A stretch of DNA of 64,000 nt from Rhodanobacter sp. (GTDB lineage Bacteria; Pseudomonadota; Gammaproteobacteria; Xanthomonadales; Rhodanobacteraceae). Shown piece by piece: positions 1-64,000 of the stretch; the first letter of the stretch is position 1; the number at the start of each line of letters is the position of its first letter. Position numbers and translations under genes: made by a program. Location of the stretch: the NCBI GenBank assembly GCA_040371205.1, contig AP031382.1, positions 2,477,562 through 2,541,561 on the forward strand. Direction: 5' to 3'. The notes beneath the pieces are model-generated. The model did no database searches and was not told the DNA's origin. It was given only the letters and a program-made list of their open reading frames with translations.

Positions 1-2231
1 GCGGGCCGCCCCATCTGCACGTACACCTTGGCCAGTTCGGTCAGCGTGTACAAACGGAAATCGGGCGACACCGACGCAAAGGCCTGCGTGAGCCTGGCCG
101 AACGCTCCAGCGCATCGCGCGCATCGGGCAGGTCGCCGCCCTGGGCCAGCGCCATGCCGAAGTAGGTGAGCATGCCGGACATGCCGGGGCCGACCGAGCC
201 TACTTGCTTGTCGTAGTCGGCGATCGAGCGCCGGTACAGCGGCAGCGCGACGGCAGGATCGTGCCGCATCGACACCAGCGCCAGCACGAAGCGGTAGTAG
301 ACCAGCGCCGGGTCGTCCTTCGTGTAGAGCCGCTGGGCCTCGTCCATCGCCTGCTGCGCGCTGGCGACCGCACCGGCGGAATCGTCCATCGAACCCAGCG
401 CCATGGCCAGCACGGCGCGCGCCTGCAGGTGCAGCTCGCGATCCGCCGGCGGGTTGGCGGCGAGCCGTGCGAGTATCCCGCGCACCTCCCGCGCGATGGC
501 CCCGGCGCTCATGTCCGAGCCGCCGAGTTCGTCGTACAGCAGGTTGATGCGCACGCGCAGGATCGCATCGGCATGGTTGCCGCGCGCCCGCGACAGCAGG
601 GCGATGGCCTCGCGGTCCAGCGGGATCGCCGCCGCCAGGTTGATCACCGTGGAGTAGCCACGCCCCAGCGCAGCCAGCACCTGCCCGCGCTCCAGCACGC
701 TGGCGTCGTAGGAAGCTTGCAGCACGCGCGCCTCTTCCAGCAACGGAATCGCCTGCCCGCCCAGGCCCAGCTGGTTGTAGGCCCGGCCCATCGACAACAG
801 CAGGCTGACCCGCACCGGCGCGGCGATGTCCTTGCGCGCCATCAGCGTGGCCGCGCCGCGGTCCAGCACGGCGCGCACGGTGACGTTGCTGCCATGCGCG
901 TGGGTGGGATCGGCGTTCTCGAACAGGTTCTGCAAGAAGCCGGCGATGGCCGCGGTCTTGTCGCGCTCCAACTCCAGCCGCTGCATCTGCTGCATGCGCT
1001 GCACCGTGAAGGTCGCCAGCAACACCAGCACCAATGCCGCCGCGCCAACGGCCAGCGCGTGCCTGCGCAGATACAGGCGCATGCGATACCAGGCCGCACC
1101 CTGCCGCGCACGCACCGGCCGTGCGGCAAGGAAACGCCGCAGGTCGTCGGCCAACGCATCCACGCCGGCGTAGCGCTGGCATGGATCGCGCCGCAGCGCC
1201 TTCATCACGATGGCGTCGATGTCCGCCGGGACCTCGCGCCGCAACGGCACGGCGCCGGATTGACTCAGGCGCAGGCGACGGCTCGGCGGCAGCAGCTTGC
1301 CGGTGTCGATGGCCTGCGACAGGCTTACTGGCGAGACCTCGTCGTCGTCGCCGAACGGGCGCACGCCGCACACCAGCTGGTACAGCACCACACCCAGCGA
1401 CCACACGTCGGCGCCGGTGCCCAGCGGCCGGCCGCGCAGTTGCTCGGGGCTGGCGTAGGCCAGGGTGAGCGCGCGCAGGTCGGTGCGCGTCTGCGTGGCG
1501 GCCACGCCGCCCACGTGATCGAGCAGGCGGGCGATGCCGAAGTCCAGCAGCTTGGGCTCGCCTTCGTCGGTGACCAGGATGTTGCCCGGCTTGAGGTCGC
1601 GGTGGATCACCAGGCGCTGGTGCGCGTAATGCACCGCCGCGCAGACCTTGAGGAAGAGCTGCACGCGCTCGCGCAACGGCAGTTGCTGCTGCTCGCACCA
1701 GCGGTCGATGCGCTCGCCATGCACGTACTCCAGCGCGAGGAACGAACGGCCATCGCAGGTGGTACCGCCGTCGATCAGGTGCGCGATATTGGGATGGCTG
1801 AGCGTGGCGAGGATGCGGCGCTCCTCGGCAAAACGCCGCAGCGGCTCGCAGCCTGGAGAGGCCTTGGTGTGCAGGAACTTGATCGCGACTTGCTGGCGCA
1901 GCTCGTCCGGCGTGCCTTCGTCCAGCGAGCGCTCGGCCAGGTACACCACGCCGCCGCCGCCCTCGCCCAGCTGCCGCAGGATGCGATAGCCGCTGCTGCC
2001 GGCCGTGTCGATCGTGGTGCCCACCACTTCCGGCGCCACGGCCAACCGCGGCAAGGTGGTGCCCAGGGTCGCTTCCGCCGCCTCCAGCATCCAGCGGACT
2101 TCGTTGCGCAGCGTGTCGTCGTCGCCGCAATGCACGGCAACGTAAGGCTCACGCTCCGCCTCAACCAGATCCAGCGCCGCTAGCGCGATCGGTTTCGCGC
2201 GGAGGTAACGGATTCGACGCCCCTCGTCCAT
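1..2231 (-). CDS. Serine/threonine protein kinase with TPR-like C-terminal half (partial, cut by window start)
   Basis: About 743 codons are visible and the frame is still open at base 1, so the C-terminus is missing. The N-terminal 80 residues form a family-specific lead. A Hanks-type kinase domain follows: glycine-rich loop GEGGGGVVY near residue 92, VAIK lysine near 114, catalytic HRDLKPGN near 210, DFG near 229, and YASPEQ after the activation loop. A single hydrophobic segment (VGAAALVLVLLATF, near residue 395) comes next, then a long helical Ala/Leu-rich region resembling degenerate TPR repeats. This suggests a cytoplasmic kinase anchored in the inner membrane with a periplasmic TPR sensor. 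The ATG at 2231 has a strong Shine-Dalgarno (AGGGGGAG). It is divergent from the ACMSD gene. Substrate unknown; in related bacteria such kinases often sit beside an ECF sigma factor, which is not seen here. Confidence 0.85.
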   Translation of the reverse strand, partial: MDEGRRIRYLRAKPIALAALDLVEAEREPYVAVHCGDDDTLRNEVRWMLEAAEATLGTTLPRLAVAPEVVGTTIDTAGSSGYRILRQLGEGGGGVVYLAERSLDEGTPDELRQQVAIKFLHTKASPGCEPLRRFAEERRILATLSHPNIAHLIDGGTTCDGRSFLALEYVHGERIDRWCEQQQLPLRERVQLFLKVCAAVHYAHQRLVIHRDLKPGNILVTDEGEPKLLDFGIARLLDHVGGVAATQTRTDLRALTLAYASPEQLRGRPLGTGADVWSLGVVLYQLVCGVRPFGDDDEVSPVSLSQAIDTGKLLPPSRRLRLSQSGAVPLRREVPADIDAIVMKALRRDPCQRYAGVDALADDLRRFLAARPVRARQGAAWYRMRLYLRRHALAVGAAALVLVLLATFTVQRMQQMQRLELERDKTAAIAGFLQNLFENADPTHAHGSNVTVRAVLDRGAATLMARKDIAAPVRVSLLLSMGRAYNQLGLGGQAIPLLEEARVLQASYDASVLERGQVLAALGRGYSTVINLAAAIPLDREAIALLSRARGNHADAILRVRINLLYDELGGSDMSAGAIAREVRGILARLAANPPADRELHLQARAVLAMALGSMDDSAGAVASAQQAMDEAQRLYTKDDPALVYYRFVLALVSMRHDPAVALPLYRRSIADYDKQVGSVGPGMSGMLTYFGMALAQGGDLPDARDALERSARLTQAFASVSPDFRLYTLTELAKVYVQMGRP

Positions 2232-2370
2232 TGCTCCCCCTGCCGCATCGTTCCGTGACGCATTTCACAGACTGGGGAGTATAGGCCAGCCTCGGGGCGG
2301 TTTGCCTGTGCCGCGGCGCCATGTGCGGCCGCGGCGCGACGCCCATCGCCCCAGGTTCTAAACTGCCGGG

Positions 2371-3393
2371 ATGCTCAAGATCGACACCCACGCGCACATC
2401 CTGCCCCGCGACTGGCCGAACCTGGCCGCCCGGTTCGGGGACGACCGTTTCCCGGTGATGACCCACACCGACGGCCGGCATCGCATCTACAAGGACGGCA
2501 AGTTCTTCCGCGAAGTCTGGGATTCGGCCTTCGACGCGCAGATGCGCATCGACGACTACGCCCGCTTCGGGGTGGACGTGCAGGTGATCTCCACCGTGCC
2601 GGTACTGTTCTCGTACTGGGCGCCGGGCCACCAGGCGCTGGAGCTGCACCGGCACCTCAACGACCACATGGCCGGCATGTGCCGCGACTACCCGCGCCAC
2701 TACGCCGGCATCGGCACGGTGCCGCTGCAGGCGCCCGAGCTCGCCGTGCGCGAGCTGGAGCGCTGCATCGACGAACTGGGCCTGCAGGGCGTGCAGGTCG
2801 GCTCGCACTGCAACGACTGGAACCTCGACGCCCCGGAGCTGTTCCCGTTCTTCGAGGCCGCCGCCGACCTCGGCGCCGCCGTGCTGGTGCATCCCTGGGA
2901 CATGATGGGCATGGCCAGCATGCCGAAATACTGGCTGCCGTGGCTGGTGGGCATGCCGGCCGAGCAGGCGCGCGCCGCGTGCTGCCTCGCCTTCGGCGGC
3001 GTGCTGGAGCGGTTGCCGAAACTGCGCGTGATGCTGGCCCACGGCGGCGGCAGCTTCCCGTGGACGATCGGCCGCATCGAACACGGCTTCAAGATGCGCC
3101 CCGACCTGGTGGCCACCGACAACCCGCGCAATCCGCGCGAATACCTGAAGCGCTTCTACTTCGACTCCTGCGTGCACGACGACCGGGCGCTGCGCTGGTT
3201 GCTGGATGTGACGGGCGTCGAGCAGGTGATGCTCGGTACCGACTATCCTTTCCCGTTGGGCGAACAGGTGCCCGGCGAAAGCATCGAGGCCCTGGGCCTG
3301 GGCGATGCCGACCGTGCCCGGCTGTTCCACGGCACCGCGCTGGAATGGCTGGGCCTGCCCCTGCGCCGCTTCGCCCCCGACACCGCTGCCTGA
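2371..3393 (+). CDS. 2-amino-3-carboxymuconate-6-semialdehyde decarboxylase (ACMSD), amidohydrolase family
   Basis: 340 residues, the usual ACMSD length. The N-terminal metal motif DTHAH (H7, H9), LVHPWDMMG with the following LPWLVGMPAE stretch, HGGGSFPW and the C-terminal GTDYPFPLGEQ with its catalytic Asp near 290 are the family signatures, closer to ACMSD than to general amidohydrolase-2 proteins. The enzyme decarboxylates ACMS from 3-hydroxyanthranilate to 2-aminomuconate semialdehyde, diverting tryptophan carbon away from quinolinate/NAD. kynU lies 614 nt downstream on the same strand, so the region belongs to the kynurenine pathway. 3-hydroxyanthranilate dioxygenase, kynurenine monooxygenase and tryptophan dioxygenase are not in the window. 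Only 9 nt separate it from the next gene, suggesting co-transcription. Confidence 0.88.
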   Translation: MLKIDTHAHILPRDWPNLAARFGDDRFPVMTHTDGRHRIYKDGKFFREVWDSAFDAQMRIDDYARFGVDVQVISTVPVLFSYWAPGHQALELHRHLNDHMAGMCRDYPRHYAGIGTVPLQAPELAVRELERCIDELGLQGVQVGSHCNDWNLDAPELFPFFEAAADLGAAVLVHPWDMMGMASMPKYWLPWLVGMPAEQARAACCLAFGGVLERLPKLRVMLAHGGGSFPWTIGRIEHGFKMRPDLVATDNPRNPREYLKRFYFDSCVHDDRALRWLLDVTGVEQVMLGTDYPFPLGEQVPGESIEALGLGDADRARLFHGTALEWLGLPLRRFAPDTAA

Positions 3394-3402
3394 GGATTTC
3401 GC

Positions 3403-3921
3403 ATGGACTTTCCGCGCACCACCGTTGCCGCCATCGCGCTTGCCGTCGGCCTGTTCGTTGCCGCCCCCGCCCCGGCCGCCCAGGTCAGCATGGCCAGCGG
3501 CAGCGTGAGCTTCAACACGCCGGACGGCTGGATGGACATCCTGGAGACCAACGGCGACCCGGAAGTGCGCGCGTTCGAGGTACCCGACCCCTCGCCCACC
3601 GGCCAGACCGTGCTGGCGCGCGTCACGGTAACGGTGAAGAAGGTGTCCAACCTCGACGACTTCCGCGCCTACCAGAACGAGGCCGCGGCCAATGCGACCG
3701 CGCTGACGGGATACCGGCCCGGCGCCGGCTCCGACCCGAACAACCTCAGCTACACCGCCCAGGAAGCCGGAGTCGCCTCCAGCTACCGCGAGCGCTACTG
3801 GTTCAAGGGGAGCTACGCGATCCAGCTGCGTTGCGTGCGCCCCCAGCAGAGCCAGGCCGGCGCCGCGTGGACCGCCGCCTTCGACCGCGGCTGCGAATCG
3901 CTCGCCGCGCAACTGAAATAA
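3403..3921 (+). CDS. Small secreted protein of unknown function
   Basis: 172 residues. The N-terminus is a clear Sec signal peptide (charged MDFPRT, hydrophobic AAIALAVGLFVAA, then Ala/Pro-rich with likely cleavage after APAAQ). The mature part is about 145 residues with two cysteines (near LRCVRPQQ and DRGCESL) that could form a periplasmic disulfide. I do not recognise a family; it has the look of small periplasmic proteins that bind or protect, with a predicted beta-rich body. It lies 9 nt after the ACMSD gene and 86 nt before kynU, so it may be co-transcribed with kynurenine degradation genes. That link is positional only. Confidence 0.75.
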   Translation: MDFPRTTVAAIALAVGLFVAAPAPAAQVSMASGSVSFNTPDGWMDILETNGDPEVRAFEVPDPSPTGQTVLARVTVTVKKVSNLDDFRAYQNEAAANATALTGYRPGAGSDPNNLSYTAQEAGVASSYRERYWFKGSYAIQLRCVRPQQSQAGAAWTAAFDRGCESLAAQLK

Positions 3922-4007
3922 ATCGCGCCCACATCCTTCCCTGCCGGCAGGGAAGATCGGGGATGCGCACGCCTGCGCGCCGCGTCCCCAACCCCACAGG
4001 ATTGCCG

Positions 4008-5282
4008 ATGTCCTCCGACTACCAAGCCACCATCGCCTGGGCGCAAGCCGCCGATGCCGCCGATCCGCTGCGCGCGTTCCGCGACGAGTTCCTGATCCCT
4101 CCGCATGCAGGCCGCGACAGCGCGTACTTCTGCGGCAATTCGCTGGGCCTGCAGCCGCGCGCCGTGCGCAGCGCGCTGGCCGCCGAACTGGACGATTGGG
4201 CGCAACTCGGCGTGGAAGGCCACTTCAAGGGCCGCCTGCCGTGGATGGACTACCACGAGTTCGTGCGCGACCACCTCGCCGAAGTGGTCGGCGCGCAGCC
4301 GTCCGAAGTGGTGGCGATGAACACGCTGGGCGTGAACCTGCACCTGATGATGGCGAGCTTCTACCGCCCCACCGCCGAGCGCCCGGCGATCCTGATGGAA
4401 GCCGGCGCCTTTCCCACCGACCGCTACGCGCTGGAATCGCAGGTGCGCTTCCACGGCTTCGACCCGGCCACCGCATTGATCGAGCTGGAGCCCGACCAAC
4501 CGAACAGCACGCTGTCGATGGCTGCCATCGAGCGCGCGCTGGCCGAGCACGGCTCGCGCATCGCGCTGGTGATGCTGCCCGGCGTGCAATACCGCACCGG
4601 ACAGGCCTTCGACCTCGCCGCCATCACGGCGCTCGGCCACCGTCACGGCTGCACCGTGGGCTTCGACCTCGCCCACGCCGTGGGCAACCTGCCGATCCGG
4701 CTGCACGACAGCGGCGCCGACTTCGCGGTCTGGTGCAGCTACAAGTACCTCAACAGCGGCCCCGGTGCGGTGGGCGGCGCCTTCGTGCACGATCGCCATG
4801 CGCGCGCCGCGCTGCCGCGCTTCGCCGGCTGGTGGGGCCACGACAAGACCACCCGCTTCCGCATGGGGCCCGAGTTCGTGCCCACTCCCGGCGCGGACGG
4901 CTGGCAACTCAGCAACCCGCCGATCCTCGCGCTGGCGCCGCTGCGCATCTCGCTGGAAATCTTCCACCGCGCCGGCATGGCGCGGCTGCGCGAGAAATCG
5001 CTCAGGCTCACCGGCTACCTGGAGTGGCTGGTGAACTCGCAGCTCGCCGACGCGCTGGAGATCGTCACCCCGGCCGACCCCGCGCAACGCGGCGCGCAGC
5101 TTTCCATCCGCGTGCGCGGCGGCCGCGAACGCGGCCGCGCGCTGTTCGAACACCTGATGGAACACGGCGTGATCGGCGACTGGCGCGAGCCCGACGTCAT
5201 CCGCATCTCGCCGGCGCCGCTGTACAACCGCCACGCGGACTGCCTGACGTTCGCGGAAGCGGTGCGCGCGTGGGCAGGTTGA
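4008..5282 (+). CDS. kynU: Kynureninase
   Basis: 424 residues, typical of bacterial kynureninase, a PLP enzyme that cleaves kynurenine or 3-hydroxykynurenine to (hydroxy)anthranilate and alanine. The PLP lysine is K246 in SYKYLNSGPG. Other family marks are YFCGNSLGLQP near residue 38, the phosphate-binding region with MNTLGVNLH, GFDLAHAVGN, and GWWGHDK. The ATG at 4008 is chosen because the family N-terminus begins here and an AGGA Shine-Dalgarno lies just upstream; the frame is open further 5' without homology. The product 3-hydroxyanthranilate would feed ACMSD through the dioxygenase encoded elsewhere. It is convergent with the arg/pro operon. Confidence 0.95.
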   Translation: MSSDYQATIAWAQAADAADPLRAFRDEFLIPPHAGRDSAYFCGNSLGLQPRAVRSALAAELDDWAQLGVEGHFKGRLPWMDYHEFVRDHLAEVVGAQPSEVVAMNTLGVNLHLMMASFYRPTAERPAILMEAGAFPTDRYALESQVRFHGFDPATALIELEPDQPNSTLSMAAIERALAEHGSRIALVMLPGVQYRTGQAFDLAAITALGHRHGCTVGFDLAHAVGNLPIRLHDSGADFAVWCSYKYLNSGPGAVGGAFVHDRHARAALPRFAGWWGHDKTTRFRMGPEFVPTPGADGWQLSNPPILALAPLRISLEIFHRAGMARLREKSLRLTGYLEWLVNSQLADALEIVTPADPAQRGAQLSIRVRGGRERGRALFEHLMEHGVIGDWREPDVIRISPAPLYNRHADCLTFAEAVRAWAG

Positions 5283-5306
5283 AGTCCCCGATTCGCGGCG
5301 AACGCC

Positions 5307-5522
5307 TCAAGCGAAGCGCGGCGCGACCGACGTAAGCCACGCTTCGGCGACCTGCCCGGCTTCGGCCTCGTGAACCGCCAGCGCGTCGACCTCGACCGAA
5401 TCCGCCGGGAAAGCCGTGTGCCGCTGTTTCCTGGTCGGCCACCATGTGGTCGACCGCGCCGTGTCTCCGTCTGAAACCCCGGCTACTGCGAGCACGCAGG
5501 GAGCACCCGATGCCGCATGCAT
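5307..5522 (-). CDS. Possible small hypothetical protein at the end of the arg/pro operon
   Basis: A 71-codon frame starts 24 nt after the proA stop on the same strand, with AGGA about ten bases before the ATG. The second half has coding-like high-GC third positions and an acidic helix-like stretch (VEVDALAVHEAEAGQVAEAWL). I recognise no family, and in GC-rich DNA a frame this short can be chance. The rest of the 5283-5546 gap between kynU and proA shows no convincing terminator, only a GCATGCATGC palindrome around 5515-5524. Could be a real small gene, a remnant of one, or noise. Confidence 0.25.
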   Translation of the reverse strand: MHAASGAPCVLAVAGVSDGDTARSTTWWPTRKQRHTAFPADSVEVDALAVHEAEAGQVAEAWLTSVAPRFA

Positions 5523-5546
5523 GCAGGCGTCCTGTTGCTTGCAGCG

Positions 5547-6815
5547 CTATGCGCCAGCCCTGCTCTGCGCGTGCCGCACCTGACCTTCGCCGCGCACCAC
5601 GAATCGCTCGATGGTGAGCGATTCGGCGCCCATCGGCCCGTAGGCGTGCAGGCGTGTGGTGGAGATGCCGATCTCCGCACCGAGGCCAATTTCGCCGCCG
5701 TCGCTGAAGCGCGAGGAAGCGTTGACCATCACCACCGCGGAGCGGATCGCCTGCACGAATCGCTGCGCCGCCGCCTCGTCGCGGGCGGCGATGACCTCGG
5801 TGTGGTCGGAGCCGTAGCGGCGGATGTGGGCGATGGCGCCGTCGAGATCGTCCACCACGCGCACGGCGAGGATCAGGTCGAGGAACTCGGCGGCGTAGTC
5901 CGCGTCGGTGACGGGCTTCGCATCGGGCACCAGCGCACGGGTGTCCGCATCGCCGCGCAGCTCCACGCCGCGCTCGCGCAGCGCCCGCGCGGCGCGCGGC
6001 AGGAAGCCGGCCGCCGCGTCGCGGTGCACCAGCAGCGTTTCCAGCGCGTTGCACACGCCGGGGCGCGAGGTCTTGCCGTCCACCAGCAGGTCCAGCGCGA
6101 GGTCGAGGTCGGCGCTGCGGTCCACGTAGAGATGGCAGACGCCCTTGTAGTGCTTGATGACCGGCACGCGCGCATGCTCGGCGACGAAGCGGATCAGCCC
6201 CTCGCCGCCGCGCGGGATGGCGAGGTCGACGATGTCCGTCAGCTGCAGCAGCTCGACCATGGCTTCGCGGCGCAGGTCTTCCATCAGCGTGACGACGGCC
6301 GCCGGCAACCCGTGCGCGTGCAGGGCGTCGTGCAGCGCTGCGGCAATGGCGGTGTTGGAATGGATCGCCTCGGAACCGCCGCGCAGGATCACCGCGTTGC
6401 CGGCCTTGAGGCATAGCGCCGCGGCGTCGGCGGTGACGTTGGGGCGCGCCTCGTAGATCATCGCCACTACGCCCAGCGGGATGCGCACGCGTTCGACCAC
6501 CAGGCCGTTGGGACGCGTCTCGCGGCGCGTCACCCGGCCCACCGGGTCGGGCAATCCGGCCACTTCGCGCAAGGCGTTGGCGATGCCGGCCACGCGCGCC
6601 TCGTCCAGCCGCAGGCGGTCCAGCATCGCACCCTGCACGCCCTTGGCGGCGGCCTGCGCCAGGTCCTGCGCGTTCGCGGCGAGCACGTCGGCGCAGCGCA
6701 CCTCCAGAGCCGCAGCCATGTCGCGCAGCAATGCAGCCTTGGCGGCGCCGTCCAGCGCGGCGATCGCCGGCACCGTCTCTCGGCAGGCCAGCGCCAGGGA
6801 ACGGATCTCGCTCAT
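5547..6815 (-). CDS. proA: Glutamate-5-semialdehyde dehydrogenase (gamma-glutamyl phosphate reductase)
   Basis: 422 residues, full length. Second step of proline biosynthesis: NADPH-dependent reduction of gamma-glutamyl phosphate to glutamate semialdehyde. Aldehyde-dehydrogenase superfamily marks are visible: [17 protein letters not shown] near 112, the catalytic cysteine C255 in [12 protein letters not shown], and the C-terminal [25 protein letters not shown]. The ATG overlaps the proB stop by 4 nt (ATGA), implying translational coupling. It is the last clearly assigned gene of the arginine/proline operon. Confidence 0.97.
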
Positions 6816-7981
6816 GCGGTCATGCCTCCCGTGGTTTCGACGGCGACGAGATCGTCGCGGTGCACGACTTCGCTGCCGTAGCTGTAGCCGAGCAGCGCCT
6901 CGATGTCGCGACTGTGCCGGCCGGCAAGCCGGCGCACCTCGCCCGCGGCGTACTGGCTGAGACCACGCGCCACGGCCTTGCCGCCAGCGTCGACGATCTC
7001 CACCAGGTCGCCGCGCTGGAACTCGCCCTGCGCACCGGCCACGCCGCCCGGCAGCAGCGATGCGCGCCCGCCCGCCAGCGCACGCGCCGCGCCGTCATCC
7101 ACGCGGATGCAGCCCGCGGCGGCCGGCGCGTGGCGCAGCCAGTACTTGCGCGCCTGCAGGCGCGTGGCGGCTGCATCGACCAGGGTGCCGCGCAGGCGGT
7201 CGCGGCCGAGCGCCGTCACCGTCGCCGCGTCGCGGCCGTTGAACAATGCCGTGGGAATGCCCGCCGCCGCGGCCTTGCCGGCCGCTTCCAGCTTGGTGCG
7301 CATGCCGCCGGTGCCGACCGCGCTGCCGCTGCCGCCGGCCATCGCCAGCACCTCGGGCGTGAGCGTCTCGACATGCTGGACCGGCGTCGCCCGCGGATCG
7401 CGTCGCGGGTCGGCGTCGTACAGCGCATCGATGTCGGAGGCGATCAGCAGCAGATCGGCATCGACCAGGGCGGCGACGATGGCGGCGAGGTTGTCGTTGT
7501 CGCCCAGCTTCAATTCGTCCACGGCCACGGTGTCGTTCTCGTTCACCACCGGCAGCACGTCCAGCGCCAGCAAGCCGCTCAGCGTGGCGCGCGCGTTGAG
7601 GTAACGGCGGCGGTTGCGCAGGTCGTCGTGGGTGAGCAGCACCTGCGCCACCGGCCGCGCAGCAAGGGACTGCCACAGCGCGATCATCGGCGTCTGGCCC
7701 AGCGCCGCCAGCGCCTGCCGCGCGGCGAGGTCGCCCGCGACCGGCGCATGCGCGCGCAGCAGGGCGCGTCCCGCGGCCACCGCGCCGGAGGAAACCAGCA
7801 CCACTTGCCGGCCTGCGGCGTGGCTGGCCGCCACGAACCCGGCCAGGTTGGCCGCGTAGCGATCGGTCAGGCCGCCGCCGTCCGCTGCCAGCAGGTTGCT
7901 GCCGACCTTGAGCACGGCGCGGCGCCAGCTCGGCAACGGCTGTTCGCGCAAGTGCCCCGCACTTTCCACAACAGCCGCCAT
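6812..7981 (-). CDS. proB: Glutamate 5-kinase with PUA domain
   Basis: 389 residues. First enzyme of proline biosynthesis, phosphorylating the gamma-carboxyl of glutamate. The amino-acid kinase domain (about 1-275) shows [19 protein letters not shown], the [11 protein letters not shown](K)xGDNDNLAA active-site region, and [14 protein letters not shown]-terminal PUA domain (about 290-375) is present, as in the E. coli enzyme, where the kinase is feedback-inhibited by proline. It lies 11 nt after argH and overlaps proA by 4 nt, so glutamate flow into proline and arginine is written on one transcript. Confidence 0.96.
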
Positions 7982-7992
7982 GATTGCCTCGT

Positions 7993-9288
7993 TCAGCCGT
8001 CTAGACGTCCAAGCCTAGCACGCAATTCGTGCAGGCGAAGATCGTTTCCCGCGCCCGGCGAAACGCGTTGCGCGAGGCTGCCTTCGGGCGTCCGGCCTTG
8101 TCCCGCCGAGGCCGCCGCCTCGGCGGCGGCGCGGTAGGCGTCGCGGAACGGCACGCCCGCGGCAGCCTGCTCGATGGCCACGTCGGTGGCGTACATCGCC
8201 GGCTCGATCGCCGCACGCATCGCGGCCCCGTTCCATTCCATCCGCGCCAGCAGGTCGGGTACCAGCTCCAGCGCCATCAGGCCGTGGCGCACGCCGTGGA
8301 AGATCGATCCCTTGGAGAACTGCAGGTCGCGCTGGTAGCCCGAGGGCAGCGACAGCAGCTGCTCGATCTCGGTGCGCGCGGCCGCCACGCTGGCGTAGCT
8401 GGCGCGCAGCAGCTCCACCACGTCGGGGTTGCGCTTGTTCGGCATGATCGAGCTGCCAGTGGTGTACTCGGCCGGCAGCTTCACGAAATCGAATTCGGCA
8501 GTGGTGAACAGCGACAGGTCCCAGGCCATGCGGCGCAGATCCAGCATCGCCGCGCCGATCGCCTCCAGCACCGCCATCTCGTACTTGCCGCGCGAGAGCT
8601 GCGCGTAGATGGGCGACACCTGCATGCGCATGAAACCGAGCGCCGCCGTGGTGTGCTCGCGGTCCAGCGGCAGGTTCACGCCGTAGCCGGCGGCGGTGCC
8701 CAGCGGGTTGGCGTCGACCAGCTCGCGCGTGCCGCGGGCGCGGAAGGCGTTGTCGATGAAGCCCTCGGCGAAACCGGCGAACCACATCGCAGTGGACGAG
8801 ATCACCGCGCGCTGCAGGTGGGTATAGCCCGGCAGCGGAATGGCCGGCTGCGCGGCGCGCTGCAGACAGACCTCGGCGATGGCGCGGCAATGCGCCTCCA
8901 GCGCCTCAAGCTTTTCCTTCAGCCACAGCCGCGTGGCGACCAGGATCTGGTCGTTGCGGCTGCGCCCGGTGTGCACGCGACGGCCGGCGTCGCCCAGGCG
9001 CTCGGTGAGGCGCGCCTCGATGGCGGAATGGCCGTCCTCGTAGCGCTCGTCGAGCACGAAGCTGCCGTTGCGAAAGTCTTCCGCCAGCGCATCCAGCTCG
9101 CGCTTCAGCGCAGCCGCCTCGTCCGCGCTCACCACGCCGATGTTGGCCAGGCCTTCCACGTGCGCCTTGCTGGCGGCGATGTCGTGCAGGAAGAACTCGC
9201 GGTCGAGGATCACGTCGTCGCCGGCGAGGAAGCGCATGATCTTCGCGTCGATCTGGACGCCGCTTTTTTGCCAGAGGGGTTGGGTCAC
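7993..9288 (-). CDS. argH: Argininosuccinate lyase
   Basis: 431 residues. Final step of arginine biosynthesis: argininosuccinate to arginine plus fumarate. The fumarase/aspartase superfamily loop is [12 protein letters not shown] near residue 280; the N-terminal part carries the DVILDREF and HTGRSRNDQ motifs. The start is taken as GTG at 9288 because it is preceded by a near-perfect AAGGAG at the right spacing and gives the family N-terminus (TQPLWQKSG). The upstream open frame runs through argC without homology. It follows argC by 14 nt. Confidence 0.95.
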
Positions 9289-9302
9289 GGTGGCTCCTTG
9301 GC

Positions 9303-10274
9303 TCAGCCGAGCGGGATTGCGGTGTATTCGTCCACGCCGATGGCGCGGTTGATGTTCTGCATCGCCTGTGTCGCGGCACCCTTGAGCAGGTTGTCCAGTG
9401 TCGCTACCAGCACCACGCGCTTGCCGTCCGCCGACAGCGCGAAGCCGCCGATCTCGACGTGGTGCTTGTGGGCGATGCGGCTCACCCACGGCGCCTCGTC
9501 CAGCACGCTCACCAGTTTCTCGGTGCCGTAGGCATGGTGGAAGCGCGCGCGTATGTCCTCGCGCTTCGCCGGCCGGGCGAGATACAGGTTGGTAGTGACG
9601 GTGAGGCCGCGGAAATGCGGCGCCACGTGCGGCATGAACTCCACCGGCAAGCCGAGCTGGTAGCTGACTTCCTTCTCGTGCATGTGACCGGTGAGCGCAT
9701 ACGGCATCAGGTTGTCGCGCAGCTTGTCCGGGTCGTTCTTGTCCGACGGCGTGGTGCCCGCGCCGGAATAGCCGGACACGCCGAAGCACACCGGCGGCGC
9801 GGCCAGCAGCTCCTTCAGCGGCGCGATGGAAAGCTGCATCGCCGTGGCGTAGCAGCCGGGGTTGCTGATGCGCCGGCTTTGATTGGTACCGTCGCCGCGC
9901 CACTTGTGGCGGGTGAGTTCGGGCAGGCCGTAGTACCACGCCTGCTCGAAGCGGTAGTCGGCGGAAAGATCGACCAGCACCGTGTTCGGCGCATTCGCGT
10001 CGATGGCCTCCACGTAGGACGACGCCTTGCCGTTGGGCAGGGCGAGGATCACGACGTCGGCGCGCTTGGCCGCCACCGCGGCGGGATCGAGGCTTTCGTA
10101 GTGCAACTCGCCCGCGTAGGCGTCGCTGTGCTCGCTGACGCGCTGGCCGTCCAGCTCGCGCGAGGAGACGAAGCCCAGTTCCAGCGCCGGGTGCGCCGCG
10201 ATCAGGCGGATCAGCTCCGCGCCGGTGTGGCCGCGCGCGCCGACGATGCCGATGCTTTTCTTCTGCTGTGTCAT
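9303..10274 (-). CDS. argC: N-acetyl-gamma-glutamyl-phosphate reductase
   Basis: 323 residues. NADPH-dependent reduction of N-acetylglutamyl phosphate to the semialdehyde. Visible: Rossmann start [13 protein letters not shown] (9-21), DLSADYRF (102-109), catalytic cysteine C141 in [15 protein letters not shown], and HxHE-type [11 protein letters not shown]. Its neighbour argB lies 7 nt upstream and argH 14 nt downstream. The next enzyme, acetylornithine aminotransferase ArgD, is not in the window. Confidence 0.96.
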
Positions 10275-10281
10275 GCCGCCC

Positions 10282-11601
10282 TCACCCGATCAGCGTCGGC
10301 TGCCGCTGCGCGCAATGCGCCACGCAGCGGGCAATGGTGTCGAAATGGCCGTCGAGGCCGTACCAGAACACCTTCCATTTCTCCTGCTTGAAGCAGCCGT
10401 CGGACTCGGCGTAGTAGAAGATGTTGACCTGGTTGCCGTGGCGCGAACGCCAGAACAGTTGCGGATTTTCCTCGCGCATCACCTGCCACACGGCGCGGCC
10501 GAGGCCCTCGCCCTGCGCGTCGTCGAGCACGGCGAACTTGTCCAGATACGGCAATCCGTCCTCCAGCGTGAGGATCATCGCCGCGCGGTAGTTCTCGCTC
10601 ACGTAGATGCGGTGCGGCGCGGTGCGCTCGAAATAGTCCGCCACCAGCTCGCGGCCGAAGCTGGATTCGATCAGCTCGCGCATGCGTGCACGGTCGATGC
10701 CTTCCCACGACTCGAAGCGCAGCACCTTCTCGCCGCGCCGCACCAGGGTGCCCGAACCCTTGTGGGTGAACAGCTCCTTGGCCAGCTCGGCAGGACGCGT
10801 GATCGACACCGACGAGGTGAGCGGCAGGCCGTTCAACAGGTCCGCGATCTGCTCGATCTTCAGGCGCATGCCGCCGTTGATCCACGGCTGCGCCATCAGG
10901 TGCTCGTACTCGGTGCTGAGGTTGATCGAGTCGATCAGCTTGCCCTCGCCGTCGAGCAGGCCACCGGTACCGGTGAGGAACACGATCTTGTACGGCTGCA
11001 GCATGCGCACCAGTTCGTTGGCGGCGACGTCGGCGTTGATGTTGAGGATCTGCCCCTCGTCGGTCTCGCCCAGGCTGGCGATTACCGGGATCGAGTTCGC
11101 GCGCAGGCTGGCCTCGATCGGCGCAAGGTTGATGCTCTCCACCTTGCCGACCATGCCCAGCGCCTCGCGGTCGAGGTAACTCGCCGCGAATACGCCCGAA
11201 GGCACGGCGGTGGCGCGCGTGTCCATCGCCTGCAACGCCTCGACCAGCTTGAGGTTCTGCTGCATGAACACCTTGCGCACGATGCCCAGCGCCTTCGGCG
11301 AGGTGACGCGCAGGCCGTTCACCGTCTGCTTGACGATACCGGCGGCGGACAGCTCCTCGTCCAGCTGCGGGCCGGCGCCGTGCAGCACGATGGGCGTGAG
11401 GCCCACCTGCTGCAAGAAGGTCAGCGAGGAGGCGAGGTCCTGCAGCTCGTCGCGCAGCACCGCACCGCCGACCTTCACCACGGCGAAGCGCTTGGCGTCG
11501 ACTTCGGAAAAGCGCTTGAGGTATTGCTGGATTTCCTTGGCGCTGCCCATCGCCGACAGCAGGCGGACGATGGTCTTGCGCGTATGCGTATGGGCTTCCA
11601 C
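10282..11601 (-). CDS. argB: Bifunctional N-acetylglutamate synthase/kinase (NAGK plus C-terminal NAT domain)
   Basis: 439 residues, far longer than a stand-alone acetylglutamate kinase (about 260-300). Residues about 35-290 are the amino-acid kinase domain: VVKVGGAVL with K43, [18 protein letters not shown], and LTGTGGLLD. Residues about 300-439 are a GNAT-like domain of the NAT type found in the vertebrate-like NAGS-K of Xanthomonas and Maricaulis ([33 protein letters not shown], and a C-terminal [10 protein letters not shown]). In those bacteria this protein performs both the first and second steps of arginine synthesis and substitutes for ArgA. No separate argA or argJ is present here. 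The domain assignment is from motif reading. Confidence 0.92.
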
Positions 11602-11607
11602 GATGGA

Positions 11608-12702
11608 TCAGCTCTTGTCGATGAGGTGGTGGATGGTTTCGGCGTAGTGCTGCAACTGCGCCAGCGACACCCATTCGTCGGCGGTGTGCGCCTGCGCGAT
11701 GTCGCCGGGGCCGTAGACGAAGGCGATGTAGCCGGCGGCGGAGAACAGCGAGGCCTCGGTCCAGAAATCCACCGCGTTGCCCACGGGGATATCCAGCTCG
11801 TCGGCCAGGTCGCGCGCCGCCAGCCGGCGCGCCTCGGCGGTGGCCGTGTCGCCCGCCGGCAGCGAGGGGCCACGGAAGGTTTCCTCGAAATGCGCGGGCG
11901 CGACCTCGGCCAGCGCGCGGAAGCGTTCGAGCAGGTCGTCGGGATGCATGGTCGGCAGCGGCCGCATGCCGAAGCGCACCTCGGCGCTGGGCGCGATCAT
12001 GTTGGCCTTGATGCCGCCTTCGATGCGGCCGACGTTGAAACGCAGGCCGGTGAGGCCGCCGAAGCGCTCGTGCGATTGCGCGGCCACGAAATCCAGCGCC
12101 GCATCGCCCCAGCGCACCGCCTGGTGCAGCGCGCTGTCGCCGGGCTTCTGCTCGCCCGAGGCATGGCCCGCGTGGCCGGCAAAGCGCATCAGCACCGACT
12201 GGATGCCGCGATGCGCCAGCACCGCCTCGCCCCTGGTGGGCTCGGCGACGATCACCGCGTCGTAGGCCGGCTTGCCCTTGAGGAAGCCGGCGATGCAGCG
12301 CGGATCGTTGGCCTCCTCGTCGGTGGTGAACAGCAGCGCCATGTCGCCGTCGCTGGCGTTCGCCACGGCGAGCAGCGCCGCCGCCGCACCCTTGATGTCG
12401 CAGGCGCCGAGGCCGATGGCGCGATCGTCCGTCACGCGCAGTTCGTGCGGGCTGGCCGTCCACGCCGGCGAATCGGGCACCGTATCCAGGTGCACGTTGA
12501 ACAGCAGCCGCGGCCGGCCGCGCACCGCGTGCAGGCCCACCGCACCGGCGCCGTGGTCGGTCACCGTGATGGCGAAGCCGGGCAACTGCGCGCGGAGGTA
12601 GTCGAAGATGCCGCCCGTGGTGATCGCGCGCGGCGGGTTGCGGGTGTCGAACGACACCAGCGCCTTGAGATGTTGCAGGGTGGATTGCAGCAAGGGATTC
12701 AT
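11608..12702 (-). CDS. argE: N-acetylcitrulline/N-acetylornithine deacetylase (M20 family)
   Basis: 364 residues of the M20 metallopeptidase fold. Metal-binding HLDTVP near 70, the TTDEEAN acidic pair near 125, EPTRGEAVLAHRG, and the C-terminal DFWTEASLF are visible. Because the cluster encodes an acetylornithine carbamoyltransferase (argF'), the natural substrate is expected to be N-acetyl-L-citrulline, as shown for the Xanthomonas campestris homologue, rather than acetylornithine. That substrate choice is inference from context. The ATG at 12702 overlaps the upstream GNAT stop by 4 nt, and argB follows after 5 nt. Confidence 0.9.
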   Translation of the reverse strand: MNPLLQSTLQHLKALVSFDTRNPPRAITTGGIFDYLRAQLPGFAITVTDHGAGAVGLHAVRGRPRLLFNVHLDTVPDSPAWTASPHELRVTDDRAIGLGACDIKGAAAALLAVANASDGDMALLFTTDEEANDPRCIAGFLKGKPAYDAVIVAEPTRGEAVLAHRGIQSVLMRFAGHAGHASGEQKPGDSALHQAVRWGDAALDFVAAQSHERFGGLTGLRFNVGRIEGGIKANMIAPSAEVRFGMRPLPTMHPDDLLERFRALAEVAPAHFEETFRGPSLPAGDTATAEARRLAARDLADELDIPVGNAVDFWTEASLFSAAGYIAFVYGPGDIAQAHTADEWVSLAQLQHYAETIHHLIDKS

Positions 12703-13139
12703 GGGTGGCCTGGCGCTCTCGTGTAGACGTCGCGGTCGAGTTTTTCCATCAGGGTCTGCGGCTGCGCGGGCGCGGCGAAACCGAAGCCGGCATACAGTCC
12801 GTGCGCGTCGCTGGTGGCGAGGCTGAAACGGCGCAGGCCCTGCAGTTGCGGATGCGCCATCACCGCCGCCACCAGCGCCTTGGAGTATCCCTGCCCGCGA
12901 TGCTCCGGCAGCACGAACACGTCCGCGAGGTAACCGAAGGTGGCGCCGTCGGTGACCACGCGCGCGAACGCCACCTGCTGGCCGTCGACGTAGCCGCCGA
13001 AGCACAGCGAACCGGCGACCGCCCGCTCCACCGTCGCGCGCGGGATGCCGCGGCACCAGTAGGCCTCGGTGGCGAGGAAGCGGTGGATCAGCCCGAGGTC
13101 GAGGCTATCCTTGTCCGTGCTGACCTGCAGGACGGCCAT
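12699..13139 (-). CDS. GNAT family N-acetyltransferase embedded in the arg operon
   Basis: 146 residues with the GNAT core: VFVLPEHRGQGYSKALV (acetyl-CoA pyrophosphate-binding motif A, near 85-100) and a C-terminal LYAGFGFAAP. Substrate not predictable. It is set tightly between argG (5 nt upstream) and argE (4-nt overlap downstream), so it is almost certainly expressed with arginine biosynthesis. A role on an arginine-pathway intermediate is possible, but the NAGS activity is better explained by the NAT domain of ArgB, so this protein looks accessory. Confidence 0.85.
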   Translation of the reverse strand: MAVLQVSTDKDSLDLGLIHRFLATEAYWCRGIPRATVERAVAGSLCFGGYVDGQQVAFARVVTDGATFGYLADVFVLPEHRGQGYSKALVAAVMAHPQLQGLRRFSLATSDAHGLYAGFGFAAPAQPQTLMEKLDRDVYTRAPGHP

Positions 13140-13144
13140 GCGGC

Positions 13145-14350
13145 TCAGGCCTTGCCCGCCGGCCGGTTCACCTCGGCCCACAGCGTGCTGCTCATGCCGA
13201 ACAGCTTGATGAAGCCCTCGGCCTCGGCCACGCCCCAATCGGCAGACTGCGCGTAGGTGGCGCCCTTGGCGTTGAGGATGTGTTTGGACGCGACGGCCAC
13301 GGCGTGGACCGTGCCGCCGCTGGTCTCCAGCGTCACCTCGCCGTTGACGGTGGACTGGCTGGAGGCGAGGAAGGCTTCCAGGTCGCTCTTCAACGGATCG
13401 TGGAAGAAGCCTTCGTACACCACCTCCACCCACTTGCGCGCCACGTCCGGCTTGAAGCGGTTCTGCTGCTTGCTGAGCACGGCTTCTTCCAGCGCGCGGT
13501 GCGCGGCGAGCAGCGAGACCAGGCCGGGCGCCTCGAACACGATGCGGCCCTTGAGGCCGATGGTGGTGTCGCCGGTGTACATGCCGCGGCCCACGCCGTA
13601 GGGCGCGAACAGCGCGTTGAGCTTCGCCAGGATCGTGTGCCCTGCGAGCTTCTCGCCGTCCAGCGACACCGCCTCGCCCTGCTCGAAACCGATCTTCACC
13701 TGCAGCGGTTTGGACGGCCATTCGGCGCGCGGCTTGCACCAGCCGCGCGCGCCCTCGCCCGGGGCTTCCCATTTGTCGATCTCGCCGCCGGACATGGTGA
13801 CGCCGAGCAGGTTCTCGTTGATGGTGTAGGCCTGCTGCTTGGCGCGCACGCCGAAGCCGCGCTCCTCCAGGAACTTCTGCTCGTAGGCGCGCGTCTGCGT
13901 GTGCTCCTTCTGGATCTCGCGGATCGGCGCCACGATCTCGTAGTCGCCCAGCGATTTCACCGCGAGGTCGAAGCGCACCTGGTCGTTGCCCATGCCGGTG
14001 CAGCCGTGAGCGATGGCGCGCGTGCCGAGTTCGGCGGCGCGCTGCAGCGCGGCCTCCACGATCAGGTAGCGGTCGGACACCAGCAGCGGGTACTGGCCCT
14101 GGTAGCCCTCGCCCGCCCACACGAAGGGCTTGACGAAACCGTTCCAGATCGCGGGGCCGCCATCAATCGTCACATGCGAAGCGACGCCCAGCTCCTTCGC
14201 GCGGTGCTCGATGAAGGCGCGCTCCTCGGCGTCCACACCGCCGGTATCGGCGAACACGGTGTGCACGGCCCAGCCGCGCTCCTTGAGGTAGGGCACGCAG
14301 AAGCTGGTGTCGAGGCCGCCGGAGAAGGCGAGGACGATGTCTTGGCTCAT
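13145..14350 (-). CDS. argG: Argininosuccinate synthase
   Basis: 401 residues. ATP-dependent condensation of citrulline with aspartate. The N-terminal PP-loop is [10 protein letters not shown] (8-17); [14 protein letters not shown] and [14 protein letters not shown] are further family signatures. The sequence belongs to the short type-1 synthase class. It is preceded by osmC (28-nt gap, the largest inside the operon) and followed 5 nt later by the GNAT gene. The 28-nt gap contains no hairpin that I can see. Confidence 0.96.
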
Positions 14351-14378
14351 GGCTTGCGAATCCTGGTCGGGGAAGAGG

Positions 14379-14852
14379 TCAATCGGAGGAAACGACGATG
14401 CGCGGTTCGCAGCGCACCGGGAAATTCACGGAGTTGGCGATGAAGCAGGCATGGTGCGCAGCCTCGTGCGCAGCCAGCGCCTTGACGGGATCGCTGTCGG
14501 CGCGGATGGCGACCACCGGGCGCAGCACGACTTCGGCGAAGCGGCCGCCGTCGCCTTCGGTCACCATCGTGCCTTCGGCCGCGTCGTCGTAGGCCACGAC
14601 CACCACGCCGGCCACGGTGGCCATGTGCAGGTACGACAACATGTGGCAGGTGGACAGCGCGGCCACCAGCATGTCTTCCGGATTGTGCTTGGTGGCGTCG
14701 CCGCGGAAGGTGGGATCGGACGAACCGGCGAGTTCCGGCTTGCCGGGCACGCGGATCACGTGGTTGCGGCTGTAGTTGCGGTAGCCGTCGGTGCCGCTGC
14801 CGCGGTTGCCGGTCCAGACCACGTCCACGCGGTAGCGATGCGTGTGGCTCAT
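14379..14852 (-). CDS. OsmC family protein
   Basis: 157 residues of the OsmC/Ohr fold. The two redox cysteines are visible in [11 protein letters not shown] and [12 protein letters not shown]. The N-terminal [17 protein letters not shown] beta-hairpin and [16 protein letters not shown] are typical of the YhfA/OsmC-like branch rather than Ohr. Members reduce organic hydroperoxides using thiols; the physiological role of this branch is uncertain. The start overlaps the upstream PaiB-like gene by 4 nt. It is odd cargo inside an arginine operon. Confidence 0.88.
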
Positions 14853-15472
14853 GACTTGCCCTCTTCCTGTCTGGCCATCCATTCGGCCAGCGTCGCGTCG
14901 CCGTCGCCGCCGCGGCGGCGCAGGCCGGCGATCACGCCGAGGCGGTTGCGCTCCGGATGATTCTGGCTGAGCTTGAACTTGCCTTCGATGTGCTCGACGG
15001 CGATCTCGACGCCGACGATGCCGCGCAGCAGCGTCTCGACGTGGTCGTCCGGCGCGTCGCCGACGCGCCACGGCCGGGGTTCGGCGGCTTCGTGATGGTC
15101 GGTCAGGCGTTCCAGCAGCGCACGCAGCCAGGCGGCGTCCTCGACGACCTTCAGGCGACCGCGCACATGCACCACCGCGTAGTTCCACGTGGGCACTTCG
15201 CGGTGCGTCTCCGCCTTGGTCGGATACCAGTTCGGGCTGACATAGCCCTGCGGGCCCTGGAAGATCGCCAGTACGGCGGCACCGTCCATCCGGGCCAATT
15301 CATTGCCACGCGCCACATGGCCGTGCAGCGCGCCGTCCACCAGCTCCAACGGGAAATGGTTGGCGGCGACGCCATCCGCCGCATTCGCCACCACGGTGGC
15401 GAACGGGTAATCGCGGATCAGCCCCTGCAGGACTTCCGGCCGCGTCTCGACGAACGACTTGGGCATGTACAT
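14849..15472 (-). CDS. PaiB family FMN-binding protein
   Basis: 207 residues matching the PaiB/FMN-binding split-barrel family: MYMPKSFVE at the start, then the characteristic LIRDYPFATVV, ANHFPLEL, GHVARGNE, FQGPQGYVSPNWYPTK and VPTWNYAVVHVRG. B. subtilis PaiB was described as a negative regulator of sporulation and protease genes. Proteobacterial members more likely are flavin- or heme-binding proteins of unknown role. It lies 7 nt after argF' and overlaps osmC by 4 nt, so it is co-transcribed with arginine genes. Confidence 0.9.
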   Translation of the reverse strand: MYMPKSFVETRPEVLQGLIRDYPFATVVANAADGVAANHFPLELVDGALHGHVARGNELARMDGAAVLAIFQGPQGYVSPNWYPTKAETHREVPTWNYAVVHVRGRLKVVEDAAWLRALLERLTDHHEAAEPRPWRVGDAPDDHVETLLRGIVGVEIAVEHIEGKFKLSQNHPERNRLGVIAGLRRRGGDGDATLAEWMARQEEGKS

Positions 15473-15479
15473 GGCGGGC

Positions 15480-16487
15480 TCAGCGCTGGCCGATCAGCGA
15501 CGCCATCACCGCCTTCTGCACGTGCAGGCGGTTCTCGGCTTCGTCGACGGCGATGCAGTACGGCGCATCCATCACGCCGTCGGTGGCCTTGACGTTGCGG
15601 CGCAGCGGCAGGCAATGGCTGAAGAGACCGTTATTGGTCAGCGCCATCTTGGCCTCGTCCACGATGAAGTGCTTGTGTGCGTCGCGGATGGGTTTCTCCT
15701 GCTCCCACTGGCCGAAGTAAGGCAACGCGCCCCAGCTCTTGGCATAGACCACGTCGGCGCCGGCATACGCCTCCTCGATATCGTGGCTGACCGTGAGCGA
15801 ACCGCCGTTCTGCTCAGCGTTCAGACGTCCGAATTCCATGTAGCGCTCGTCCAGCACGTAGTCCGGTGTGGGGCACAACAGGGTCACGTCCATGCCCATC
15901 TTGGTGGCGATCAACAGCGCCGAATTGGCCACCGCGGTGTTGAGCGGCTTGGGGTGGTAGGTCCAGGTGAGCACGTACCTCTTCTTCGTGAGGTCACCCA
16001 GGTGCTCGCGCAGGGCCAGCGCATGCGCCAGCTCCTGGCAGGGGTGGGTAATCGTCTCCATGTTGATCACCGGCACCGTGGCGTACTGCGCGAAGGCCTT
16101 GATGACCTTGTCCTGGCGATCCACCGACCAGTCCTGGAACTTCGGGAAGGCACGCACCGCGATCAGGTCGACGTAGCGGCTCAGCACGCGCGCCACTTCG
16201 GCGATGTGTTCCTCGGTGTCGCCGTCCATCACGCTGCCGGCCTCGAACTCGATCGGCCACGCGTCCTTGCCCGGCGCCAGCACCACCGCATGCCCGCCGA
16301 GCTGGAACGTGCCCAGCTCGAAGCTGGTGCGCGTGCGCATCGAGGGATTGAAGAACAGCAGCGCCACCGACTTGCCGGCGAGCTGCGTGCCCGCGGGCGA
16401 ACACTTGAAGGCAGCGGCCTGTTCAAGCAGCGCGTCGATCTCGGCGCGGCTCCAGTCCTGGGTGGTGAGGAAATGGCGGATGGTCAT
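15480..16487 (-). CDS. argF': N-acetylornithine carbamoyltransferase (AOTCase)
   Basis: 335 residues. Carbamoylates N-acetylornithine to N-acetylcitrulline. The carbamoyl-phosphate motif is FNPSMRTRTSFELG (47-59), with SMRTR instead of the STRTR of OTCases. Residues matching the acetyl-group determinants of the Xanthomonas campestris enzyme are E92 in DGDTEEH and E144 in NMETITHPCQE. The lysine of HCLPLRRNVK (K300) corresponds to the carboxylated lysine of that enzyme. HPCQ binds carbamoyl phosphate. The ATG at 16487 matches the family N-terminus; the frame upstream would begin inside the terminator hairpin and is not used. First gene of the arg/pro operon and the one directly behind the putative attenuator. 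Confidence 0.93.
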   Translation of the reverse strand: MTIRHFLTTQDWSRAEIDALLEQAAAFKCSPAGTQLAGKSVALLFFNPSMRTRTSFELGTFQLGGHAVVLAPGKDAWPIEFEAGSVMDGDTEEHIAEVARVLSRYVDLIAVRAFPKFQDWSVDRQDKVIKAFAQYATVPVINMETITHPCQELAHALALREHLGDLTKKRYVLTWTYHPKPLNTAVANSALLIATKMGMDVTLLCPTPDYVLDERYMEFGRLNAEQNGGSLTVSHDIEEAYAGADVVYAKSWGALPYFGQWEQEKPIRDAHKHFIVDEAKMALTNNGLFSHCLPLRRNVKATDGVMDAPYCIAVDEAENRLHVQKAVMASLIGQR

Positions 16488-16567
16488 GGGTCGAATCGCC
16501 TCGATGGAATCGTTCTTGGTTGAAAGTCCGGCCGCGGACGGATCCGGGTGAAGCAAAGCCAAAAAGC

Positions 16568-16595
16568 AAAAACCCGGCACGCTGGCCGGGTTTTT
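16568..16595 (-). terminator. Intrinsic terminator in the argF' leader (attenuator stem)
   Basis: An 11-bp perfect stem (AAAAACCCGGC with its complement) and a 6-nt loop are followed on the minus-strand transcript by TTTTTGCTTTTT. It lies 81 nt upstream of the argF' start, inside the untranslated leader. The 5' arm segment ACCCGGCC (16584-16591) is perfectly complementary over 8 nt to GGCCGGGT in the upstream leader peptide end (16628-16635), so terminator and antiterminator are mutually exclusive. The strongly stable stem with a U-run is what one expects of a regulatory terminator. Alternatively it only ends transcription from 16843-17388. Confidence 0.85.
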
Positions 16596-16625
16596 CGTCG
16601 ATACATGTGAAATGCGTGCGACAGC

Positions 16626-16673
16626 CTACCCGGCCGGATGTTCGTCCAGCGGTCGGCGCGCGCGCGACGTCAT
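16626..16673 (-). CDS. Putative arginine leader peptide of the arg operon attenuator
   Basis: A 15-codon frame, MTSRARRPLDEHPAG, with Arg codons CGC, CGC and CGA at positions 4, 6 and 7, ends in TAG 30 nt before the terminator stem. The last codons (CCG GCC GGG TAG) contain GGCCGGGT, which pairs with the 5' arm of the terminator. A ribosome stalled at codons 4-7 for lack of Arg-tRNA would leave this segment free to form the antiterminator; one reaching the stop would cover it and allow termination. The ribosome binding site is weak (GGCGG upstream) and no clear promoter -35 box is seen, though TATACC lies about 40 nt upstream. Three Arg codons in 15 is modest in GC-rich DNA; the geometry is the stronger argument. 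Confidence 0.6.
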   Translation of the reverse strand: MTSRARRPLDEHPAG

Positions 16674-16810
16674 GCCAGCCGCCATGCGGGCGCTGGTCAG
16701 GACATTGGCGGTATAGACGGCTGTGGACACGGGAGGTTCCAGTCGGGCGAACCGTCATCATGACGGGATTTTCGCTGCCGTGCAACATGCGTCGCGGGCA
16801 GCACAAGCGG

Positions 16811-16835
16811 AGACGCCGCCTTGGCGGCGGCGTCT
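16811..16835 (-). terminator. Hairpin just after the glycine-zipper gene
   Basis: A 10-bp perfect stem (AGACGCCGCC with its complement) and 5-nt loop start 7 nt beyond the stop of the minus-strand gene at 16843-17388. There is no U-run after it on that strand, so it is a weak or Rho-assisted terminator, or an mRNA 3' end stabiliser. Its presence makes the second hairpin at 16568-16595 less needed as a terminator for this gene, which supports the regulatory reading of that one. Confidence 0.55.
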
Positions 16836-16842
16836 TCGGGAG

Positions 16843-17388
16843 TCAGTCGGCGGGAGTCACGCTCACCCTTACGCGCAGGCGCTCGCCCGGATCGTAGTTC
16901 ATGCGGGACTCGTAGACCTCGCCGCGGTAGCGGTATTCCACGTCGTAGCCCACGATCTGGCGCTGCTCGCTCACCGTGTTGACCATGGTGCAATTGGTCT
17001 GGGTGGTTTCGTAGCTGCCGCCGTGATCGGAGACGCTGTTGCCCACCGCGCCGCCCGCGACCGCACCGACCACGGTGGCCGCACGGCGGCCATCACCCTT
17101 GCCGATGGTGCTGCCCAGTACGCCGCCCACCACCGCACCGAGGATGGTGCTCGCCGTGCTGTTGCCGCGGTCATGCTGGACTACCTGCTGGTCGTAGCAC
17201 TGCTGGCGCGGCACGTTGGCCTGCACCACGCCGTACACCGGATCGACCCGCAGCACGTCCGCCCAACCGAAGTGGGCGTTGTCGTCCTGCTGGGCGCCCG
17301 GCGGCGGCCCGGGGTAACGCGCATCCTGCGCCTGGGCGCTGGTGGCAACCAGACCCAACATCAATGTGGCAACGAGAAACTTGGACAT
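16843..17388 (-). CDS. Glycine-zipper 2TM (17 kDa surface antigen-like) envelope protein
   Basis: 181 residues. An N-terminal signal peptide ([21 protein letters not shown], cleavage after AQA) is followed by a polar stretch and then a glycine zipper: [21 protein letters not shown] and [14 protein letters not shown], the Rick_17kDa_Anti/glycine-zipper 2TM pattern. The C-terminal part ([32 protein letters not shown]) is the typical beta-rich end of these proteins. There is no lipobox cysteine at the cleavage site, so it is likely periplasmic or outer-membrane associated rather than a lipoprotein. Role probably envelope integrity; not specific. Confidence 0.88.
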
Positions 17389-17561
17389 CGCAGGCTCCAG
17401 ACGGCATTACGGGCGCAACTTCGGCGCATGGCGGATTGCAGCAAATGGACACTGAATCGAGGCTTAGAATTCCTTGGCCGCGACGTCATGCCGCCCCCTG
17501 CTTACTCCTTGTTAAGATGAGCGGCTGGCCCGCAGCCGCGGCCACCGCAGGAACACACGAC

Positions 17562-18932
17562 ATGCCGATCTCGCTCTACAGCAGCCTGACACGCCGCAGC
17601 GAAACCTTCGCACCGCTCGACCCGCAGCGCGTGACGATGTACGTGTGCGGGCCCACGGTCTACAACTACGTGCACATCGGCAACGCGCGCGGGCCGGTGG
17701 TATTCGACGTGCTGGCCCGGCTGCTGCGCCGGCATTACCCGCAGGTGGTCTACGCCCGCAACATCACCGACGTGGACGACAAGATCAACACTGCCGCGCT
17801 GGAGCAGGGCGTGGGCATCGAGGCCATCACCGGCAAATTCACGGCCGCCTATCGCGAGGACATGGCCGCGCTCGGCATCATCCCGCCGGACGTGGAGCCT
17901 TGCGCCACCGCGCACATCGGCCAGATCGTGACGATGATCGAAAAGCTGATTGCCGACGGCCACGCCTATGCCGCCGAAGGGCATGTGCTGTTCGACGTGG
18001 CCAGCTATCCGGACTACGGCAAGCTCTCCGGCCGCGACATCGAGGAGATGATCGCCGGCGCCCGCGTGGAGGTGGCGCCCTACAAGAAAAATCCCACCGA
18101 CTTCGTGCTGTGGAAGCCTTCCACGCCCGAGTTGCCGGGCTGGGACAGTCCGTGGGGCCGCGGCCGCCCCGGCTGGCATATCGAGTGCTCGGCGATGTGC
18201 GAGGCGCACCTGGGCGAGACCATCGACATCCATGCCGGCGGCAACGACCTGCTGTTCCCGCACCACGAGAACGAGGTCGCGCAATCCACCTGCGCCCACG
18301 GCGGCAAGACTTTCGCGCGCTGGTGGCTGCACAACGGCATGCTCACCTTCGACGGCAGGAAGATGTCCAAGTCGCTGGGCAACGTATTGCAGCTCCATGA
18401 GCTGCTGAAGCGCCATCCGGCCGAAGCGTTGCGCCTGCGCCTGATGAGCGGCCACTACCGCCAGCCGCTGGACTGGTCCGATGCCGCCATCGCGCAGTCG
18501 GTCAGCACGCTGGACGGCTGGTACCGCGTGCTGCGCGACCTCGCCCATGTTGCGGTGGACGCCGCGCCGCTGCCGGTGCCGGAAGCCGTCGAAACCGCGC
18601 TGTGCGACGATCTCAACACGCCGCAGGCACTGGCCGAACTGTCCGTGCTGGCCGATGCCGCGCGCGTGCAGGGCACGCCCGAAGCCAAGTCCGCCCTGCT
18701 CGGCGGCGGCGCCCTGCTGGGCCTGCTGCAGCAGGATCCCGAGGCATGGTTCAAGCAGGCTGGCGACAACGACGTCGATGCTGCGCAGGTGGAAGCGTTG
18801 CTGGAGGAGCGCCGCGCCGCGCGCGCGGCGCGCGACTTTGCCCGCGCCGACGCGATCCGCGCCGAACTCTCCGCCATGGGCGTGACCATCGAGGACGGCG
18901 CGCAGGGCACGCGCTGGAGCGTCGCGAAATGA
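17562..18932 (+). CDS. cysS: Cysteine--tRNA ligase
   Basis: 456 residues, normal length. Class I synthetase signatures: zinc ligand C29 in [14 protein letters not shown] (38-41), the GWHIECSAM zinc/active-site region, [13 protein letters not shown], and KMSKS near residue 267-271. The ATG at 17562 gives the standard [11 protein letters not shown] start and has an AGGA-type site upstream. Its stop overlaps the sufE start by 4 nt (ATGA), tying cysteine charging to a cysteine-sulfur transfer protein. It is divergent from the glycine-zipper gene; the 173-nt gap would hold both promoters. Confidence 0.97.
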
Positions 18933-19357
18933 CCGCCTCCGCCGACGAAGCGCAGCGCGAGATCGCCGAGGAGTTCGCCTACTTCAGCGAGTGGAGTGAG
19001 CGCTACCAGTATCTGATCGACCTCGGCAAGCAGTTGCCGCCCTTCCCCGACGAATACCGCACCGACGCCTGGCGCGTGCACGGCTGTCAGTCGATGGTGT
19101 GGCTGGTGCCCGGCGGCGACGCGGCGAAGATGCATTTCGCGGCGGCCAGCGATTCGGCCATCGTCTCCGGCCTGATTGCGCTGGTGCTGCGCGTGTATTC
19201 CGACCGCCCGGCAGCGGAGATCGTGGCCACCGAGCCGGATTTCATCCAAGCCATCGGCCTCGCCAAGCACCTCTCGCCCACGCGCTCGAACGGGCTGGCG
19301 GCGATGCTGGCCAAGCTGAAGAGCTATGCCGCCGCAGCCACGGACAGCAAGGCTTAG
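18929..19357 (+). CDS. sufE: SufE family Fe-S cluster assembly sulfur acceptor
   Basis: 142 residues. The conserved cysteine C53 in [12 protein letters not shown] accepts persulfide sulfur from the SufS-type cysteine desulfurase. Other family marks are [15 protein letters not shown] near 27 and the C-terminal [13 protein letters not shown]. The start overlaps the cysS stop by 4 nt, so the pair is translationally coupled. The rest of the SUF machinery is not in the window. A strong bidirectional terminator follows 27 nt after the stop. Confidence 0.93.
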
Positions 19358-19384
19358 GAAAAGCACTAGGCCTCTCCGCCAACA

Positions 19385-19411
19385 AAAAGCCCCGCGCGAA
19401 GCGGGGCTTTT
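19385..19411. terminator. Bidirectional intrinsic terminator between sufE and dksA
   Basis: A stem of GCCCCGC and its complement with a 5-nt loop (GCGAA) is flanked by an A-run on the left and T-run on the right (AAAA...TTTT), so it can end both the plus-strand cysS-sufE transcript and the minus-strand dksA transcript, which stops at 19466. Confidence 0.85.
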
Positions 19412-19465
19412 GCGAAGAGTCCGGCTTGACCCTTGCGCTCGCGAACGAGCGCAAGAGAGCCGCCG

Positions 19466-20551
19466 TCAATCTCCCATCTGTTTCTGCAGGTGCTCGCGGC
19501 GCTCCTGCGCATCCAGCGACAGGGTGGCGATCGGACGGGCATCGAGACGCTCGACGCCGATTTCCTCGTCGGTCTCCTCGCAGTAGCCGTAGCTGCCTTC
19601 CTCGATGCGGCGCAGCGCCTTGTCGATCTTGGAGATCAGCTTGCGGTAGCGGTCACGCGTGCGCAGCTCCAGCGAATTTTCCGTCTCGCGGGTGGCGCGC
19701 TCGGCCTCGTCGCCGACGTCGCGCACTTCGTCGCGCAGGTTGTCCATGGTCTGGCGGGATTCCTCGACGAGCTGGTCGCGCCAATCGCGCAGCTTGTTGC
19801 GGAAATAGGCCAGATGCATCGGGTTCATGTACTCCTCCTTGGAGGAGGGACGGTAACCCTTGGGCAAGGTGATCTGAGTGGTGGCCGGCAAGGCGTAGCG
19901 CCCGTCTTCACGGGTAACGCCGTTGTCGAGGTTTTTGGCTGCCGATTTATTCATTGCGGATGGGGCGTTTTTCGATGTCTTGTGGGAGATGCTGGCCGTG
20001 GCGTCTGCGGTGCGCGGCAAGACCATGGCCGTTGCGCTCGCCACCTTGCCCTTGGGCAGTGCGGCGGCGGGCTGCGAGGGTTTCTTTTCGGCCGCCGCCT
20101 TGGCATGGGCAACCGCCGGCTGGGGAGCGGCGGACTTGGCGGCGACCGCGGGTTTAGCCGCAGGCTTCTTGGCGACTGCCGGCTTGCCTGCCGGCTTGGC
20201 CGCCTTCTTTACTGCGGGCTTGGGCGCCGGCTTGGCGACTTTCTTGGCAGCCGGCTTGGCTACCGGTTTGGCGACTGCTTTCTTCGCGGCGGGCTTGATC
20301 GCTTTTTTTGCCGCAGGCTTGGCGACTTTCTTCGCCACCGGCTTTTTGGCCGGGGCCTTCGCCGCCGCAGGCTTCTTGGTGGCAGGTTTCTTTGCCGCCA
20401 CCTTCTTGGCGGCCGGCTTGGGCGCCTTCTTCGCGACCGCCTTCTTGGCAGGCGCCTTCGCGCCTGCGGCTTTCGCCTTGGCGGAGGTGCTGCTGCCTGC
20501 CTTCCCCTTCGAAGCCTTGGCTGCGGTCGAACTGCGCGTGGTTTTCGCCAT
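19466..20551 (-). CDS. dksA: DksA-type RNA polymerase-binding protein with histone H1-like Lys/Ala-rich N-terminal tail
   Basis: 361 residues against 151 in E. coli DksA. Roughly residues 1-175 are a low-complexity tail of AKK, PAAKK and KPA units resembling eukaryotic H1 tails and Pseudomonas AlgP. The DksA core is at the C-terminus: coiled-coil tip D281-E-A-E284-R-A286 (E. coli DxxDxA, so DksA-like with Asp to Glu), SLELRTRDRYRKL, then GYC324. The zinc site is reduced to one cysteine: C324-x2-T327-x17-S345-x2-A348, the pattern I recall for the zinc-independent Pseudomonas DksA2. It should bind RNA polymerase's secondary channel with ppGpp; the tail may bind nucleic acid. It is convergent with sufE and divergent from yidD. 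Confidence 0.9.
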   Translation of the reverse strand: MAKTTRSSTAAKASKGKAGSSTSAKAKAAGAKAPAKKAVAKKAPKPAAKKVAAKKPATKKPAAAKAPAKKPVAKKVAKPAAKKAIKPAAKKAVAKPVAKPAAKKVAKPAPKPAVKKAAKPAGKPAVAKKPAAKPAVAAKSAAPQPAVAHAKAAAEKKPSQPAAALPKGKVASATAMVLPRTADATASISHKTSKNAPSAMNKSAAKNLDNGVTREDGRYALPATTQITLPKGYRPSSKEEYMNPMHLAYFRNKLRDWRDQLVEESRQTMDNLRDEVRDVGDEAERATRETENSLELRTRDRYRKLISKIDKALRRIEEGSYGYCEETDEEIGVERLDARPIATLSLDAQERREHLQKQMGD

Positions 20552-20667
20552 CTTCCTTCACCATTTTTGGCCTTGGCGGCCGGGTGTTATAGCCCATGTA
20601 CCCTGCACCGGCAAGCCGGCGTCTGGGATACTCGCAACACTAACTGGCGACGAGTGGTTACAGCAAC

Positions 20668-20967
20668 GTGAGCGTGTCGACCCGATTCCTGTTGTTCCTG
20701 CTGCGCCTCTACAAGCGCTGGCTCAGTCCCCTGGTCGGACAACACTGCCGTTTCTACCCCACTTGCTCGGATTATGCACGCGGCGCGATCGTGCGCTTCG
20801 GCCCCTGGCGCGGCTGCGCGCTCACCGCATGGCGGCTGCTGCGTTGCCAGCCCCTGTGCAGCGGCGGCGAAGACCCCGTGCCGGAGCGGTTCCATTTCGT
20901 GCGGTGCCGCCACCACGACGCATCGGGTGCGCCGCCCGTCCTTCCGCGGGCGGGCGAGGGGCCGTGA
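20668..20967 (+). CDS. yidD: Membrane protein insertion efficiency factor YidD
   Basis: 99 residues with the family signature [24 protein letters not shown] (GTG start at 20668). YidD is a small membrane-associated protein that aids YidC-dependent insertion. The C-terminus is about 15 residues longer than usual and Pro-rich. In many gammaproteobacteria yidD lies between rnpA and yidC; here it stands alone, divergent from dksA and convergent with folE2, so it has been relocated from the rpmH-rnpA-yidC cluster. The ends of yidD and folE2 are only 4 nt apart. Confidence 0.9.
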
Positions 20968-20971
20968 TGGC

Positions 20972-21916
20972 TCAGGGCGCGCCGTAGCCGCCGGCCACGC
21001 CCTTGCTGGCGTAGGCCACCGCGTCGTGCGGGTGCAGGCTTTCCTGGTGCTCCACGCGCACATGGAAGTCGGCGAGCCGCTCGTCGACCTCGAGCGCCTG
21101 CTGGATGCGCCGTGCGGCATCCTCGCAGAACATCAGGTTGCTGCCGTTGGCCAGTGCGAAGGCCTGTTCGTCCTCGCGCTTGACGGCGGTCTGCACCGGC
21201 GTGCCCAGCGCCCGCTCCACACGATCCAGCGTGTCGACGAGGTCGAACGGCACACCGTCCTTCAGGCGCACCAGCAGGCGCGCCACACTGCGCTGCGCAT
21301 GCGGCGTGGCGACGATGCCGCGCTCACTGCCCAGCCAGGCCAGCACGGCGACATGGTCGACCGGCGCGGCCGCATCGAAATCCTTGGCGAACTGCTCCTG
21401 GATCAACTGCCGCGACAGCGCCGCGGATGCGGGGCAGGTGGAGGAATAGACCACCTCGGTGCCCAGCTCCAGCCGGAAGCCCGACGGCCCCAGGCTCGCT
21501 TCCACCGATACCGGATAACTGCGCCAGCCGCTGTGCCCGCTGCGCAAGGCGTTGCGGCGCACCAGCGCATCGAAGCGGATGCTGAGGCGGGCACGGTCGG
21601 ACAATTCGCCATGCGATTCGAGGAAGGCGCGCAACAGGTTTTCCAGCACCGCCGCGCTGAGCGTCTGCGTGCCCAGGTGGTGATCGACCAACAGGTACAG
21701 CCGCGACATGTGGATGCCGCGCTTGTCGGGCTGCACGAGGTTGACGAAGGCGCCGACCTGCGCGCTGGCGCGCTGCACCTCGCCGTCGCCGGCGTCGAAG
21801 CGCACCGGCACCTCGATGCCGTCCATGCCCACCCAGTCCAGCGCGCCGCGCAGATGCGGCTGCACCTGCGTGGCGACGTCGGGCATCAAGCGGGTGGTGT
21901 TCTCGTGGCTGTGCAT
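20972..21916 (-). CDS. folE2: GTP cyclohydrolase FolE2
   Basis: 314 residues of the type IB family, which makes 7,8-dihydroneopterin triphosphate for folate and related pathways and can use metals other than zinc. Visible are MPDVATQVQPHL at the start, DWVGMDGIEVPVRF, STCPASAALSRQL (family cysteine, the usual second Cys of the motif being Ala here), and FEVRVEHQESLHPHDAVAY-like HVRVEHQESLHPHDAVAY at the end. FolE2 is often induced by zinc shortage; no Zur box was recognised. It lies 79 nt downstream of the squalene-synthase-fold gene. Confidence 0.93.
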   Translation of the reverse strand: MHSHENTTRLMPDVATQVQPHLRGALDWVGMDGIEVPVRFDAGDGEVQRASAQVGAFVNLVQPDKRGIHMSRLYLLVDHHLGTQTLSAAVLENLLRAFLESHGELSDRARLSIRFDALVRRNALRSGHSGWRSYPVSVEASLGPSGFRLELGTEVVYSSTCPASAALSRQLIQEQFAKDFDAAAPVDHVAVLAWLGSERGIVATPHAQRSVARLLVRLKDGVPFDLVDTLDRVERALGTPVQTAVKREDEQAFALANGSNLMFCEDAARRIQQALEVDERLADFHVRVEHQESLHPHDAVAYASKGVAGGYGAP

Positions 21917-21995
21917 GGGCGTACTCGTGGAGCAGAGTCGTCTATTTTGGGTCAGCCTGACGCATTGCAACAGGCAGCGACGGGAAACGCTGCGT

Positions 21996-22850
21996 TCAAC
22001 CGGGCGCGAGCGAGCGCCAGCGCCGGGCGGCGCGCCACGCGGCGAAGGTGGTGCCGAAGCCGCCCTGCCCGCCCCGCTGCAGCACGCCCAACGGATCGGC
22101 CGCGCCACGCGCACGGCGCAGCCGCCGCGCGGCCTCGTGCGATTCCAGTGCACGGAACACGCCGAGCGGCCCGGGCAGGCGCGCGGCCTCGCGCCAGCTT
22201 GCCTGCAGGTCGGCCAGTTGCTCCTTGATCGCCGCGTCGCGCGCCGCGCTGCGCTGGCGCAGGGCGTGGCGGGCCAGGCCGTGGCGGGCCAGCCGCGCCA
22301 TCGGCAACGGCAGGCGGTCGCGCTCGGCATCGTCCTCCAGCCGGCGCAGCGCATGCAGCAGGTGGCCGAGCACGGCCACCCGCGCGGCGCGTTCCGGCGG
22401 CGCCTCGTTGCCGTACCACCACGCGGTTTCCAGCGTTGCCAGCGCACCATGCAAGGCGCTGGCGGCAGCGAGCTGCGCGGAAAAGTCCGCCGCCGTGCCT
22501 TCTTCCAGTTGCGCCATCGCGGCCAGCACCGGCGCCAACCAGCGCTCGCCGGCGATGACGTGGGCGCGCTCGTCGTCGAACAGCACCTGGGTCAGCGGAT
22601 GGCGGCCGCCGCTGGCGGCGGCGGCGGACAGTTCCTCAGCCCACCAGTTGAGCTTGCCCAGCGCCACATGCGGCTCGCGGATGCCGTAGGCGGCGGCAAG
22701 CAGCTCCTGCTCCAGCGCGGCCAGCGCGATGTGGCCGGGGTAGGTCGCCGGATCGACGAAGACCAGTGCCATGCGCTGCGCCGGTTGCACCGCCAGCCAC
22801 TTGTCGACATAGCTCTGCCATGCGCCGTGGGTATCTGCCGGCTCGCTCAC
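21996..22850 (-). CDS. Squalene/phytoene synthase-fold protein, probably non-catalytic
   Basis: 284 residues. Family resemblance is seen in LGKLNWWAEEL followed by HPLTQVL (the WxxEL...HP pattern), and in LGHLLHALRRLEDDAERDRLPLP, the second helix with an aspartate pair before RLPLP. The first DxxxD-type motif of active prenyl synthases is not evident near ALEQELLAAAYGI, so it may be a structural relative such as the mitochondrial complex I assembly factor NDUFAF6. The GTG start at 22850 overlaps the gph stop by 4 nt. It shares the operon with ubiG, a quinone-biosynthesis gene, which fits an assembly or quinone role. Function unproven. Confidence 0.75.
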   Translation of the reverse strand: MSEPADTHGAWQSYVDKWLAVQPAQRMALVFVDPATYPGHIALAALEQELLAAAYGIREPHVALGKLNWWAEELSAAAASGGRHPLTQVLFDDERAHVIAGERWLAPVLAAMAQLEEGTAADFSAQLAAASALHGALATLETAWWYGNEAPPERAARVAVLGHLLHALRRLEDDAERDRLPLPMARLARHGLARHALRQRSAARDAAIKEQLADLQASWREAARLPGPLGVFRALESHEAARRLRRARGAADPLGVLQRGGQGGFGTTFAAWRAARRWRSLAPG

Positions 22851-23521
22851 GCGGTCACCTGCAAGCCCAGCAACCCGGCCAGCTGACGCGGATGGTCCAG
22901 CACGGCGTCGGCGCCCCAGCTGTCCGGGTCGCCGCCGTCGAGGTAGCCCCAGCGCACCGCCACCGTGTAGAGCCCGGCGGCGTGGCCCGCCGTGATGTCG
23001 CGCGCATCGTCGCCCACGAACACGCTGCCCGCAGGCGCGATGCGCGCGTGCTCGCAGGCCAGCAGCAACGGCGCGGGATCGGGCTTCTTCACCGGCAGGG
23101 TATCGCCGCAGACCACCGCGCTGGCGCGCAGGTCCCAGTCCATGCGCTGGATCAGTTCCTCGGTGAGGAAGCCGGGCTTGTTGGTGACGATGCCCCAGCG
23201 CAGCTCGCGCGCCTCGATCGCTTCCAGCAGCGGCGTTATGCCGTCGAAGGGGCGCGTGTGCGTGGCCAGCATGCCCTGGTAAAGCTCGAGGTAGCGCGGC
23301 ATGCGCGCCAGCAGCGCCTCGTCGTTCTCCTTGAAGGCGCAGCGCAGGATCGCGCGGCTGCCGCGCGAGACCACCTCGCGCACGGTGGCGTAATCCGGCG
23401 CAGGTGCGCCGGCTTCCGCGCAATAGGCCACCAGCGCGGCGTGCAGGTCGGGCGCGCTGTCAAGCAAGGTGCCGTCGAGATCGAACAGCACGCCTTCGAT
23501 GTTCGCGGGCAAGGGCTTCAT
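22847..23521 (-). CDS. HAD hydrolase: phosphoglycolate phosphatase or MurNAc-6-phosphate phosphatase (MupP)
   Basis: 224 residues. HAD motif I FDLDGTLLDS (nucleophile D14, D16), motif II TNKPGF, and motifs III/IV KKPDPAPL and FVGDDARDI are all present. Annotated by convention as Gph; but in Pseudomonas the gene directly after ubiG encodes MupP, which dephosphorylates N-acetylmuramic acid 6-phosphate in cell-wall recycling, so that role is equally likely. Distinguishing the two by eye is not possible. It overlaps ubiG and the next gene by 4 nt each, so the three are translationally coupled. Confidence 0.88.
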   Translation of the reverse strand: MKPLPANIEGVLFDLDGTLLDSAPDLHAALVAYCAEAGAPAPDYATVREVVSRGSRAILRCAFKENDEALLARMPRYLELYQGMLATHTRPFDGITPLLEAIEARELRWGIVTNKPGFLTEELIQRMDWDLRASAVVCGDTLPVKKPDPAPLLLACEHARIAPAGSVFVGDDARDITAGHAAGLYTVAVRWGYLDGGDPDSWGADAVLDHPRQLAGLLGLQVTA

Positions 23522-24228
23522 GCCGGCTTCCGTGCGCAGAGGATGTAGTTCACCGCGGCGGCACGGCTCAGCCATGCCTTGCGGTTGAACGGGTTGTAGC
23601 CGAGGCCGCTGACGTCCTCCAGCTCCAGCCCTTCTCTGCGCAGCAGGCGCGCCAGTTCGGACGGCTTGAGGAACTGCGCGTAGTGGTGCGTGCCGCGCGG
23701 CAGCAGGCGCATCACGTATTCGGCGCCGAGGATGGCCGCGCCGAACGCGGCCGGCGTGCGGTTGAGCGTGGACAGGAATACGCGTCCACCGGGCTTGAGC
23801 ATGGCGGCGAGGTCGCGCACCAGCGCGGCGGGATCGGGCACGTGCTCGATCAGTTCCATGCAGCACACGGCGTCGAAGGCCTCCGGCTCGGCCGCGGCCA
23901 GTTCGGCCGAGGACTGCTTGCGGTAGTCCACCTGCAGGCCGGATTCGTGCAGGTGCAGGCGCGCGATGCCGATCACCTTGTCGCCCAGGTCGATGCCGGT
24001 GACCTGCGCGCCGGCGCGCGCCAGCGCCTCGCTGAGCAAGCCGCCGCCGCAGCCCACGTCGGCGACCTTGGCACCGCGCAGCTCCGCCCGCGCGGCGACG
24101 TAGCCGGCGCGCACAGGGTTGAGGTCGTGCAACGGCCGGGACTCGCCATCGGGATCCCACCAGCGCGCGGCAAGCTGGTCGAAGCGGGCGATCTCGGCGG
24201 GGCTGACATTGGCGGCGGTCATGTTCAT
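23518..24228 (-). CDS. ubiG: Ubiquinone biosynthesis O-methyltransferase UbiG
   Basis: 236 residues. SAM-dependent methyltransferase with motif I VADVGCGGGLLSEALA (about 55-70). UbiG features are FDQLAARWWDPDGESRPLHDLNPVR at the N-terminus, CMELIEHVPDP, THHYAQFLKPSEL and the C-terminal GLGYNPFNRKAWLS. Performs both O-methylations in ubiquinone synthesis. Its start follows yciI by 79 nt; its stop overlaps the HAD gene by 4 nt. No promoter was discerned in the 79-nt gap. Confidence 0.96.
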   Translation of the reverse strand: MNMTAANVSPAEIARFDQLAARWWDPDGESRPLHDLNPVRAGYVAARAELRGAKVADVGCGGGLLSEALARAGAQVTGIDLGDKVIGIARLHLHESGLQVDYRKQSSAELAAAEPEAFDAVCCMELIEHVPDPAALVRDLAAMLKPGGRVFLSTLNRTPAAFGAAILGAEYVMRLLPRGTHHYAQFLKPSELARLLRREGLELEDVSGLGYNPFNRKAWLSRAAAVNYILCARKPA

Positions 24229-24307
24229 GTCCTGAGTGAACGGGCGAGTTTATTGAAAAGCGCAACCGCGGATGGCCGCGGCCTGGTCATCGCGCCCGTC
24301 CCGAAAA

Positions 24308-24562
24308 CTAAACCGCGAGCCATTCATGCACCGTGATGTCCCAGCCGCCGCTGGTATGCGCCGGATCGCGATGGGCTATGCCCAGCGCTTCCTCGAACGA
24401 CCCGGCGCGCAGGAGATAGGCACCGCCGCTCTTGTCGCCGAACGGGCCGGACAATTCGTTGCGCCCTTGCGCCCGCAGGCTCTCGAGAAATTCGCGGTGC
24501 AGCGGAACGACTGCCGGATCGCACTGCGGACGGCGCATCAGCATCACGAGATAACGGTTCAT
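24308..24562 (-). CDS. YciI family protein
   Basis: 84 residues with the YciI/ferredoxin-like fold features: MNRYLVMLMRRP start, LREF-type HREFLESLRAQG, GPFGDKSGGAYLL, and the conserved pair in AHRDPAHTSGGW. Such small proteins are often fold-only or act as muconolactone-isomerase-like dimers; the role here is not known. The ATG at 24562 is preferred over an upstream in-frame codon because it matches the family start. It sits between mtaD and ubiG on the same strand. Confidence 0.85.
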   Translation of the reverse strand: MNRYLVMLMRRPQCDPAVVPLHREFLESLRAQGRNELSGPFGDKSGGAYLLRAGSFEEALGIAHRDPAHTSGGWDITVHEWLAV

Positions 24563-24635
24563 GGCGTAACCCTTTCGAAAAACACGGCCCTGCATGGCCG
24601 CTTCGAGGTTTCATGCACGTGCGGGCGAATGAAAA

Positions 24636-25967
24636 TCAATGCGTCGCGATGCGTTCGCGCCAGGCGCGCGTGCGGGCAAGGATGGCGTCCACGTCCATGC
24701 CCACCAGCTCGCGCGCGGCGAGCTTGCGGCGACCGGCGATCCATACGTCGCTGACCTGATGACGTCCCACGGCGTAGGCCAGTTGCGAGGCCACGTGGTA
24801 CAGCGGCTGGGTTTCCAGGTCGGACAGCCGCACCGCGGCGAGGTCGGCCTGCTTGCCCGGCTCGATGGAACCGATCTTCGCGTCCAGCCCCATCGCCTTG
24901 GCACTGCCCAGTGTGGCCGCGCGCAACACGCTGGCGGCATCGAGCGCGGCCGCGTCCTGCGCCACGGCCTTGGCCAGCAGCGCGGCGGTGCGCAGTTCGC
25001 CGAACATGTCGAGGTCGTTGTTGGAGGCGCAACCGTCGGTGCCGATGGCGAGGTTCACGCCGGCCCTGCGCAGCTTTTCCGCCGGGCAGAAGCCCGAGGC
25101 CAGCTTGAGGTTGGACTCCGGGCAATGCACCACCGACACGCCGGCCTCGGCGCAGGCGGCGATCTCGCCGTCGGTGAGCTGGGTCATGTGCACGGCGATC
25201 AGGCGGTCGTTGACCAGGCCCAGCTTCTGCAGGCGCTGGAACGGGCGCAGGCCGCTCTTCTGCTTCTCTTCCTCGACCTCGTGCGCGGTCTCGTGCAGGT
25301 GCAGGTGCACCGGGATGTCGAGCTGGTCGGCCAGCACGCGGATGCGTTCGAAACTTTCGTCGGAGACGGTGTACGGCGCATGCGGCGCGAACGCGGTGGA
25401 TACCAGCGCGTCACCGCGGAAGCTGTCGTGCACCTCGCCCGCGCGCTCGAAGTATTCGTCCTGCGACTTCGCCCAGGCGGTGGGGAACTCGATCACCGGC
25501 AGGCCGACCACCGCGCGGAAGCCCAGCTTGCGGTAGGTGGCGCCGATGGCGTCGGGGAAGAAGTAGTTCTCGTTGGCGCAGGTGGTGCCGCCGCGCAGCA
25601 TCTCGGCCACCGCCAGTTCCACGCCGTCGCGCACGAATTCCGGCCCGATCACCTTGGCCTCGGCCGGCCAGATGTGCTGCTGCAGCCACACCATCAGCGG
25701 CAGGTCGTCGGCCAGCCCGCGCAGCAGGGTCATCGGGTTGTGCGTGTGGGCGTTGACCAGGCCGGGGATCAGCGCGTGTTCGGGCAGGCTGACAGTCTCG
25801 CGCGGCGCGTAGCGCGCGCGCGCGTCGGCGGTGGGCAACAGGGCCACGATGCGGTCGCCCTGCACCGCCACCGCGTGGTCTTCCAGCACCACGCCGTGCG
25901 GCTGCACCGGGACGATCCAGCGGGCTTCGATCAGCAGGTCGACGGATGGGGGCTGGGTTTCGCTCAT
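24636..25967 (-). CDS. mtaD: 5-methylthioadenosine/S-adenosylhomocysteine deaminase (TRZ/ATZ family)
   Basis: 443 residues of the amidohydrolase superfamily. Metal and active-site motifs: NAHTHNPMTLLRGLADDLPL near residue 72, HLHETAHEV near 220, HCPESNLKLASG near 285, and the metal aspartate in GTDGCASNNDLDMF near 310. Converts MTA to MTI or SAH to SIH in methionine/SAM recycling, the first step of the deaminase-type salvage route in Pseudomonas and relatives. It is followed by yciI (73 nt) and ubiG, the same order as PA3170-PA3171 in P. aeruginosa, where SAM-linked genes cluster. Confidence 0.93.
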   Translation of the reverse strand: MSETQPPSVDLLIEARWIVPVQPHGVVLEDHAVAVQGDRIVALLPTADARARYAPRETVSLPEHALIPGLVNAHTHNPMTLLRGLADDLPLMVWLQQHIWPAEAKVIGPEFVRDGVELAVAEMLRGGTTCANENYFFPDAIGATYRKLGFRAVVGLPVIEFPTAWAKSQDEYFERAGEVHDSFRGDALVSTAFAPHAPYTVSDESFERIRVLADQLDIPVHLHLHETAHEVEEEKQKSGLRPFQRLQKLGLVNDRLIAVHMTQLTDGEIAACAEAGVSVVHCPESNLKLASGFCPAEKLRRAGVNLAIGTDGCASNNDLDMFGELRTAALLAKAVAQDAAALDAASVLRAATLGSAKAMGLDAKIGSIEPGKQADLAAVRLSDLETQPLYHVASQLAYAVGRHQVSDVWIAGRRKLAARELVGMDVDAILARTRAWRERIATH

Positions 25968-26060
25968 GGCAAACGCTTCCAGTTGTTCAGATGCACAAAG
26001 GGCGGCTGGCCTTGCGGCGCCGCCCCTCGCTCGTTCGTCATGCCGGCTCGCGCCGGCCCG

Positions 26061-26630
26061 TCACTTGCCGACGCGGCTGACGTATTCGCCGGTGCGGGTG
26101 TCGACCTTGATCGTTTCGTCCTGGCCCACGAACAACGGCACGCGCACCACGGCGCCGGTTTCCAGCGTGGCCGGCTTGCCGCCGCCGCCGGAGGTGTCGC
26201 CGCGCACGCCGGGGTCGGTCTCGGTGATCTTCAGCTCGACGAAGTTCGGCGCCTGCACCGCGATGATCTCGCCGTTGAACAGCGTGACCACGCATTCTTC
26301 CTCGCCCTTCAGCCACTTCGCGGTGTCGCCGATGCCGGCCTTGGAGGCCTGGTGCTGCTCGAACGACTCCTGGTGCATGAAGTGCCAGAACTCGCCGTCG
26401 GAGTACAGGTACTGCATGTCGGTGTCGGTGACGTCGGCGACCTCGAAGCTGTCGCTGGACTTCATCGTCTGCTCGGTGGTGCGGCCGGTCTTCAGGTTGC
26501 GGATGAAGATGCGGGTGAACGCCTGGCCCTTGCCGGGCTTGATGAACTCGGCTTCGGTGATGATCCACGGATCGTTGTTGTGAAGGATCTTCATGCCCTT
26601 CTTGACGTCGTTGAGACCGGCGGTGGCCAT
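26061..26630 (-). CDS. efp: Elongation factor P
   Basis: 189 residues. Rescues ribosomes stalled on polyproline. The modified lysine is K34 in KPGKGQA, the loop that EpmA/EpmB beta-lysylate. ATG at 26630 gives [15 protein letters not shown], normal for the family; an extra 18 codons upstream have no homology. It is divergent from epmB with a 108-nt gap, so its modification enzyme is encoded next door. EpmA, which adds the lysine, is not in the window. A C-terminal insert GDTSGGGGK is slightly unusual. Confidence 0.97.
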
Positions 26631-26738
26631 GCGGTGAACTCCAAAGGTGAATGGTTCGTTGCCCGAGCGCCCCTCGTGCCGCAACGGCGGCTAAAATGGA
26701 CGGTTCGAGGGTCCGGTACGGCCCGGACAAGGCCCCAC

Positions 26739-27761
26739 ATGATAACCGCAAGCCCCGGTGCACGCATTACATCCGCCGCCGACGCGCCCGCCGGCAACTG
26801 GCAGCAGGCATGGCGCGAAGCGGTCACCGACGCCGGCGAGTTGCTCGCCATGCTGGGCCTTTCGTCGCTGTCGGGGCGGCTCCCGCCGGCGGACGCCGGC
26901 TTCGCCTTGCGCGTGCCGCGCGGCTTCGTGGCCCGCATGCGCCACGGCGATGCGCGCGACCCGCTGCTGCTGCAGGTTCTGCCGCAGCTGGCGGAACTGG
27001 ACGAGGTACCCGGCTTTGTCGCCGATGCGGTGGGCGACCTGGCCGCACGGGAGGCGCAAGGCGTCCTGCACAAGTACCACGGCCGCGCCTTGCTGATCGC
27101 CAGCGGCAGTTGCGCGGTGAACTGCCGCTACTGTTTCCGCCGGCATTTTCCCTACGGCGAGGAGATGGCCGCCGCCGGCCAATGGCGGAAGGCGCTGGAG
27201 CACGTGCGCCAGGACACCAGCATTCGCGAGCTGATCCTTTCCGGCGGCGATCCGCTGGCGCTGTCCACCGCCAAGCTGGCGGAGCTGTCGCGTGGACTGG
27301 CCGACATCCCCCACGTTACTCGGCTGCGCATCCACACCCGCCTGCCGGTGGTGCTGCCCGAGCGTATCGACGAGGCCTTCACGGATTGGCTCGCTAGGCT
27401 GCCCCTGCAAAAAGTGGTGGTACTGCACGCGAACCATGCCAACGAGTTCGATGTCCATGTCGATGCCGCCTGCGCGCGCCTGCGCGAGGCCGGCGCCACC
27501 CTGCTCAACCAATCGGTGCTGCTGCAAGGAATCAACGACGCTGCCGATACACTGGCTAACCTGTCCGAGCGCCTGTTCGCCGCCGGCGTGCTGCCGTACT
27601 ACCTGCACCAGCTCGACCGGGTGCAGGGCGCCGCGCATTTCGAGGTGGACGACACCCGGGCACTGGCGCTGATGGACGCGTTGCGCGCCCGCCTGCCCGG
27701 CTACCTGGTGCCGCAGCTGGTGCGCGAGGTGCGCGGCGACCCGTCCAAGCGTCCGTTGTAG
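26739..27761 (+). CDS. epmB: EF-P beta-lysylation protein EpmB (radical SAM lysine 2,3-aminomutase)
   Basis: 340 residues. Radical SAM cysteines C125, C129 and C132 in CAVNCRYCFRR, with ASG just before. Substrate and PLP regions such as ILSGGDPL, HTRLPVVLPERI, VLHANHANEF and LNQSVLLQGIND match the LAM/YjeK family. Converts (S)-alpha-lysine to (R)-beta-lysine, which EpmA attaches to EF-P. Divergent from efp. Shorter than the full LAM because the C-terminal oligomerisation part is trimmed, as usual for EpmB. Confidence 0.95.
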   Translation: MITASPGARITSAADAPAGNWQQAWREAVTDAGELLAMLGLSSLSGRLPPADAGFALRVPRGFVARMRHGDARDPLLLQVLPQLAELDEVPGFVADAVGDLAAREAQGVLHKYHGRALLIASGSCAVNCRYCFRRHFPYGEEMAAAGQWRKALEHVRQDTSIRELILSGGDPLALSTAKLAELSRGLADIPHVTRLRIHTRLPVVLPERIDEAFTDWLARLPLQKVVVLHANHANEFDVHVDAACARLREAGATLLNQSVLLQGINDAADTLANLSERLFAAGVLPYYLHQLDRVQGAAHFEVDDTRALALMDALRARLPGYLVPQLVREVRGDPSKRPL

Positions 27762-27890
27762 GCGTGTGTCCGGTCAGGCGCGTTCGGACGCCCGCTGGCA
27801 GTTGCGTCAACAATCCGCTACAACCCTGTTGCCACCGCCTCGCTCGCAAGGCGAACGGACTTACCCGCCCATCGCGACATCGGCTACACC

Positions 27891-29933
27891 ATGAAAAAAG
27901 ACTTCGTCATCCGCATCCTGTTCATCGAACATTCGGTCGAGGAGGCGGAACAGATCATCAGCCTGCTGCGCAACACCGGCATCGCGGTGCGTCCGGCGCG
28001 CGCCACCGCCGCCGACCAGGTGCAGGCCGCGCTGGTCGAACTGGAGCCGGACCTGGTGCTGTTCGACCCCGCGAACGGCGCGGTCACGCTGCCCGAGGTG
28101 GTGCGCATGCTGGATGTGCACGGCAACGACTACTCCCTGCTCGGCCTGGTCGGTACGCTGGACAACCACCAGATCACCGAACTGTTCGAACAAGGGGCGC
28201 AGGGCATCGCCGCACGCGGCATGCCAAGCCAGTTGCTCGCCGTGCTGCGGCGCGAATTCGAGGCCCTGCAGAACCGTCGCATGCTGCGGCGCCTGGAGGC
28301 CACCCAGCGCGAGCTGGAACGCCGCTGCGACGCGCTGCTCGACTCGTCCCGCGATGCCATCGCCTACGTGCACGAAGGCGTGCACGTGCGCGCCAACCAG
28401 GCCTACCTGGAAACCTTCGGCTACACGAACTTCGACGACCTGCTCGGCATGCCGATCCTCGACATGATCGACGCCAGCGACCTCGATGAATTCAAGAACC
28501 TGCTGCGCGGCCACACGCGCCAGGAAAAGCTGCCCAGCCAGGTCAGCCTGCACGCGCGCCGTGCCGACGGCAGCCAATTCGACGCCAACGTGGAATTCGC
28601 CCCGGCCACCTTCGAAGGCGAACCCTGCCTGCAGATCGTGTTCCGCCTCCAGGCAGCCGATCCGGCCATGCTCGAGCAACTGCAGCGCGATCCGGTTACC
28701 GGCCTGTACAACCGCGCACACATGCTGGAGCGCATCGACCACGCGGTGACCGACGCCGCCAAGGGCAAGAAGGGCCGGGCGCTGCTGCTGATCGAACCGG
28801 ACAACTGGACCACGCTGGTGAGCGGCATCGGCCTCGGCAAGACCGACGAACTGCTGCTCGGCTTCTCCGACCGCGTGCGCATGCTGCTGGATACCGACGA
28901 CATCGCCGGCATGCTGGCCGAACACACGCTGGGCGTGATCCTCGACTCCCGTTCCGACGAGGCCATCCGCGCGTGGATCGCCAGGCTGCAGCAAAGCATC
29001 GCCAGCGCGATCTTCGATGCCGGCTCGCGCTCGCTCGTGGTCACCGCCAGCGTCGGCGGTAGCCTGCTGGGCGAAAAGAACGCCAATGCCGAGTTGCTGC
29101 TCAACCAGGCCAGCCAGGCGCTGCGCTCGGCGCAGAGCCTGGGCAGCAACCAGTTGGAGCTGCACGACCCCGCCGCGCGCGAGAAGGCCGACGAGGAGCG
29201 CGAACGCTACTGGCTGGACCTGCTGCGCAAGGCGCTGGAAGGCAAGGGCCTGATGCTCTACCACCAGCACACCATCAGCCTGCAGGACGCCGAGGGCGAC
29301 TTCTCGGAAATCCTGCTACGCATGGAAGGCCCCCAGGGCGAGGTGTTGCCCGGCTTCTTCATGCCGATCGCCGACAAGCACGGCCTCACCGGCGCCATCG
29401 ACCGCTGGGTGCTCGACCAGGCCATCACCGCCCTGCAGCGGCGCGAAGGCATGGGCCAGCAGACCACGTTCTTCGTCAAGTTCACCGCCGCCTCGCTGCA
29501 GGACCCCACCTTCCTGGATTGGCTGGGCAAGCGCTTCACGCAGGCCGGGCTCAAGCGCGGCCGCCTGGTGCTCGAAATGACCGAAAGCAAGGTGATGACC
29601 CTGCTGCGCCCGGCGCAGGAGTTCCTCGCCGGCTGGAAAAAGCTCGGCGGGCGCTTCGCGCTGGAGCAATTCGGTTCGGGCCTCAACTCGTTCCAGTTGC
29701 TCGGCCACATCGACCCCGACTACCTCAAGATCGACCGCAGCTACATGGCCGACCTGGCGAAGTCGCCCGACAACCAGAAAAAGGTCGCGGAGATCTGCCA
29801 GCAGGCGCGCGAACTGAAGAAGCTGACCATCGCCGAATGGGTGGAAGACGCCACCAGCACCTCGTTGCTGTTCGCCGCGGGCGTGGACTTCGTGCAAGGC
29901 AACTTCCTGCAGATACCGCAACGGCTCGACTGA
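27891..29933 (+). CDS. fimX: FimX-like degenerate REC-PAS-GGDEF-EAL c-di-GMP receptor
   Basis: 680 residues. A receiver-like domain (1-125, with E13/H14 where the acidic pair should be), a PAS domain (about 145-255, YVHEGVHVRANQAY), a GGDEF-like domain with A343-E-H-T-L347 at the signature site, and an EAL-like domain with E473-I-L-L-R, EQFGSG (593-597) in place of DDFGTG, and QGNFLQIP. Both catalytic sites are therefore degraded, while the EAL pocket keeps KID and QG. This is the pattern of FimX in Pseudomonas and Xanthomonas, a c-di-GMP receptor for type IV pilus twitching via PilZ and PilB. Likely a receptor rather than an enzyme. A terminator follows. Confidence 0.82.
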   Translation: MKKDFVIRILFIEHSVEEAEQIISLLRNTGIAVRPARATAADQVQAALVELEPDLVLFDPANGAVTLPEVVRMLDVHGNDYSLLGLVGTLDNHQITELFEQGAQGIAARGMPSQLLAVLRREFEALQNRRMLRRLEATQRELERRCDALLDSSRDAIAYVHEGVHVRANQAYLETFGYTNFDDLLGMPILDMIDASDLDEFKNLLRGHTRQEKLPSQVSLHARRADGSQFDANVEFAPATFEGEPCLQIVFRLQAADPAMLEQLQRDPVTGLYNRAHMLERIDHAVTDAAKGKKGRALLLIEPDNWTTLVSGIGLGKTDELLLGFSDRVRMLLDTDDIAGMLAEHTLGVILDSRSDEAIRAWIARLQQSIASAIFDAGSRSLVVTASVGGSLLGEKNANAELLLNQASQALRSAQSLGSNQLELHDPAAREKADEERERYWLDLLRKALEGKGLMLYHQHTISLQDAEGDFSEILLRMEGPQGEVLPGFFMPIADKHGLTGAIDRWVLDQAITALQRREGMGQQTTFFVKFTAASLQDPTFLDWLGKRFTQAGLKRGRLVLEMTESKVMTLLRPAQEFLAGWKKLGGRFALEQFGSGLNSFQLLGHIDPDYLKIDRSYMADLAKSPDNQKKVAEICQQARELKKLTIAEWVEDATSTSLLFAAGVDFVQGNFLQIPQRLD

Positions 29934-30012
29934 CCCTGCCGGGGCCGCAGCGCGACTCCCGGCACGGCGCCGGCAACGGGCCGGCAAGCGACCGGCAGCC
30001 ATGACGGCCACA

Positions 30013-30042
30013 AAAAACCCGCGGAGCGATCCGCGGGTTTTT
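30013..30042. terminator. Bidirectional terminator between fimX and rplS
   Basis: A stem AAAAACCCGCGGA with its complement and a 4-nt loop (GCGA), A-run on the left and T-run on the right. It lies 79 nt after the fimX stop and 28 nt beyond the rplS stop, serving both converging transcripts. Confidence 0.88.
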
Positions 30043-30070
30043 GCATCGCCCCGAGACGGGCCGAGCGCGC

Positions 30071-30472
30071 TTATTCGGCGCTGGCGGCAGCAGCAGCCTT
30101 GTTCGCGGCCTTGATGGCGGCAGCGGCGGCGACGTCTTCCTTAATGCGGGCAGCCTTGCCTTCCAGGTTGCGCAGGTAGTACAGCTTGGCGCCGCGCACC
30201 TTGCCCTTGCGCTTCACTTCCAGCGACTCGATGGCCGGGCTGTGCGCCTGGAACACGCGCTCCACGCCGGTACCGTGGGAAATCTTGCGCACGGTGAAGG
30301 CCGAATGCAGGCCGCGGTTGCGCTTGGCGATGACGATGCCCTCGAAAGCCTGCACGCGCTCGCGATTGCCTTCCTTCACCTTGACGTTGACCACCACGGT
30401 GTCGCCGGCGCCGAATTCCGGCAATTGGCGGGTGATCTGCTCGGCTTCGAACTGCTGGATGATCTTGTTCAT
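30071..30472 (-). CDS. rplS: 50S ribosomal protein L19
   Basis: 133 residues. N-terminal [36 protein letters not shown] and the [20 protein letters not shown] segment identify L19. The C-terminus carries about 20 extra residues rich in Ala/Lys. Last gene of the rpsP-rimM-trmD-rplS operon; a 135-nt gap separates it from trmD, which is larger than usual but shows no terminator on the minus strand. Interaction: helps form the 30S-50S interface. Confidence 0.98.
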
Positions 30473-30607
30473 GGCGACCTCGATGGTTTGCGGGCATCCC
30501 TGACCGCGGGGTTTCTAGCAGCGGCTGTCCGTGGCCGCATTGTCATTGGTTAATTGCGATCATCCGGATCGCGAAGATCAAACAGCGGCCATCCGTGTCC
30601 GCACTCT

Positions 30608-31360
30608 TCAACTTCCACCCGCCGCGCGGTATTCGCGACGGAATTCTTCCAGCAACGCGCGGGATTCCGCATCCAGCACGCGTTGCGCCAACAGCTCCGG
30701 GCGCCTGAGCCAGGTCCGGCCCAGCGCCTGCTTCAGGCGCCAGCGGCGGATCGCCGCGTGGTCGCCGGAAAGCAGTACCGCCGGCACCTCGCCATACGCA
30801 TCCCGCACCGGCTTCGCGTAATGCGGGCAGTCGAGCAGCCCGTTCGAGAACGAATCCTGCTCGGCCGACTGCGCGTCGTTCAACGCGCCGTCCTGCAACC
30901 TGCCCACCGCGTCGATCACCACGGCGGCACCCAACTCGCCGCCGGACAGCACATAATCGCCGATGGAAAGCTCCTCGTCGACCTCGTGCGCCAGCAAGCG
31001 CTCGTCCACTCCCTCGTAACGCCCGCAAAGCAGAGCGATGCGCGGCATCTTGGCCAGCGCCTCCACCCTGCCCTGCGTCAGCCGCGCTCCCTGCGGACTG
31101 AGGTAAATCACGTGCGCCGGTTCCGGCACCGCCTCGCGCACGGCCTTGAGGGCCGCCCGCAAGGGCTCGATCAGCATCACCATGCCGGGCCCGCCGCCGC
31201 AGGTGCGGCCGTCCACGGTGCGGTAATTGTCGGTGGCGTAGTCGCGCGGGTTCCAGGTTTCCACCTGCAGCAGCTCGCGTTGCTGCGCGCGCCCCACCAC
31301 ACCGACGGCGGCGCACTGGCGCATGAAGTCGGGAAACAGCGTGACGACATCGATGCGCAT
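30608..31360 (-). CDS. trmD: tRNA (guanine37-N1)-methyltransferase TrmD
   Basis: 250 residues. Forms m1G37 using SAM in a trefoil-knot fold. Signatures: [42 protein letters not shown], and [20 protein letters not shown]. The ATG at 31360 is chosen over an in-frame TTG three codons upstream. Gap of 19 nt to rimM upstream. Confidence 0.97.
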
Positions 31361-31379
31361 GGATCTCAAACTCCAGCCT

Positions 31380-31895
31380 TCAGAATTCGGGATCCCAGTC
31401 CACCACCATGCGCCCGCCGGACAAGTCCACCGAACGCACGTAATTGCCCTGGACGAAGGGGATCAGCCGCTCGCGCTCGCCGTCCCGCACCACCACCACG
31501 TCGTTGGCGCCGGTGGCGAACAGGTGACTGACCCGTCCGAGCACCGCGCCTTCGGTGGTGACGACCTCAAGCCCTTCGAGGTCGACCCAGTAATACTCGT
31601 CCTTGCCGGGAGGCGGCAGCTGCTCGCGGGCGACGTGGATGTCGCTGCCGACGAGGGCGGCTGCCGTGTCGCGGTCGTCCACGCCGGGCAGGCAGGCCAC
31701 CAGGCCCTTGCCCTGCGGGCGCCCTTTCGCTCCCGCGACCTCCGTTACCGCACCCGGCGCCATTGAAAGCAACCAGGGGTGGTAGTCGAAGATCTTCGTG
31801 CGCGGCTCGGTCCAGGATTCGATCTTGACCCAGCCCTGCACGCCATACAGCCCGACGATGCGCCCGACCGGGACGCGCCGACCGGCTGCCGTCAC
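31380..31895 (-). CDS. rimM: Ribosome maturation factor RimM
   Basis: 171 residues. N-terminal RimM barrel ([24 protein letters not shown]) and C-terminal PRC-barrel ([36 protein letters not shown]). Binds S19 and helps 16S rRNA 3' domain assembly. Start is GTG at 31895, 2 nt from the rpsP stop, which gives the family N-terminus; the open frame further upstream runs through rpsP without homology. Confidence 0.96.
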
Positions 31896-31897
31896 GT

Positions 31898-32152
31898 TCA
31901 GGCCGCCTGCTGCTTGCCGGCTTCCTTGACGAGCGCAGCGACCTTGTCGCTCATCTGCGCGCCCTTGCCCACCCACTCCTGCACGCGGGCGACGTTCAGC
32001 TCCAGGCGCTTGTCCTTGCCCGAGGCGACCGGGTTGTAGAAACCCACGCTCTCGATGTTGCGGCCGTCGCGCTTGTTGCGCTGATCGGTGACCACGACGT
32101 GGTAGAACGGACGGCCCTTGGCGCCACCGCGCGAAAGACGAATCTTGACCAT
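31898..32152 (-). CDS. rpsP: 30S ribosomal protein S16
   Basis: 84 residues, the usual length. [35 protein letters not shown] and the C-terminal [20 protein letters not shown] are classical. First gene of rpsP-rimM-trmD-rplS. A possible -10 box TAAAAT lies about 70 nt upstream (32219-32224), between the hairpin cluster and the start, so the operon probably has its own promoter rather than reading through from ffh. Confidence 0.98.
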
Positions 32153-32269
32153 GATGAAAGCTCCAGAGATGCCGGTATACCGGCCTCGCGCACGCGTATC
32201 GTGCGCGGTGAATCCGGCATTTTAGGGGGATGTTATTGAAAAAGGAAGAGGTTGCGCGGTTCGCGACGC

Positions 32270-32392
32270 GGCTTGGCTCGAAAAGCCGAAGCCTTGCCTG
32301 ATGCCTCGGAAGGGCTGTCCTGCCCTTCCCGGGCTCGCCAAGGCCGGCTTGCCGGCCTTGGCTCCGTTCCCATCGCCACGGCGATGGGAACG
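32270..32392. repeat. Cluster of four inverted repeats between ffh and rpsP
   Basis: Four hairpins in 123 nt: 32270-32293 (imperfect, GGCTTGGCT/AGCCGAAGCC), 32308-32329 (GGAAGGGC stem of 8), 32337-32362 (12-bp perfect stem, 2-nt loop, CCAAGGCCGGC core) and 32365-32392 (13-bp perfect stem with 2-nt spacer, CGTTCCCATCGCC). The last two are almost adjacent. No strong U-run follows on either strand, so they are not ordinary terminators; the 42-nt gap to the ffh stop and the 118-nt gap to rpsP bracket them. Could be REP-like elements or mRNA-protecting structures at the 3' end of ffh. Confidence 0.7.
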
Positions 32393-32433
32393 AGCGGACC
32401 ATCCATGACCCGCGGGACGGCAGGCTCTGCCGG

Positions 32434-33813
32434 TCAGCGCATGGGCGGCATGCCGCCCATCCCGCCCATGCCCTTGAGCGCGCCGCTCATCTGGCGCAGC
32501 AGGCCCTTGCCGCCGCCCTTGGAGAGCTTGGACATCATCTTCTCCATCTGCATGTACTGCTTGAGCAGGCGGTTGACGTCGGCGGGCTGGGTGCCCGAGC
32601 CCTTGGCCACGCGGGCGCGGCGCGAGCCGTTCAGCAGGTCGGGATGGCGGCGCTCGCGGGGCGTCATCGAGCCGATGATCGCCACCATGCGCTTGATCTC
32701 GCCGTCGTTGACCTTGGACTTCACGCTGTCGGGCAGGCCGGAGACGCCGGGCAGTTTGTCCATCAGGCCGGCCAGGCCGCCCATGTTGCTCATCTGTTCC
32801 AACTGGTCGCGCATGTCCTCGAGGTCGAAGCGCTTGCCCTTCATCACCTTCTGGGCCAGCTTCTGCGCCTTCTCCTGGTCGACCTTGCGCTCGACCTCCT
32901 CGACCAGCGACAGCACGTCGCCCATGCCGAGGATGCGCTGCGCCAGGCGGTCCGGATGGAACGGCTCCAGCGCGTCGGTCTTTTCGCCGGCGCCGAGGAA
33001 CTTGATCGGCCGGCCGGTGATGTAGCGCACCGACAGCGCCGCGCCGCCGCGGGCGTCGCCGTCGGTCTTGGTGAGCACCACGCCGGTGAGCGGCAGCGCG
33101 TCGGCGAAGGCCTTGGCGGTGGTGGCGGCGTCCTGGCCGGTCATCGAGTCGACCACGAACAGCGTCTCGACCGGGGTGATCGCGGCATGCAGCGCCTTGA
33201 TCTCCGCCATCATCGCCTCGTCCACGTGCAGGCGGCCGGCGGTATCGACCAGCAGCACGTCGACCACTTCGCGGCGGGCCGCGGCGATGGCGTTCTTCGC
33301 GATGTCGACCGGGCTCTGCCCCGCCTCCGACGGGAAGAACTTCACGCCCACCTGCTCGGCCAGCGTGCGCAACTGCTCGATGGCGGCCGGACGGTACACG
33401 TCGCAGCTCACCACCATCACCTTTTTCTTCTTGCGCTCGGTGAGCAGGCGCGCCAGCTTGGCCACCGTGGTGGTCTTGCCGGCGCCCTGCAGGCCGGCCA
33501 TCAGCACCACCGCCGGCGGCGTGACCGCGAGGTTCAGCTCGCTGTTGGCCGTGCCCATCACCGCGGTCAGCTCGTCGCTGACCACCTTCACCAGCGCCTG
33601 GCCGGGCGTGAGGCTCTTCATCACGTCCTGGCCCACCGCACGCACTTTCACGCGCTGGACCAGGGCCTGCACCACCGGCAGCGCCACGTCGGCCTCCAGC
33701 AGCGCGATACGCACTTCGCGCAAGGCTTCGCGGATGTTTTCCTCGGTCAGCCGGCCGCGGCCGCGCAGGCGGTTGACGGTGGCGGAGAGGCGTTGGCTGA
33801 GCGATTCGAACAT
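32434..33813 (-). CDS. ffh: Signal recognition particle protein Ffh
   Basis: 459 residues. NG GTPase domain with P-loop GLQGAGKTTT (107-116), SCDVYRPAAIEQL, DTAGRLHVDEAM, TKTDGDARGG, and the methionine-rich M domain from about 300, ending in GGMGGMPPMR. Binds 4.5S RNA and signal sequences for co-translational targeting. The gene follows the sdpRI-hydrolase block by 65 nt; in E. coli and others ypjD is adjacent and divergent, and here that neighbour is displaced to 36281. Confidence 0.98.
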   Translation of the reverse strand: MFESLSQRLSATVNRLRGRGRLTEENIREALREVRIALLEADVALPVVQALVQRVKVRAVGQDVMKSLTPGQALVKVVSDELTAVMGTANSELNLAVTPPAVVLMAGLQGAGKTTTVAKLARLLTERKKKKVMVVSCDVYRPAAIEQLRTLAEQVGVKFFPSEAGQSPVDIAKNAIAAARREVVDVLLVDTAGRLHVDEAMMAEIKALHAAITPVETLFVVDSMTGQDAATTAKAFADALPLTGVVLTKTDGDARGGAALSVRYITGRPIKFLGAGEKTDALEPFHPDRLAQRILGMGDVLSLVEEVERKVDQEKAQKLAQKVMKGKRFDLEDMRDQLEQMSNMGGLAGLMDKLPGVSGLPDSVKSKVNDGEIKRMVAIIGSMTPRERRHPDLLNGSRRARVAKGSGTQPADVNRLLKQYMQMEKMMSKLSKGGGKGLLRQMSGALKGMGGMGGMPPMR

Positions 33814-33878
33814 GGGCGCGGCATCGGTATGAGCGAACGGGCGATTATAGCCGAGGCCGTCCGTGGCCTGTTCCCGGC

Positions 33879-35213
33879 TCAGCGGGCCGGCTGCGCCTTC
33901 ACCCAGGCCGCGATGTCGGCGATCACGTGCGCGTCCACATGGGCAGGCACCTTGTAGTCGGCCGGCGTCCCCGTCTTGCCCGCGGGCATGAACAGGTGGC
34001 TGAGTCCGGGATAGAGGTGGAACGTGGTGTGCGAACGTCCGGCCAGCGACTGCTGCCAGCGCGCGAAGTCCAGCGAAGGCGAGACCTGGAAATCGCTACC
34101 GCCCTGCAGGATCAGCATGGCCGTCGTTATCGATTTCGCATCGGCCACCGTATCCACCTGCGACCAGCTCAGCCAGTAGGCCTGGGGAGCGCCAGCGAAA
34201 TTGCCCCGCGGCGCGGATTGGCCGGGGCCGATAGCAGCCAGCAACTGCCGCTCCTTCGCGTCGGCCTGCACGGCCTGAGCGATGACCGCTGGTGAAGCGC
34301 CCTTTTTCGCGAGTTGCTCGCGCGTCTGCTGCGCCAGCACGTCGAAGATGTTCCGCGCCGGCGCCGCCATCAGCACCAGCCCGGCGAGTTGCGGATCGCG
34401 CTGGCCAATGCGCGGCGCCATCATCGCGCCCAGGCTATGGCCGAGCACGAACACGCGCTGCGGATCGACCGCCTTCTGCCGCGCCAGCAGTTGGGCTGCC
34501 GTCACCGCGTCGTCGGTCACTTCCGCGTCGATCACCATGCCCTTTGCGCTTTCCGGATGATCGAAGGTGCGCTTGTCATAGCGCAGCGAGGCGATGCCTG
34601 CGCGCGCCAGCCCTTCGGCGATGTCACGTAGCGGCTTGTTCGGGCCGATGGTCTCGTCCATGTCCTGCGGGCCGGAGCCGGCCACCAGTACCACGGCAGG
34701 GAACGGCCCGATGCCCGCTGGCAGGGTCAGCGCACCATGCAGCGGCCCGGCCGGCGTCGGCACATCCAGCGGCGACACCCGCACGCCATCGGTCTCGACA
34801 TGCGCCTGCACCACCGTGGAAGCGAGCACCGCGGCAGGCACGAACCGATACGCGATGATCTTGCCCTGCGCATCGCACGCCGCGGCGAAGCCCAGTGGCA
34901 TGTTGGCGAAACTCAACGTCGCAGCAGCGACGGCATGGCCGGCGAGGCTTCCTTGCCGCACCGCGTCGTGCGACCGATAGGCACCGAACGTGCCTTGCAA
35001 CTGCTTCCAGATCTGCTCGAGCTTGGCGGCATCCAGCTTGCCCGCTACGGCATCGCTGAAGTCCTTGCGTGCACCGGCGTAGTCGCCATGCGTCAGGGCA
35101 TCCAGCGACGCGGCCGCATGGGCCACACAGGCCGGCATAGGCACATCGGCAGCGCGAACGGCCGGAGCGGCCAGGATGGCTGCAGCCGACAACAAGGCGC
35201 ACATGAGTTTCAT
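33879..35213 (-). CDS. Secreted alpha/beta hydrolase with DUF3887 N-terminal domain
   Basis: 444 residues. Signal peptide MKLMCALLSAAAILAAPAVRA, then a DUF3887-like module (about 30-125, DALTHGDYAGARKDF and FGAYRS), then an alpha/beta hydrolase: VAGSGPQDMDET oxyanion region, nucleophile in VLGHSLGAMM near residue 258, and catalytic His in LSHLFMPAG. Probably a periplasmic esterase; natural substrate unknown. The start overlaps the sdpI stop by 4 nt, so it is coupled to sdpR-sdpI. Similar hydrolases occur next to sdpI in other bacteria, which I recall only loosely. Confidence 0.85.
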   Translation of the reverse strand: MKLMCALLSAAAILAAPAVRAADVPMPACVAHAAASLDALTHGDYAGARKDFSDAVAGKLDAAKLEQIWKQLQGTFGAYRSHDAVRQGSLAGHAVAAATLSFANMPLGFAAACDAQGKIIAYRFVPAAVLASTVVQAHVETDGVRVSPLDVPTPAGPLHGALTLPAGIGPFPAVVLVAGSGPQDMDETIGPNKPLRDIAEGLARAGIASLRYDKRTFDHPESAKGMVIDAEVTDDAVTAAQLLARQKAVDPQRVFVLGHSLGAMMAPRIGQRDPQLAGLVLMAAPARNIFDVLAQQTREQLAKKGASPAVIAQAVQADAKERQLLAAIGPGQSAPRGNFAGAPQAYWLSWSQVDTVADAKSITTAMLILQGGSDFQVSPSLDFARWQQSLAGRSHTTFHLYPGLSHLFMPAGKTGTPADYKVPAHVDAHVIADIAAWVKAQPAR

Positions 35214-35875
35214 CGTGCATCTCCTTCCAACGGATGGCGCCCCTCGAGGCGCCGATAGATGAAGTACGAATAGACAATGGGAATCAGGCAGGCGACCAAC
35301 ACCACGCCCAGCAAGAGCACATGCATGACGTGAAACGGCGCGCCGATCACCATGGCCACGCCGGCCAGCACGAACATCCAGCCGGCCAGCCGATGCGTGC
35401 GCTCCCACACGGCTTCGCTGGCCAACGTCCACGGCGTGCGGATGCCCATGAAGAAGTTGCGCCGCAGCTTACCCATGTAATTGCCCAGCACCATCAGCAG
35501 CACGCCGATCGACAAGTGCACGATGGTCGCCATGGGCACGGCATGGCCGGCGCTGGCCAGCATGGCTGCGATGCCGTGCACCAGCATCACGCCCTGGATC
35601 ACCAGCATCATCAAGCCAAACACGCCAGCGAAGGATTCCATCCCGAAGCCCTTCGGCGAAATGCGCGGCAACACCGCCGTGAGCACGGCGAAACCCAGTA
35701 TCAGCAGCGGCCACATGGCCGCGCCCCAGAACCGGGACGAATAGCCATTCGGTTGTCCGTTGATATCCCAATGGGTCGCCACGCGCGCAGGCATGTGCGG
35801 GTAAAGCCAGACCGCCACACCGACGGCGATGGCCACGAAGACGACGGAAACGATCAAGGAACGTGCGGGTTTCAT
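35210..35875 (-). CDS. SdpI family membrane protein
   Basis: 221 residues with about six hydrophobic segments: an N-terminal TM, then DUF1648-type WDINGQPNGYSSR, further TMs (LLILGFAVLTAV, LMMLVIQGVMLVHG, IGVLLMVLGNYMG), NFFMGIRTPWTLASE, the SdpI signature WxxTHRLAG (WERTHRLAGWMF), and two C-terminal TMs. SdpI in B. subtilis is an immunity protein against the SdpC toxin and a signal transducer that sequesters SdpR at the membrane. Overlaps the regulator (TGATG) and the hydrolase by a few nt. No SdpC homologue was found here. Confidence 0.88.
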   Translation of the reverse strand: MKPARSLIVSVVFVAIAVGVAVWLYPHMPARVATHWDINGQPNGYSSRFWGAAMWPLLILGFAVLTAVLPRISPKGFGMESFAGVFGLMMLVIQGVMLVHGIAAMLASAGHAVPMATIVHLSIGVLLMVLGNYMGKLRRNFFMGIRTPWTLASEAVWERTHRLAGWMFVLAGVAMVIGAPFHVMHVLLLGVVLVACLIPIVYSYFIYRRLEGRHPLEGDAR

Positions 35876-36159
35876 CACTTGCCTCCAACCTTGCCCTTGG
35901 CGGGGAACAGATCCATCAACATCCGCGCGAGGTCCTCGAACACGGTGCTGTTGAGCGAATAGACGATGTACTGGCCGCGCCGCTCGGTGCGCACCAGGTC
36001 CGCGTGCTTGAGCACGGCGAAGTGGTGCGACAGCGAGGCCGGCGTGATGTCGAACGCCTCGCCGATTTCGCCGGCGGTGAGCGGACCGCCCTGCAGGCGC
36101 TTGAGAATCGCGCGCCGCGTGGGGTCGGCCATGGCCTTGAACACTTCCTGCTGCTTCAT
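35875..36159 (-). CDS. ArsR family regulator (SdpR-like autorepressor)
   Basis: 94 residues. Winged helix-turn-helix: MADPTRRAILKRLQGGPLTAGEI, DITPASLSHHFAVLKHADLV recognition helix, and the wing RTERRGQYIVYSLN. It lacks the Cys metal sites of ArsR/CadC sensors, matching SdpR. First gene of a coupled trio with sdpI (1-nt overlap) and the hydrolase (4-nt overlap). The AT-rich inverted repeat just upstream of its start (36189-36212) is the likely operator for autorepression. Confidence 0.9.
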   Translation of the reverse strand: MKQQEVFKAMADPTRRAILKRLQGGPLTAGEIGEAFDITPASLSHHFAVLKHADLVRTERRGQYIVYSLNSTVFEDLARMLMDLFPAKGKVGGK

Positions 36160-36188
36160 CGGGCATACCGCCTGTGGAACGTTTCTAG

Positions 36189-36212
36189 ATATTTAGATAT
36201 TTTTCTAAATAT
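36189..36212 (-). promoter_or_regulatory. AT-rich inverted-repeat operator overlapping the sdpR promoter
   Basis: A perfect 9-bp inverted repeat ATATTTAGA - 6 nt - TCTAAATAT in otherwise about 65-70% GC DNA, starting 30 nt upstream of the ArsR gene start. It also contains two tandem TAGATATT copies at 36186-36201. A minus-strand promoter is plausible: TTGCAA (36212-36217, complement) as -35 and TAAATA within the repeat as -10. The position (repeat inside the promoter) fits autorepression by the SdpR-like regulator, whose relatives bind AT-rich palindromes. Confidence 0.75.
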
Positions 36213-36280
36213 TGCAAGTGTCACTGCACCGATGAGAACCGTTCCGGTTGGACGGAAGCCTGTGCCACACTTTCGGAACC

Positions 36281-37078
36281 ATGCCGCTTACGCTCCCTTC
36301 CATCGCCGCCATCGCGCTCTACCTGGGCGCGGCCGCCCTGCTCGGGGCGCCGCTGACCGGCTGCCCGCGCACGCCGCGACGCCTGGGTCTGGGCGCCGCC
36401 ACGCTGGCCGTGCTGCTGCACATCGCGGTGCTGCTGGGCGCGCATGGCGGGCGGTTGGACCTGCACTTCTTCGCCGCGCTGTCGCTGGTCGCCAGCGTGG
36501 TGGCGGCACTGACCCTGCTGGTGAACCTGTCGAAGCCAGTGGCCGGCCTGGGCGTAATCGTGTTCCCGCTAGCCGCGCTGTTGCTGGCGCTGGACGTGTT
36601 CCTGGCGCCGCCCACCACGCCGAATCCGCTGGACTGGCAGATCAGCCTGCACGTGGCGATCGCCCTGCTCGGCTACAGCGTGCTGTCGATTGCCGCCGTG
36701 CTGGCGGTGCTGCTGGCGATACAGGAGCGGGCGCTGCGCACGCACCGGCCGATCCGGCTGGTACGCGCGCTGCCGCCGCTGACGCAAACCGAGTCACTGC
36801 TGTTTCGCCTGATCGGCACCGGTTTCGCCCTGCTCACGCTTACGCTGGTAAGCGGCGCGCTGTTCATCCAGAACATCCGCGCCCAGCACCTGGTCCACAC
36901 CACCGTGCTCAGCGTGCTGGCGTGGCTGATCTTCGGCACCTTGCTGTGGGGTCGCTGGAAACACGGCTGGCGCGGACGCAGCGCGGTGAACCTGTGCCTG
37001 ATCGGCATGGCCGTGCTGCTGCTGGCCTTCTTCGGCAGCAAGGCGGTGCTGGAGTTGGTGCTGCACCGGAATGTGTAG
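36281..37078 (+). CDS. ypjD: YpjD-like inner-membrane protein (CcsA/cytochrome c assembly fold)
   Basis: 265 residues with eight predicted hydrophobic segments and the CcsA/HemX-like tail; conserved charged residues in LHVAIALLGYSVLSIAAVLAVLLAIQERALR and SGALFIQNIRAQHL. A homologue of E. coli YpjD (also CcsA/cytochrome C assembly superfamily) usually lies divergent to ffh; here it is separated from ffh by the sdpRI-hydrolase block. Function of YpjD uncertain. The gene starts with ATG at 36281. Confidence 0.82.
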   Translation: MPLTLPSIAAIALYLGAAALLGAPLTGCPRTPRRLGLGAATLAVLLHIAVLLGAHGGRLDLHFFAALSLVASVVAALTLLVNLSKPVAGLGVIVFPLAALLLALDVFLAPPTTPNPLDWQISLHVAIALLGYSVLSIAAVLAVLLAIQERALRTHRPIRLVRALPPLTQTESLLFRLIGTGFALLTLTLVSGALFIQNIRAQHLVHTTVLSVLAWLIFGTLLWGRWKHGWRGRSAVNLCLIGMAVLLLAFFGSKAVLELVLHRNV

Positions 37079-37321
37079 GTGCGATTCATCCGGAATCGCG
37101 GCTCGGCACCGTGATATGGCAAGCTTCAGATAGCTGTTTTGCCCGAGCGCCAACTGCGCGCCATTCATGGCCGCACTCTTCGGAACAGCCGGCACGATCA
37201 AGCAATCGCATTGCTTGCTTTGGGCAACCGCCACGGCAGCGTGACCCATCTCGCCTCGCCCTCGCCATGTCCCTACAGCAAATTCAGGTGCGTGTTCTGC
37301 ACAACCACGCAGCGGTATCGC

Positions 37322-38786
<1,465 letters not shown>

Positions 38787-38806
38787 GACTATTTACTCCG
38801 GCTGTA

Positions 38807-39121
38807 TCAGGCGTTGATGCCCGTGATCTCGACTTCGGTGAAGTGCTGGCGGTGGCCCTGCTGCTTCTTGTAGTGCTTGCGGCGGCGGAACTTGATGATG
38901 CGCACCTTGTCGGCGCGGCCGTGCTTGCGCACGGTGGCGGACACGGTGGCACCCGCCACGACCGGCGCACCGACGGTGATCGACTCGCCCTCGCCGACCA
39001 GCAGCACCTGGTCGAACTTCACGGCGGCGCCTTCTTCGGCGTCCAGCAGTTCCACGCGCAGGACGTCGCCCTGCTGCACGCGGTACTGCTTGCCGCCGGT
39101 CTTGATGACTGCGTAACTCAT
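38807..39121 (-). CDS. rplU: 50S ribosomal protein L21
   Basis: 104 residues, normal for L21. [34 protein letters not shown] and [13 protein letters not shown] identify it. First gene of the cluster. The 191-nt gap to uvrA on the other strand must hold promoters for both; a TATAGT sequence near 39280 could be a -10 for uvrA. Confidence 0.98.
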
Positions 39122-39312
39122 GGGAATGGCCCTTCTGTCGTTATTCTCTTGGGTTCCGTCACGGCCTTTCGGGCCGGACGAACCGCGGATTGTAGCCAGC
39201 CATCAGCACGTTGGTCAATTCCTGACCAACCTCCTGAAACTCGCACCTACGCAGGCAATAACTAACCTGCACGGTTTGGTATAGTCCACTTTTTCCCCTC
39301 GCGACCCCACGC

Positions 39313-42242
<2,930 letters not shown>

Positions 42243-42246
<4 letters not shown>

Positions 42247-42740
42247 GCACGACCGACCCCGCATCCCCCAAGCCCGCGCGCCGCGGCAAGAAGACCGAAC
42301 CCGCAGCCGCTGCGCCGGCCATCGCCGAAGCGGCGCAGGCCGCGCCGCAACCGCTGTTCACCGCGGACATCGCCGCGCGCTGGCGCGACCTCGACGCCTT
42401 CAACCACGTCAACAATTCCAACTACCTCACCTACCTCGAAGAGGCCCGCCTGCAGTGGCTGAGCCACGTGCCCGGCCCGTGGTTCAGCGAGCACGCGATG
42501 CCGGTGATGGCCGCCGTGCAGCTCAACTACCGCCGCCCCATCGAATGGCCGGCGCAGCTGCACGTGGAACTCTTCTGCGAGCGCATCGGCAACAGCTCGA
42601 TGACCATCGCCCACCGCATCGTCGACGCGCGCGACGGCGACATCCTCTTCTGCGACGGCCACGTGGTGATGGTGTGGATGGACCCGGCCAGCGGCAAGCC
42701 GGTGCCGCTGCCGGAGGCGATCCGGGCAGCGGCAACCTGA
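42243..42740 (+). CDS. Hotdog-fold acyl-CoA thioesterase
   Basis: 165 residues. The 4HBT-type motif [28 protein letters not shown] (catalytic Asp-like D near 52), and [34 protein letters not shown] match the YbgC/FadM branch of thioesterases. The first 40 residues are a Lys/Pro/Ala-rich extension ([19 protein letters not shown]) not needed for the fold. ATG overlaps uvrA by 4 nt; the substrate is unknown. Confidence 0.88.
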
Positions 42741-42741
42741 G

Positions 42742-45000
42742 TCACTTCACCAGGATCTCGTCCGCGAACAGCCAGGTGTTCCCCGCACCATCCGGGAAGG
42801 TAGCAGGCACCGTGGCATAGCGGCTCGCGGCAACCCGGATGTAGCGCGTTTCCAGCGGCTTGCCTGCATCGAACGCCACATGGAATACCCGTGCGCGCGG
42901 ATCCAGCAGGTCGGCCCTGGGCTGCTGCGCATCGACCGTGGTCCAGTGCGTCCCGTCGCCGGAAACCTGGAAAGTCACCGTGCGCGGCGGCAGGATGCGC
43001 GAGCCGGTGTCCTGCATGAAATCCACCGCAATCGCGTGGATCGCGGTGGTTTTCTGCAGGTCGATGGTGGCGTCGATGTCGTGGTCGTTCCAGCCCGACC
43101 ATTGGCCGTCGTGGAAGTCGTCGCCGCCCAGCACGCCGTCGGTCAGCGCGGTGGCGGGCGCGTACTTCGGCGACACCGGATGGACGAGGCTCAGCGGCTT
43201 GCCGGTGGCGAGGCTGTCCACCAGCGTGAAGCGGGTCGGCTCGTCGTAGCGCAGCCCCTTGCGATAGGGCACCACCTGCAGCGTTCCGGCGTGGCGCAAG
43301 GTCACCGTATCGGTGAACGATGGCGAGCTGGCCGCGGGCATGCCGCCACCCAGCCCGCCCGTGGTCAGCGTGTAGTGGTTCACCACATCGTCGAAACCGC
43401 GTTGCGCGTGCAGCTGCCAGCCGCCGTCTTTGTCCGCGGTGATCGTGTACTGCACCACCGCGCGATCCTCCGGCCCGTAGGCCACGTGCCAGGCATCCAG
43501 CCGTGGATATTGCGCCTGCAGGCGCTGCTGGAAATCCGCCCACGCCACCTCGTCGTGCGCGTCGCCGCGCCACAGGTTTTCCGCGAAGGCCAGCACGCGC
43601 GGGTACAGCTTGGATTCGGCGTTGTACGGGTTCGCACGCTCGCTCCACAGCGGCGCCTCGCCGCCCAGCAATTGCGCGCGGTGCGCCGCGAACACGGCGG
43701 CGTCCGTCTTCGCGTCATCCGGGCTGCTGTCGTTGGCGATGTCGGTCTGGAACACGTCCTTGACGGTGAGCGAGTCCAGCGCGCGGTCGATGTAGAACGG
43801 CCCGGCGACCACCACGCGATTGCCGTTCGCCAGCGCCTTGGCCTGCTCGTCCGCGCCGCGCCAGGCTTCGATGACGGCCTGCGTGTCGGCGCCGCCTTCG
43901 AGGATCTCGTCCCAGCCGACCAGGGTCTTGCCCTTGCTTTCGAGGTAACGCTGGATGCGCTTGATGAAGTAGCTCTGCAGGCCGTCCTCGTCCTTCAAGC
44001 CCAGCTTGTGCATCAAGGCCTGGCAGGACGCGCAGTCGTGCCAGGCGACCTTGGGCGTCTCGTCGCCGCCGATGTGCACGTACTTCGACGGGAACAGCGG
44101 CAGCACCTCGTCCAGCACGTTCTCCAGGAAGGTGAAGGTGCCCTCGTCGCCCACGCAGTCGATGTTCTTGTGCACGCCCCAGGCGGTGGTCACGGCCACC
44201 TGTTTCTTGTCGCACGACAGCTCGGGATAGGCCGCGATCGCCGCCACGCTGTGCCCCGGCATCTCGATCTCGGGGATCACGGTGATGTTGCGCTGGCGCG
44301 CATAGTCCACCACTTCGCGGATCTGCGCCTGCGTGTAGAAGCCGCCGTAGCGCGTGCCGTCCGCCTCGGTGCGCCAGGCGCCGACGCTGGTGAGCTTCGG
44401 ATAGCGCTTGATCTGGATGCGCCAGCCCTGGTCGTCGGTGAGGTGCCAGTGGAAGGTGTTGATCTTGTAGTAGCTGAGCAGGTCGAGCTGCTTCTCGACG
44501 AAACTCACCGGATAGAAATGCCGGCTGACGTCCAGCATCACGCCGCGCCACGGATAGGCCGGCGCGTCCTCGATGCGCACCGCGGGAATGTCCACGCGCG
44601 CCGATTTCTCCAGTGGCAACAGCTGGCGCAGCGTCTGCACGCCCCAGAACAGGCCCTTCTCGGTGGAAGCGCTGATCGTGACGCCGGATGGCGTCACCGC
44701 GAGGCGATAGGCCTCCTCACCTCGCACCATGGGGTCGAGCTTCAGCACGATGGCGTGCGCGCCCTTGCCTTCGCGCACCCGCACGCCGGTCTGCGCCTGG
44801 ATGGCCTCGCGCAGGAAACCGGCGATCTGCCGGCCGCGTGCGTCGTCGGGCGCCGTCACGCGCGTCTGCGCGTCGAGCCGGTAGTAACCCGGCTCCTCGG
44901 CGAGATGCCGCGGCTCGGGAACGATGGACACCGCCGCCGCAGCAGCACCGGAAATCAAAAGGCACAGGCCAAACATGCAGGCCGCCAACGGTCGAGACAT
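42742..45000 (-). CDS. Beta-N-acetylhexosaminidase, glycoside hydrolase family 20
   Basis: 752 residues. Signal peptide (SRPLAACMFGLCLLISGAAAAA), GH20 N-terminal domain (30-150), GH20 catalytic barrel with HWHLTDDQGWRI near 195 and the catalytic Asp-Glu in HIGGDETPK near 310, then EAPLWSERANPYNAESKLYPRVLAFAENLWRG. A C-terminal F5/8-type carbohydrate-binding module (about 610-750) follows: SGWNDHDIDATIDLQKTTAIH. Chitin or peptidoglycan amino-sugar hydrolysis in the periplasm or outside. Start chosen at 45000; an ATG at 45009 in frame is an alternative. The 226-nt divergent gap to the next gene has an AT-rich spot near 45075. Confidence 0.92.
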   Translation of the reverse strand: MSRPLAACMFGLCLLISGAAAAAVSIVPEPRHLAEEPGYYRLDAQTRVTAPDDARGRQIAGFLREAIQAQTGVRVREGKGAHAIVLKLDPMVRGEEAYRLAVTPSGVTISASTEKGLFWGVQTLRQLLPLEKSARVDIPAVRIEDAPAYPWRGVMLDVSRHFYPVSFVEKQLDLLSYYKINTFHWHLTDDQGWRIQIKRYPKLTSVGAWRTEADGTRYGGFYTQAQIREVVDYARQRNITVIPEIEMPGHSVAAIAAYPELSCDKKQVAVTTAWGVHKNIDCVGDEGTFTFLENVLDEVLPLFPSKYVHIGGDETPKVAWHDCASCQALMHKLGLKDEDGLQSYFIKRIQRYLESKGKTLVGWDEILEGGADTQAVIEAWRGADEQAKALANGNRVVVAGPFYIDRALDSLTVKDVFQTDIANDSSPDDAKTDAAVFAAHRAQLLGGEAPLWSERANPYNAESKLYPRVLAFAENLWRGDAHDEVAWADFQQRLQAQYPRLDAWHVAYGPEDRAVVQYTITADKDGGWQLHAQRGFDDVVNHYTLTTGGLGGGMPAASSPSFTDTVTLRHAGTLQVVPYRKGLRYDEPTRFTLVDSLATGKPLSLVHPVSPKYAPATALTDGVLGGDDFHDGQWSGWNDHDIDATIDLQKTTAIHAIAVDFMQDTGSRILPPRTVTFQVSGDGTHWTTVDAQQPRADLLDPRARVFHVAFDAGKPLETRYIRVAASRYATVPATFPDGAGNTWLFADEILVK

Positions 45001-45226
45001 TCGTGGCATTCCAAATGGAGTCGGGGGACGGGGCGCGGCGCCGGAAACCGCAGGCAACGCGCGGCGCGATACGAAAAGTAATACATAATCACGCACCGTG
45101 CGACGCCCATGCGCAACGGGCAGCCGGCGGCGACCGCCCCTGAACCGCCGCCAGCGGCGCCCGCCCTTCCCGGCGGGACAAGCGCCTCGCGCAGTTAAGA
45201 TCGAACGGCCCATCAGGAGCTGCCTC

Positions 45227-46696
45227 ATGAAACCGTGTGCCCTGCCCACCCTCGTGCTGGCCTGTGCCGCCAGCCTCGCCGCCGCCCCGGCCGCCAGCGC
45301 GATGCCCGCCACTCCCGGCGCCGACATCACCCTGTACCGCAGCGACAGCGCCGCGCTGTTCGCAAGCGGCAACGACGGCAACATCCAGGACGGCTACGCG
45401 GTGGTCCGCGAACGGCGTGCGCTCACGCTGCAACCGGGCGTGCAGGACATCACCCTCGGCAACCTGCCCGCACTGCTCGATCCGGAAGCGCTCTCGCTCG
45501 ACTTTCCCGACGGCCGCACACAGGTGATTTCGCAACGCCTGCTGCTGGGCCAGGGCGGCAGCGCGGCGCTCGCCGGCCTGGTCGGTCGCGAGGTCACCGT
45601 GCTGGGCGACACCGGCCAGCCGCTGGTCGCCGGCACGTTGCTGCGCGCCGACGGTGACGGATTGACGATACGGAACCCGGCCGGCACCAGCTGGATTCAC
45701 CAGTACGCCGGCATACGCGTCAGCGGCGACGGCTTTCCCGCCGGTTCCAGCCTACAGCTGCGCGTGGATGCCGCGCGCGGAGGCGACAGCGAAGCCGTGC
45801 TCAGCTATCCCACCGCGGGGCTCGGCTGGCACGCCGCCTATGTGGCTACGTTGCAGCCAGGCGAGGCCTGCCGCATGCAGTTCGAATCGCGCGCCAGCAT
45901 CGCCAACCGCAGCGGGCGCGACTGGAACGACGCGCAGCTCACCCTGATCGCCGGCGAGCCGCATTTCGCCAAACCTGCCGCGCCGCGCCCGATGATGATG
46001 AAGGCCGCCGGCCCGTCGTTCTCCGCGGCGCAACTGCCGCAGCAGGAGCAGCTCGACAACTACCGTAGCTACCGCCTGCCCGCGCCGGTGAACCTGCCCG
46101 ACGGCAGCGTGAGCCAAGTGCCGCTGTACGCCACGCGCGTCGTGGCGTGCGAACGCGACAACCTGGTCGAGAACGGCGGCACATGGCAGCCGCCGCAGCC
46201 CATGCTCGGCGAAGGCTTCGACAACGGCAGCGCCGGCCAGGTCACCAGCACGCTGCGTTTCACCGCCTTCGACAGCCTGCCTGCCGGCTACCTGCGCGTG
46301 CTCGCGCTGGATAGCCGCGGCGTGCCGCAATTCATCGGCGAAGGCCGCATCGAAGACACGCCCAAGGGCAGCGCCGCCAGCATCGCGCTGGGCAGCGCGT
46401 TCGACCTGCGCGCCACGCGCGAGCGCACGGCCCTCCACGTGGATCAGGCCGGCCGCACGCTGGACGAGGCGTTTCGCATCACGCTGACCAACGCCGGCAA
46501 CAGCGCACGTACCGTCACCGTGCGCGAACACCCCAACCGCTGGCGCGAATGGAAGCTGGCCTCGTCGAGCATCGCACCGGCCCGGCAGACTGCCGACACG
46601 CTGGAATTCCGCGTGCAGGTGCCCGCCGGCGGCAAGGCCGTGCTGAACTATGCCGTGCGCTACAGTTGGACGGCGGATCAGCATCCGCAGCCGTAA
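45227..46696 (+). CDS. DUF4139 domain protein with signal peptide
   Basis: 489 residues. N-terminal signal peptide (MKPCALPTLVLACAASLAAAPAASA) with AGGAG Shine-Dalgarno eight bases before the ATG. Middle region has ITLYRSDSAALFASG, GLGWHAAYVATL, and the DUF4139 core EACRMQFESRASIANRSGRDWNDAQLTLIAGE; the C-terminal end EYTLTNAGN-like RITLTNAGNSARTVTVREHPN repeats a beta-sandwich. Family function unknown; often exported and paired with carbohydrate or envelope genes. A start 43 codons upstream is not used because no ribosome site precedes it. Confidence 0.85.
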   Translation: MKPCALPTLVLACAASLAAAPAASAMPATPGADITLYRSDSAALFASGNDGNIQDGYAVVRERRALTLQPGVQDITLGNLPALLDPEALSLDFPDGRTQVISQRLLLGQGGSAALAGLVGREVTVLGDTGQPLVAGTLLRADGDGLTIRNPAGTSWIHQYAGIRVSGDGFPAGSSLQLRVDAARGGDSEAVLSYPTAGLGWHAAYVATLQPGEACRMQFESRASIANRSGRDWNDAQLTLIAGEPHFAKPAAPRPMMMKAAGPSFSAAQLPQQEQLDNYRSYRLPAPVNLPDGSVSQVPLYATRVVACERDNLVENGGTWQPPQPMLGEGFDNGSAGQVTSTLRFTAFDSLPAGYLRVLALDSRGVPQFIGEGRIEDTPKGSAASIALGSAFDLRATRERTALHVDQAGRTLDEAFRITLTNAGNSARTVTVREHPNRWREWKLASSSIAPARQTADTLEFRVQVPAGGKAVLNYAVRYSWTADQHPQP

Positions 46697-46709
46697 CCGG
46701 AGCCGCTCC

Positions 46710-47465
46710 ATGATCGAAATCATCCGCCACGAAGCCGTCGCCGAGATCCGCCTCGCGCGCCCGCCGGTCAATGCGCTGAATCTCGAGATGCTGCAGTCGC
46801 TGCATGCCGCGCTGGACGAATGCGTCCGCAGCGATGCGCGCGGCATCGTGCTGTCCGGCGTGCCGGGCATGTTCTCCGCCGGGGTGGACGTGCCGGCCCT
46901 GCTGCAAGCGGATCGCGGCGGCGTACTGGCGTTCTGGCGCGAGTTCTTCGCCACCGCAGCCGCGCTGGCCTGCTCGCCGGTGCCGGTGGTCGCCGCCATC
47001 ACCGGCCACAGCCCGGCCGGCGGCGCGGTGCTGGCCTTGATGTGCGACTACCGCGTGATGGCGCAGGGCCCCTACAAGATCGGCCTCAACGAGGTGCAGG
47101 TGGGCCTGTCCGTGCCCGACTGCATCCAGCTCGCGCTGCGCCGCGTGGTGGGCGCCTACCGCGCCGAACGCCTGCTGGTGGCCGGCGCGATGATCGACGC
47201 GCAGCATGCGCTGGCCAGCGGCTTCATGGACGAGATCACCGGCATCGACCAGGTGGTCACGCGCGCGCTGCACTGGATGCACGAGCTGCTCGCCCTGCCC
47301 CAGCACGCCATGCTCGCCACCCGTCGCGTGGCCCGCGCCGACCTGATCGCCGCCTACGCCGACGTGGATGCGCTGCCTGTCGCCGATTTCGTCGAGGGCT
47401 TCTATCACCCGCAGACCCAGGCCACGCTGCAAGCACTGGTGGCCCGGCTCAAGGGCAAGGGCTGA
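46710..47465 (+). CDS. Enoyl-CoA hydratase/isomerase family protein
   Basis: 251 residues of the crotonase fold. Oxyanion-hole segments: GIVLSGVPGMFSAGVDVPAL near 47-65 and VAAITGHSPAGGAVLALMCDYRV near 92-114. The usual catalytic Glu pair region shows LNEVQVGLSVPD. Its ATG follows the DUF4139 gene by 13 nt with GGAG spacing 8, so they may be co-transcribed. Substrate unknown. Confidence 0.9.
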   Translation: MIEIIRHEAVAEIRLARPPVNALNLEMLQSLHAALDECVRSDARGIVLSGVPGMFSAGVDVPALLQADRGGVLAFWREFFATAAALACSPVPVVAAITGHSPAGGAVLALMCDYRVMAQGPYKIGLNEVQVGLSVPDCIQLALRRVVGAYRAERLLVAGAMIDAQHALASGFMDEITGIDQVVTRALHWMHELLALPQHAMLATRRVARADLIAAYADVDALPVADFVEGFYHPQTQATLQALVARLKGKG

Positions 47466-47570
47466 GTCGCCGCGAAGGCGGGGCCCTGCGCAGGTCTGTA
47501 CGCCCGTCATGCGGCCCGCTGCGACGGCCGGCACACGAATTGCTCTTGACGGCGTGAGGCAGAGAAAGCA

Positions 47571-47600
47571 AAAGGCCCGGCGGATTCCCGCCGGGCCTTT
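47571..47600. terminator. Bidirectional terminator
   Basis: A 13-bp perfect stem (AAAGGCCCGGCGG and its complement) with a 4-nt loop and A-run/T-run flanks. It separates the plus-strand DUF4139/enoyl-CoA hydratase pair from the minus-strand aminotransferase (stop at 47621), ending both. Confidence 0.88.
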
Positions 47601-47620
47601 CATTTGAAGCGTCGCCAGGG

Positions 47621-49021
47621 TCAGCCCTTCTTGGCCTTGGTCAGCAACTGATCCAGCAGCGAGATCGCCAGGTCGATCTCCTCGTGGGTGATGTCCAGCG
47701 ACGGCGCGAAGGTAATCACGTTCTTGTACCAGCCGCCCACGTCGAGCACGAGGCCGATCTTCTTGCCGTTGTGCTCCAGGTCGCCGGCCAGGCCGATGTC
47801 GACCATCTTGTCGAGCAGCGCCTTGTTCGGCGTGAAACCGTCGTCGGTGCAGATCTCGGCGCGCAGCGCGAGGCCGAGGCCGTCGACGTCGCCGATTTCC
47901 TTATGCTTCTTCTGCAGCCCGCGCAGGCCTTCGAGGAAGTGCGCACCCTTCTTCGGCACGGTGGTCTCGTAGTCCAGCTCGTAGCCCATCCGGATCACTT
48001 CCAGACCCAGCGAGGTGCCCAACGGGTTGGAGTTGAAGGTGGAGTGCGTGGAGCCCGGCGGGAAGATCGTCGGGTTGATCAGCTCCTCGCGCGCCCACAG
48101 GCCCGACAGCGGATTGAGGCCGTTGGTCAGCGCCTTGCCGAACACCACGATGTCCGGCGTCACGCCGAAGTTCTCGATCGACCACAGCTTGCCGGTGCGC
48201 CAGAAGCCCATCTGGATCTCGTCGGACACCATCAGGATACCGTACTGGTCCAGCACCTTCTTCAGGCCCTTGAAGAAGCCCATCGGCGGGACGACGTAGC
48301 CGCCGGTGCCCTGGATCGGCTCGACGTAGAACGCGGCGTATTCGCACTGATTGGTCTTGGGGTCCCACACGCCGTTGTATTCGGTCTCGAACAGGCGCTC
48401 GAACTGGCGCACGCAGCTGTCGGAATACTCTTCCGGCGTCATGCCCTTGGGGCGGCGGAACGGATACGGGAACGGCAGGAACATCGCGCGCTCGCCAAAG
48501 TGGCCGAAGCGGCGGCGGTAGCGGTAGCTGGAGGTGATCGACGAGGCACCCAGCGTGCGGCCGTGGTAGCCGCCCTCGAAGGCGAACATCAGGCTCTTGC
48601 CGTTCTTGAAGTTGCGCACCAGCTTGAGCGAATCCTCGATCGCCTGCGCGCCGCCCACGTTGAAGTGCACGCGGCCGTCGAGGCCGAACTTCTGCTTGGC
48701 GTCCAGCGCGATGGTCTTGGCCAGCTCGATGCGGGTCTGGTGCAGGTACTGGCTGGCCACCTGCGGCAGCACGTCGATCTGCTTCTTCAGCGCGTCGTTG
48801 AGGCGCTTGTTGCCGTAGCCGAAGTTGACCGCCGAGTACCACATCTGCAGGTCGAGGAACGGCGTGCCGGCCGTGTCGTACATGTAGCTGCCTTCGCCGT
48901 GGCGGAAGATCTTCGGCGGATCCACATAGTGCACGGTGTCGCCGAAGGAGCTGTATTTGGCTTCGTCGGCGAGCAGCTGCGCGTCGTCGATGAAACCGAC
49001 GGCGTTCTTGTCGATGTTCAT
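47621..49021 (-). CDS. Class III (PLP) aminotransferase
   Basis: 466 residues. PLP features: FEGGYHGRTLGASSIT, ILMVSDEIQMGFWRTG, and the PLP lysine in FGKALTNGLNP near residue 295. Overall the sequence is like omega-amino acid or lysine-6-aminotransferases rather than ArgD. The family has RYRRRFGHFGE and a large YNGVWDPKTNQCEYAAFYVEP segment. Substrate not determinable by eye. It follows a MtnX-like HAD phosphatase gene by 53 nt on the same strand, and the two are probably co-expressed. Confidence 0.88.
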   Translation of the reverse strand: MNIDKNAVGFIDDAQLLADEAKYSSFGDTVHYVDPPKIFRHGEGSYMYDTAGTPFLDLQMWYSAVNFGYGNKRLNDALKKQIDVLPQVASQYLHQTRIELAKTIALDAKQKFGLDGRVHFNVGGAQAIEDSLKLVRNFKNGKSLMFAFEGGYHGRTLGASSITSSYRYRRRFGHFGERAMFLPFPYPFRRPKGMTPEEYSDSCVRQFERLFETEYNGVWDPKTNQCEYAAFYVEPIQGTGGYVVPPMGFFKGLKKVLDQYGILMVSDEIQMGFWRTGKLWSIENFGVTPDIVVFGKALTNGLNPLSGLWAREELINPTIFPPGSTHSTFNSNPLGTSLGLEVIRMGYELDYETTVPKKGAHFLEGLRGLQKKHKEIGDVDGLGLALRAEICTDDGFTPNKALLDKMVDIGLAGDLEHNGKKIGLVLDVGGWYKNVITFAPSLDITHEEIDLAISLLDQLLTKAKKG

Positions 49022-49074
49022 GGTCGGATTCCGGGGAACGGTTTCGGGGGATGCAACGGACAGCAGGGCGGCGG

Positions 49075-49767
49075 TCAGGCCGCCGCCGCTTCGTGATAGC
49101 GCGCGTGGTGCACCAGGGTGCCGTCGAGCAGACGCGGCAGGAATTCGAGCGCGTCCTCGAAGCCGGTGATCGGCATGTACGGGATGCCGGCGGCGCGGCA
49201 GTGCTCGATCAGGCGGTGCTTGGCGAACACGAAGTCCACGCGGTCGGCCGCGCAGAAATCCGAGGCGCCGTCGCCGATCAGCAGGGTCTTCGCGCCGGTG
49301 GTGCGCGCTTGCGCCACGCAGGCGCATTTGCAGGTACCGCTGCGGCAGCCTTCGGCCTGGAACGGCGAGGTCAGCTGCCACTGCTTCGGCGGCGTGGCCG
49401 GCGCCAGGTGGTTGGCGGCCAGCGGCAGGTTGTCCAGGCCGTAGCGGCCGAGGATCTGGTGGATGGCGTAGTCGAGGCCGTCGCTGACGATGCGGATCGG
49501 CACGCCGAGTTCGCGCGCCTTGGCCACGAAGCCCGGGAAGGCATGGTCGATCCACAGCTCGCGCAGGTGTTCGTCCAGCTCGCTGCGGGTCATCTGCAGC
49601 AGTTCGACCTGGCCCGACATGCATTCGCGCGAGCCGATGCGGCCGGCGCGCCAGTCCTGCTCCAGCACTTCCCAGCCGGGACGGCCGAAACGGTCGAGCA
49701 ACGAGTCGATCACGTCCTCGACGGAGATGGTGCCGTCGAAATCACACAGGATGGTCCAGCCCGACAT
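49075..49767 (-). CDS. MtnX/SerB-like HAD-IB phosphatase
   Basis: 230 residues. HAD motif I LCDFDGTIS (D9, D11), middle IRIVSDGLDYAI, KTLLIGDGASDFCAA and VFAKHRL. A cysteine cluster GCRSGTCKCAC near 138-148, also seen in HKMTP phosphatase MtnX and related proteins, may be a metal or redox site. Small-molecule phosphatase of the MtnX-like HAD-IB class. Pairing with the aminotransferase suggests a shared pathway, for example phosphorylated amino-ketone metabolism; this is guesswork. Confidence 0.85.
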   Translation of the reverse strand: MSGWTILCDFDGTISVEDVIDSLLDRFGRPGWEVLEQDWRAGRIGSRECMSGQVELLQMTRSELDEHLRELWIDHAFPGFVAKARELGVPIRIVSDGLDYAIHQILGRYGLDNLPLAANHLAPATPPKQWQLTSPFQAEGCRSGTCKCACVAQARTTGAKTLLIGDGASDFCAADRVDFVFAKHRLIEHCRAAGIPYMPITGFEDALEFLPRLLDGTLVHHARYHEAAAA

Positions 49768-49846
49768 CGGGAATCCACGCCAGTCAACAATGGCAGGCAG
49801 GGTAGGCAGGCTGCCTTTCGGCCTCCTTTCCCGGGCCGGCGGCGGA

Positions 49847-50173
49847 TCAGCGGTCGTCGCGCGTCCAGATCGCGCCGCCCTCCTCGCGTACCGGGAAGCA
49901 CGCGATGGGCTCGTAGGCCGGCGGACAGGTCACCGCGCCGCTGCGCAGGTCGAAACGCGCGCCGTGGCGCGGGCATTCCACCTCGAATCCGTGCACTTCC
50001 CCGCCGGCAAGGTCGCCGCCGTCATGCGTGCAGACGTCCTCGACCGCGTACAGGTCGCCGTCGATGTTGTACACGGCGATCGGCGTGTCGCCGTCGAACA
50101 CCAGCCTGAACTCGCCCGGCAGCAGCTCGCTGCGCGTCCCCACCCTCACCCAGCCCTCGTCGGTCAGGCTCAT
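49847..50173 (-). CDS. Rieske-type ferredoxin
   Basis: 108 residues, all one Rieske fold. Cluster ligands: C48-T-H50 in EDVCTHDGG and C67-P-R-H70 in ECPRHGARFD. Probably a ferredoxin of the NirD/non-heme-iron oxygenase ferredoxin-subunit type; no oxygenase gene is next door. In related genomes this protein often sits near SUF genes, which are absent here. The ATG at 50173 overlaps the upstream GNAT stop by 4 nt. Confidence 0.9.
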   Translation of the reverse strand: MSLTDEGWVRVGTRSELLPGEFRLVFDGDTPIAVYNIDGDLYAVEDVCTHDGGDLAGGEVHGFEVECPRHGARFDLRSGAVTCPPAYEPIACFPVREEGGAIWTRDDR

Positions 50174-50706
50174 GCCAGCTCCTTGCGCAGCACCTCGAAG
50201 CGCAGGTCGTCGCGGCGCGGGATACCGAAGCGCTCGTCGCCGTAGGGGAATGGCTGGAATTCGCCGGTGCGGCGGTAGCCGCGGCGTTCGTAGAAGGCAA
50301 TCAGCTCCGCGCGCTGCACGATGGTCGTCATATGCATCGCGCGGCAGCCCCATTCGTCGCGCACGATGCGCTCGGCCTCGGCCATGACGGCCTTGCCCAC
50401 CCCGCTGCCTTGCAGCAGCGGATCGACCGCGAACAGGCCGAAGTAGCCGGAATCGCCCTGCCGCTCGATGTGGCAACACGCCAGCAATGCGTTATCGCGT
50501 TCGGCCAGCAGGACCATGCTGTACGGCTGCGCCAGCCGCATCGAAACATCGGCGGCGTCGGTGCGCTGGCCATCCAGCAGATCGGACTCGGTGGTCCACC
50601 CGCGCCGGCCGGAATCGCCGCGATAGGCGGATTCGACCAGGGCGACGATGGCACGGATATCGGCCAGGACGGCCGGGCGGAAACTCGGGGCGGTAAGTTC
50701 GGACAT
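50170..50706 (-). CDS. GNAT family N-acetyltransferase
   Basis: 178 residues. GNAT core YFGLFAVDPLLQGSGVGKAVMAEAERI (near 92-115), then AIAFYERRGYRR-like AELIAFYERRGYRRTGEF. Substrate unknown. Coupled to the Rieske ferredoxin by a 4-nt overlap. Divergent from parC with a 226-nt gap; nothing was recognised there. Confidence 0.88.
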   Translation of the reverse strand: MSELTAPSFRPAVLADIRAIVALVESAYRGDSGRRGWTTESDLLDGQRTDAADVSMRLAQPYSMVLLAERDNALLACCHIERQGDSGYFGLFAVDPLLQGSGVGKAVMAEAERIVRDEWGCRAMHMTTIVQRAELIAFYERRGYRRTGEFQPFPYGDERFGIPRRDDLRFEVLRKELA

Positions 50707-50932
50707 GCGGGAATGGTAGAACTTCGGCGAGCCGGAGTGGCAAGCGCGGCGACCGGATGCGCCGTTGCCCCGTGCGGCAGGCACGTGCGCCATCGTTCCC
50801 CTTGACCGCAAGCGGAAACGCGAAGCACGCCCCAGCCTCCAACCCACCCGCGGCGCCAGCCCGCGCGTCAAGCTGTCCCCCATCCTGCCTATCTGGCACC
50901 ATCCCACGGTTGCCCGCACCCGAACCCCCTGC

Positions 50933-53170
50933 ATGAACCTGCAAGCCAACTACGAACAGATCCCGCTCAAGGAATACGCCGAGCGCGCCTACCTCGACTA
51001 CTCGATGTACGTGGTGCTGGACCGCGCCCTGCCCTTCGTGGGCGACGGGCTCAAGCCGGTGCAGCGGCGCATCGTGTACGCGATGAGCGAGCTGGGCCTG
51101 GCCGCCACGGCCAAGCCCAAGAAATCCGCGCGCACCATCGGCGACGTGATCGGCAAGTTCCATCCGCACGGCGACACCTCGTGCTACGAGGCGATGGTGC
51201 TGATGGCGCAGCCGTTCTCCTACCGCTACCCGCTGGTGGACGGCCAGGGCAACTTCGGCTCGCCGGACGACCCCAAGAGCTTCGCGGCGATGCGCTACAC
51301 CGAGAGCAAGCTCAGCCCGATCGCCGAGGCGCTGCTGGGCGAGCTGGGCCAGGGCACGGTGGACTGGGTGCCGAACTTCGACGGCACGCTGGAGGAACCC
51401 TCGTGGCTGCCCGCGCGCGTGCCGCACGTGCTGCTCAACGGCTCGATGGGCATCGCGGTGGGCATGGCCACCGACATCCCGCCGCACAACCTGCGCGAAC
51501 TGGTCGCCGCCTGCATCCATTTGCTGGATGAACCCGAGGCCACGGTGGCGCAATTGTGCGAATACGTGAAAGGCCCGGACTACCCCACCGAGGCGGAGAT
51601 CATCACTCCGCGCAACGAGCTGCTGGCGATGTACCAGAACGGCACCGGCTCGGTGCGCGCCCGCGCGGTGTACGTGCGCGAGGAAGGCAACATCGTGATC
51701 ACCGCGCTGCCGCACCAGGTCAGCCCGTCGAAGATCCTGGAGCAGATCGCCGCGCAGATGCGCGCGAAGAAGCTGCCGATGATCGAGGACCTGCGCGACG
51801 AATCCGACCACGAGAACCCGATCCGGCTGGTGCTGGTGCCGCGCTCCAGCCGCGTCGACGCCGACGAGCTGATGCCGCACCTGTTCGCCACCACGGACCT
51901 CGAAAAGAGCTTCCGCGTCAACCTCAACATGATCGGCCTGGACGGCCGCCCGCAGGTGAAGGATCTGAAGAAGATCCTCGGCGAGTGGCTGACCTTCCGC
52001 ACCAGCACCGTCACGCGCCGGCTCAACCACCGCCTCGCCAAGGTGGAGCGCCGCCTGCACCTGCTGGAAGGCCTGCGCATCGCCTACCTCAACCTGGACG
52101 AGGTGATCCGCATCATCCGCACCGAGGAGGAACCGAAGGCCGTGCTGATGGCGCGCTTCGGCCTCAGCGAGGAGCAGACCGACTACATCCTCGAAACCCG
52201 CCTGCGCCAGCTGGCGCGGCTGGAGGAGATGAAGATCAACGGCGAGCGCGACCAGTTGGAAGAGGAGCGCGCGCGCATCAACGTGCTGCTGAAGTCGCCG
52301 GCCAAGCTCAAGGGCCTGATCAAGGACGAGCTGCGCGCCGACGCCGAGAAGTACGGCGACGCCCGCCGTTCGCCGCTGGTGGAGCGCGAGGCCGCGCAGG
52401 CGCTGGACGAGAGCGCGCTGGTGGCCAGCGAACCGGTCACCGTGGTGCTCAGCCAGAAGGGCTGGATCCGCGCCGCCAAGGGCCACGACATCGACGCCGA
52501 GGGCTTGAGCTACCGCGAAGGCGACGGCCTGCTCGCCACCGCGAAGGCGCGCACCACCCAGCAGGTGGCGGTGATCGACTCCACCGGCCGCAGCTATTCC
52601 ACGCCGGCGCACACCTTGCCTTCCGCACGCGGCAACGGTGAGCCGCTGACCGGCCGCTTCACGCCGCCACCAGGCGCCAGCTTCGACGCCATCGTCGCCG
52701 GCGACAACGACACCCGGCTGATCCTCGCCACCGACTTCGGCTACGGCTTCGTCACCCGCTTCGAGGCGCTCACCGGCCGCAACAAGGCCGGCAAGCAGAT
52801 CATCTCGCTCAGCGACGGCGCGAAGGTGCTGGCGCCGCAGGCCAGCGCCGACCCGGCGCGCGACCGCATCGTGGTGGTCACCAGCGAAGGCCACCTGCTG
52901 ATGTTCTCGGTGGCCGAGCTGCCCGAACTGGACAAGGGCAAGGGCAACAAGCTGATCGAGGTGCCGAAGAAGCAGCTGGCGGAAGGCGAGCGCGTGGCCG
53001 GCATCGCGGTGGTCGCCGAAGGCAAGGGCGAGGTCACGATGTACGCCGGTGCACGCAAACTCACCCTGAAATGGGCCGACCTGGTCGAATACGGCGGCAA
53101 CCGCGCCAGCCGCGGCGGCCTGCTGCCGCGCGGCCTGCGCCGGGTGGAGCGCATCGAGACCACCGGCTGA
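50933..53170 (+). CDS. parC: DNA topoisomerase IV subunit A
   Basis: 745 residues, ParC length (GyrA is longer). Winged-helix domain with [15 protein letters not shown], quinolone-resistance region [19 protein letters not shown]: Thr82 at the position of E. coli Ser80 and Glu86 conserved; the active-site tyrosine is Y122 in [11 protein letters not shown]-terminal beta-pinwheel from about 500 ([35 protein letters not shown]). Decatenates chromosomes with ParE, which is not in the window. Wild-type looking; Thr is natural in several genera. Confidence 0.96.
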
Positions 53171-53271
53171 ACCGCGGAGGCGGGTTGAACCATGCGCCTT
53201 CCGCGGCGTCCAAGCCTTGTATGCACAAACGCCGATTCGCGCGTTGGACGCGGCAAGCCCCGGAGTTACCC

Positions 53272-53751
53272 ATGAAGACCACCCGCATCGCCACCGCCTT
53301 CCTCGCCGCCAGCCTGCTGGCCGGCACGGCCTGGGCGCAGACATCGTCCAACCAGGCGCCGCCGCCGCTCAACCTCAAGCTGCCGCAGGTCAACCACATG
53401 CCGTCCGACCTGCCGGCGGCCGCCAGCAGCACGGCCAAACCCGCCGCCAGCGCAAGCACGGCCCAGCCCGGCAGCGCGCCCGGCGCCTATTACGGCGACA
53501 CCAGCGGCCGCATGGGCAACGCCGACGACGGCACCGCCAGCGCGCAGACCTGCGACGACTCCACCTACAACCAGCCGCAGATGCACGGCAGCGTGGGCAT
53601 GGGCGTGATGGCCGGCAACCACATGAGCGGCAACTACCAGTCGGGCACGGTCAGCGTCAGCAAGAACCTCGGCGACTGCGACCATCCCAAGGGCGGCGTC
53701 AGCTTCTCCATCGGCGTGAGCCAGGGGAATTTCCACGGGCGCGGTTGGTAG
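53272..53751 (+). CDS. Secreted low-complexity protein of unknown function
   Basis: 159 residues. Signal peptide MKTTRIATAFLAASLLAGTAWAQ, then Pro/Ala/Ser-rich linker (PAAASSTAKPAASASTAQPGS), then a cysteine-containing C-terminal domain with TCDDSTYNQPQMHGSVGMGVMAGNHMSGNYQSG and NLGDCDHPKGGVSFSIGVSQGNF. The last part resembles small beta-rich exported proteins. No family recognised. It follows parC by 101 nt on the same strand. Confidence 0.75.
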   Translation: MKTTRIATAFLAASLLAGTAWAQTSSNQAPPPLNLKLPQVNHMPSDLPAAASSTAKPAASASTAQPGSAPGAYYGDTSGRMGNADDGTASAQTCDDSTYNQPQMHGSVGMGVMAGNHMSGNYQSGTVSVSKNLGDCDHPKGGVSFSIGVSQGNFHGRGW

Positions 53752-53817
53752 GGGCACCCGCCGCGCCATCAGGCGCGGCCATCTGCATGACTCACGAGCA
53801 AGCCCGGGGCATCGGCA

Positions 53818-54306
53818 TCACAGCCGCGTGACCGACCACGACTGCATGCGGCCGTCCTTGTACGGCATCACGCCGTGGAACGGGCGCGCGTCGTCGTCGA
53901 ACACCAGCGGCAGGAAGTGGCGGTCGCCCTCCCACATCGGCAGCTCCATCAGCCGGTCGCGCGCCACCCACTCCAACGTGCCCTCGGGGTTGCTCGCCAG
54001 CGGCGTGCCCTCGTAGCGGTCGATCAGGAAGATGAAGCCCAGCCAGTCCTCGCCCTGCTTGCCGAAGCCGGGCCAGTTGAGCGTGCCGCGCAATTGCATC
54101 GACAGGCACTCGATGCCGGCCTCCTCGCGGATCTCGCGGCGCATGCAGGCGGCGATGTCCTCGCCCGGCTCCATCTTGCCGCCGAGGCCGTTGTACTTGC
54201 CTAGGTGCTGGTCGTCGGGGCGCGCGTTGCGGTGGATCATCAACACCCGCGTGCGGTCGGGCGAGAGCACGTAGCCGAGCGTGGCGACGATGGGCATGTA
54301 GGGCAT
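53818..54306 (-). CDS. Nudix hydrolase (8-oxo-dGTPase/MutT-like)
   Basis: 162 residues. A full Nudix box runs over G43-I65 (G x5 E49 x7 R57-E-x-R-E-E-x-G64-I), in GGKMEPGEDIAAC then MRREIREEAGI. C-terminal FLIDRYEGTPLASNPEGTLEWV is typical of 8-oxo-dGTP diphosphatases of the YtkD/MutT-like group. Probably housecleaning of oxidised nucleotides. The ATG at 54306 is used; it is divergent from the DUF2233 gene at 54404. Confidence 0.9.
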   Translation of the reverse strand: MPYMPIVATLGYVLSPDRTRVLMIHRNARPDDQHLGKYNGLGGKMEPGEDIAACMRREIREEAGIECLSMQLRGTLNWPGFGKQGEDWLGFIFLIDRYEGTPLASNPEGTLEWVARDRLMELPMWEGDRHFLPLVFDDDARPFHGVMPYKDGRMQSWSVTRL

Positions 54307-54403
54307 GGCGAAGCAGCCGCGCAAAACGGTCATTGTAACGGCGCCGGCCATGGCCACGCCGCAGGCTTGCATCGACCCGCGCAAGGCGGCGACCATCGTC
54401 CCC

Positions 54404-55213
54404 ATGCGCACCACGTTCAGCCCACGCCCCGCCCTACGCCTCGCACGCCGGCTCCTGCTGCTGGCCTTCTCCGCCGCAGCGGCCGGATGCAGCGCATCGT
54501 CGCACGGACCGGTGAGCCGCGAACTGGTGTACCAGGGCCAGAACTACCGCGTGGTGACGCTGGACCTGAAGCGCGACCCGCTCACCCTGCACTGGCGCGA
54601 CCCGGCCAGCGGCGAGCCCTACGGCGACATCGAGACCCTGCAGCAATGGGGCGAGGCGCGCGGCCTGCGCCTGCTGTTCGCCGCCAACGCCGGCATCTAC
54701 GACCGCGAGAACAAGCCGCTGGGCCTGCACGTGGAAGACGGCAAGACGCTGGTGCCGCTGAACATGGCGCACGGCAACCCCGCCTCGGGCAACTTCTCGC
54801 TGCTGCCGAACGGCGTGTTCGCGATCTACCCCGACGGCCACGCCGCGGTGCGCACCAGCGCCGCGTTCAAGGCCGACGGCAAGCCCGCGCGCTGGGCCAC
54901 GCAATCCGGGCCGATGCTGGTGATCGACGGCCAGATCAACCCCAACTTCGTGGACGACTCGGGCAGCCTGAAATGGCGCAGCGGGGTGTGCGCGACATCG
55001 CCCGAGAAGGTGGCGTTCGCGGTGAGCGAAGTGCCGGTGAATTTCCACGACTTCGCCGAACTGTTCCGCGACAAGCTCGGCTGCCGCGACGCGCTCTACC
55101 TGGACGGCAGCATCTCGCAGATCTTCGTCGAGGGCGCCGGCTATGCCGGCGCGCCGGCCTTCCTGGTGAAGCCCTATGCGGGCATCTTCGCGGTGTTCGT
55201 GCCGCAGCGCTGA
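54404..55213 (+). CDS. DUF2233/phosphodiester glycosidase family lipoprotein
   Basis: 269 residues. A lipoprotein signal with lipobox cysteine C29 (AFSAAAAGC). The mature part is the NAGPA/DUF2233 fold: YRVVTLDLKRDPLTLHWRD, FAANAGIYDRENKPLGLHVEDGK, SLLPNGVFAIY, ATQSGPMLVIDG, and RDALYLDGSISQIF. In the human uncovering enzyme this fold cleaves a GlcNAc-phosphodiester; in bacteria it is usually an envelope protein of unknown target. Start at 54404 has the lipoprotein signature, while an in-frame codon at 54377 lies upstream. Confidence 0.88.
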   Translation: MRTTFSPRPALRLARRLLLLAFSAAAAGCSASSHGPVSRELVYQGQNYRVVTLDLKRDPLTLHWRDPASGEPYGDIETLQQWGEARGLRLLFAANAGIYDRENKPLGLHVEDGKTLVPLNMAHGNPASGNFSLLPNGVFAIYPDGHAAVRTSAAFKADGKPARWATQSGPMLVIDGQINPNFVDDSGSLKWRSGVCATSPEKVAFAVSEVPVNFHDFAELFRDKLGCRDALYLDGSISQIFVEGAGYAGAPAFLVKPYAGIFAVFVPQR

Positions 55214-55225
55214 GGTGGGCGCCGC

Positions 55226-55612
55226 TCAGGGCAGCCGGTAGTCGAACGTGTAGGTATGCCCACCCTGCGCGTCGATGTGGATGGTCAGGGTGCCGGCCAG
55301 CCCTTCGAGCTCGTCCGTGCCCGAGTCCGGCACCACGCTCACCTGCAACGCGGATGCGCCGCGCTCCATCGTGCCGGTGTGCTGCAGCACGAAGGCGCCC
55401 TTCCGTCCATGCAGGGTGCCGGTCACGCGCTCCATCGCCACGTAGCCCGCCGAGCCGTCCACCGCGCTGCGGTACGCCAGCATCTCGCCGAGACTGTACG
55501 CGGCGAGGTCGCCGTTGAACTGCTTGTCGATGCCCATGCGGCCCAGCCCGCTGTCGGCATGGGCGGACGGCTGCGGTTCGAGTTTCACCGTGAAACTGCC
55601 AGTGGCTTGCAT
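55226..55612 (-). CDS. DUF3224 family protein
   Basis: 128 residues, beta-barrel like. [13 protein letters not shown] at the N-terminus, [46 protein letters not shown] and [18 protein letters not shown] are family marks. Members occur near MarR or antibiotic genes; function not defined. It stands alone, 13 nt after the plus-strand DUF2233 gene and convergent with it, and the 171-nt gap to dapE has no assigned element. Confidence 0.85.
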
Positions 55613-55783
55613 GCGTACCTCTCCGTCGATCGGGTCTCGGCGATGATCGCGGCCGGCGCCCGCGCATTCCAGCCGCATGCCTTGCCGACGACGAGGAGAG
55701 TACGACACCCATGCGCCCCGCGGCGTGCGGTGCAGGCCGCCGGACGAGGGCGCACCGGGCATGCGCGGAAATCCGCCCTGGCG

Positions 55784-56920
55784 TCAGTCCGCCAGCATGC
55801 GTGCGCAGATCGCCTCGTACAGGTCCGGCAGGCGCTGCAGTTCGGCCACGTCCACGCATTCGTCCACCTTGTGGATGGTGGCATTGACCGGGCCGAGTTC
55901 CACCACTTCCGCGCCCAGCGGCGCGATGAAGCGGCCGTCCGAGGTGCCGCCCCCGGTGCTCTGTTCGGGTTCGATGCCGCACAGCTCGCGGCACACCGTC
56001 ACCACGGTTTCGCGCAGCCGCCCGCCCGGCGGGGTGAGGAAGGGCTCGCCGGAGAGGTTCCACGCCAGCGCGCAATCCAGCCCGTGCCGGCGCAGGATCG
56101 CCTCGGTGCGCGCGCGCAAATCCTCGGCACGGCTGGCGGTGCAGTAGCGGAAGTTGATGAGTGCGGTGAGTTCGCCGGGGATCACGTTGGTGGCGCCGGT
56201 GCCCGCGTTGAGGTTGGAGACCTGGAACGAAGTGGGCGGGAAATCCGCGTTGCCCTCGTCCCAGCGCTCGGCGGCGAGTTCCGCCAGCGCCGGCGCGAAG
56301 GCGTGGATCGGGTTCAACGCCTTCTCCGGATACGCCACGTGGCCCTGCACCCCGCGCACGGTGAGCGTGCCGGAGAGCGAGCCGCGCCGACCCACGCGGA
56401 TCAGGTCGCCGAGCTTCTCCTTCGCCGAGGGTTCGCCCACCACGCACCAGTCGATGCGCTCGCCGCGGGCGCGGAAGCCCTCGGCCACCTTGCGCACGCC
56501 GTCGAGGTTGGTCGGGCCTTCCTCGTCGCTGGTGAGCAGCAGCGCCACGCGGCCGGCGTGATGCGGATGCGCCGACACGAAGCGCTCCAGCGCCACCGCC
56601 ATTGCCGCCACCGAGCCCTTCATGTCGGCGGCGCCGCGGCCATACAACTTCCCGTCGCGAATCGCCGGCTCGAACGGCGGGCTCTGCCACGAGGTTTCCG
56701 GGCCGCTGGGCACCACGTCGGTGTGGCCGAGGAAGGCGAGTGTCGGCCCGCCGTCGCCGTGCACGGCCCAGAGGTTGTCGACCTCGCCGTGGCGCAGGTG
56801 TTCGATACGGAAGCCCGCGCGCCGCAGGCGTTCGGCCAGCAGCGCCTGGCAACCGGCATCGTCCGGCGTCACCGAGCGGCGGCGGATCAGTTCGCAGGCA
56901 AGGTCGAGGACATCGGACAT
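55784..56920 (-). CDS. dapE: Succinyl-diaminopimelate desuccinylase
   Basis: 378 residues of M20 fold. Metal ligands H66 and D68 in FLGHTDVVP, the DEEGP pair near 133, and [20 protein letters not shown]. Signature [11 protein letters not shown] and the C-terminal [22 protein letters not shown]. Removes succinate from N-succinyl-L,L-DAP in lysine/peptidoglycan synthesis. dapD lies upstream in the same direction with arsC/yffB and two other genes between, a gammaproteobacterial arrangement that here carries extra genes. Confidence 0.96.
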
Positions 56921-56969
56921 CGGTGTATCAGCGCGGGCAGTCGAGATTTGGCAGCATAGCAAGCTGCCC

Positions 56970-58034
56970 CTAGCCGGCGACCATCGTGCCCAGCAGGCGC
57001 CCCACGCCCCAGGTGATCGAAGCCGCGGCCAGGGTGATCACGAATTGCCGCGCGATCGAGAACAGCATGCCGCGCCCGGTGAACAACGACGTGCCGGTGC
57101 CGATCAGCGCCAACCCGGCGGCAGCGGCGCCCATGCTGCCCAGCAACGCGGCGTGGCCGTGCAGGAACAGGTACGGCGCCACCGGGAAGGCGGCGCCGAA
57201 GGCGAACAGGCAGAACGAGGACAGCGAGGCGCCCCAGGCCGAGCCGCCCAGTTCGTCGGGATCGATGCCCAGATCCTCGCGCACCACGGTGTCCAGCGCG
57301 GCGCGCGGCGTCTCCGCGAGGTGCCCGGCCAGGTGCTCGGCTTCGGCATCGCCCATCCCTTTCTCTCGGTAGATGCCGGCGATGTGGCGCATGCCATCTT
57401 CCGGCGCCACCGCGAGGCGTTCGGCGCGCTCGGTGATCTGCGCCTGATAGAACTCGCGCGAGCTGTTCACGCTGAGCCACTCGCCCAGCGCCATCGAGCA
57501 GGCGCCGGCGACCAGTCCGGCGAGGCCGGCCAGCAGCACGGCGCGGTCGTTGGCGGCGGCGCCGGCCATGCCCATCACCAGGCTGAGGTTGGACACCAGC
57601 CCGTCGTTGGCGCCCAGCACCGCGGCGCGCAGCGTGTTGCCGCTCTGCGCGCGATGGTTGTGCCCGCGCGCGACACGCGCCTGCGACGGCAGGAAATGGT
57701 CGCGATGGCCGCTGCGGTCCACCGGCGTCGCATCGTGGTCGGCGTGTTCCAGCCGCACCACGGTGGGCATCACGAATTCGGTACCGAAGGCCTGCGCGAA
57801 CCAGCCCAACACCCGCACGCGCGCACCGATACGCGGCGACGGCACGGCGGTACCGGCCTCGCGCAGCCGCGATTCCCAGAACGCCGCGTTGGCCTGCTCG
57901 CCCTCGGCGATGCGACGGTAGGCATGCGCCAGGCGCTCGTCGGTGGCCGCCTCGGCCAGACGCGCATACAACGCAGCGTTGTCGCGCTCGATGCGCAGGT
58001 TGATGCGGTAACGGCGGATGCGGTGGTCGAGCAT
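56970..58034 (-). CDS. Ferritin-like domain fused to VIT1/CCC1 family iron/manganese transporter (MbfA type)
   Basis: 354 residues. The N-terminal part (about 1-115) is rubrerythrin/ferritin-like helices with [34 protein letters not shown]; the C-terminal part (about 130-354) is a VIT-type membrane domain with [38 protein letters not shown] and the later TM set ([38 protein letters not shown]). This is the membrane-bound ferritin A arrangement, an iron exporter in Bradyrhizobium and Agrobacterium. No IRR or Fur box recognised. It lies 49 nt before dapE on the same strand. Confidence 0.88.
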
Positions 58035-58038
58035 GGGT

Positions 58039-58119
58039 TCAGTCGTCCCGTTCGTCGTCGCGCTGCTCCAGCCAGACCGGCATCGCCAGCAGCACGATGG
58101 CGAAGCGGAACGCGCGCAT
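58039..58119 (-). CDS. Possible 26-residue small membrane peptide
   Basis: A frame MRAFRFAIVLLAMPVWLEQRDDERDD sits 29 nt after the yffB stop and 4 nt before the VIT gene start. It has one hydrophobic helix and an acidic, charged tail, which fits a small membrane protein. The ribosome binding site is poor and no homologue is recalled; the chance of a random frame is high. Confidence 0.2.
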   Translation of the reverse strand: MRAFRFAIVLLAMPVWLEQRDDERDD

Positions 58120-58148
58120 GGATGCCGCGCTCGAGATGTGCTGCGCCC

Positions 58149-58502
58149 TCAGCGCCCGAACAGTTTCTTGAAACCGTTGTCGCTGAAGCCCACGCTGACG
58201 CTGCCGTCCTCCTTCAACACCACCGGGCGGCGCACCAGCGCGGGATGCTCCTTCAAAAGCAGGGTCCACTCCGGATCGCTGCCGGGGTTCTTGCGCTGCG
58301 GCAGCAGGTTGCGCCAGGTGGTGGACGACTTGTTGACCAACGCCTCCCAGCCGCCGAGCTGCGCCGCCCAAGCCTTGAGCGTGGCCGCCGGCACCGGGTT
58401 GGCGCGGTAGTCCACGAAGGTGTACGGCACCGCGAAGCGGTCCAGCCAGTTGCGCGCCTTGCGGCAGGTGTCGCAGGTGGTCAGGCCGTAGAGGGTCGTC
58501 AT
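58149..58502 (-). CDS. ArsC/Spx family reductase-like protein YffB
   Basis: 117 residues of the thioredoxin-like ArsC fold. N-terminal TTCDTCRKARNWL has a CxxC pattern (C10, C13), unlike arsenate reductase with a single Cys. Family marks RRNPVPAATLKAW-like RANPVPAATLKAWAAQL, RRPVVLKEDGSVSVGFSDNGF. In E. coli yffB is directly upstream of dapE; here the ferritin/VIT gene lies between. Function unknown, thiol chemistry likely. Start overlaps the upstream stop by 4 nt. Confidence 0.9.
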   Translation of the reverse strand: MTTLYGLTTCDTCRKARNWLDRFAVPYTFVDYRANPVPAATLKAWAAQLGGWEALVNKSSTTWRNLLPQRKNPGSDPEWTLLLKEHPALVRRPVVLKEDGSVSVGFSDNGFKKLFGR

Positions 58503-58987
58503 GCTTTGTCACCTCGTCGTGCGTCGTCGACGCGACGCATCAAGTCTTCTGCAATGGGATTGCGCGCGAATGGATTGAACTGAAAAGTCGGCCGCTTCGG
58601 TATGAAAGCGATTTCGTCACCCAACTCGCAAGGAACGCGAAGGCGCAACGTCACATTTTTTGGACTGCGGAACTGTCCCATGCTGACATTCATCATGTTT
58701 GCCAACGGCACCCGCACTTCCACCGACCCCTTGCGTACCAATAGGAAACTGCCGCCGTCGCGCACTTCATCGGCCAGCACCCACACGAGTTTGCGAAAGA
58801 GAAAATACCCAAAAGCCATCATGACCAAGGGTTGGATGATGAATATCGGTTGCTTCGATGCGTGAGTGAAAGTAACAGCGACGAATAAGGTCAAGAATCC
58901 AAACCAGAACGCAGGAAAGACAACCTTGTAGAAAAAGGTGCCGCCGTAGGAAAGCTTCTCCATCCTGCCCACTGTTTTCGGCTCCAT
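58499..58987 (-). CDS. Membrane protein of unknown function, low GC
   Basis: 162 residues with two TM segments near the N-terminus (VVFPAFWFGFLTLFVAVTF and PLVMMAFGYFLFRKLVWVL) and a soluble beta-rich C-terminal half (FLLVRKGSVEVRVPLANMMNVSM, TLRLRVPCELGDEIAFIPKR), a bacterial PH-like layout. The central part is near 50% GC by eye, clearly below the surrounding 65-70%, suggesting acquisition from elsewhere. It overlaps dapD's stop by 1 nt (TGATG) and yffB's start by 4 nt, so it is firmly within the dap operon. No family recognised. Confidence 0.8.
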   Translation of the reverse strand: MEPKTVGRMEKLSYGGTFFYKVVFPAFWFGFLTLFVAVTFTHASKQPIFIIQPLVMMAFGYFLFRKLVWVLADEVRDGGSFLLVRKGSVEVRVPLANMMNVSMGQFRSPKNVTLRLRVPCELGDEIAFIPKRPTFQFNPFARNPIAEDLMRRVDDARRGDKA

Positions 58988-59814
58988 CACTCGCCACTCC
59001 TCAGCAGTTCGTTGATCGAGGTCTTGCTGCGCGTCTTTTCGTCCACCTGCTTCACGATGATCGCGGCGTACAGGCTGTGCGAGCCGTCCTTCGCGGGCAG
59101 GTTGCCGGCCACCACCACGCTGCCGGCGGGCACGCGGCCGTAGCTGATCTCGCCGGTCATGCGGTTGTAGATGCGGGTGGACTGGCCGAGGAACACGCCC
59201 ATGCCGATCACGCTGCCCTTCTCCACCACCACGCCCTCGACCACCTCCGAGCGTGCGCCGATGAAGCAGTGGTCCTCGATGATGGTGGGATTGGCCTGCA
59301 GCGGCTCCAGCACGCCGCCGATGCCCACGCCGCCGGACAGGTGCACGCCCGCGCCGATCTGCGCGCAGGAGCCCACGGTGGCCCAGGTATCGACCATGGT
59401 GCCGGCGCCGACATGGGCACCGATGTTGACGTAGCTCGGCATCAGCACGGCGTCCTTGGCCACATGCGCCCCGCGGCGCACCAGCGCGCCGGGCACCACG
59501 CGTGCGCCGAGTCCCTGCAGTTCCGCGTCGTCGCCGTGGGCAAAGCGCAACGGCACCTTGTCGAAGGCCAGCGCCGGGCCGCCGTCCACCACGCGGTTGC
59601 CGTTGATGCGGAAGTACAACAGCACCGCCTTCTTCAGCCACGGGTTGACGGTCCAACCGCCCTGCCCGTCCGGCCCGGCCACGCGCAGCTCGCCGGATTC
59701 GAGCAGGTCCAGCGCCTGCTCCACGGCGGGCCTCAGGTGGGTTTCGATCTCGCTCTGGCTGAGTTCGTTGCGGCGCTCGAAGGCGTCGTCAATCAGGGAT
59801 TCGATGCTGGTCAT
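58987..59814 (-). CDS. dapD: 2,3,4,5-tetrahydropyridine-2,6-dicarboxylate N-succinyltransferase
   Basis: 275 residues. N-terminal helical domain, then a left-handed beta-helix of hexapeptide repeats in residues about 110-230 ([56 protein letters not shown]). Forms N-succinyl-2-amino-6-ketopimelate in the lysine/DAP pathway. ATG at 59814 is the family start. First gene of the dap cluster in this strand; a large diguanylate cyclase gene starts 163 nt away, divergent. Confidence 0.96.
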
Positions 59815-59976
59815 GGCGAATGGACGTCCAAATCTTCGGAAAGAAACGCCCCATTGTGCCTGCCCTTGCTGCGCCGCGAAACCGCCTACCACGCCCGCTC
59901 ATTCAAGCTTCATGACGGTTGTCCGATAACCCGACCACATAAGACCGCGCGATGCGCGGCCTGCCGCGAGGGTGCG

Positions 59977-62900
59977 ATGGATGGATGGGGTGCCGCCATA
60001 GCCAAACCAACCCGGCGCCACACGCATCTTGCCCGCGTGCTGGCGCTGCTGGTGCTTTGCCTGCCAGCCGTCGCCCTTGCCGCTCCCGCCGCCACCGCAT
60101 CCGTCTCGACCGCCACCAGCGCGCCCACGAACGACGCCGGCCTGCCTTTCATCCGCAATTTTTCGCCCAGCGACTACGGCGCCGCCGCGCAAAACTGGGC
60201 GCTGGCGCAGGATCGCGAAGGCGTGATCTACGTGGGCAACGTCGAAGGCTATGTGCTGAGTTTCGACGGCGCGCACTGGCAACGCATCCCGGTACCCAAC
60301 CATGCCACGGTGCGCTCGCTGGCGCTGGGCCCGGATGACCGCATCTATGTGGGCACCGTGGGCGATCTCGGTTACCTGAAGCCGGACGGCAGCGGACAAC
60401 TGTCCTTCGTCTCGCTGCGCAACGCGCTGCCGCCGGGCGAGCGCGATTTCGCCGACGTATGGAGCGTCTTCCCCACGGCCGACGGCGTGTACTTCGTCAC
60501 CATCAACCGGCTGTTCCGCTATCGCAACGGCACAATGAAGGTGTGGAAGCCCAGTACCACCTTCCACACCAGCTTCATGGTCGAAGGCCGGCTGTATCTG
60601 CGCGAGGCAGGTCTAGGCCTGTTGCAACTCGACGGCGACCGGCTGGCGCTCTCGCCCGACGGCGCACGCTTTGCCGACGAAAAGATCTACGCGCTGCTGC
60701 CGTGGCGCGGGCCGGACGCGCAGCCGGGCGACCTGCTGGCGGGGACGCGCGCACATGGGTGGTTCATCCGCCACGACGGTATCTGGCGCCCCTGGAGCAC
60801 CGAGGCCGACGCGGCGATCCGCAAGGCCCAGCTGTACGACGCGACCTGGCTGGCCGACGGCCGGCTGGTGGCGCTCACGATTCACGCCGGGCTGTTCGTG
60901 CTGGATGCGCAAGGCCACCTGCTGCGCACCCTGAACCGCAGCAGCGGGCTGGCCACGAACTCCGCGATTGCGCTGATGCAGGGGCGCGAACACGGCTTGT
61001 GGGTGGCCGAGGGCAGCGGCGTCGCACGCATCGACATGGGGTCGCCGCTGACCCATTTCGGCGTGCGTGCCGGGTTGCCGGAGGATGCGCTGCTGCTGCA
61101 ACGCCATGCCGGCACGCTCTACGTGGGCGCCACCGACGGGCTGTATCGCCTGGTGACCGGCACCGACCCGCACGTCGAGCGAGTGCCGAAGGTGGCCGGG
61201 CCGATCTGGGACTTCACCGAAGTCGGCGACCAATTGCTGGTGGCCTGCGACGACGGCGTGTTCGCCGGTACCGGCGATAGCTTCCAGCCCGTGCGCCTGG
61301 TTCGCCGGAATGCGCTCTCGTCCGCCGCGCTGTCGCTGTGGCACTCCACCACCGATCCGGCGCGCGTGTTCGTGGGCTACCCGGACGGCGTCGGCACCTT
61401 GCGCCACGAGGGCCACCGGTGGATCGACGAAGGCCTCATCGCCGGCGTGCCGCTGGAAGTGCACAGCATCCGCCAGGACGCCGCGGGCAACGTGTGGCTC
61501 AGCCCCTGGGTGGGGGGCGCGATGCGCCTGAGCCTGCCGCCGGCGTGGCAAGGGCCGCATGATCCGCGCCCGGTCAAGGTGGACCGCTACGGCTCCGCCG
61601 AGGGCCTGTCCACCGAGCGCAATGACCTCGTCGCCATCGACGGCAAGCTGCGCTTCGTCACCGCACTGGGCATCTACCGCTTCGACGCGGCCACCTCGCG
61701 TTTCAGCCCCGATCCGGCATTCGCCAGCCTGTTCCCCGACGGTCCGCAGCAGATCGACGATGTGCACCAAAACCGCGACGGTTCGCTGTGGATCTACGCC
61801 ACCGTCGCCGACGGCTCCAAGCAGATCGGCCACGCCGTGCGCGACGGCAGGCACTGGCGCTGGCAACCCGTGCCGCTGCAGCCGCTGGACGGCATCGGCA
61901 TCTCGGACTTTCTGGACGACCCCGACGGCACCGTCTGGATAGCCGGCGACAAGGGCCTGTTCCGCTACCAATCCACGCGCCCCGTCCCGGTGGATGCGCG
62001 ATTGCGCACCCTGCTGCGCGGGGTGTTCGGCCAGGACGACCGCGTGCCGTTCGCCGGCAACCCTGCGGGAACGGGTGCCCCCGAGATCCCGTGGAATCAG
62101 AACTCGATCCGCTTCGAATTCGCCCTGCCCAGCTACGCGCACGCCGACACCAACCGGTACCAGACCTGGCTGCAGGGACTGGACCGCGGCTGGTCGCCAT
62201 GGCGCGAAGACGCCTACCGCGAATACACCAACCTGCCCGACGGGCTTTACCGCTTCCATGTCCGCGGCCGCAACCTGTACGGGCAGGAAGGCCGCGAAGC
62301 CGTGTTCGATTTCCGCGTCCTGCCGCCGTGGTACCGCACGACCTGGGCCTGGCTGCTCTGGGCGGCCTGCGGCGCGCTGGCGCTGAGCCTGCTGGTCCGC
62401 TGGCGCTCGCATGCCTTGCGCCAGCGCAACCGGGCACTGGCCATGCTGGTGTCCAGGCGCACCACCGAGCTGGCGCAGGCCAACGAAGCGCTGCGGGAGG
62501 CAAATGCCGCGCTGGCGCAGCAGGTTTTCGTCGACTCGCTCACCGGCCTCAAGAACCGGCGCTACCTCGACGGCCACATCGAGCACGACCTGGCCAACGC
62601 CCGGCGGCATGGCCCGGAACTGCAGATGTACCTGCTGTTCCTGATCGTGGACGTCGACCACTTCAAGCAGATCAACGACAGCCATGGCCACGCCGCCGGC
62701 GACCTCGTGCTGCAACAGTTCCGCGACGTGCTGCTGTCGGTGGTGCGCGAATCCGACACCGCGGTGCGCTATGGGGGCGAGGAATTCCTCATCGTCGCGC
62801 GCTTCGCCCTGCCGGGCACCGGCCCGCAATACGCCGAGCGCGTCCGCGCCGCGGTGGCCGCCCACCGCTTTGTGCTGGACGGCGGGCAGAGCCTGAGCCT

Positions 62901-63174
62901 CAGCTGTTCGCTCGGTTTCGCCAGTTACCCGCTCTTTACCAGCGCGCCGGACCGGCTGGCGTGGGAACAGGTGGTCAACATCGCCGACGAATGCCTGTAC
63001 GCGGCGAAACGGCATGGCCGCAACGCCTGGGCCGGTGTGCTGCCGGCAGCCGCACCGCCAGACGCCGAGGTGGCCGAGGCGCTGCGCGAGGCGTTGGCAC
63101 GCCTGCCGGAACCGGGGCCGCTGCCCGTGGCGGCGTCATGGACTTGCGCAAAACCGCCGGAAGCTATGAAGTGA
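59977..63174 (+). CDS. Large membrane diguanylate cyclase with periplasmic beta-propeller sensor
   Basis: 1065 residues. Signal/anchor (LARVLALLVLCLPAVALA), then a two-component-regulator-type propeller (about 60-690, with recurrent WDFTEV, DGVYFVTINRLF and GLWVAEGSG repeats), a Y_Y_Y-like module (LDRGWSPWREDAYREYTNLPDGLYRFHVR), TM helix near 788-806 (WAWLLWAACGALALSLLV), a coiled coil, and GGDEF domain: active-site GGEEF 933-937 with the inhibitory I-site RxxD at R924-D927, five residues upstream as expected. All marks point to an active, feedback-inhibited c-di-GMP synthase sensing a periplasmic signal. GAGG site precedes the ATG at 59977. Confidence 0.92.
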   Translation: MDGWGAAIAKPTRRHTHLARVLALLVLCLPAVALAAPAATASVSTATSAPTNDAGLPFIRNFSPSDYGAAAQNWALAQDREGVIYVGNVEGYVLSFDGAHWQRIPVPNHATVRSLALGPDDRIYVGTVGDLGYLKPDGSGQLSFVSLRNALPPGERDFADVWSVFPTADGVYFVTINRLFRYRNGTMKVWKPSTTFHTSFMVEGRLYLREAGLGLLQLDGDRLALSPDGARFADEKIYALLPWRGPDAQPGDLLAGTRAHGWFIRHDGIWRPWSTEADAAIRKAQLYDATWLADGRLVALTIHAGLFVLDAQGHLLRTLNRSSGLATNSAIALMQGREHGLWVAEGSGVARIDMGSPLTHFGVRAGLPEDALLLQRHAGTLYVGATDGLYRLVTGTDPHVERVPKVAGPIWDFTEVGDQLLVACDDGVFAGTGDSFQPVRLVRRNALSSAALSLWHSTTDPARVFVGYPDGVGTLRHEGHRWIDEGLIAGVPLEVHSIRQDAAGNVWLSPWVGGAMRLSLPPAWQGPHDPRPVKVDRYGSAEGLSTERNDLVAIDGKLRFVTALGIYRFDAATSRFSPDPAFASLFPDGPQQIDDVHQNRDGSLWIYATVADGSKQIGHAVRDGRHWRWQPVPLQPLDGIGISDFLDDPDGTVWIAGDKGLFRYQSTRPVPVDARLRTLLRGVFGQDDRVPFAGNPAGTGAPEIPWNQNSIRFEFALPSYAHADTNRYQTWLQGLDRGWSPWREDAYREYTNLPDGLYRFHVRGRNLYGQEGREAVFDFRVLPPWYRTTWAWLLWAACGALALSLLVRWRSHALRQRNRALAMLVSRRTTELAQANEALREANAALAQQVFVDSLTGLKNRRYLDGHIEHDLANARRHGPELQMYLLFLIVDVDHFKQINDSHGHAAGDLVLQQFRDVLLSVVRESDTAVRYGGEEFLIVARFALPGTGPQYAERVRAAVAAHRFVLDGGQSLSLSCSLGFASYPLFTSAPDRLAWEQVVNIADECLYAAKRHGRNAWAGVLPAAAPPDAEVAEALREALARLPEPGPLPVAASWTCAKPPEAMK

Positions 63175-63214
63175 GCGCATCCTTGGCCATGTCCATCCCG
63201 CAGAAGGAGCCTCC

Positions 63215-64000
63215 GTGCCGCGGCGTCCCATCGACACGACCGAACTGACCATCGGCCGCCCTATCCGCTTCAATGCCTACGACGCCCGGGGCAACGTGCT
63301 GCTGAGCTATGGCCAGATCATCCAGACCGTGGCCCAGCGCGACATGCTGCTGCAGAACGGCCTGTTCTACGGTTCCGACGAGGAATGCCGCAGCCCGCTG
63401 CCGCCGCAGTTGGCGGAGCCTTCGCTGTCGCCGCTGGCGCGCGTGCTCGACGCGCGGCGGCGCCTGCATGCCCTGCTGACCGACCCCGAGCCGACGGATT
63501 TCCCGATCGCGCTGGCCGGCATCGCCGCGCAGGTGCGCGAAGCTTGCCGGACCAATCCCGACGTGACCCTGGCCAGCATGCTGCTGCGCACCGAGGGTCC
63601 GTACAGCAGCCGACATGCGGTGAACGCCGCCATCGCCTGCCAGATCACCAGCGCGGCGCTGGAGCTGGAGCCCGACGAATCCATCGCCACGGTCTCGGCC
63701 GCCCTGACGATGAACATCGGCATGTTCGCCCTGCACGACGTGCTGGCCACCCGCAAGGCGCCGCTGACCGACACGCAGCAGGCGGCGGTACGCGGGCATT
63801 GCGAGGCCGGCGTGGCACGCCTGCGCGAACTGGGCATCGACGACGAACGCTGGCTGGAGGCGGTGGGCGACCATCACGAACGCAGCGACGGCAGCGGCTA
63901 TCCCACCGGCAAGCACGGCGACGACATCGGCCAGCCGGCACGCCTGCTGGCCGTGGCCGACGTGTATTGCGCGCGCGTCGCCGGCCGCGACTACCGCCCG
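63215..64000 (+). CDS. Degenerate HD-GYP domain protein (partial, cut by window end)
   Basis: 262 codons visible, frame open at the end. GTG start at 63215 with AAGGAG five bases upstream. N-terminal DUF3391-like part (about 1-60, RPIRFNAYDARGNVLLSYGQ), then a HD-GYP region: PYSSRHAVNAA, then A163-LTMNIGM170 where the catalytic HDIGK would stand, then HCEAGVARL, DHHERSDGSGYPTG (H220-P230), and LAVADVYCARVAGRDYRP. The HD dyad is replaced by Met-Asn, while the GYP motif survives, so c-di-GMP hydrolysis is doubtful. It may bind the nucleotide or GGDEF partners. It starts 40 nt after the cyclase gene on the same strand, so they likely form a unit. Confidence 0.85.
   Translation, partial: MPRRPIDTTELTIGRPIRFNAYDARGNVLLSYGQIIQTVAQRDMLLQNGLFYGSDEECRSPLPPQLAEPSLSPLARVLDARRRLHALLTDPEPTDFPIALAGIAAQVREACRTNPDVTLASMLLRTEGPYSSRHAVNAAIACQITSAALELEPDESIATVSAALTMNIGMFALHDVLATRKAPLTDTQQAAVRGHCEAGVARLRELGIDDERWLEAVGDHHERSDGSGYPTGKHGDDIGQPARLLAVADVYCARVAGRDYRP

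Follow-up and report, generated by a model that had tools for sequence, protein, structure and literature searches.

The window, a stretch of 64,000 nucleotides of Rhodanobacter sp. DNA, carries on its minus strand a run of genes that begins with argF' (Table 1), and the locus raises the question of how transcription of this run is controlled. Wherever gene starts could be set, the genes followed each other with short gaps or overlaps (argH excepted), and an aldehyde-dehydrogenase family protein occupied the place expected for proA. At E 1e-100, argF' was found in 208 of 250 genomes of the order; in a class-wide sample it was found at that value or better in 5 of 369 genomes, all five within the order. 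The ArgR regulon of gammaproteobacteria covers the same pathway but relies on a DNA-binding repressor (PMC5343134, accessible part), and ArgR (PF01316) was detected here in only 2 of 61 genomes, both of family f12, with no match in the Rhodanobacter genome of the window. Matches in 9 of 14 control genomes, including E. coli and B. subtilis, served as a control for PF01316. In f12, argF' was not found at E 1e-100. Because ArgR was not found in the window genome, attenuation fits as its replacement. The element upstream of argF' is very probably a ribosome-mediated transcription attenuator of the argF'-argH-proBA run, set by the supply of charged tRNA-Arg.

The leader frame and its promoter

An initial annotation of the window had described a 15-codon frame upstream of argF', opening with an ATG at 16673 and containing three Arg codons before a TAG stop, with a hairpin and a U-tract behind it. 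The Arg codons, the stop and their positions were recovered, as were the hairpin and the U-tract (Table 1), but the length of the frame had to be revised. The frame stays open 5' of ATG 16673, both in the window and in aligned relatives, and a start codon is conserved 34 codons before the stop: it is GTG 16730 in the window, and among the 90 aligned f1 loci 82 have ATG, 4 have GTG and the remaining 4 some other codon (f-numbers are family labels; the loci from Rhodanobacter, Dyella, Frateuria, Luteibacter and other named genera were counted as f1). ATG 16673 corresponds to leader residue 20 and is ATG in all 138 f1-f4 loci. The translated leader probably comprises the 34 codons from GTG 16730 rather than 15. 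A profile search with the leader alignment in the window genome returned one strong match (E 2.2e-18); the four others were weak, with E of at least 0.08. Two leader peptides gave no match in Pfam and NCBIfam at E up to 10, under HMMER filters that drop most weak matches.

Table 1. Features of the argF' leader and the downstream run, with positions in the window
Feature	Position	Strand	Basis or remark
Predicted promoter: -35 TTGCAC (16785-16780), 17-nt spacer, -10 CATGAT (16762-16757)	16757..16785	minus	f1 column conservation
Predicted 5' UTR, about 20 nt, with GGAA Shine-Dalgarno-like element (16740-16737)	16731..16750	minus	inferred
Leader ORF, 34 codons plus TAG, GTG start: MSTAVYTANVLTSARMAAGMTSRARRPLDEHPAG	16626..16730	minus	open frame and aligned relatives
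Initially annotated frame MTSRARRPLDEHPAG	ATG 16673-16671; TAG 16628-16626	minus	upstream of argF'
MTSRARR motif with putative sensing Arg codons CGC, CGC, CGA	16653..16673	minus	exact in 138 f1-f4 loci
Arg codons	CGC 16664-16662; CGC 16658-16656; CGA 16655-16653	minus	
Antiterminator strand GGCCGGGT (end of leader frame and first stop base)	16628..16635	minus	covaries with terminator 5' arm
Intrinsic terminator hairpin, 11 bp; 5' arm 16595-16585, 3' arm 16578-16568	16568..16595	minus	followed by GCTTTTT
U-tract TTTTTGCTTTTT	16561..16572	minus	first five T inside the 3' arm
argF', N-acetylornithine carbamoyltransferase, first structural gene	15480..16487	minus	NCBIfam NF003384, 606 bits, cutoff 288
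FMN-binding, OsmC-like, argG, GNAT, argE, argB-type NAG kinase, argC, argH, proB, aldehyde-dehydrogenase family protein	5550..15472	minus	rest of run

A TTGCA-17-CAT(G/C)AT promoter is strongly conserved among the 90 aligned f1 loci. The 5' UTR that it would set is about 20 nt long and has CCGGAA as the alignment consensus at the Shine-Dalgarno-like element, which some f1 loci do not have. A strict consensus promoter scan of the window locus reported no promoter. Transcription would be expected to start near 16750. The initial annotation had regarded a start downstream of 16673 as incompatible with an attenuator; the conserved promoter instead lies upstream of the leader, and the 5' RACE end of an RNA from Xanthomonas oryzae (PMC3039613, accessible part) falls, by the mapping made here, 2 nt before the leader AUG. 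Outside f1, a TTG-16/18-NANNNT promoter abuts the leader start in 70 of 92 loci, compared with 3% of shuffled upstream DNA and with 0 of 92 loci for argF' itself, under a rule that permitted several starts per frame, equally in the shuffles. Leader mRNA is predicted to begin at the AUG, or a few nucleotides before it, in these 70 loci. Further upstream in the window, a GC-rich hairpin was observed at 16812-16834 (minus strand), 3' of a glycine-zipper gene (16843-17388), and hairpins like it recur at a similar distance in a number of relatives.

Occurrence of the leader and pairing of its strands

Conservation was assessed in a set of 200 loci consisting of the window, 80 loci, the best of 471, from Rhodanobacter, Dyella, Frateuria, Luteibacter and others, and 119 loci from genomes of the order. 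An Arg-rich leader with a terminator was present upstream of argF' in 190 loci, 180 recognised by script and ten by eye (L077, L080, L141, L178, L194, L199, L201, L206, L210 and L162). Neither script nor eye found a leader in eight: L123 (f6), L130 (f12), and L128, L207, L212, L213, L224 and L235 (f10); the carbamoyltransferase of L130 is only 42% identical. The upstream regions of the remaining two, L057 and L185, are incomplete at contig ends. Among the 180, L234 is a doubtful member, and for L114 and L187 the script picked wrong frames, to which the true MTSRARR leader is adjacent. Conservation in relatives, on which the initial annotation had made its proposal depend, extends over ten numbered families, with clear covariation in most.

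Single loci showed arrangements of their own. In L126 (G043, f8; 1000 bases) the argF' leader occurs twice in tandem on either side of an N, which may reflect a duplicated leader or an artefact of assembly. L207 (G220, f10) has kept the terminator, with a promoter-like site close before it as judged by eye, and no Arg-rich leader was seen between them. In L162 (G257, f2; about 120-400), nearly 300 nt separate the leader end and terminator from argF'. Inspection by eye of the regions upstream of carA and argD revealed no such leader arrangement; L240 has a strong hairpin, GACACCGCCGCTGCGGCGGTGTC, about 10 nt before the assumed argD start, which may affect argD translation.

The 8-nt complementarity described at the outset was exact, GGCCGGGT (16635-16628) matching ACCCGGCC (16591-16584). 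The fold of the 131-nt window segment (z = -0.64) and the energy of its leader:terminator duplex, equalled by 17% of shuffles, do not single out the element; single-sequence folds and duplex energies, which do not do so in GC-rich genomes, were set aside as support. At the level of sequence, it is conservation, covariation and codon choice that raise the element above chance, its fold alone being unremarkable. Pairing was evaluated in an alignment of 57 f1 and f2 loci, from the MTSRARR Met to the terminator, that was built blind to pairing; it took 57 of the 60 listed f1 and f2 stretches (all except L151, L164 and L177) and none of the ten f3/f4 stretches, from a listing that drew on 14 of 77 loci of the named genera. 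Between the leader strand and the terminator 5' arm, 99.2% of cells were paired, with 24 double-change cells and a covariation score of 0.188, and none of 500 shuffles reached any of these values. The double changes sit on one column pair, and the measures counting pairs with a double change and pair types were reached by 409 and 500 of the 500 shuffles, respectively. Sliding the alignment by one column lowered pairing to 50-57%. The terminator stem contained 36 double-change cells spread over four pairs, values that 0 and 4 of 500 shuffles attained. Judged from family labels alone, the compensatory changes would be independent.

Terminator arms vary among families (CCCGGC, CCCAGC, CCTGGC/T, GCCCAGC and CCCGAC), and the leader strand largely follows. 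Leader strands paired at 7 of 7 positions with their own arm in 81 of 97 loci of the ACCCGGC class and 40 of 52 of the ACCCAGC class, and with the swapped arm in 4 of 97 and 4 of 52; two of the 180 loci had no recognisable core and were excluded. In the small classes, full pairing with the own arm was found in 1 of 14 loci (GCCCAGC) and 0 of 9 (GCCCGGC), and in the former, 8 of the 14 leader strands match ACCCAGC instead, leaving a U opposite G (G-U pair). Overall, 158 of 178 loci had a 7-nt antiterminator core with at least 6 of its 7 positions paired. Pairing was weak in f3/f4, where 1 of 10 loci reached that level, and among the six f10 loci it was weak in half. In a subgroup of f9, GCUCUUUGG or a shorter form pairs instead with the terminator loop and the beginning of the 3' arm, a pairing that is likewise incompatible with the terminator. 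The mutual exclusion of terminator and antiterminator that had been read from the window is borne out by covariation across families, which is weak in f3/f4, in part of f10 and in the small arm classes.

These data bear on the reading that the hairpin is nothing but the terminator of the upstream gene and that the Arg-rich frame arose by chance in GC-rich DNA. The Arg criterion was built into the script selection, so the 180 loci cannot themselves test Arg enrichment, and chance did produce three Arg in five residues when GC-rich regions were shuffled, at rates of up to 18% (17.6% of dinucleotide shuffles in f1), but this rate was only 1.7% in AT-rich f9. A separate GC-rich hairpin already lies 3' of the upstream gene, a number of relatives show a terminator-like hairpin 235-290 nt upstream of the attenuator hairpin, and the conserved promoter is situated between the two; together with the covariation, this makes a chance arrangement scarcely credible.

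The initial annotation had further argued that the spacing suits stalling at the Arg codons that exposes the antiterminator, and the relatives agree: the core starts 15-19 nt past the last Arg of the cluster in 140 of the 158 well-paired loci, and exactly 18 nt past it in 114, nearly all f1 or f2. In f9, f11 and five f8 loci the spacing was 6-12 nt, and the stop codon lies 3-39 nt past the last cluster Arg. Leaders were folded as far as the terminator loop for the 152 of 180 loci with a contiguous duplex of at least 6 Watson-Crick pairs, and the mean antiterminator pairing probability was 0.89 with a ribosome on the last Arg codon and 0.70 without a ribosome; the value of 0 with the ribosome at the stop follows by construction. 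In f2 the corresponding values were 0.75 and 0.35. The higher pairing with the ribosome on the last Arg codon is consistent with a stall that frees the antiterminator.

Under the attenuator reading, RNA polymerase would start just 5' of the leader ORF, with a ribosome following. When charged tRNA-Arg is scarce, the ribosome would stall at the Arg cluster, RARR with CGA as its final codon, and leave the strand about 18 nt downstream free to pair with the emerging 5' arm of the terminator; with the antiterminator paired, no terminator would form and the operon would be transcribed. When arginine is plentiful, the ribosome would reach the stop and cover the antiterminator strand, the hairpin and U-tract would form, and transcription would end, leaving a short leader RNA.

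Without a ribosome, antiterminator pairing averaged 0.71-0.83 in f1 and was 0.98 in the window, and the f1 fold shows little of a protector hairpin of the classical form. Modelled in this way, the default in f1 without translation may be read-through. Since the window antiterminator forms without a ribosome, any block of leader translation could raise read-through, as would be expected if the attenuator senses translation in general (ribosome speed or initiation) and not arginine. An Arg cluster is the feature common to the leaders of different families, before an arginine operon, and we therefore consider general sensing quite improbable.

Codon choice and the nature of the signal

Among f1-f4 loci with an uncut upstream region, all 138 contained MTSRARR without a mismatch, and f5, f7, f8, f9, f10 and f11 have other Arg clusters, e.g., RRRPRPR. 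In these 138 loci, Arg23 was encoded by CGU (101), CGC (36) or CGA (1) and Arg25 by CGC (114) or CGU (24). The last codon of the cluster, Arg26, was CGA in 135 and CGU in 3, although CGA accounted for only 22 of 1416 Arg codons (1.6%) in 80 argF' genes. Throughout f1-f4, cluster codons were confined to CGU, CGC and CGA (414 of 414, vs. 87% in argF' genes). The same set made up 82 of 84 cluster codons in f8 (vs. 43 of 64, or 67%, in four argF' genes), 52 of 54 in f9 (vs. 61 of 107, or 57%, in twelve) and 30 of 32 in f10 (vs. 134 of 180 in eight). CGA enrichment was strong in f8 and f10 and not significant in f9, in tests that treat related sequences as independent and ignore shared ancestry, and CGA was absent from the three f5 clusters. 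CGU, CGC and CGA are, we assume, the codons of a single tRNA-Arg(ICG) with inosine at position 34, and this tRNA would be the one that reads the cluster. The consensus fold contains a 3-pair ACC:GGU helix that joins near-invariant bases, which proves nothing, and it was discarded as evidence, although it might give CGA an additional reason to be fixed. Leader Ser22 (16667-16665 in the window) is always TCG (138 of 138), though Ser has six codons.

The constancy of the peptide could also mean that a nascent chain ending in RARR(P), and not an empty A site, stalls the ribosome. The ligand of such an arrest peptide would possibly be arginine or a related metabolite; for the leader peptide SpeFL, the arrest ligand is ornithine. 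The amino acids do seem to be selected: MTSRARR is identical in f1-f4 while Thr21 uses four codons and Ala24 three, and of the 138 leaders, 137 retain A14, 137 retain A17 and 135 retain G19. The Arg clusters that occupy the same place in f5 and f7-f11, however, lack MTSRARR, and the bias toward CGU, CGC and CGA with its fixed CGA points to decoding. A stall at this position at high arginine would, moreover, free the antiterminator and raise biosynthesis, which is the wrong sense of response. We regard an arrest peptide as unlikely. Only tentatively can a combined scheme be put forward, doubtful as a whole, in which, in four families, an invariant nascent peptide (approximately AR-x-A-[A/S]-GMTSRARR) would set the stall jointly with a slow CGA codon that is nearly always present and is read by an inosine tRNA, with mostly near-leaderless translation outside f1, and which would have taken the place of ArgR in most of the order.

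Relation to sRNA-Xoo5 and to known attenuators

RF02242 ("Xoo5"), filed in Rfam as an sRNA, matched 10 of 20 loci tried, each time on the leader: 10 of 13 f2 loci, with scores of 100-148 bits on the argF' leaders, and none of seven from f1, f3, f4, f5, f7 and f11. As the only family matched among these 20 loci, f2 was taken as Xanthomonadaceae. The window scored 23.1 bits, below the gathering score of 50, and a scan of the window against Rfam at that score gave no match. The model has 124 positions, ends before the terminator and begins with cuAUG, its first position preceding the leader AUG by 2 nt. According to the accessible part of PMC3039613, sRNA-Xoo5 of X. oryzae lies between PXO_00354 and PXO_00353 (N-acetylornithine carbamoyltransferase) and measures 124 nt from the 5' end determined by RACE to the cloned 3' end; since model and RNA share this length of 124, the first position of the model was equated with the RACE end. 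By position and sequence, as far as that part of the paper describes them, sRNA-Xoo5 and the argF' leader of f2 are the same RNA. Northern bands of about 130 and about 100 nt are given in the same part, only the shorter being present later in growth. The leader RNA predicted to the end of the U-tract (155-159 nt) is longer than both bands and the cloned RNA, and the bands may represent something other than the terminated RNA.

A discrete RNA with its own terminator could alternatively act in trans and lie upstream of argF' by accident. Besides the detection of the RNA and its Rfam type (Gene; sRNA), this would accord with the authors' statement, in the accessible part of PMC3039613, that deletions of X. 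oryzae sRNAs left flanking-gene expression unaffected and caused no phenotype. Against it, the ORF is conserved with its amino acids kept while codons vary, the order promoter, leader, terminator and argF' recurs in ten numbered families, and the RNA pairs with its own terminator; nor was sRNA-Xoo5 among the three RNAs with changed expression without Hfq in that part of the paper. A trans-acting RNA is very improbable here, and a cis-acting attenuator remains the preferred reading. Table 4 of the same paper, as accessible, lists lower ArgG and argF' protein spots upon loss of sRNA-Xoo1, which lies in an interval between a regulator gene and thiC and had earlier been annotated as a riboswitch; these lower spots suggest that another sRNA of that set may be a 5' leader.

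Classical ribosome-mediated attenuators control the trp, his, leu, thr, ilv and phe operons. They share with the argF' leader the end-product codons in a leader ORF, the mutual exclusion of antiterminator and terminator, the U-tract and the biosynthetic operon downstream. The argF' leader differs from them in that arginine would be sensed, in codons nearly limited to the set of one isoacceptor, in the almost fixed CGA and invariant peptide motif of f1-f4, in the near-leaderless ORF predicted in most loci outside f1, and in the scarcity of a protector hairpin in f1. The fungal arginine attenuator peptide, likewise an upstream peptide linked to arginine biosynthesis, acts by eukaryotic translational arrest at high arginine, without a transcription terminator. 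Attenuation of trp and pheA is mentioned in the accessible part of PMC5343134. The Salmonella speF leader (orf34/SpeFL; PMC6386406, accessible part) resembles the argF' leader in that a short ORF upstream, containing two Arg codons in a row, lets arginine supply alter mRNA structure, but it controls ornithine decarboxylase via RNA stability, Rho and the ribosome binding site, and codon type, rare or frequent, had no effect there. SpeFL is a DUF2618 peptide, whereas the argF' leader has no Pfam match. No arginine attenuator in the order was found in titles and abstract openings among the literature matches listed, a mostly open-access scope that does not prove priority.

To our knowledge, arginine is not among the amino acids that regulate their own biosynthesis by transcription attenuation; the argF' leader, if it works as proposed, would add it to these end products. 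It would also explain an Rfam sRNA without known function, and the restriction of its codons leads to a sharp prediction regarding one tRNA isoacceptor and its inosine modification. The presence of proB and a proA-like gene downstream in the same run implies that proline synthesis may follow arginine supply. For the order as a whole (Rhodanobacter, Dyella, Xanthomonas and relatives), in which ArgR was rarely detected, the attenuator would provide a regulator of the arginine pathway.
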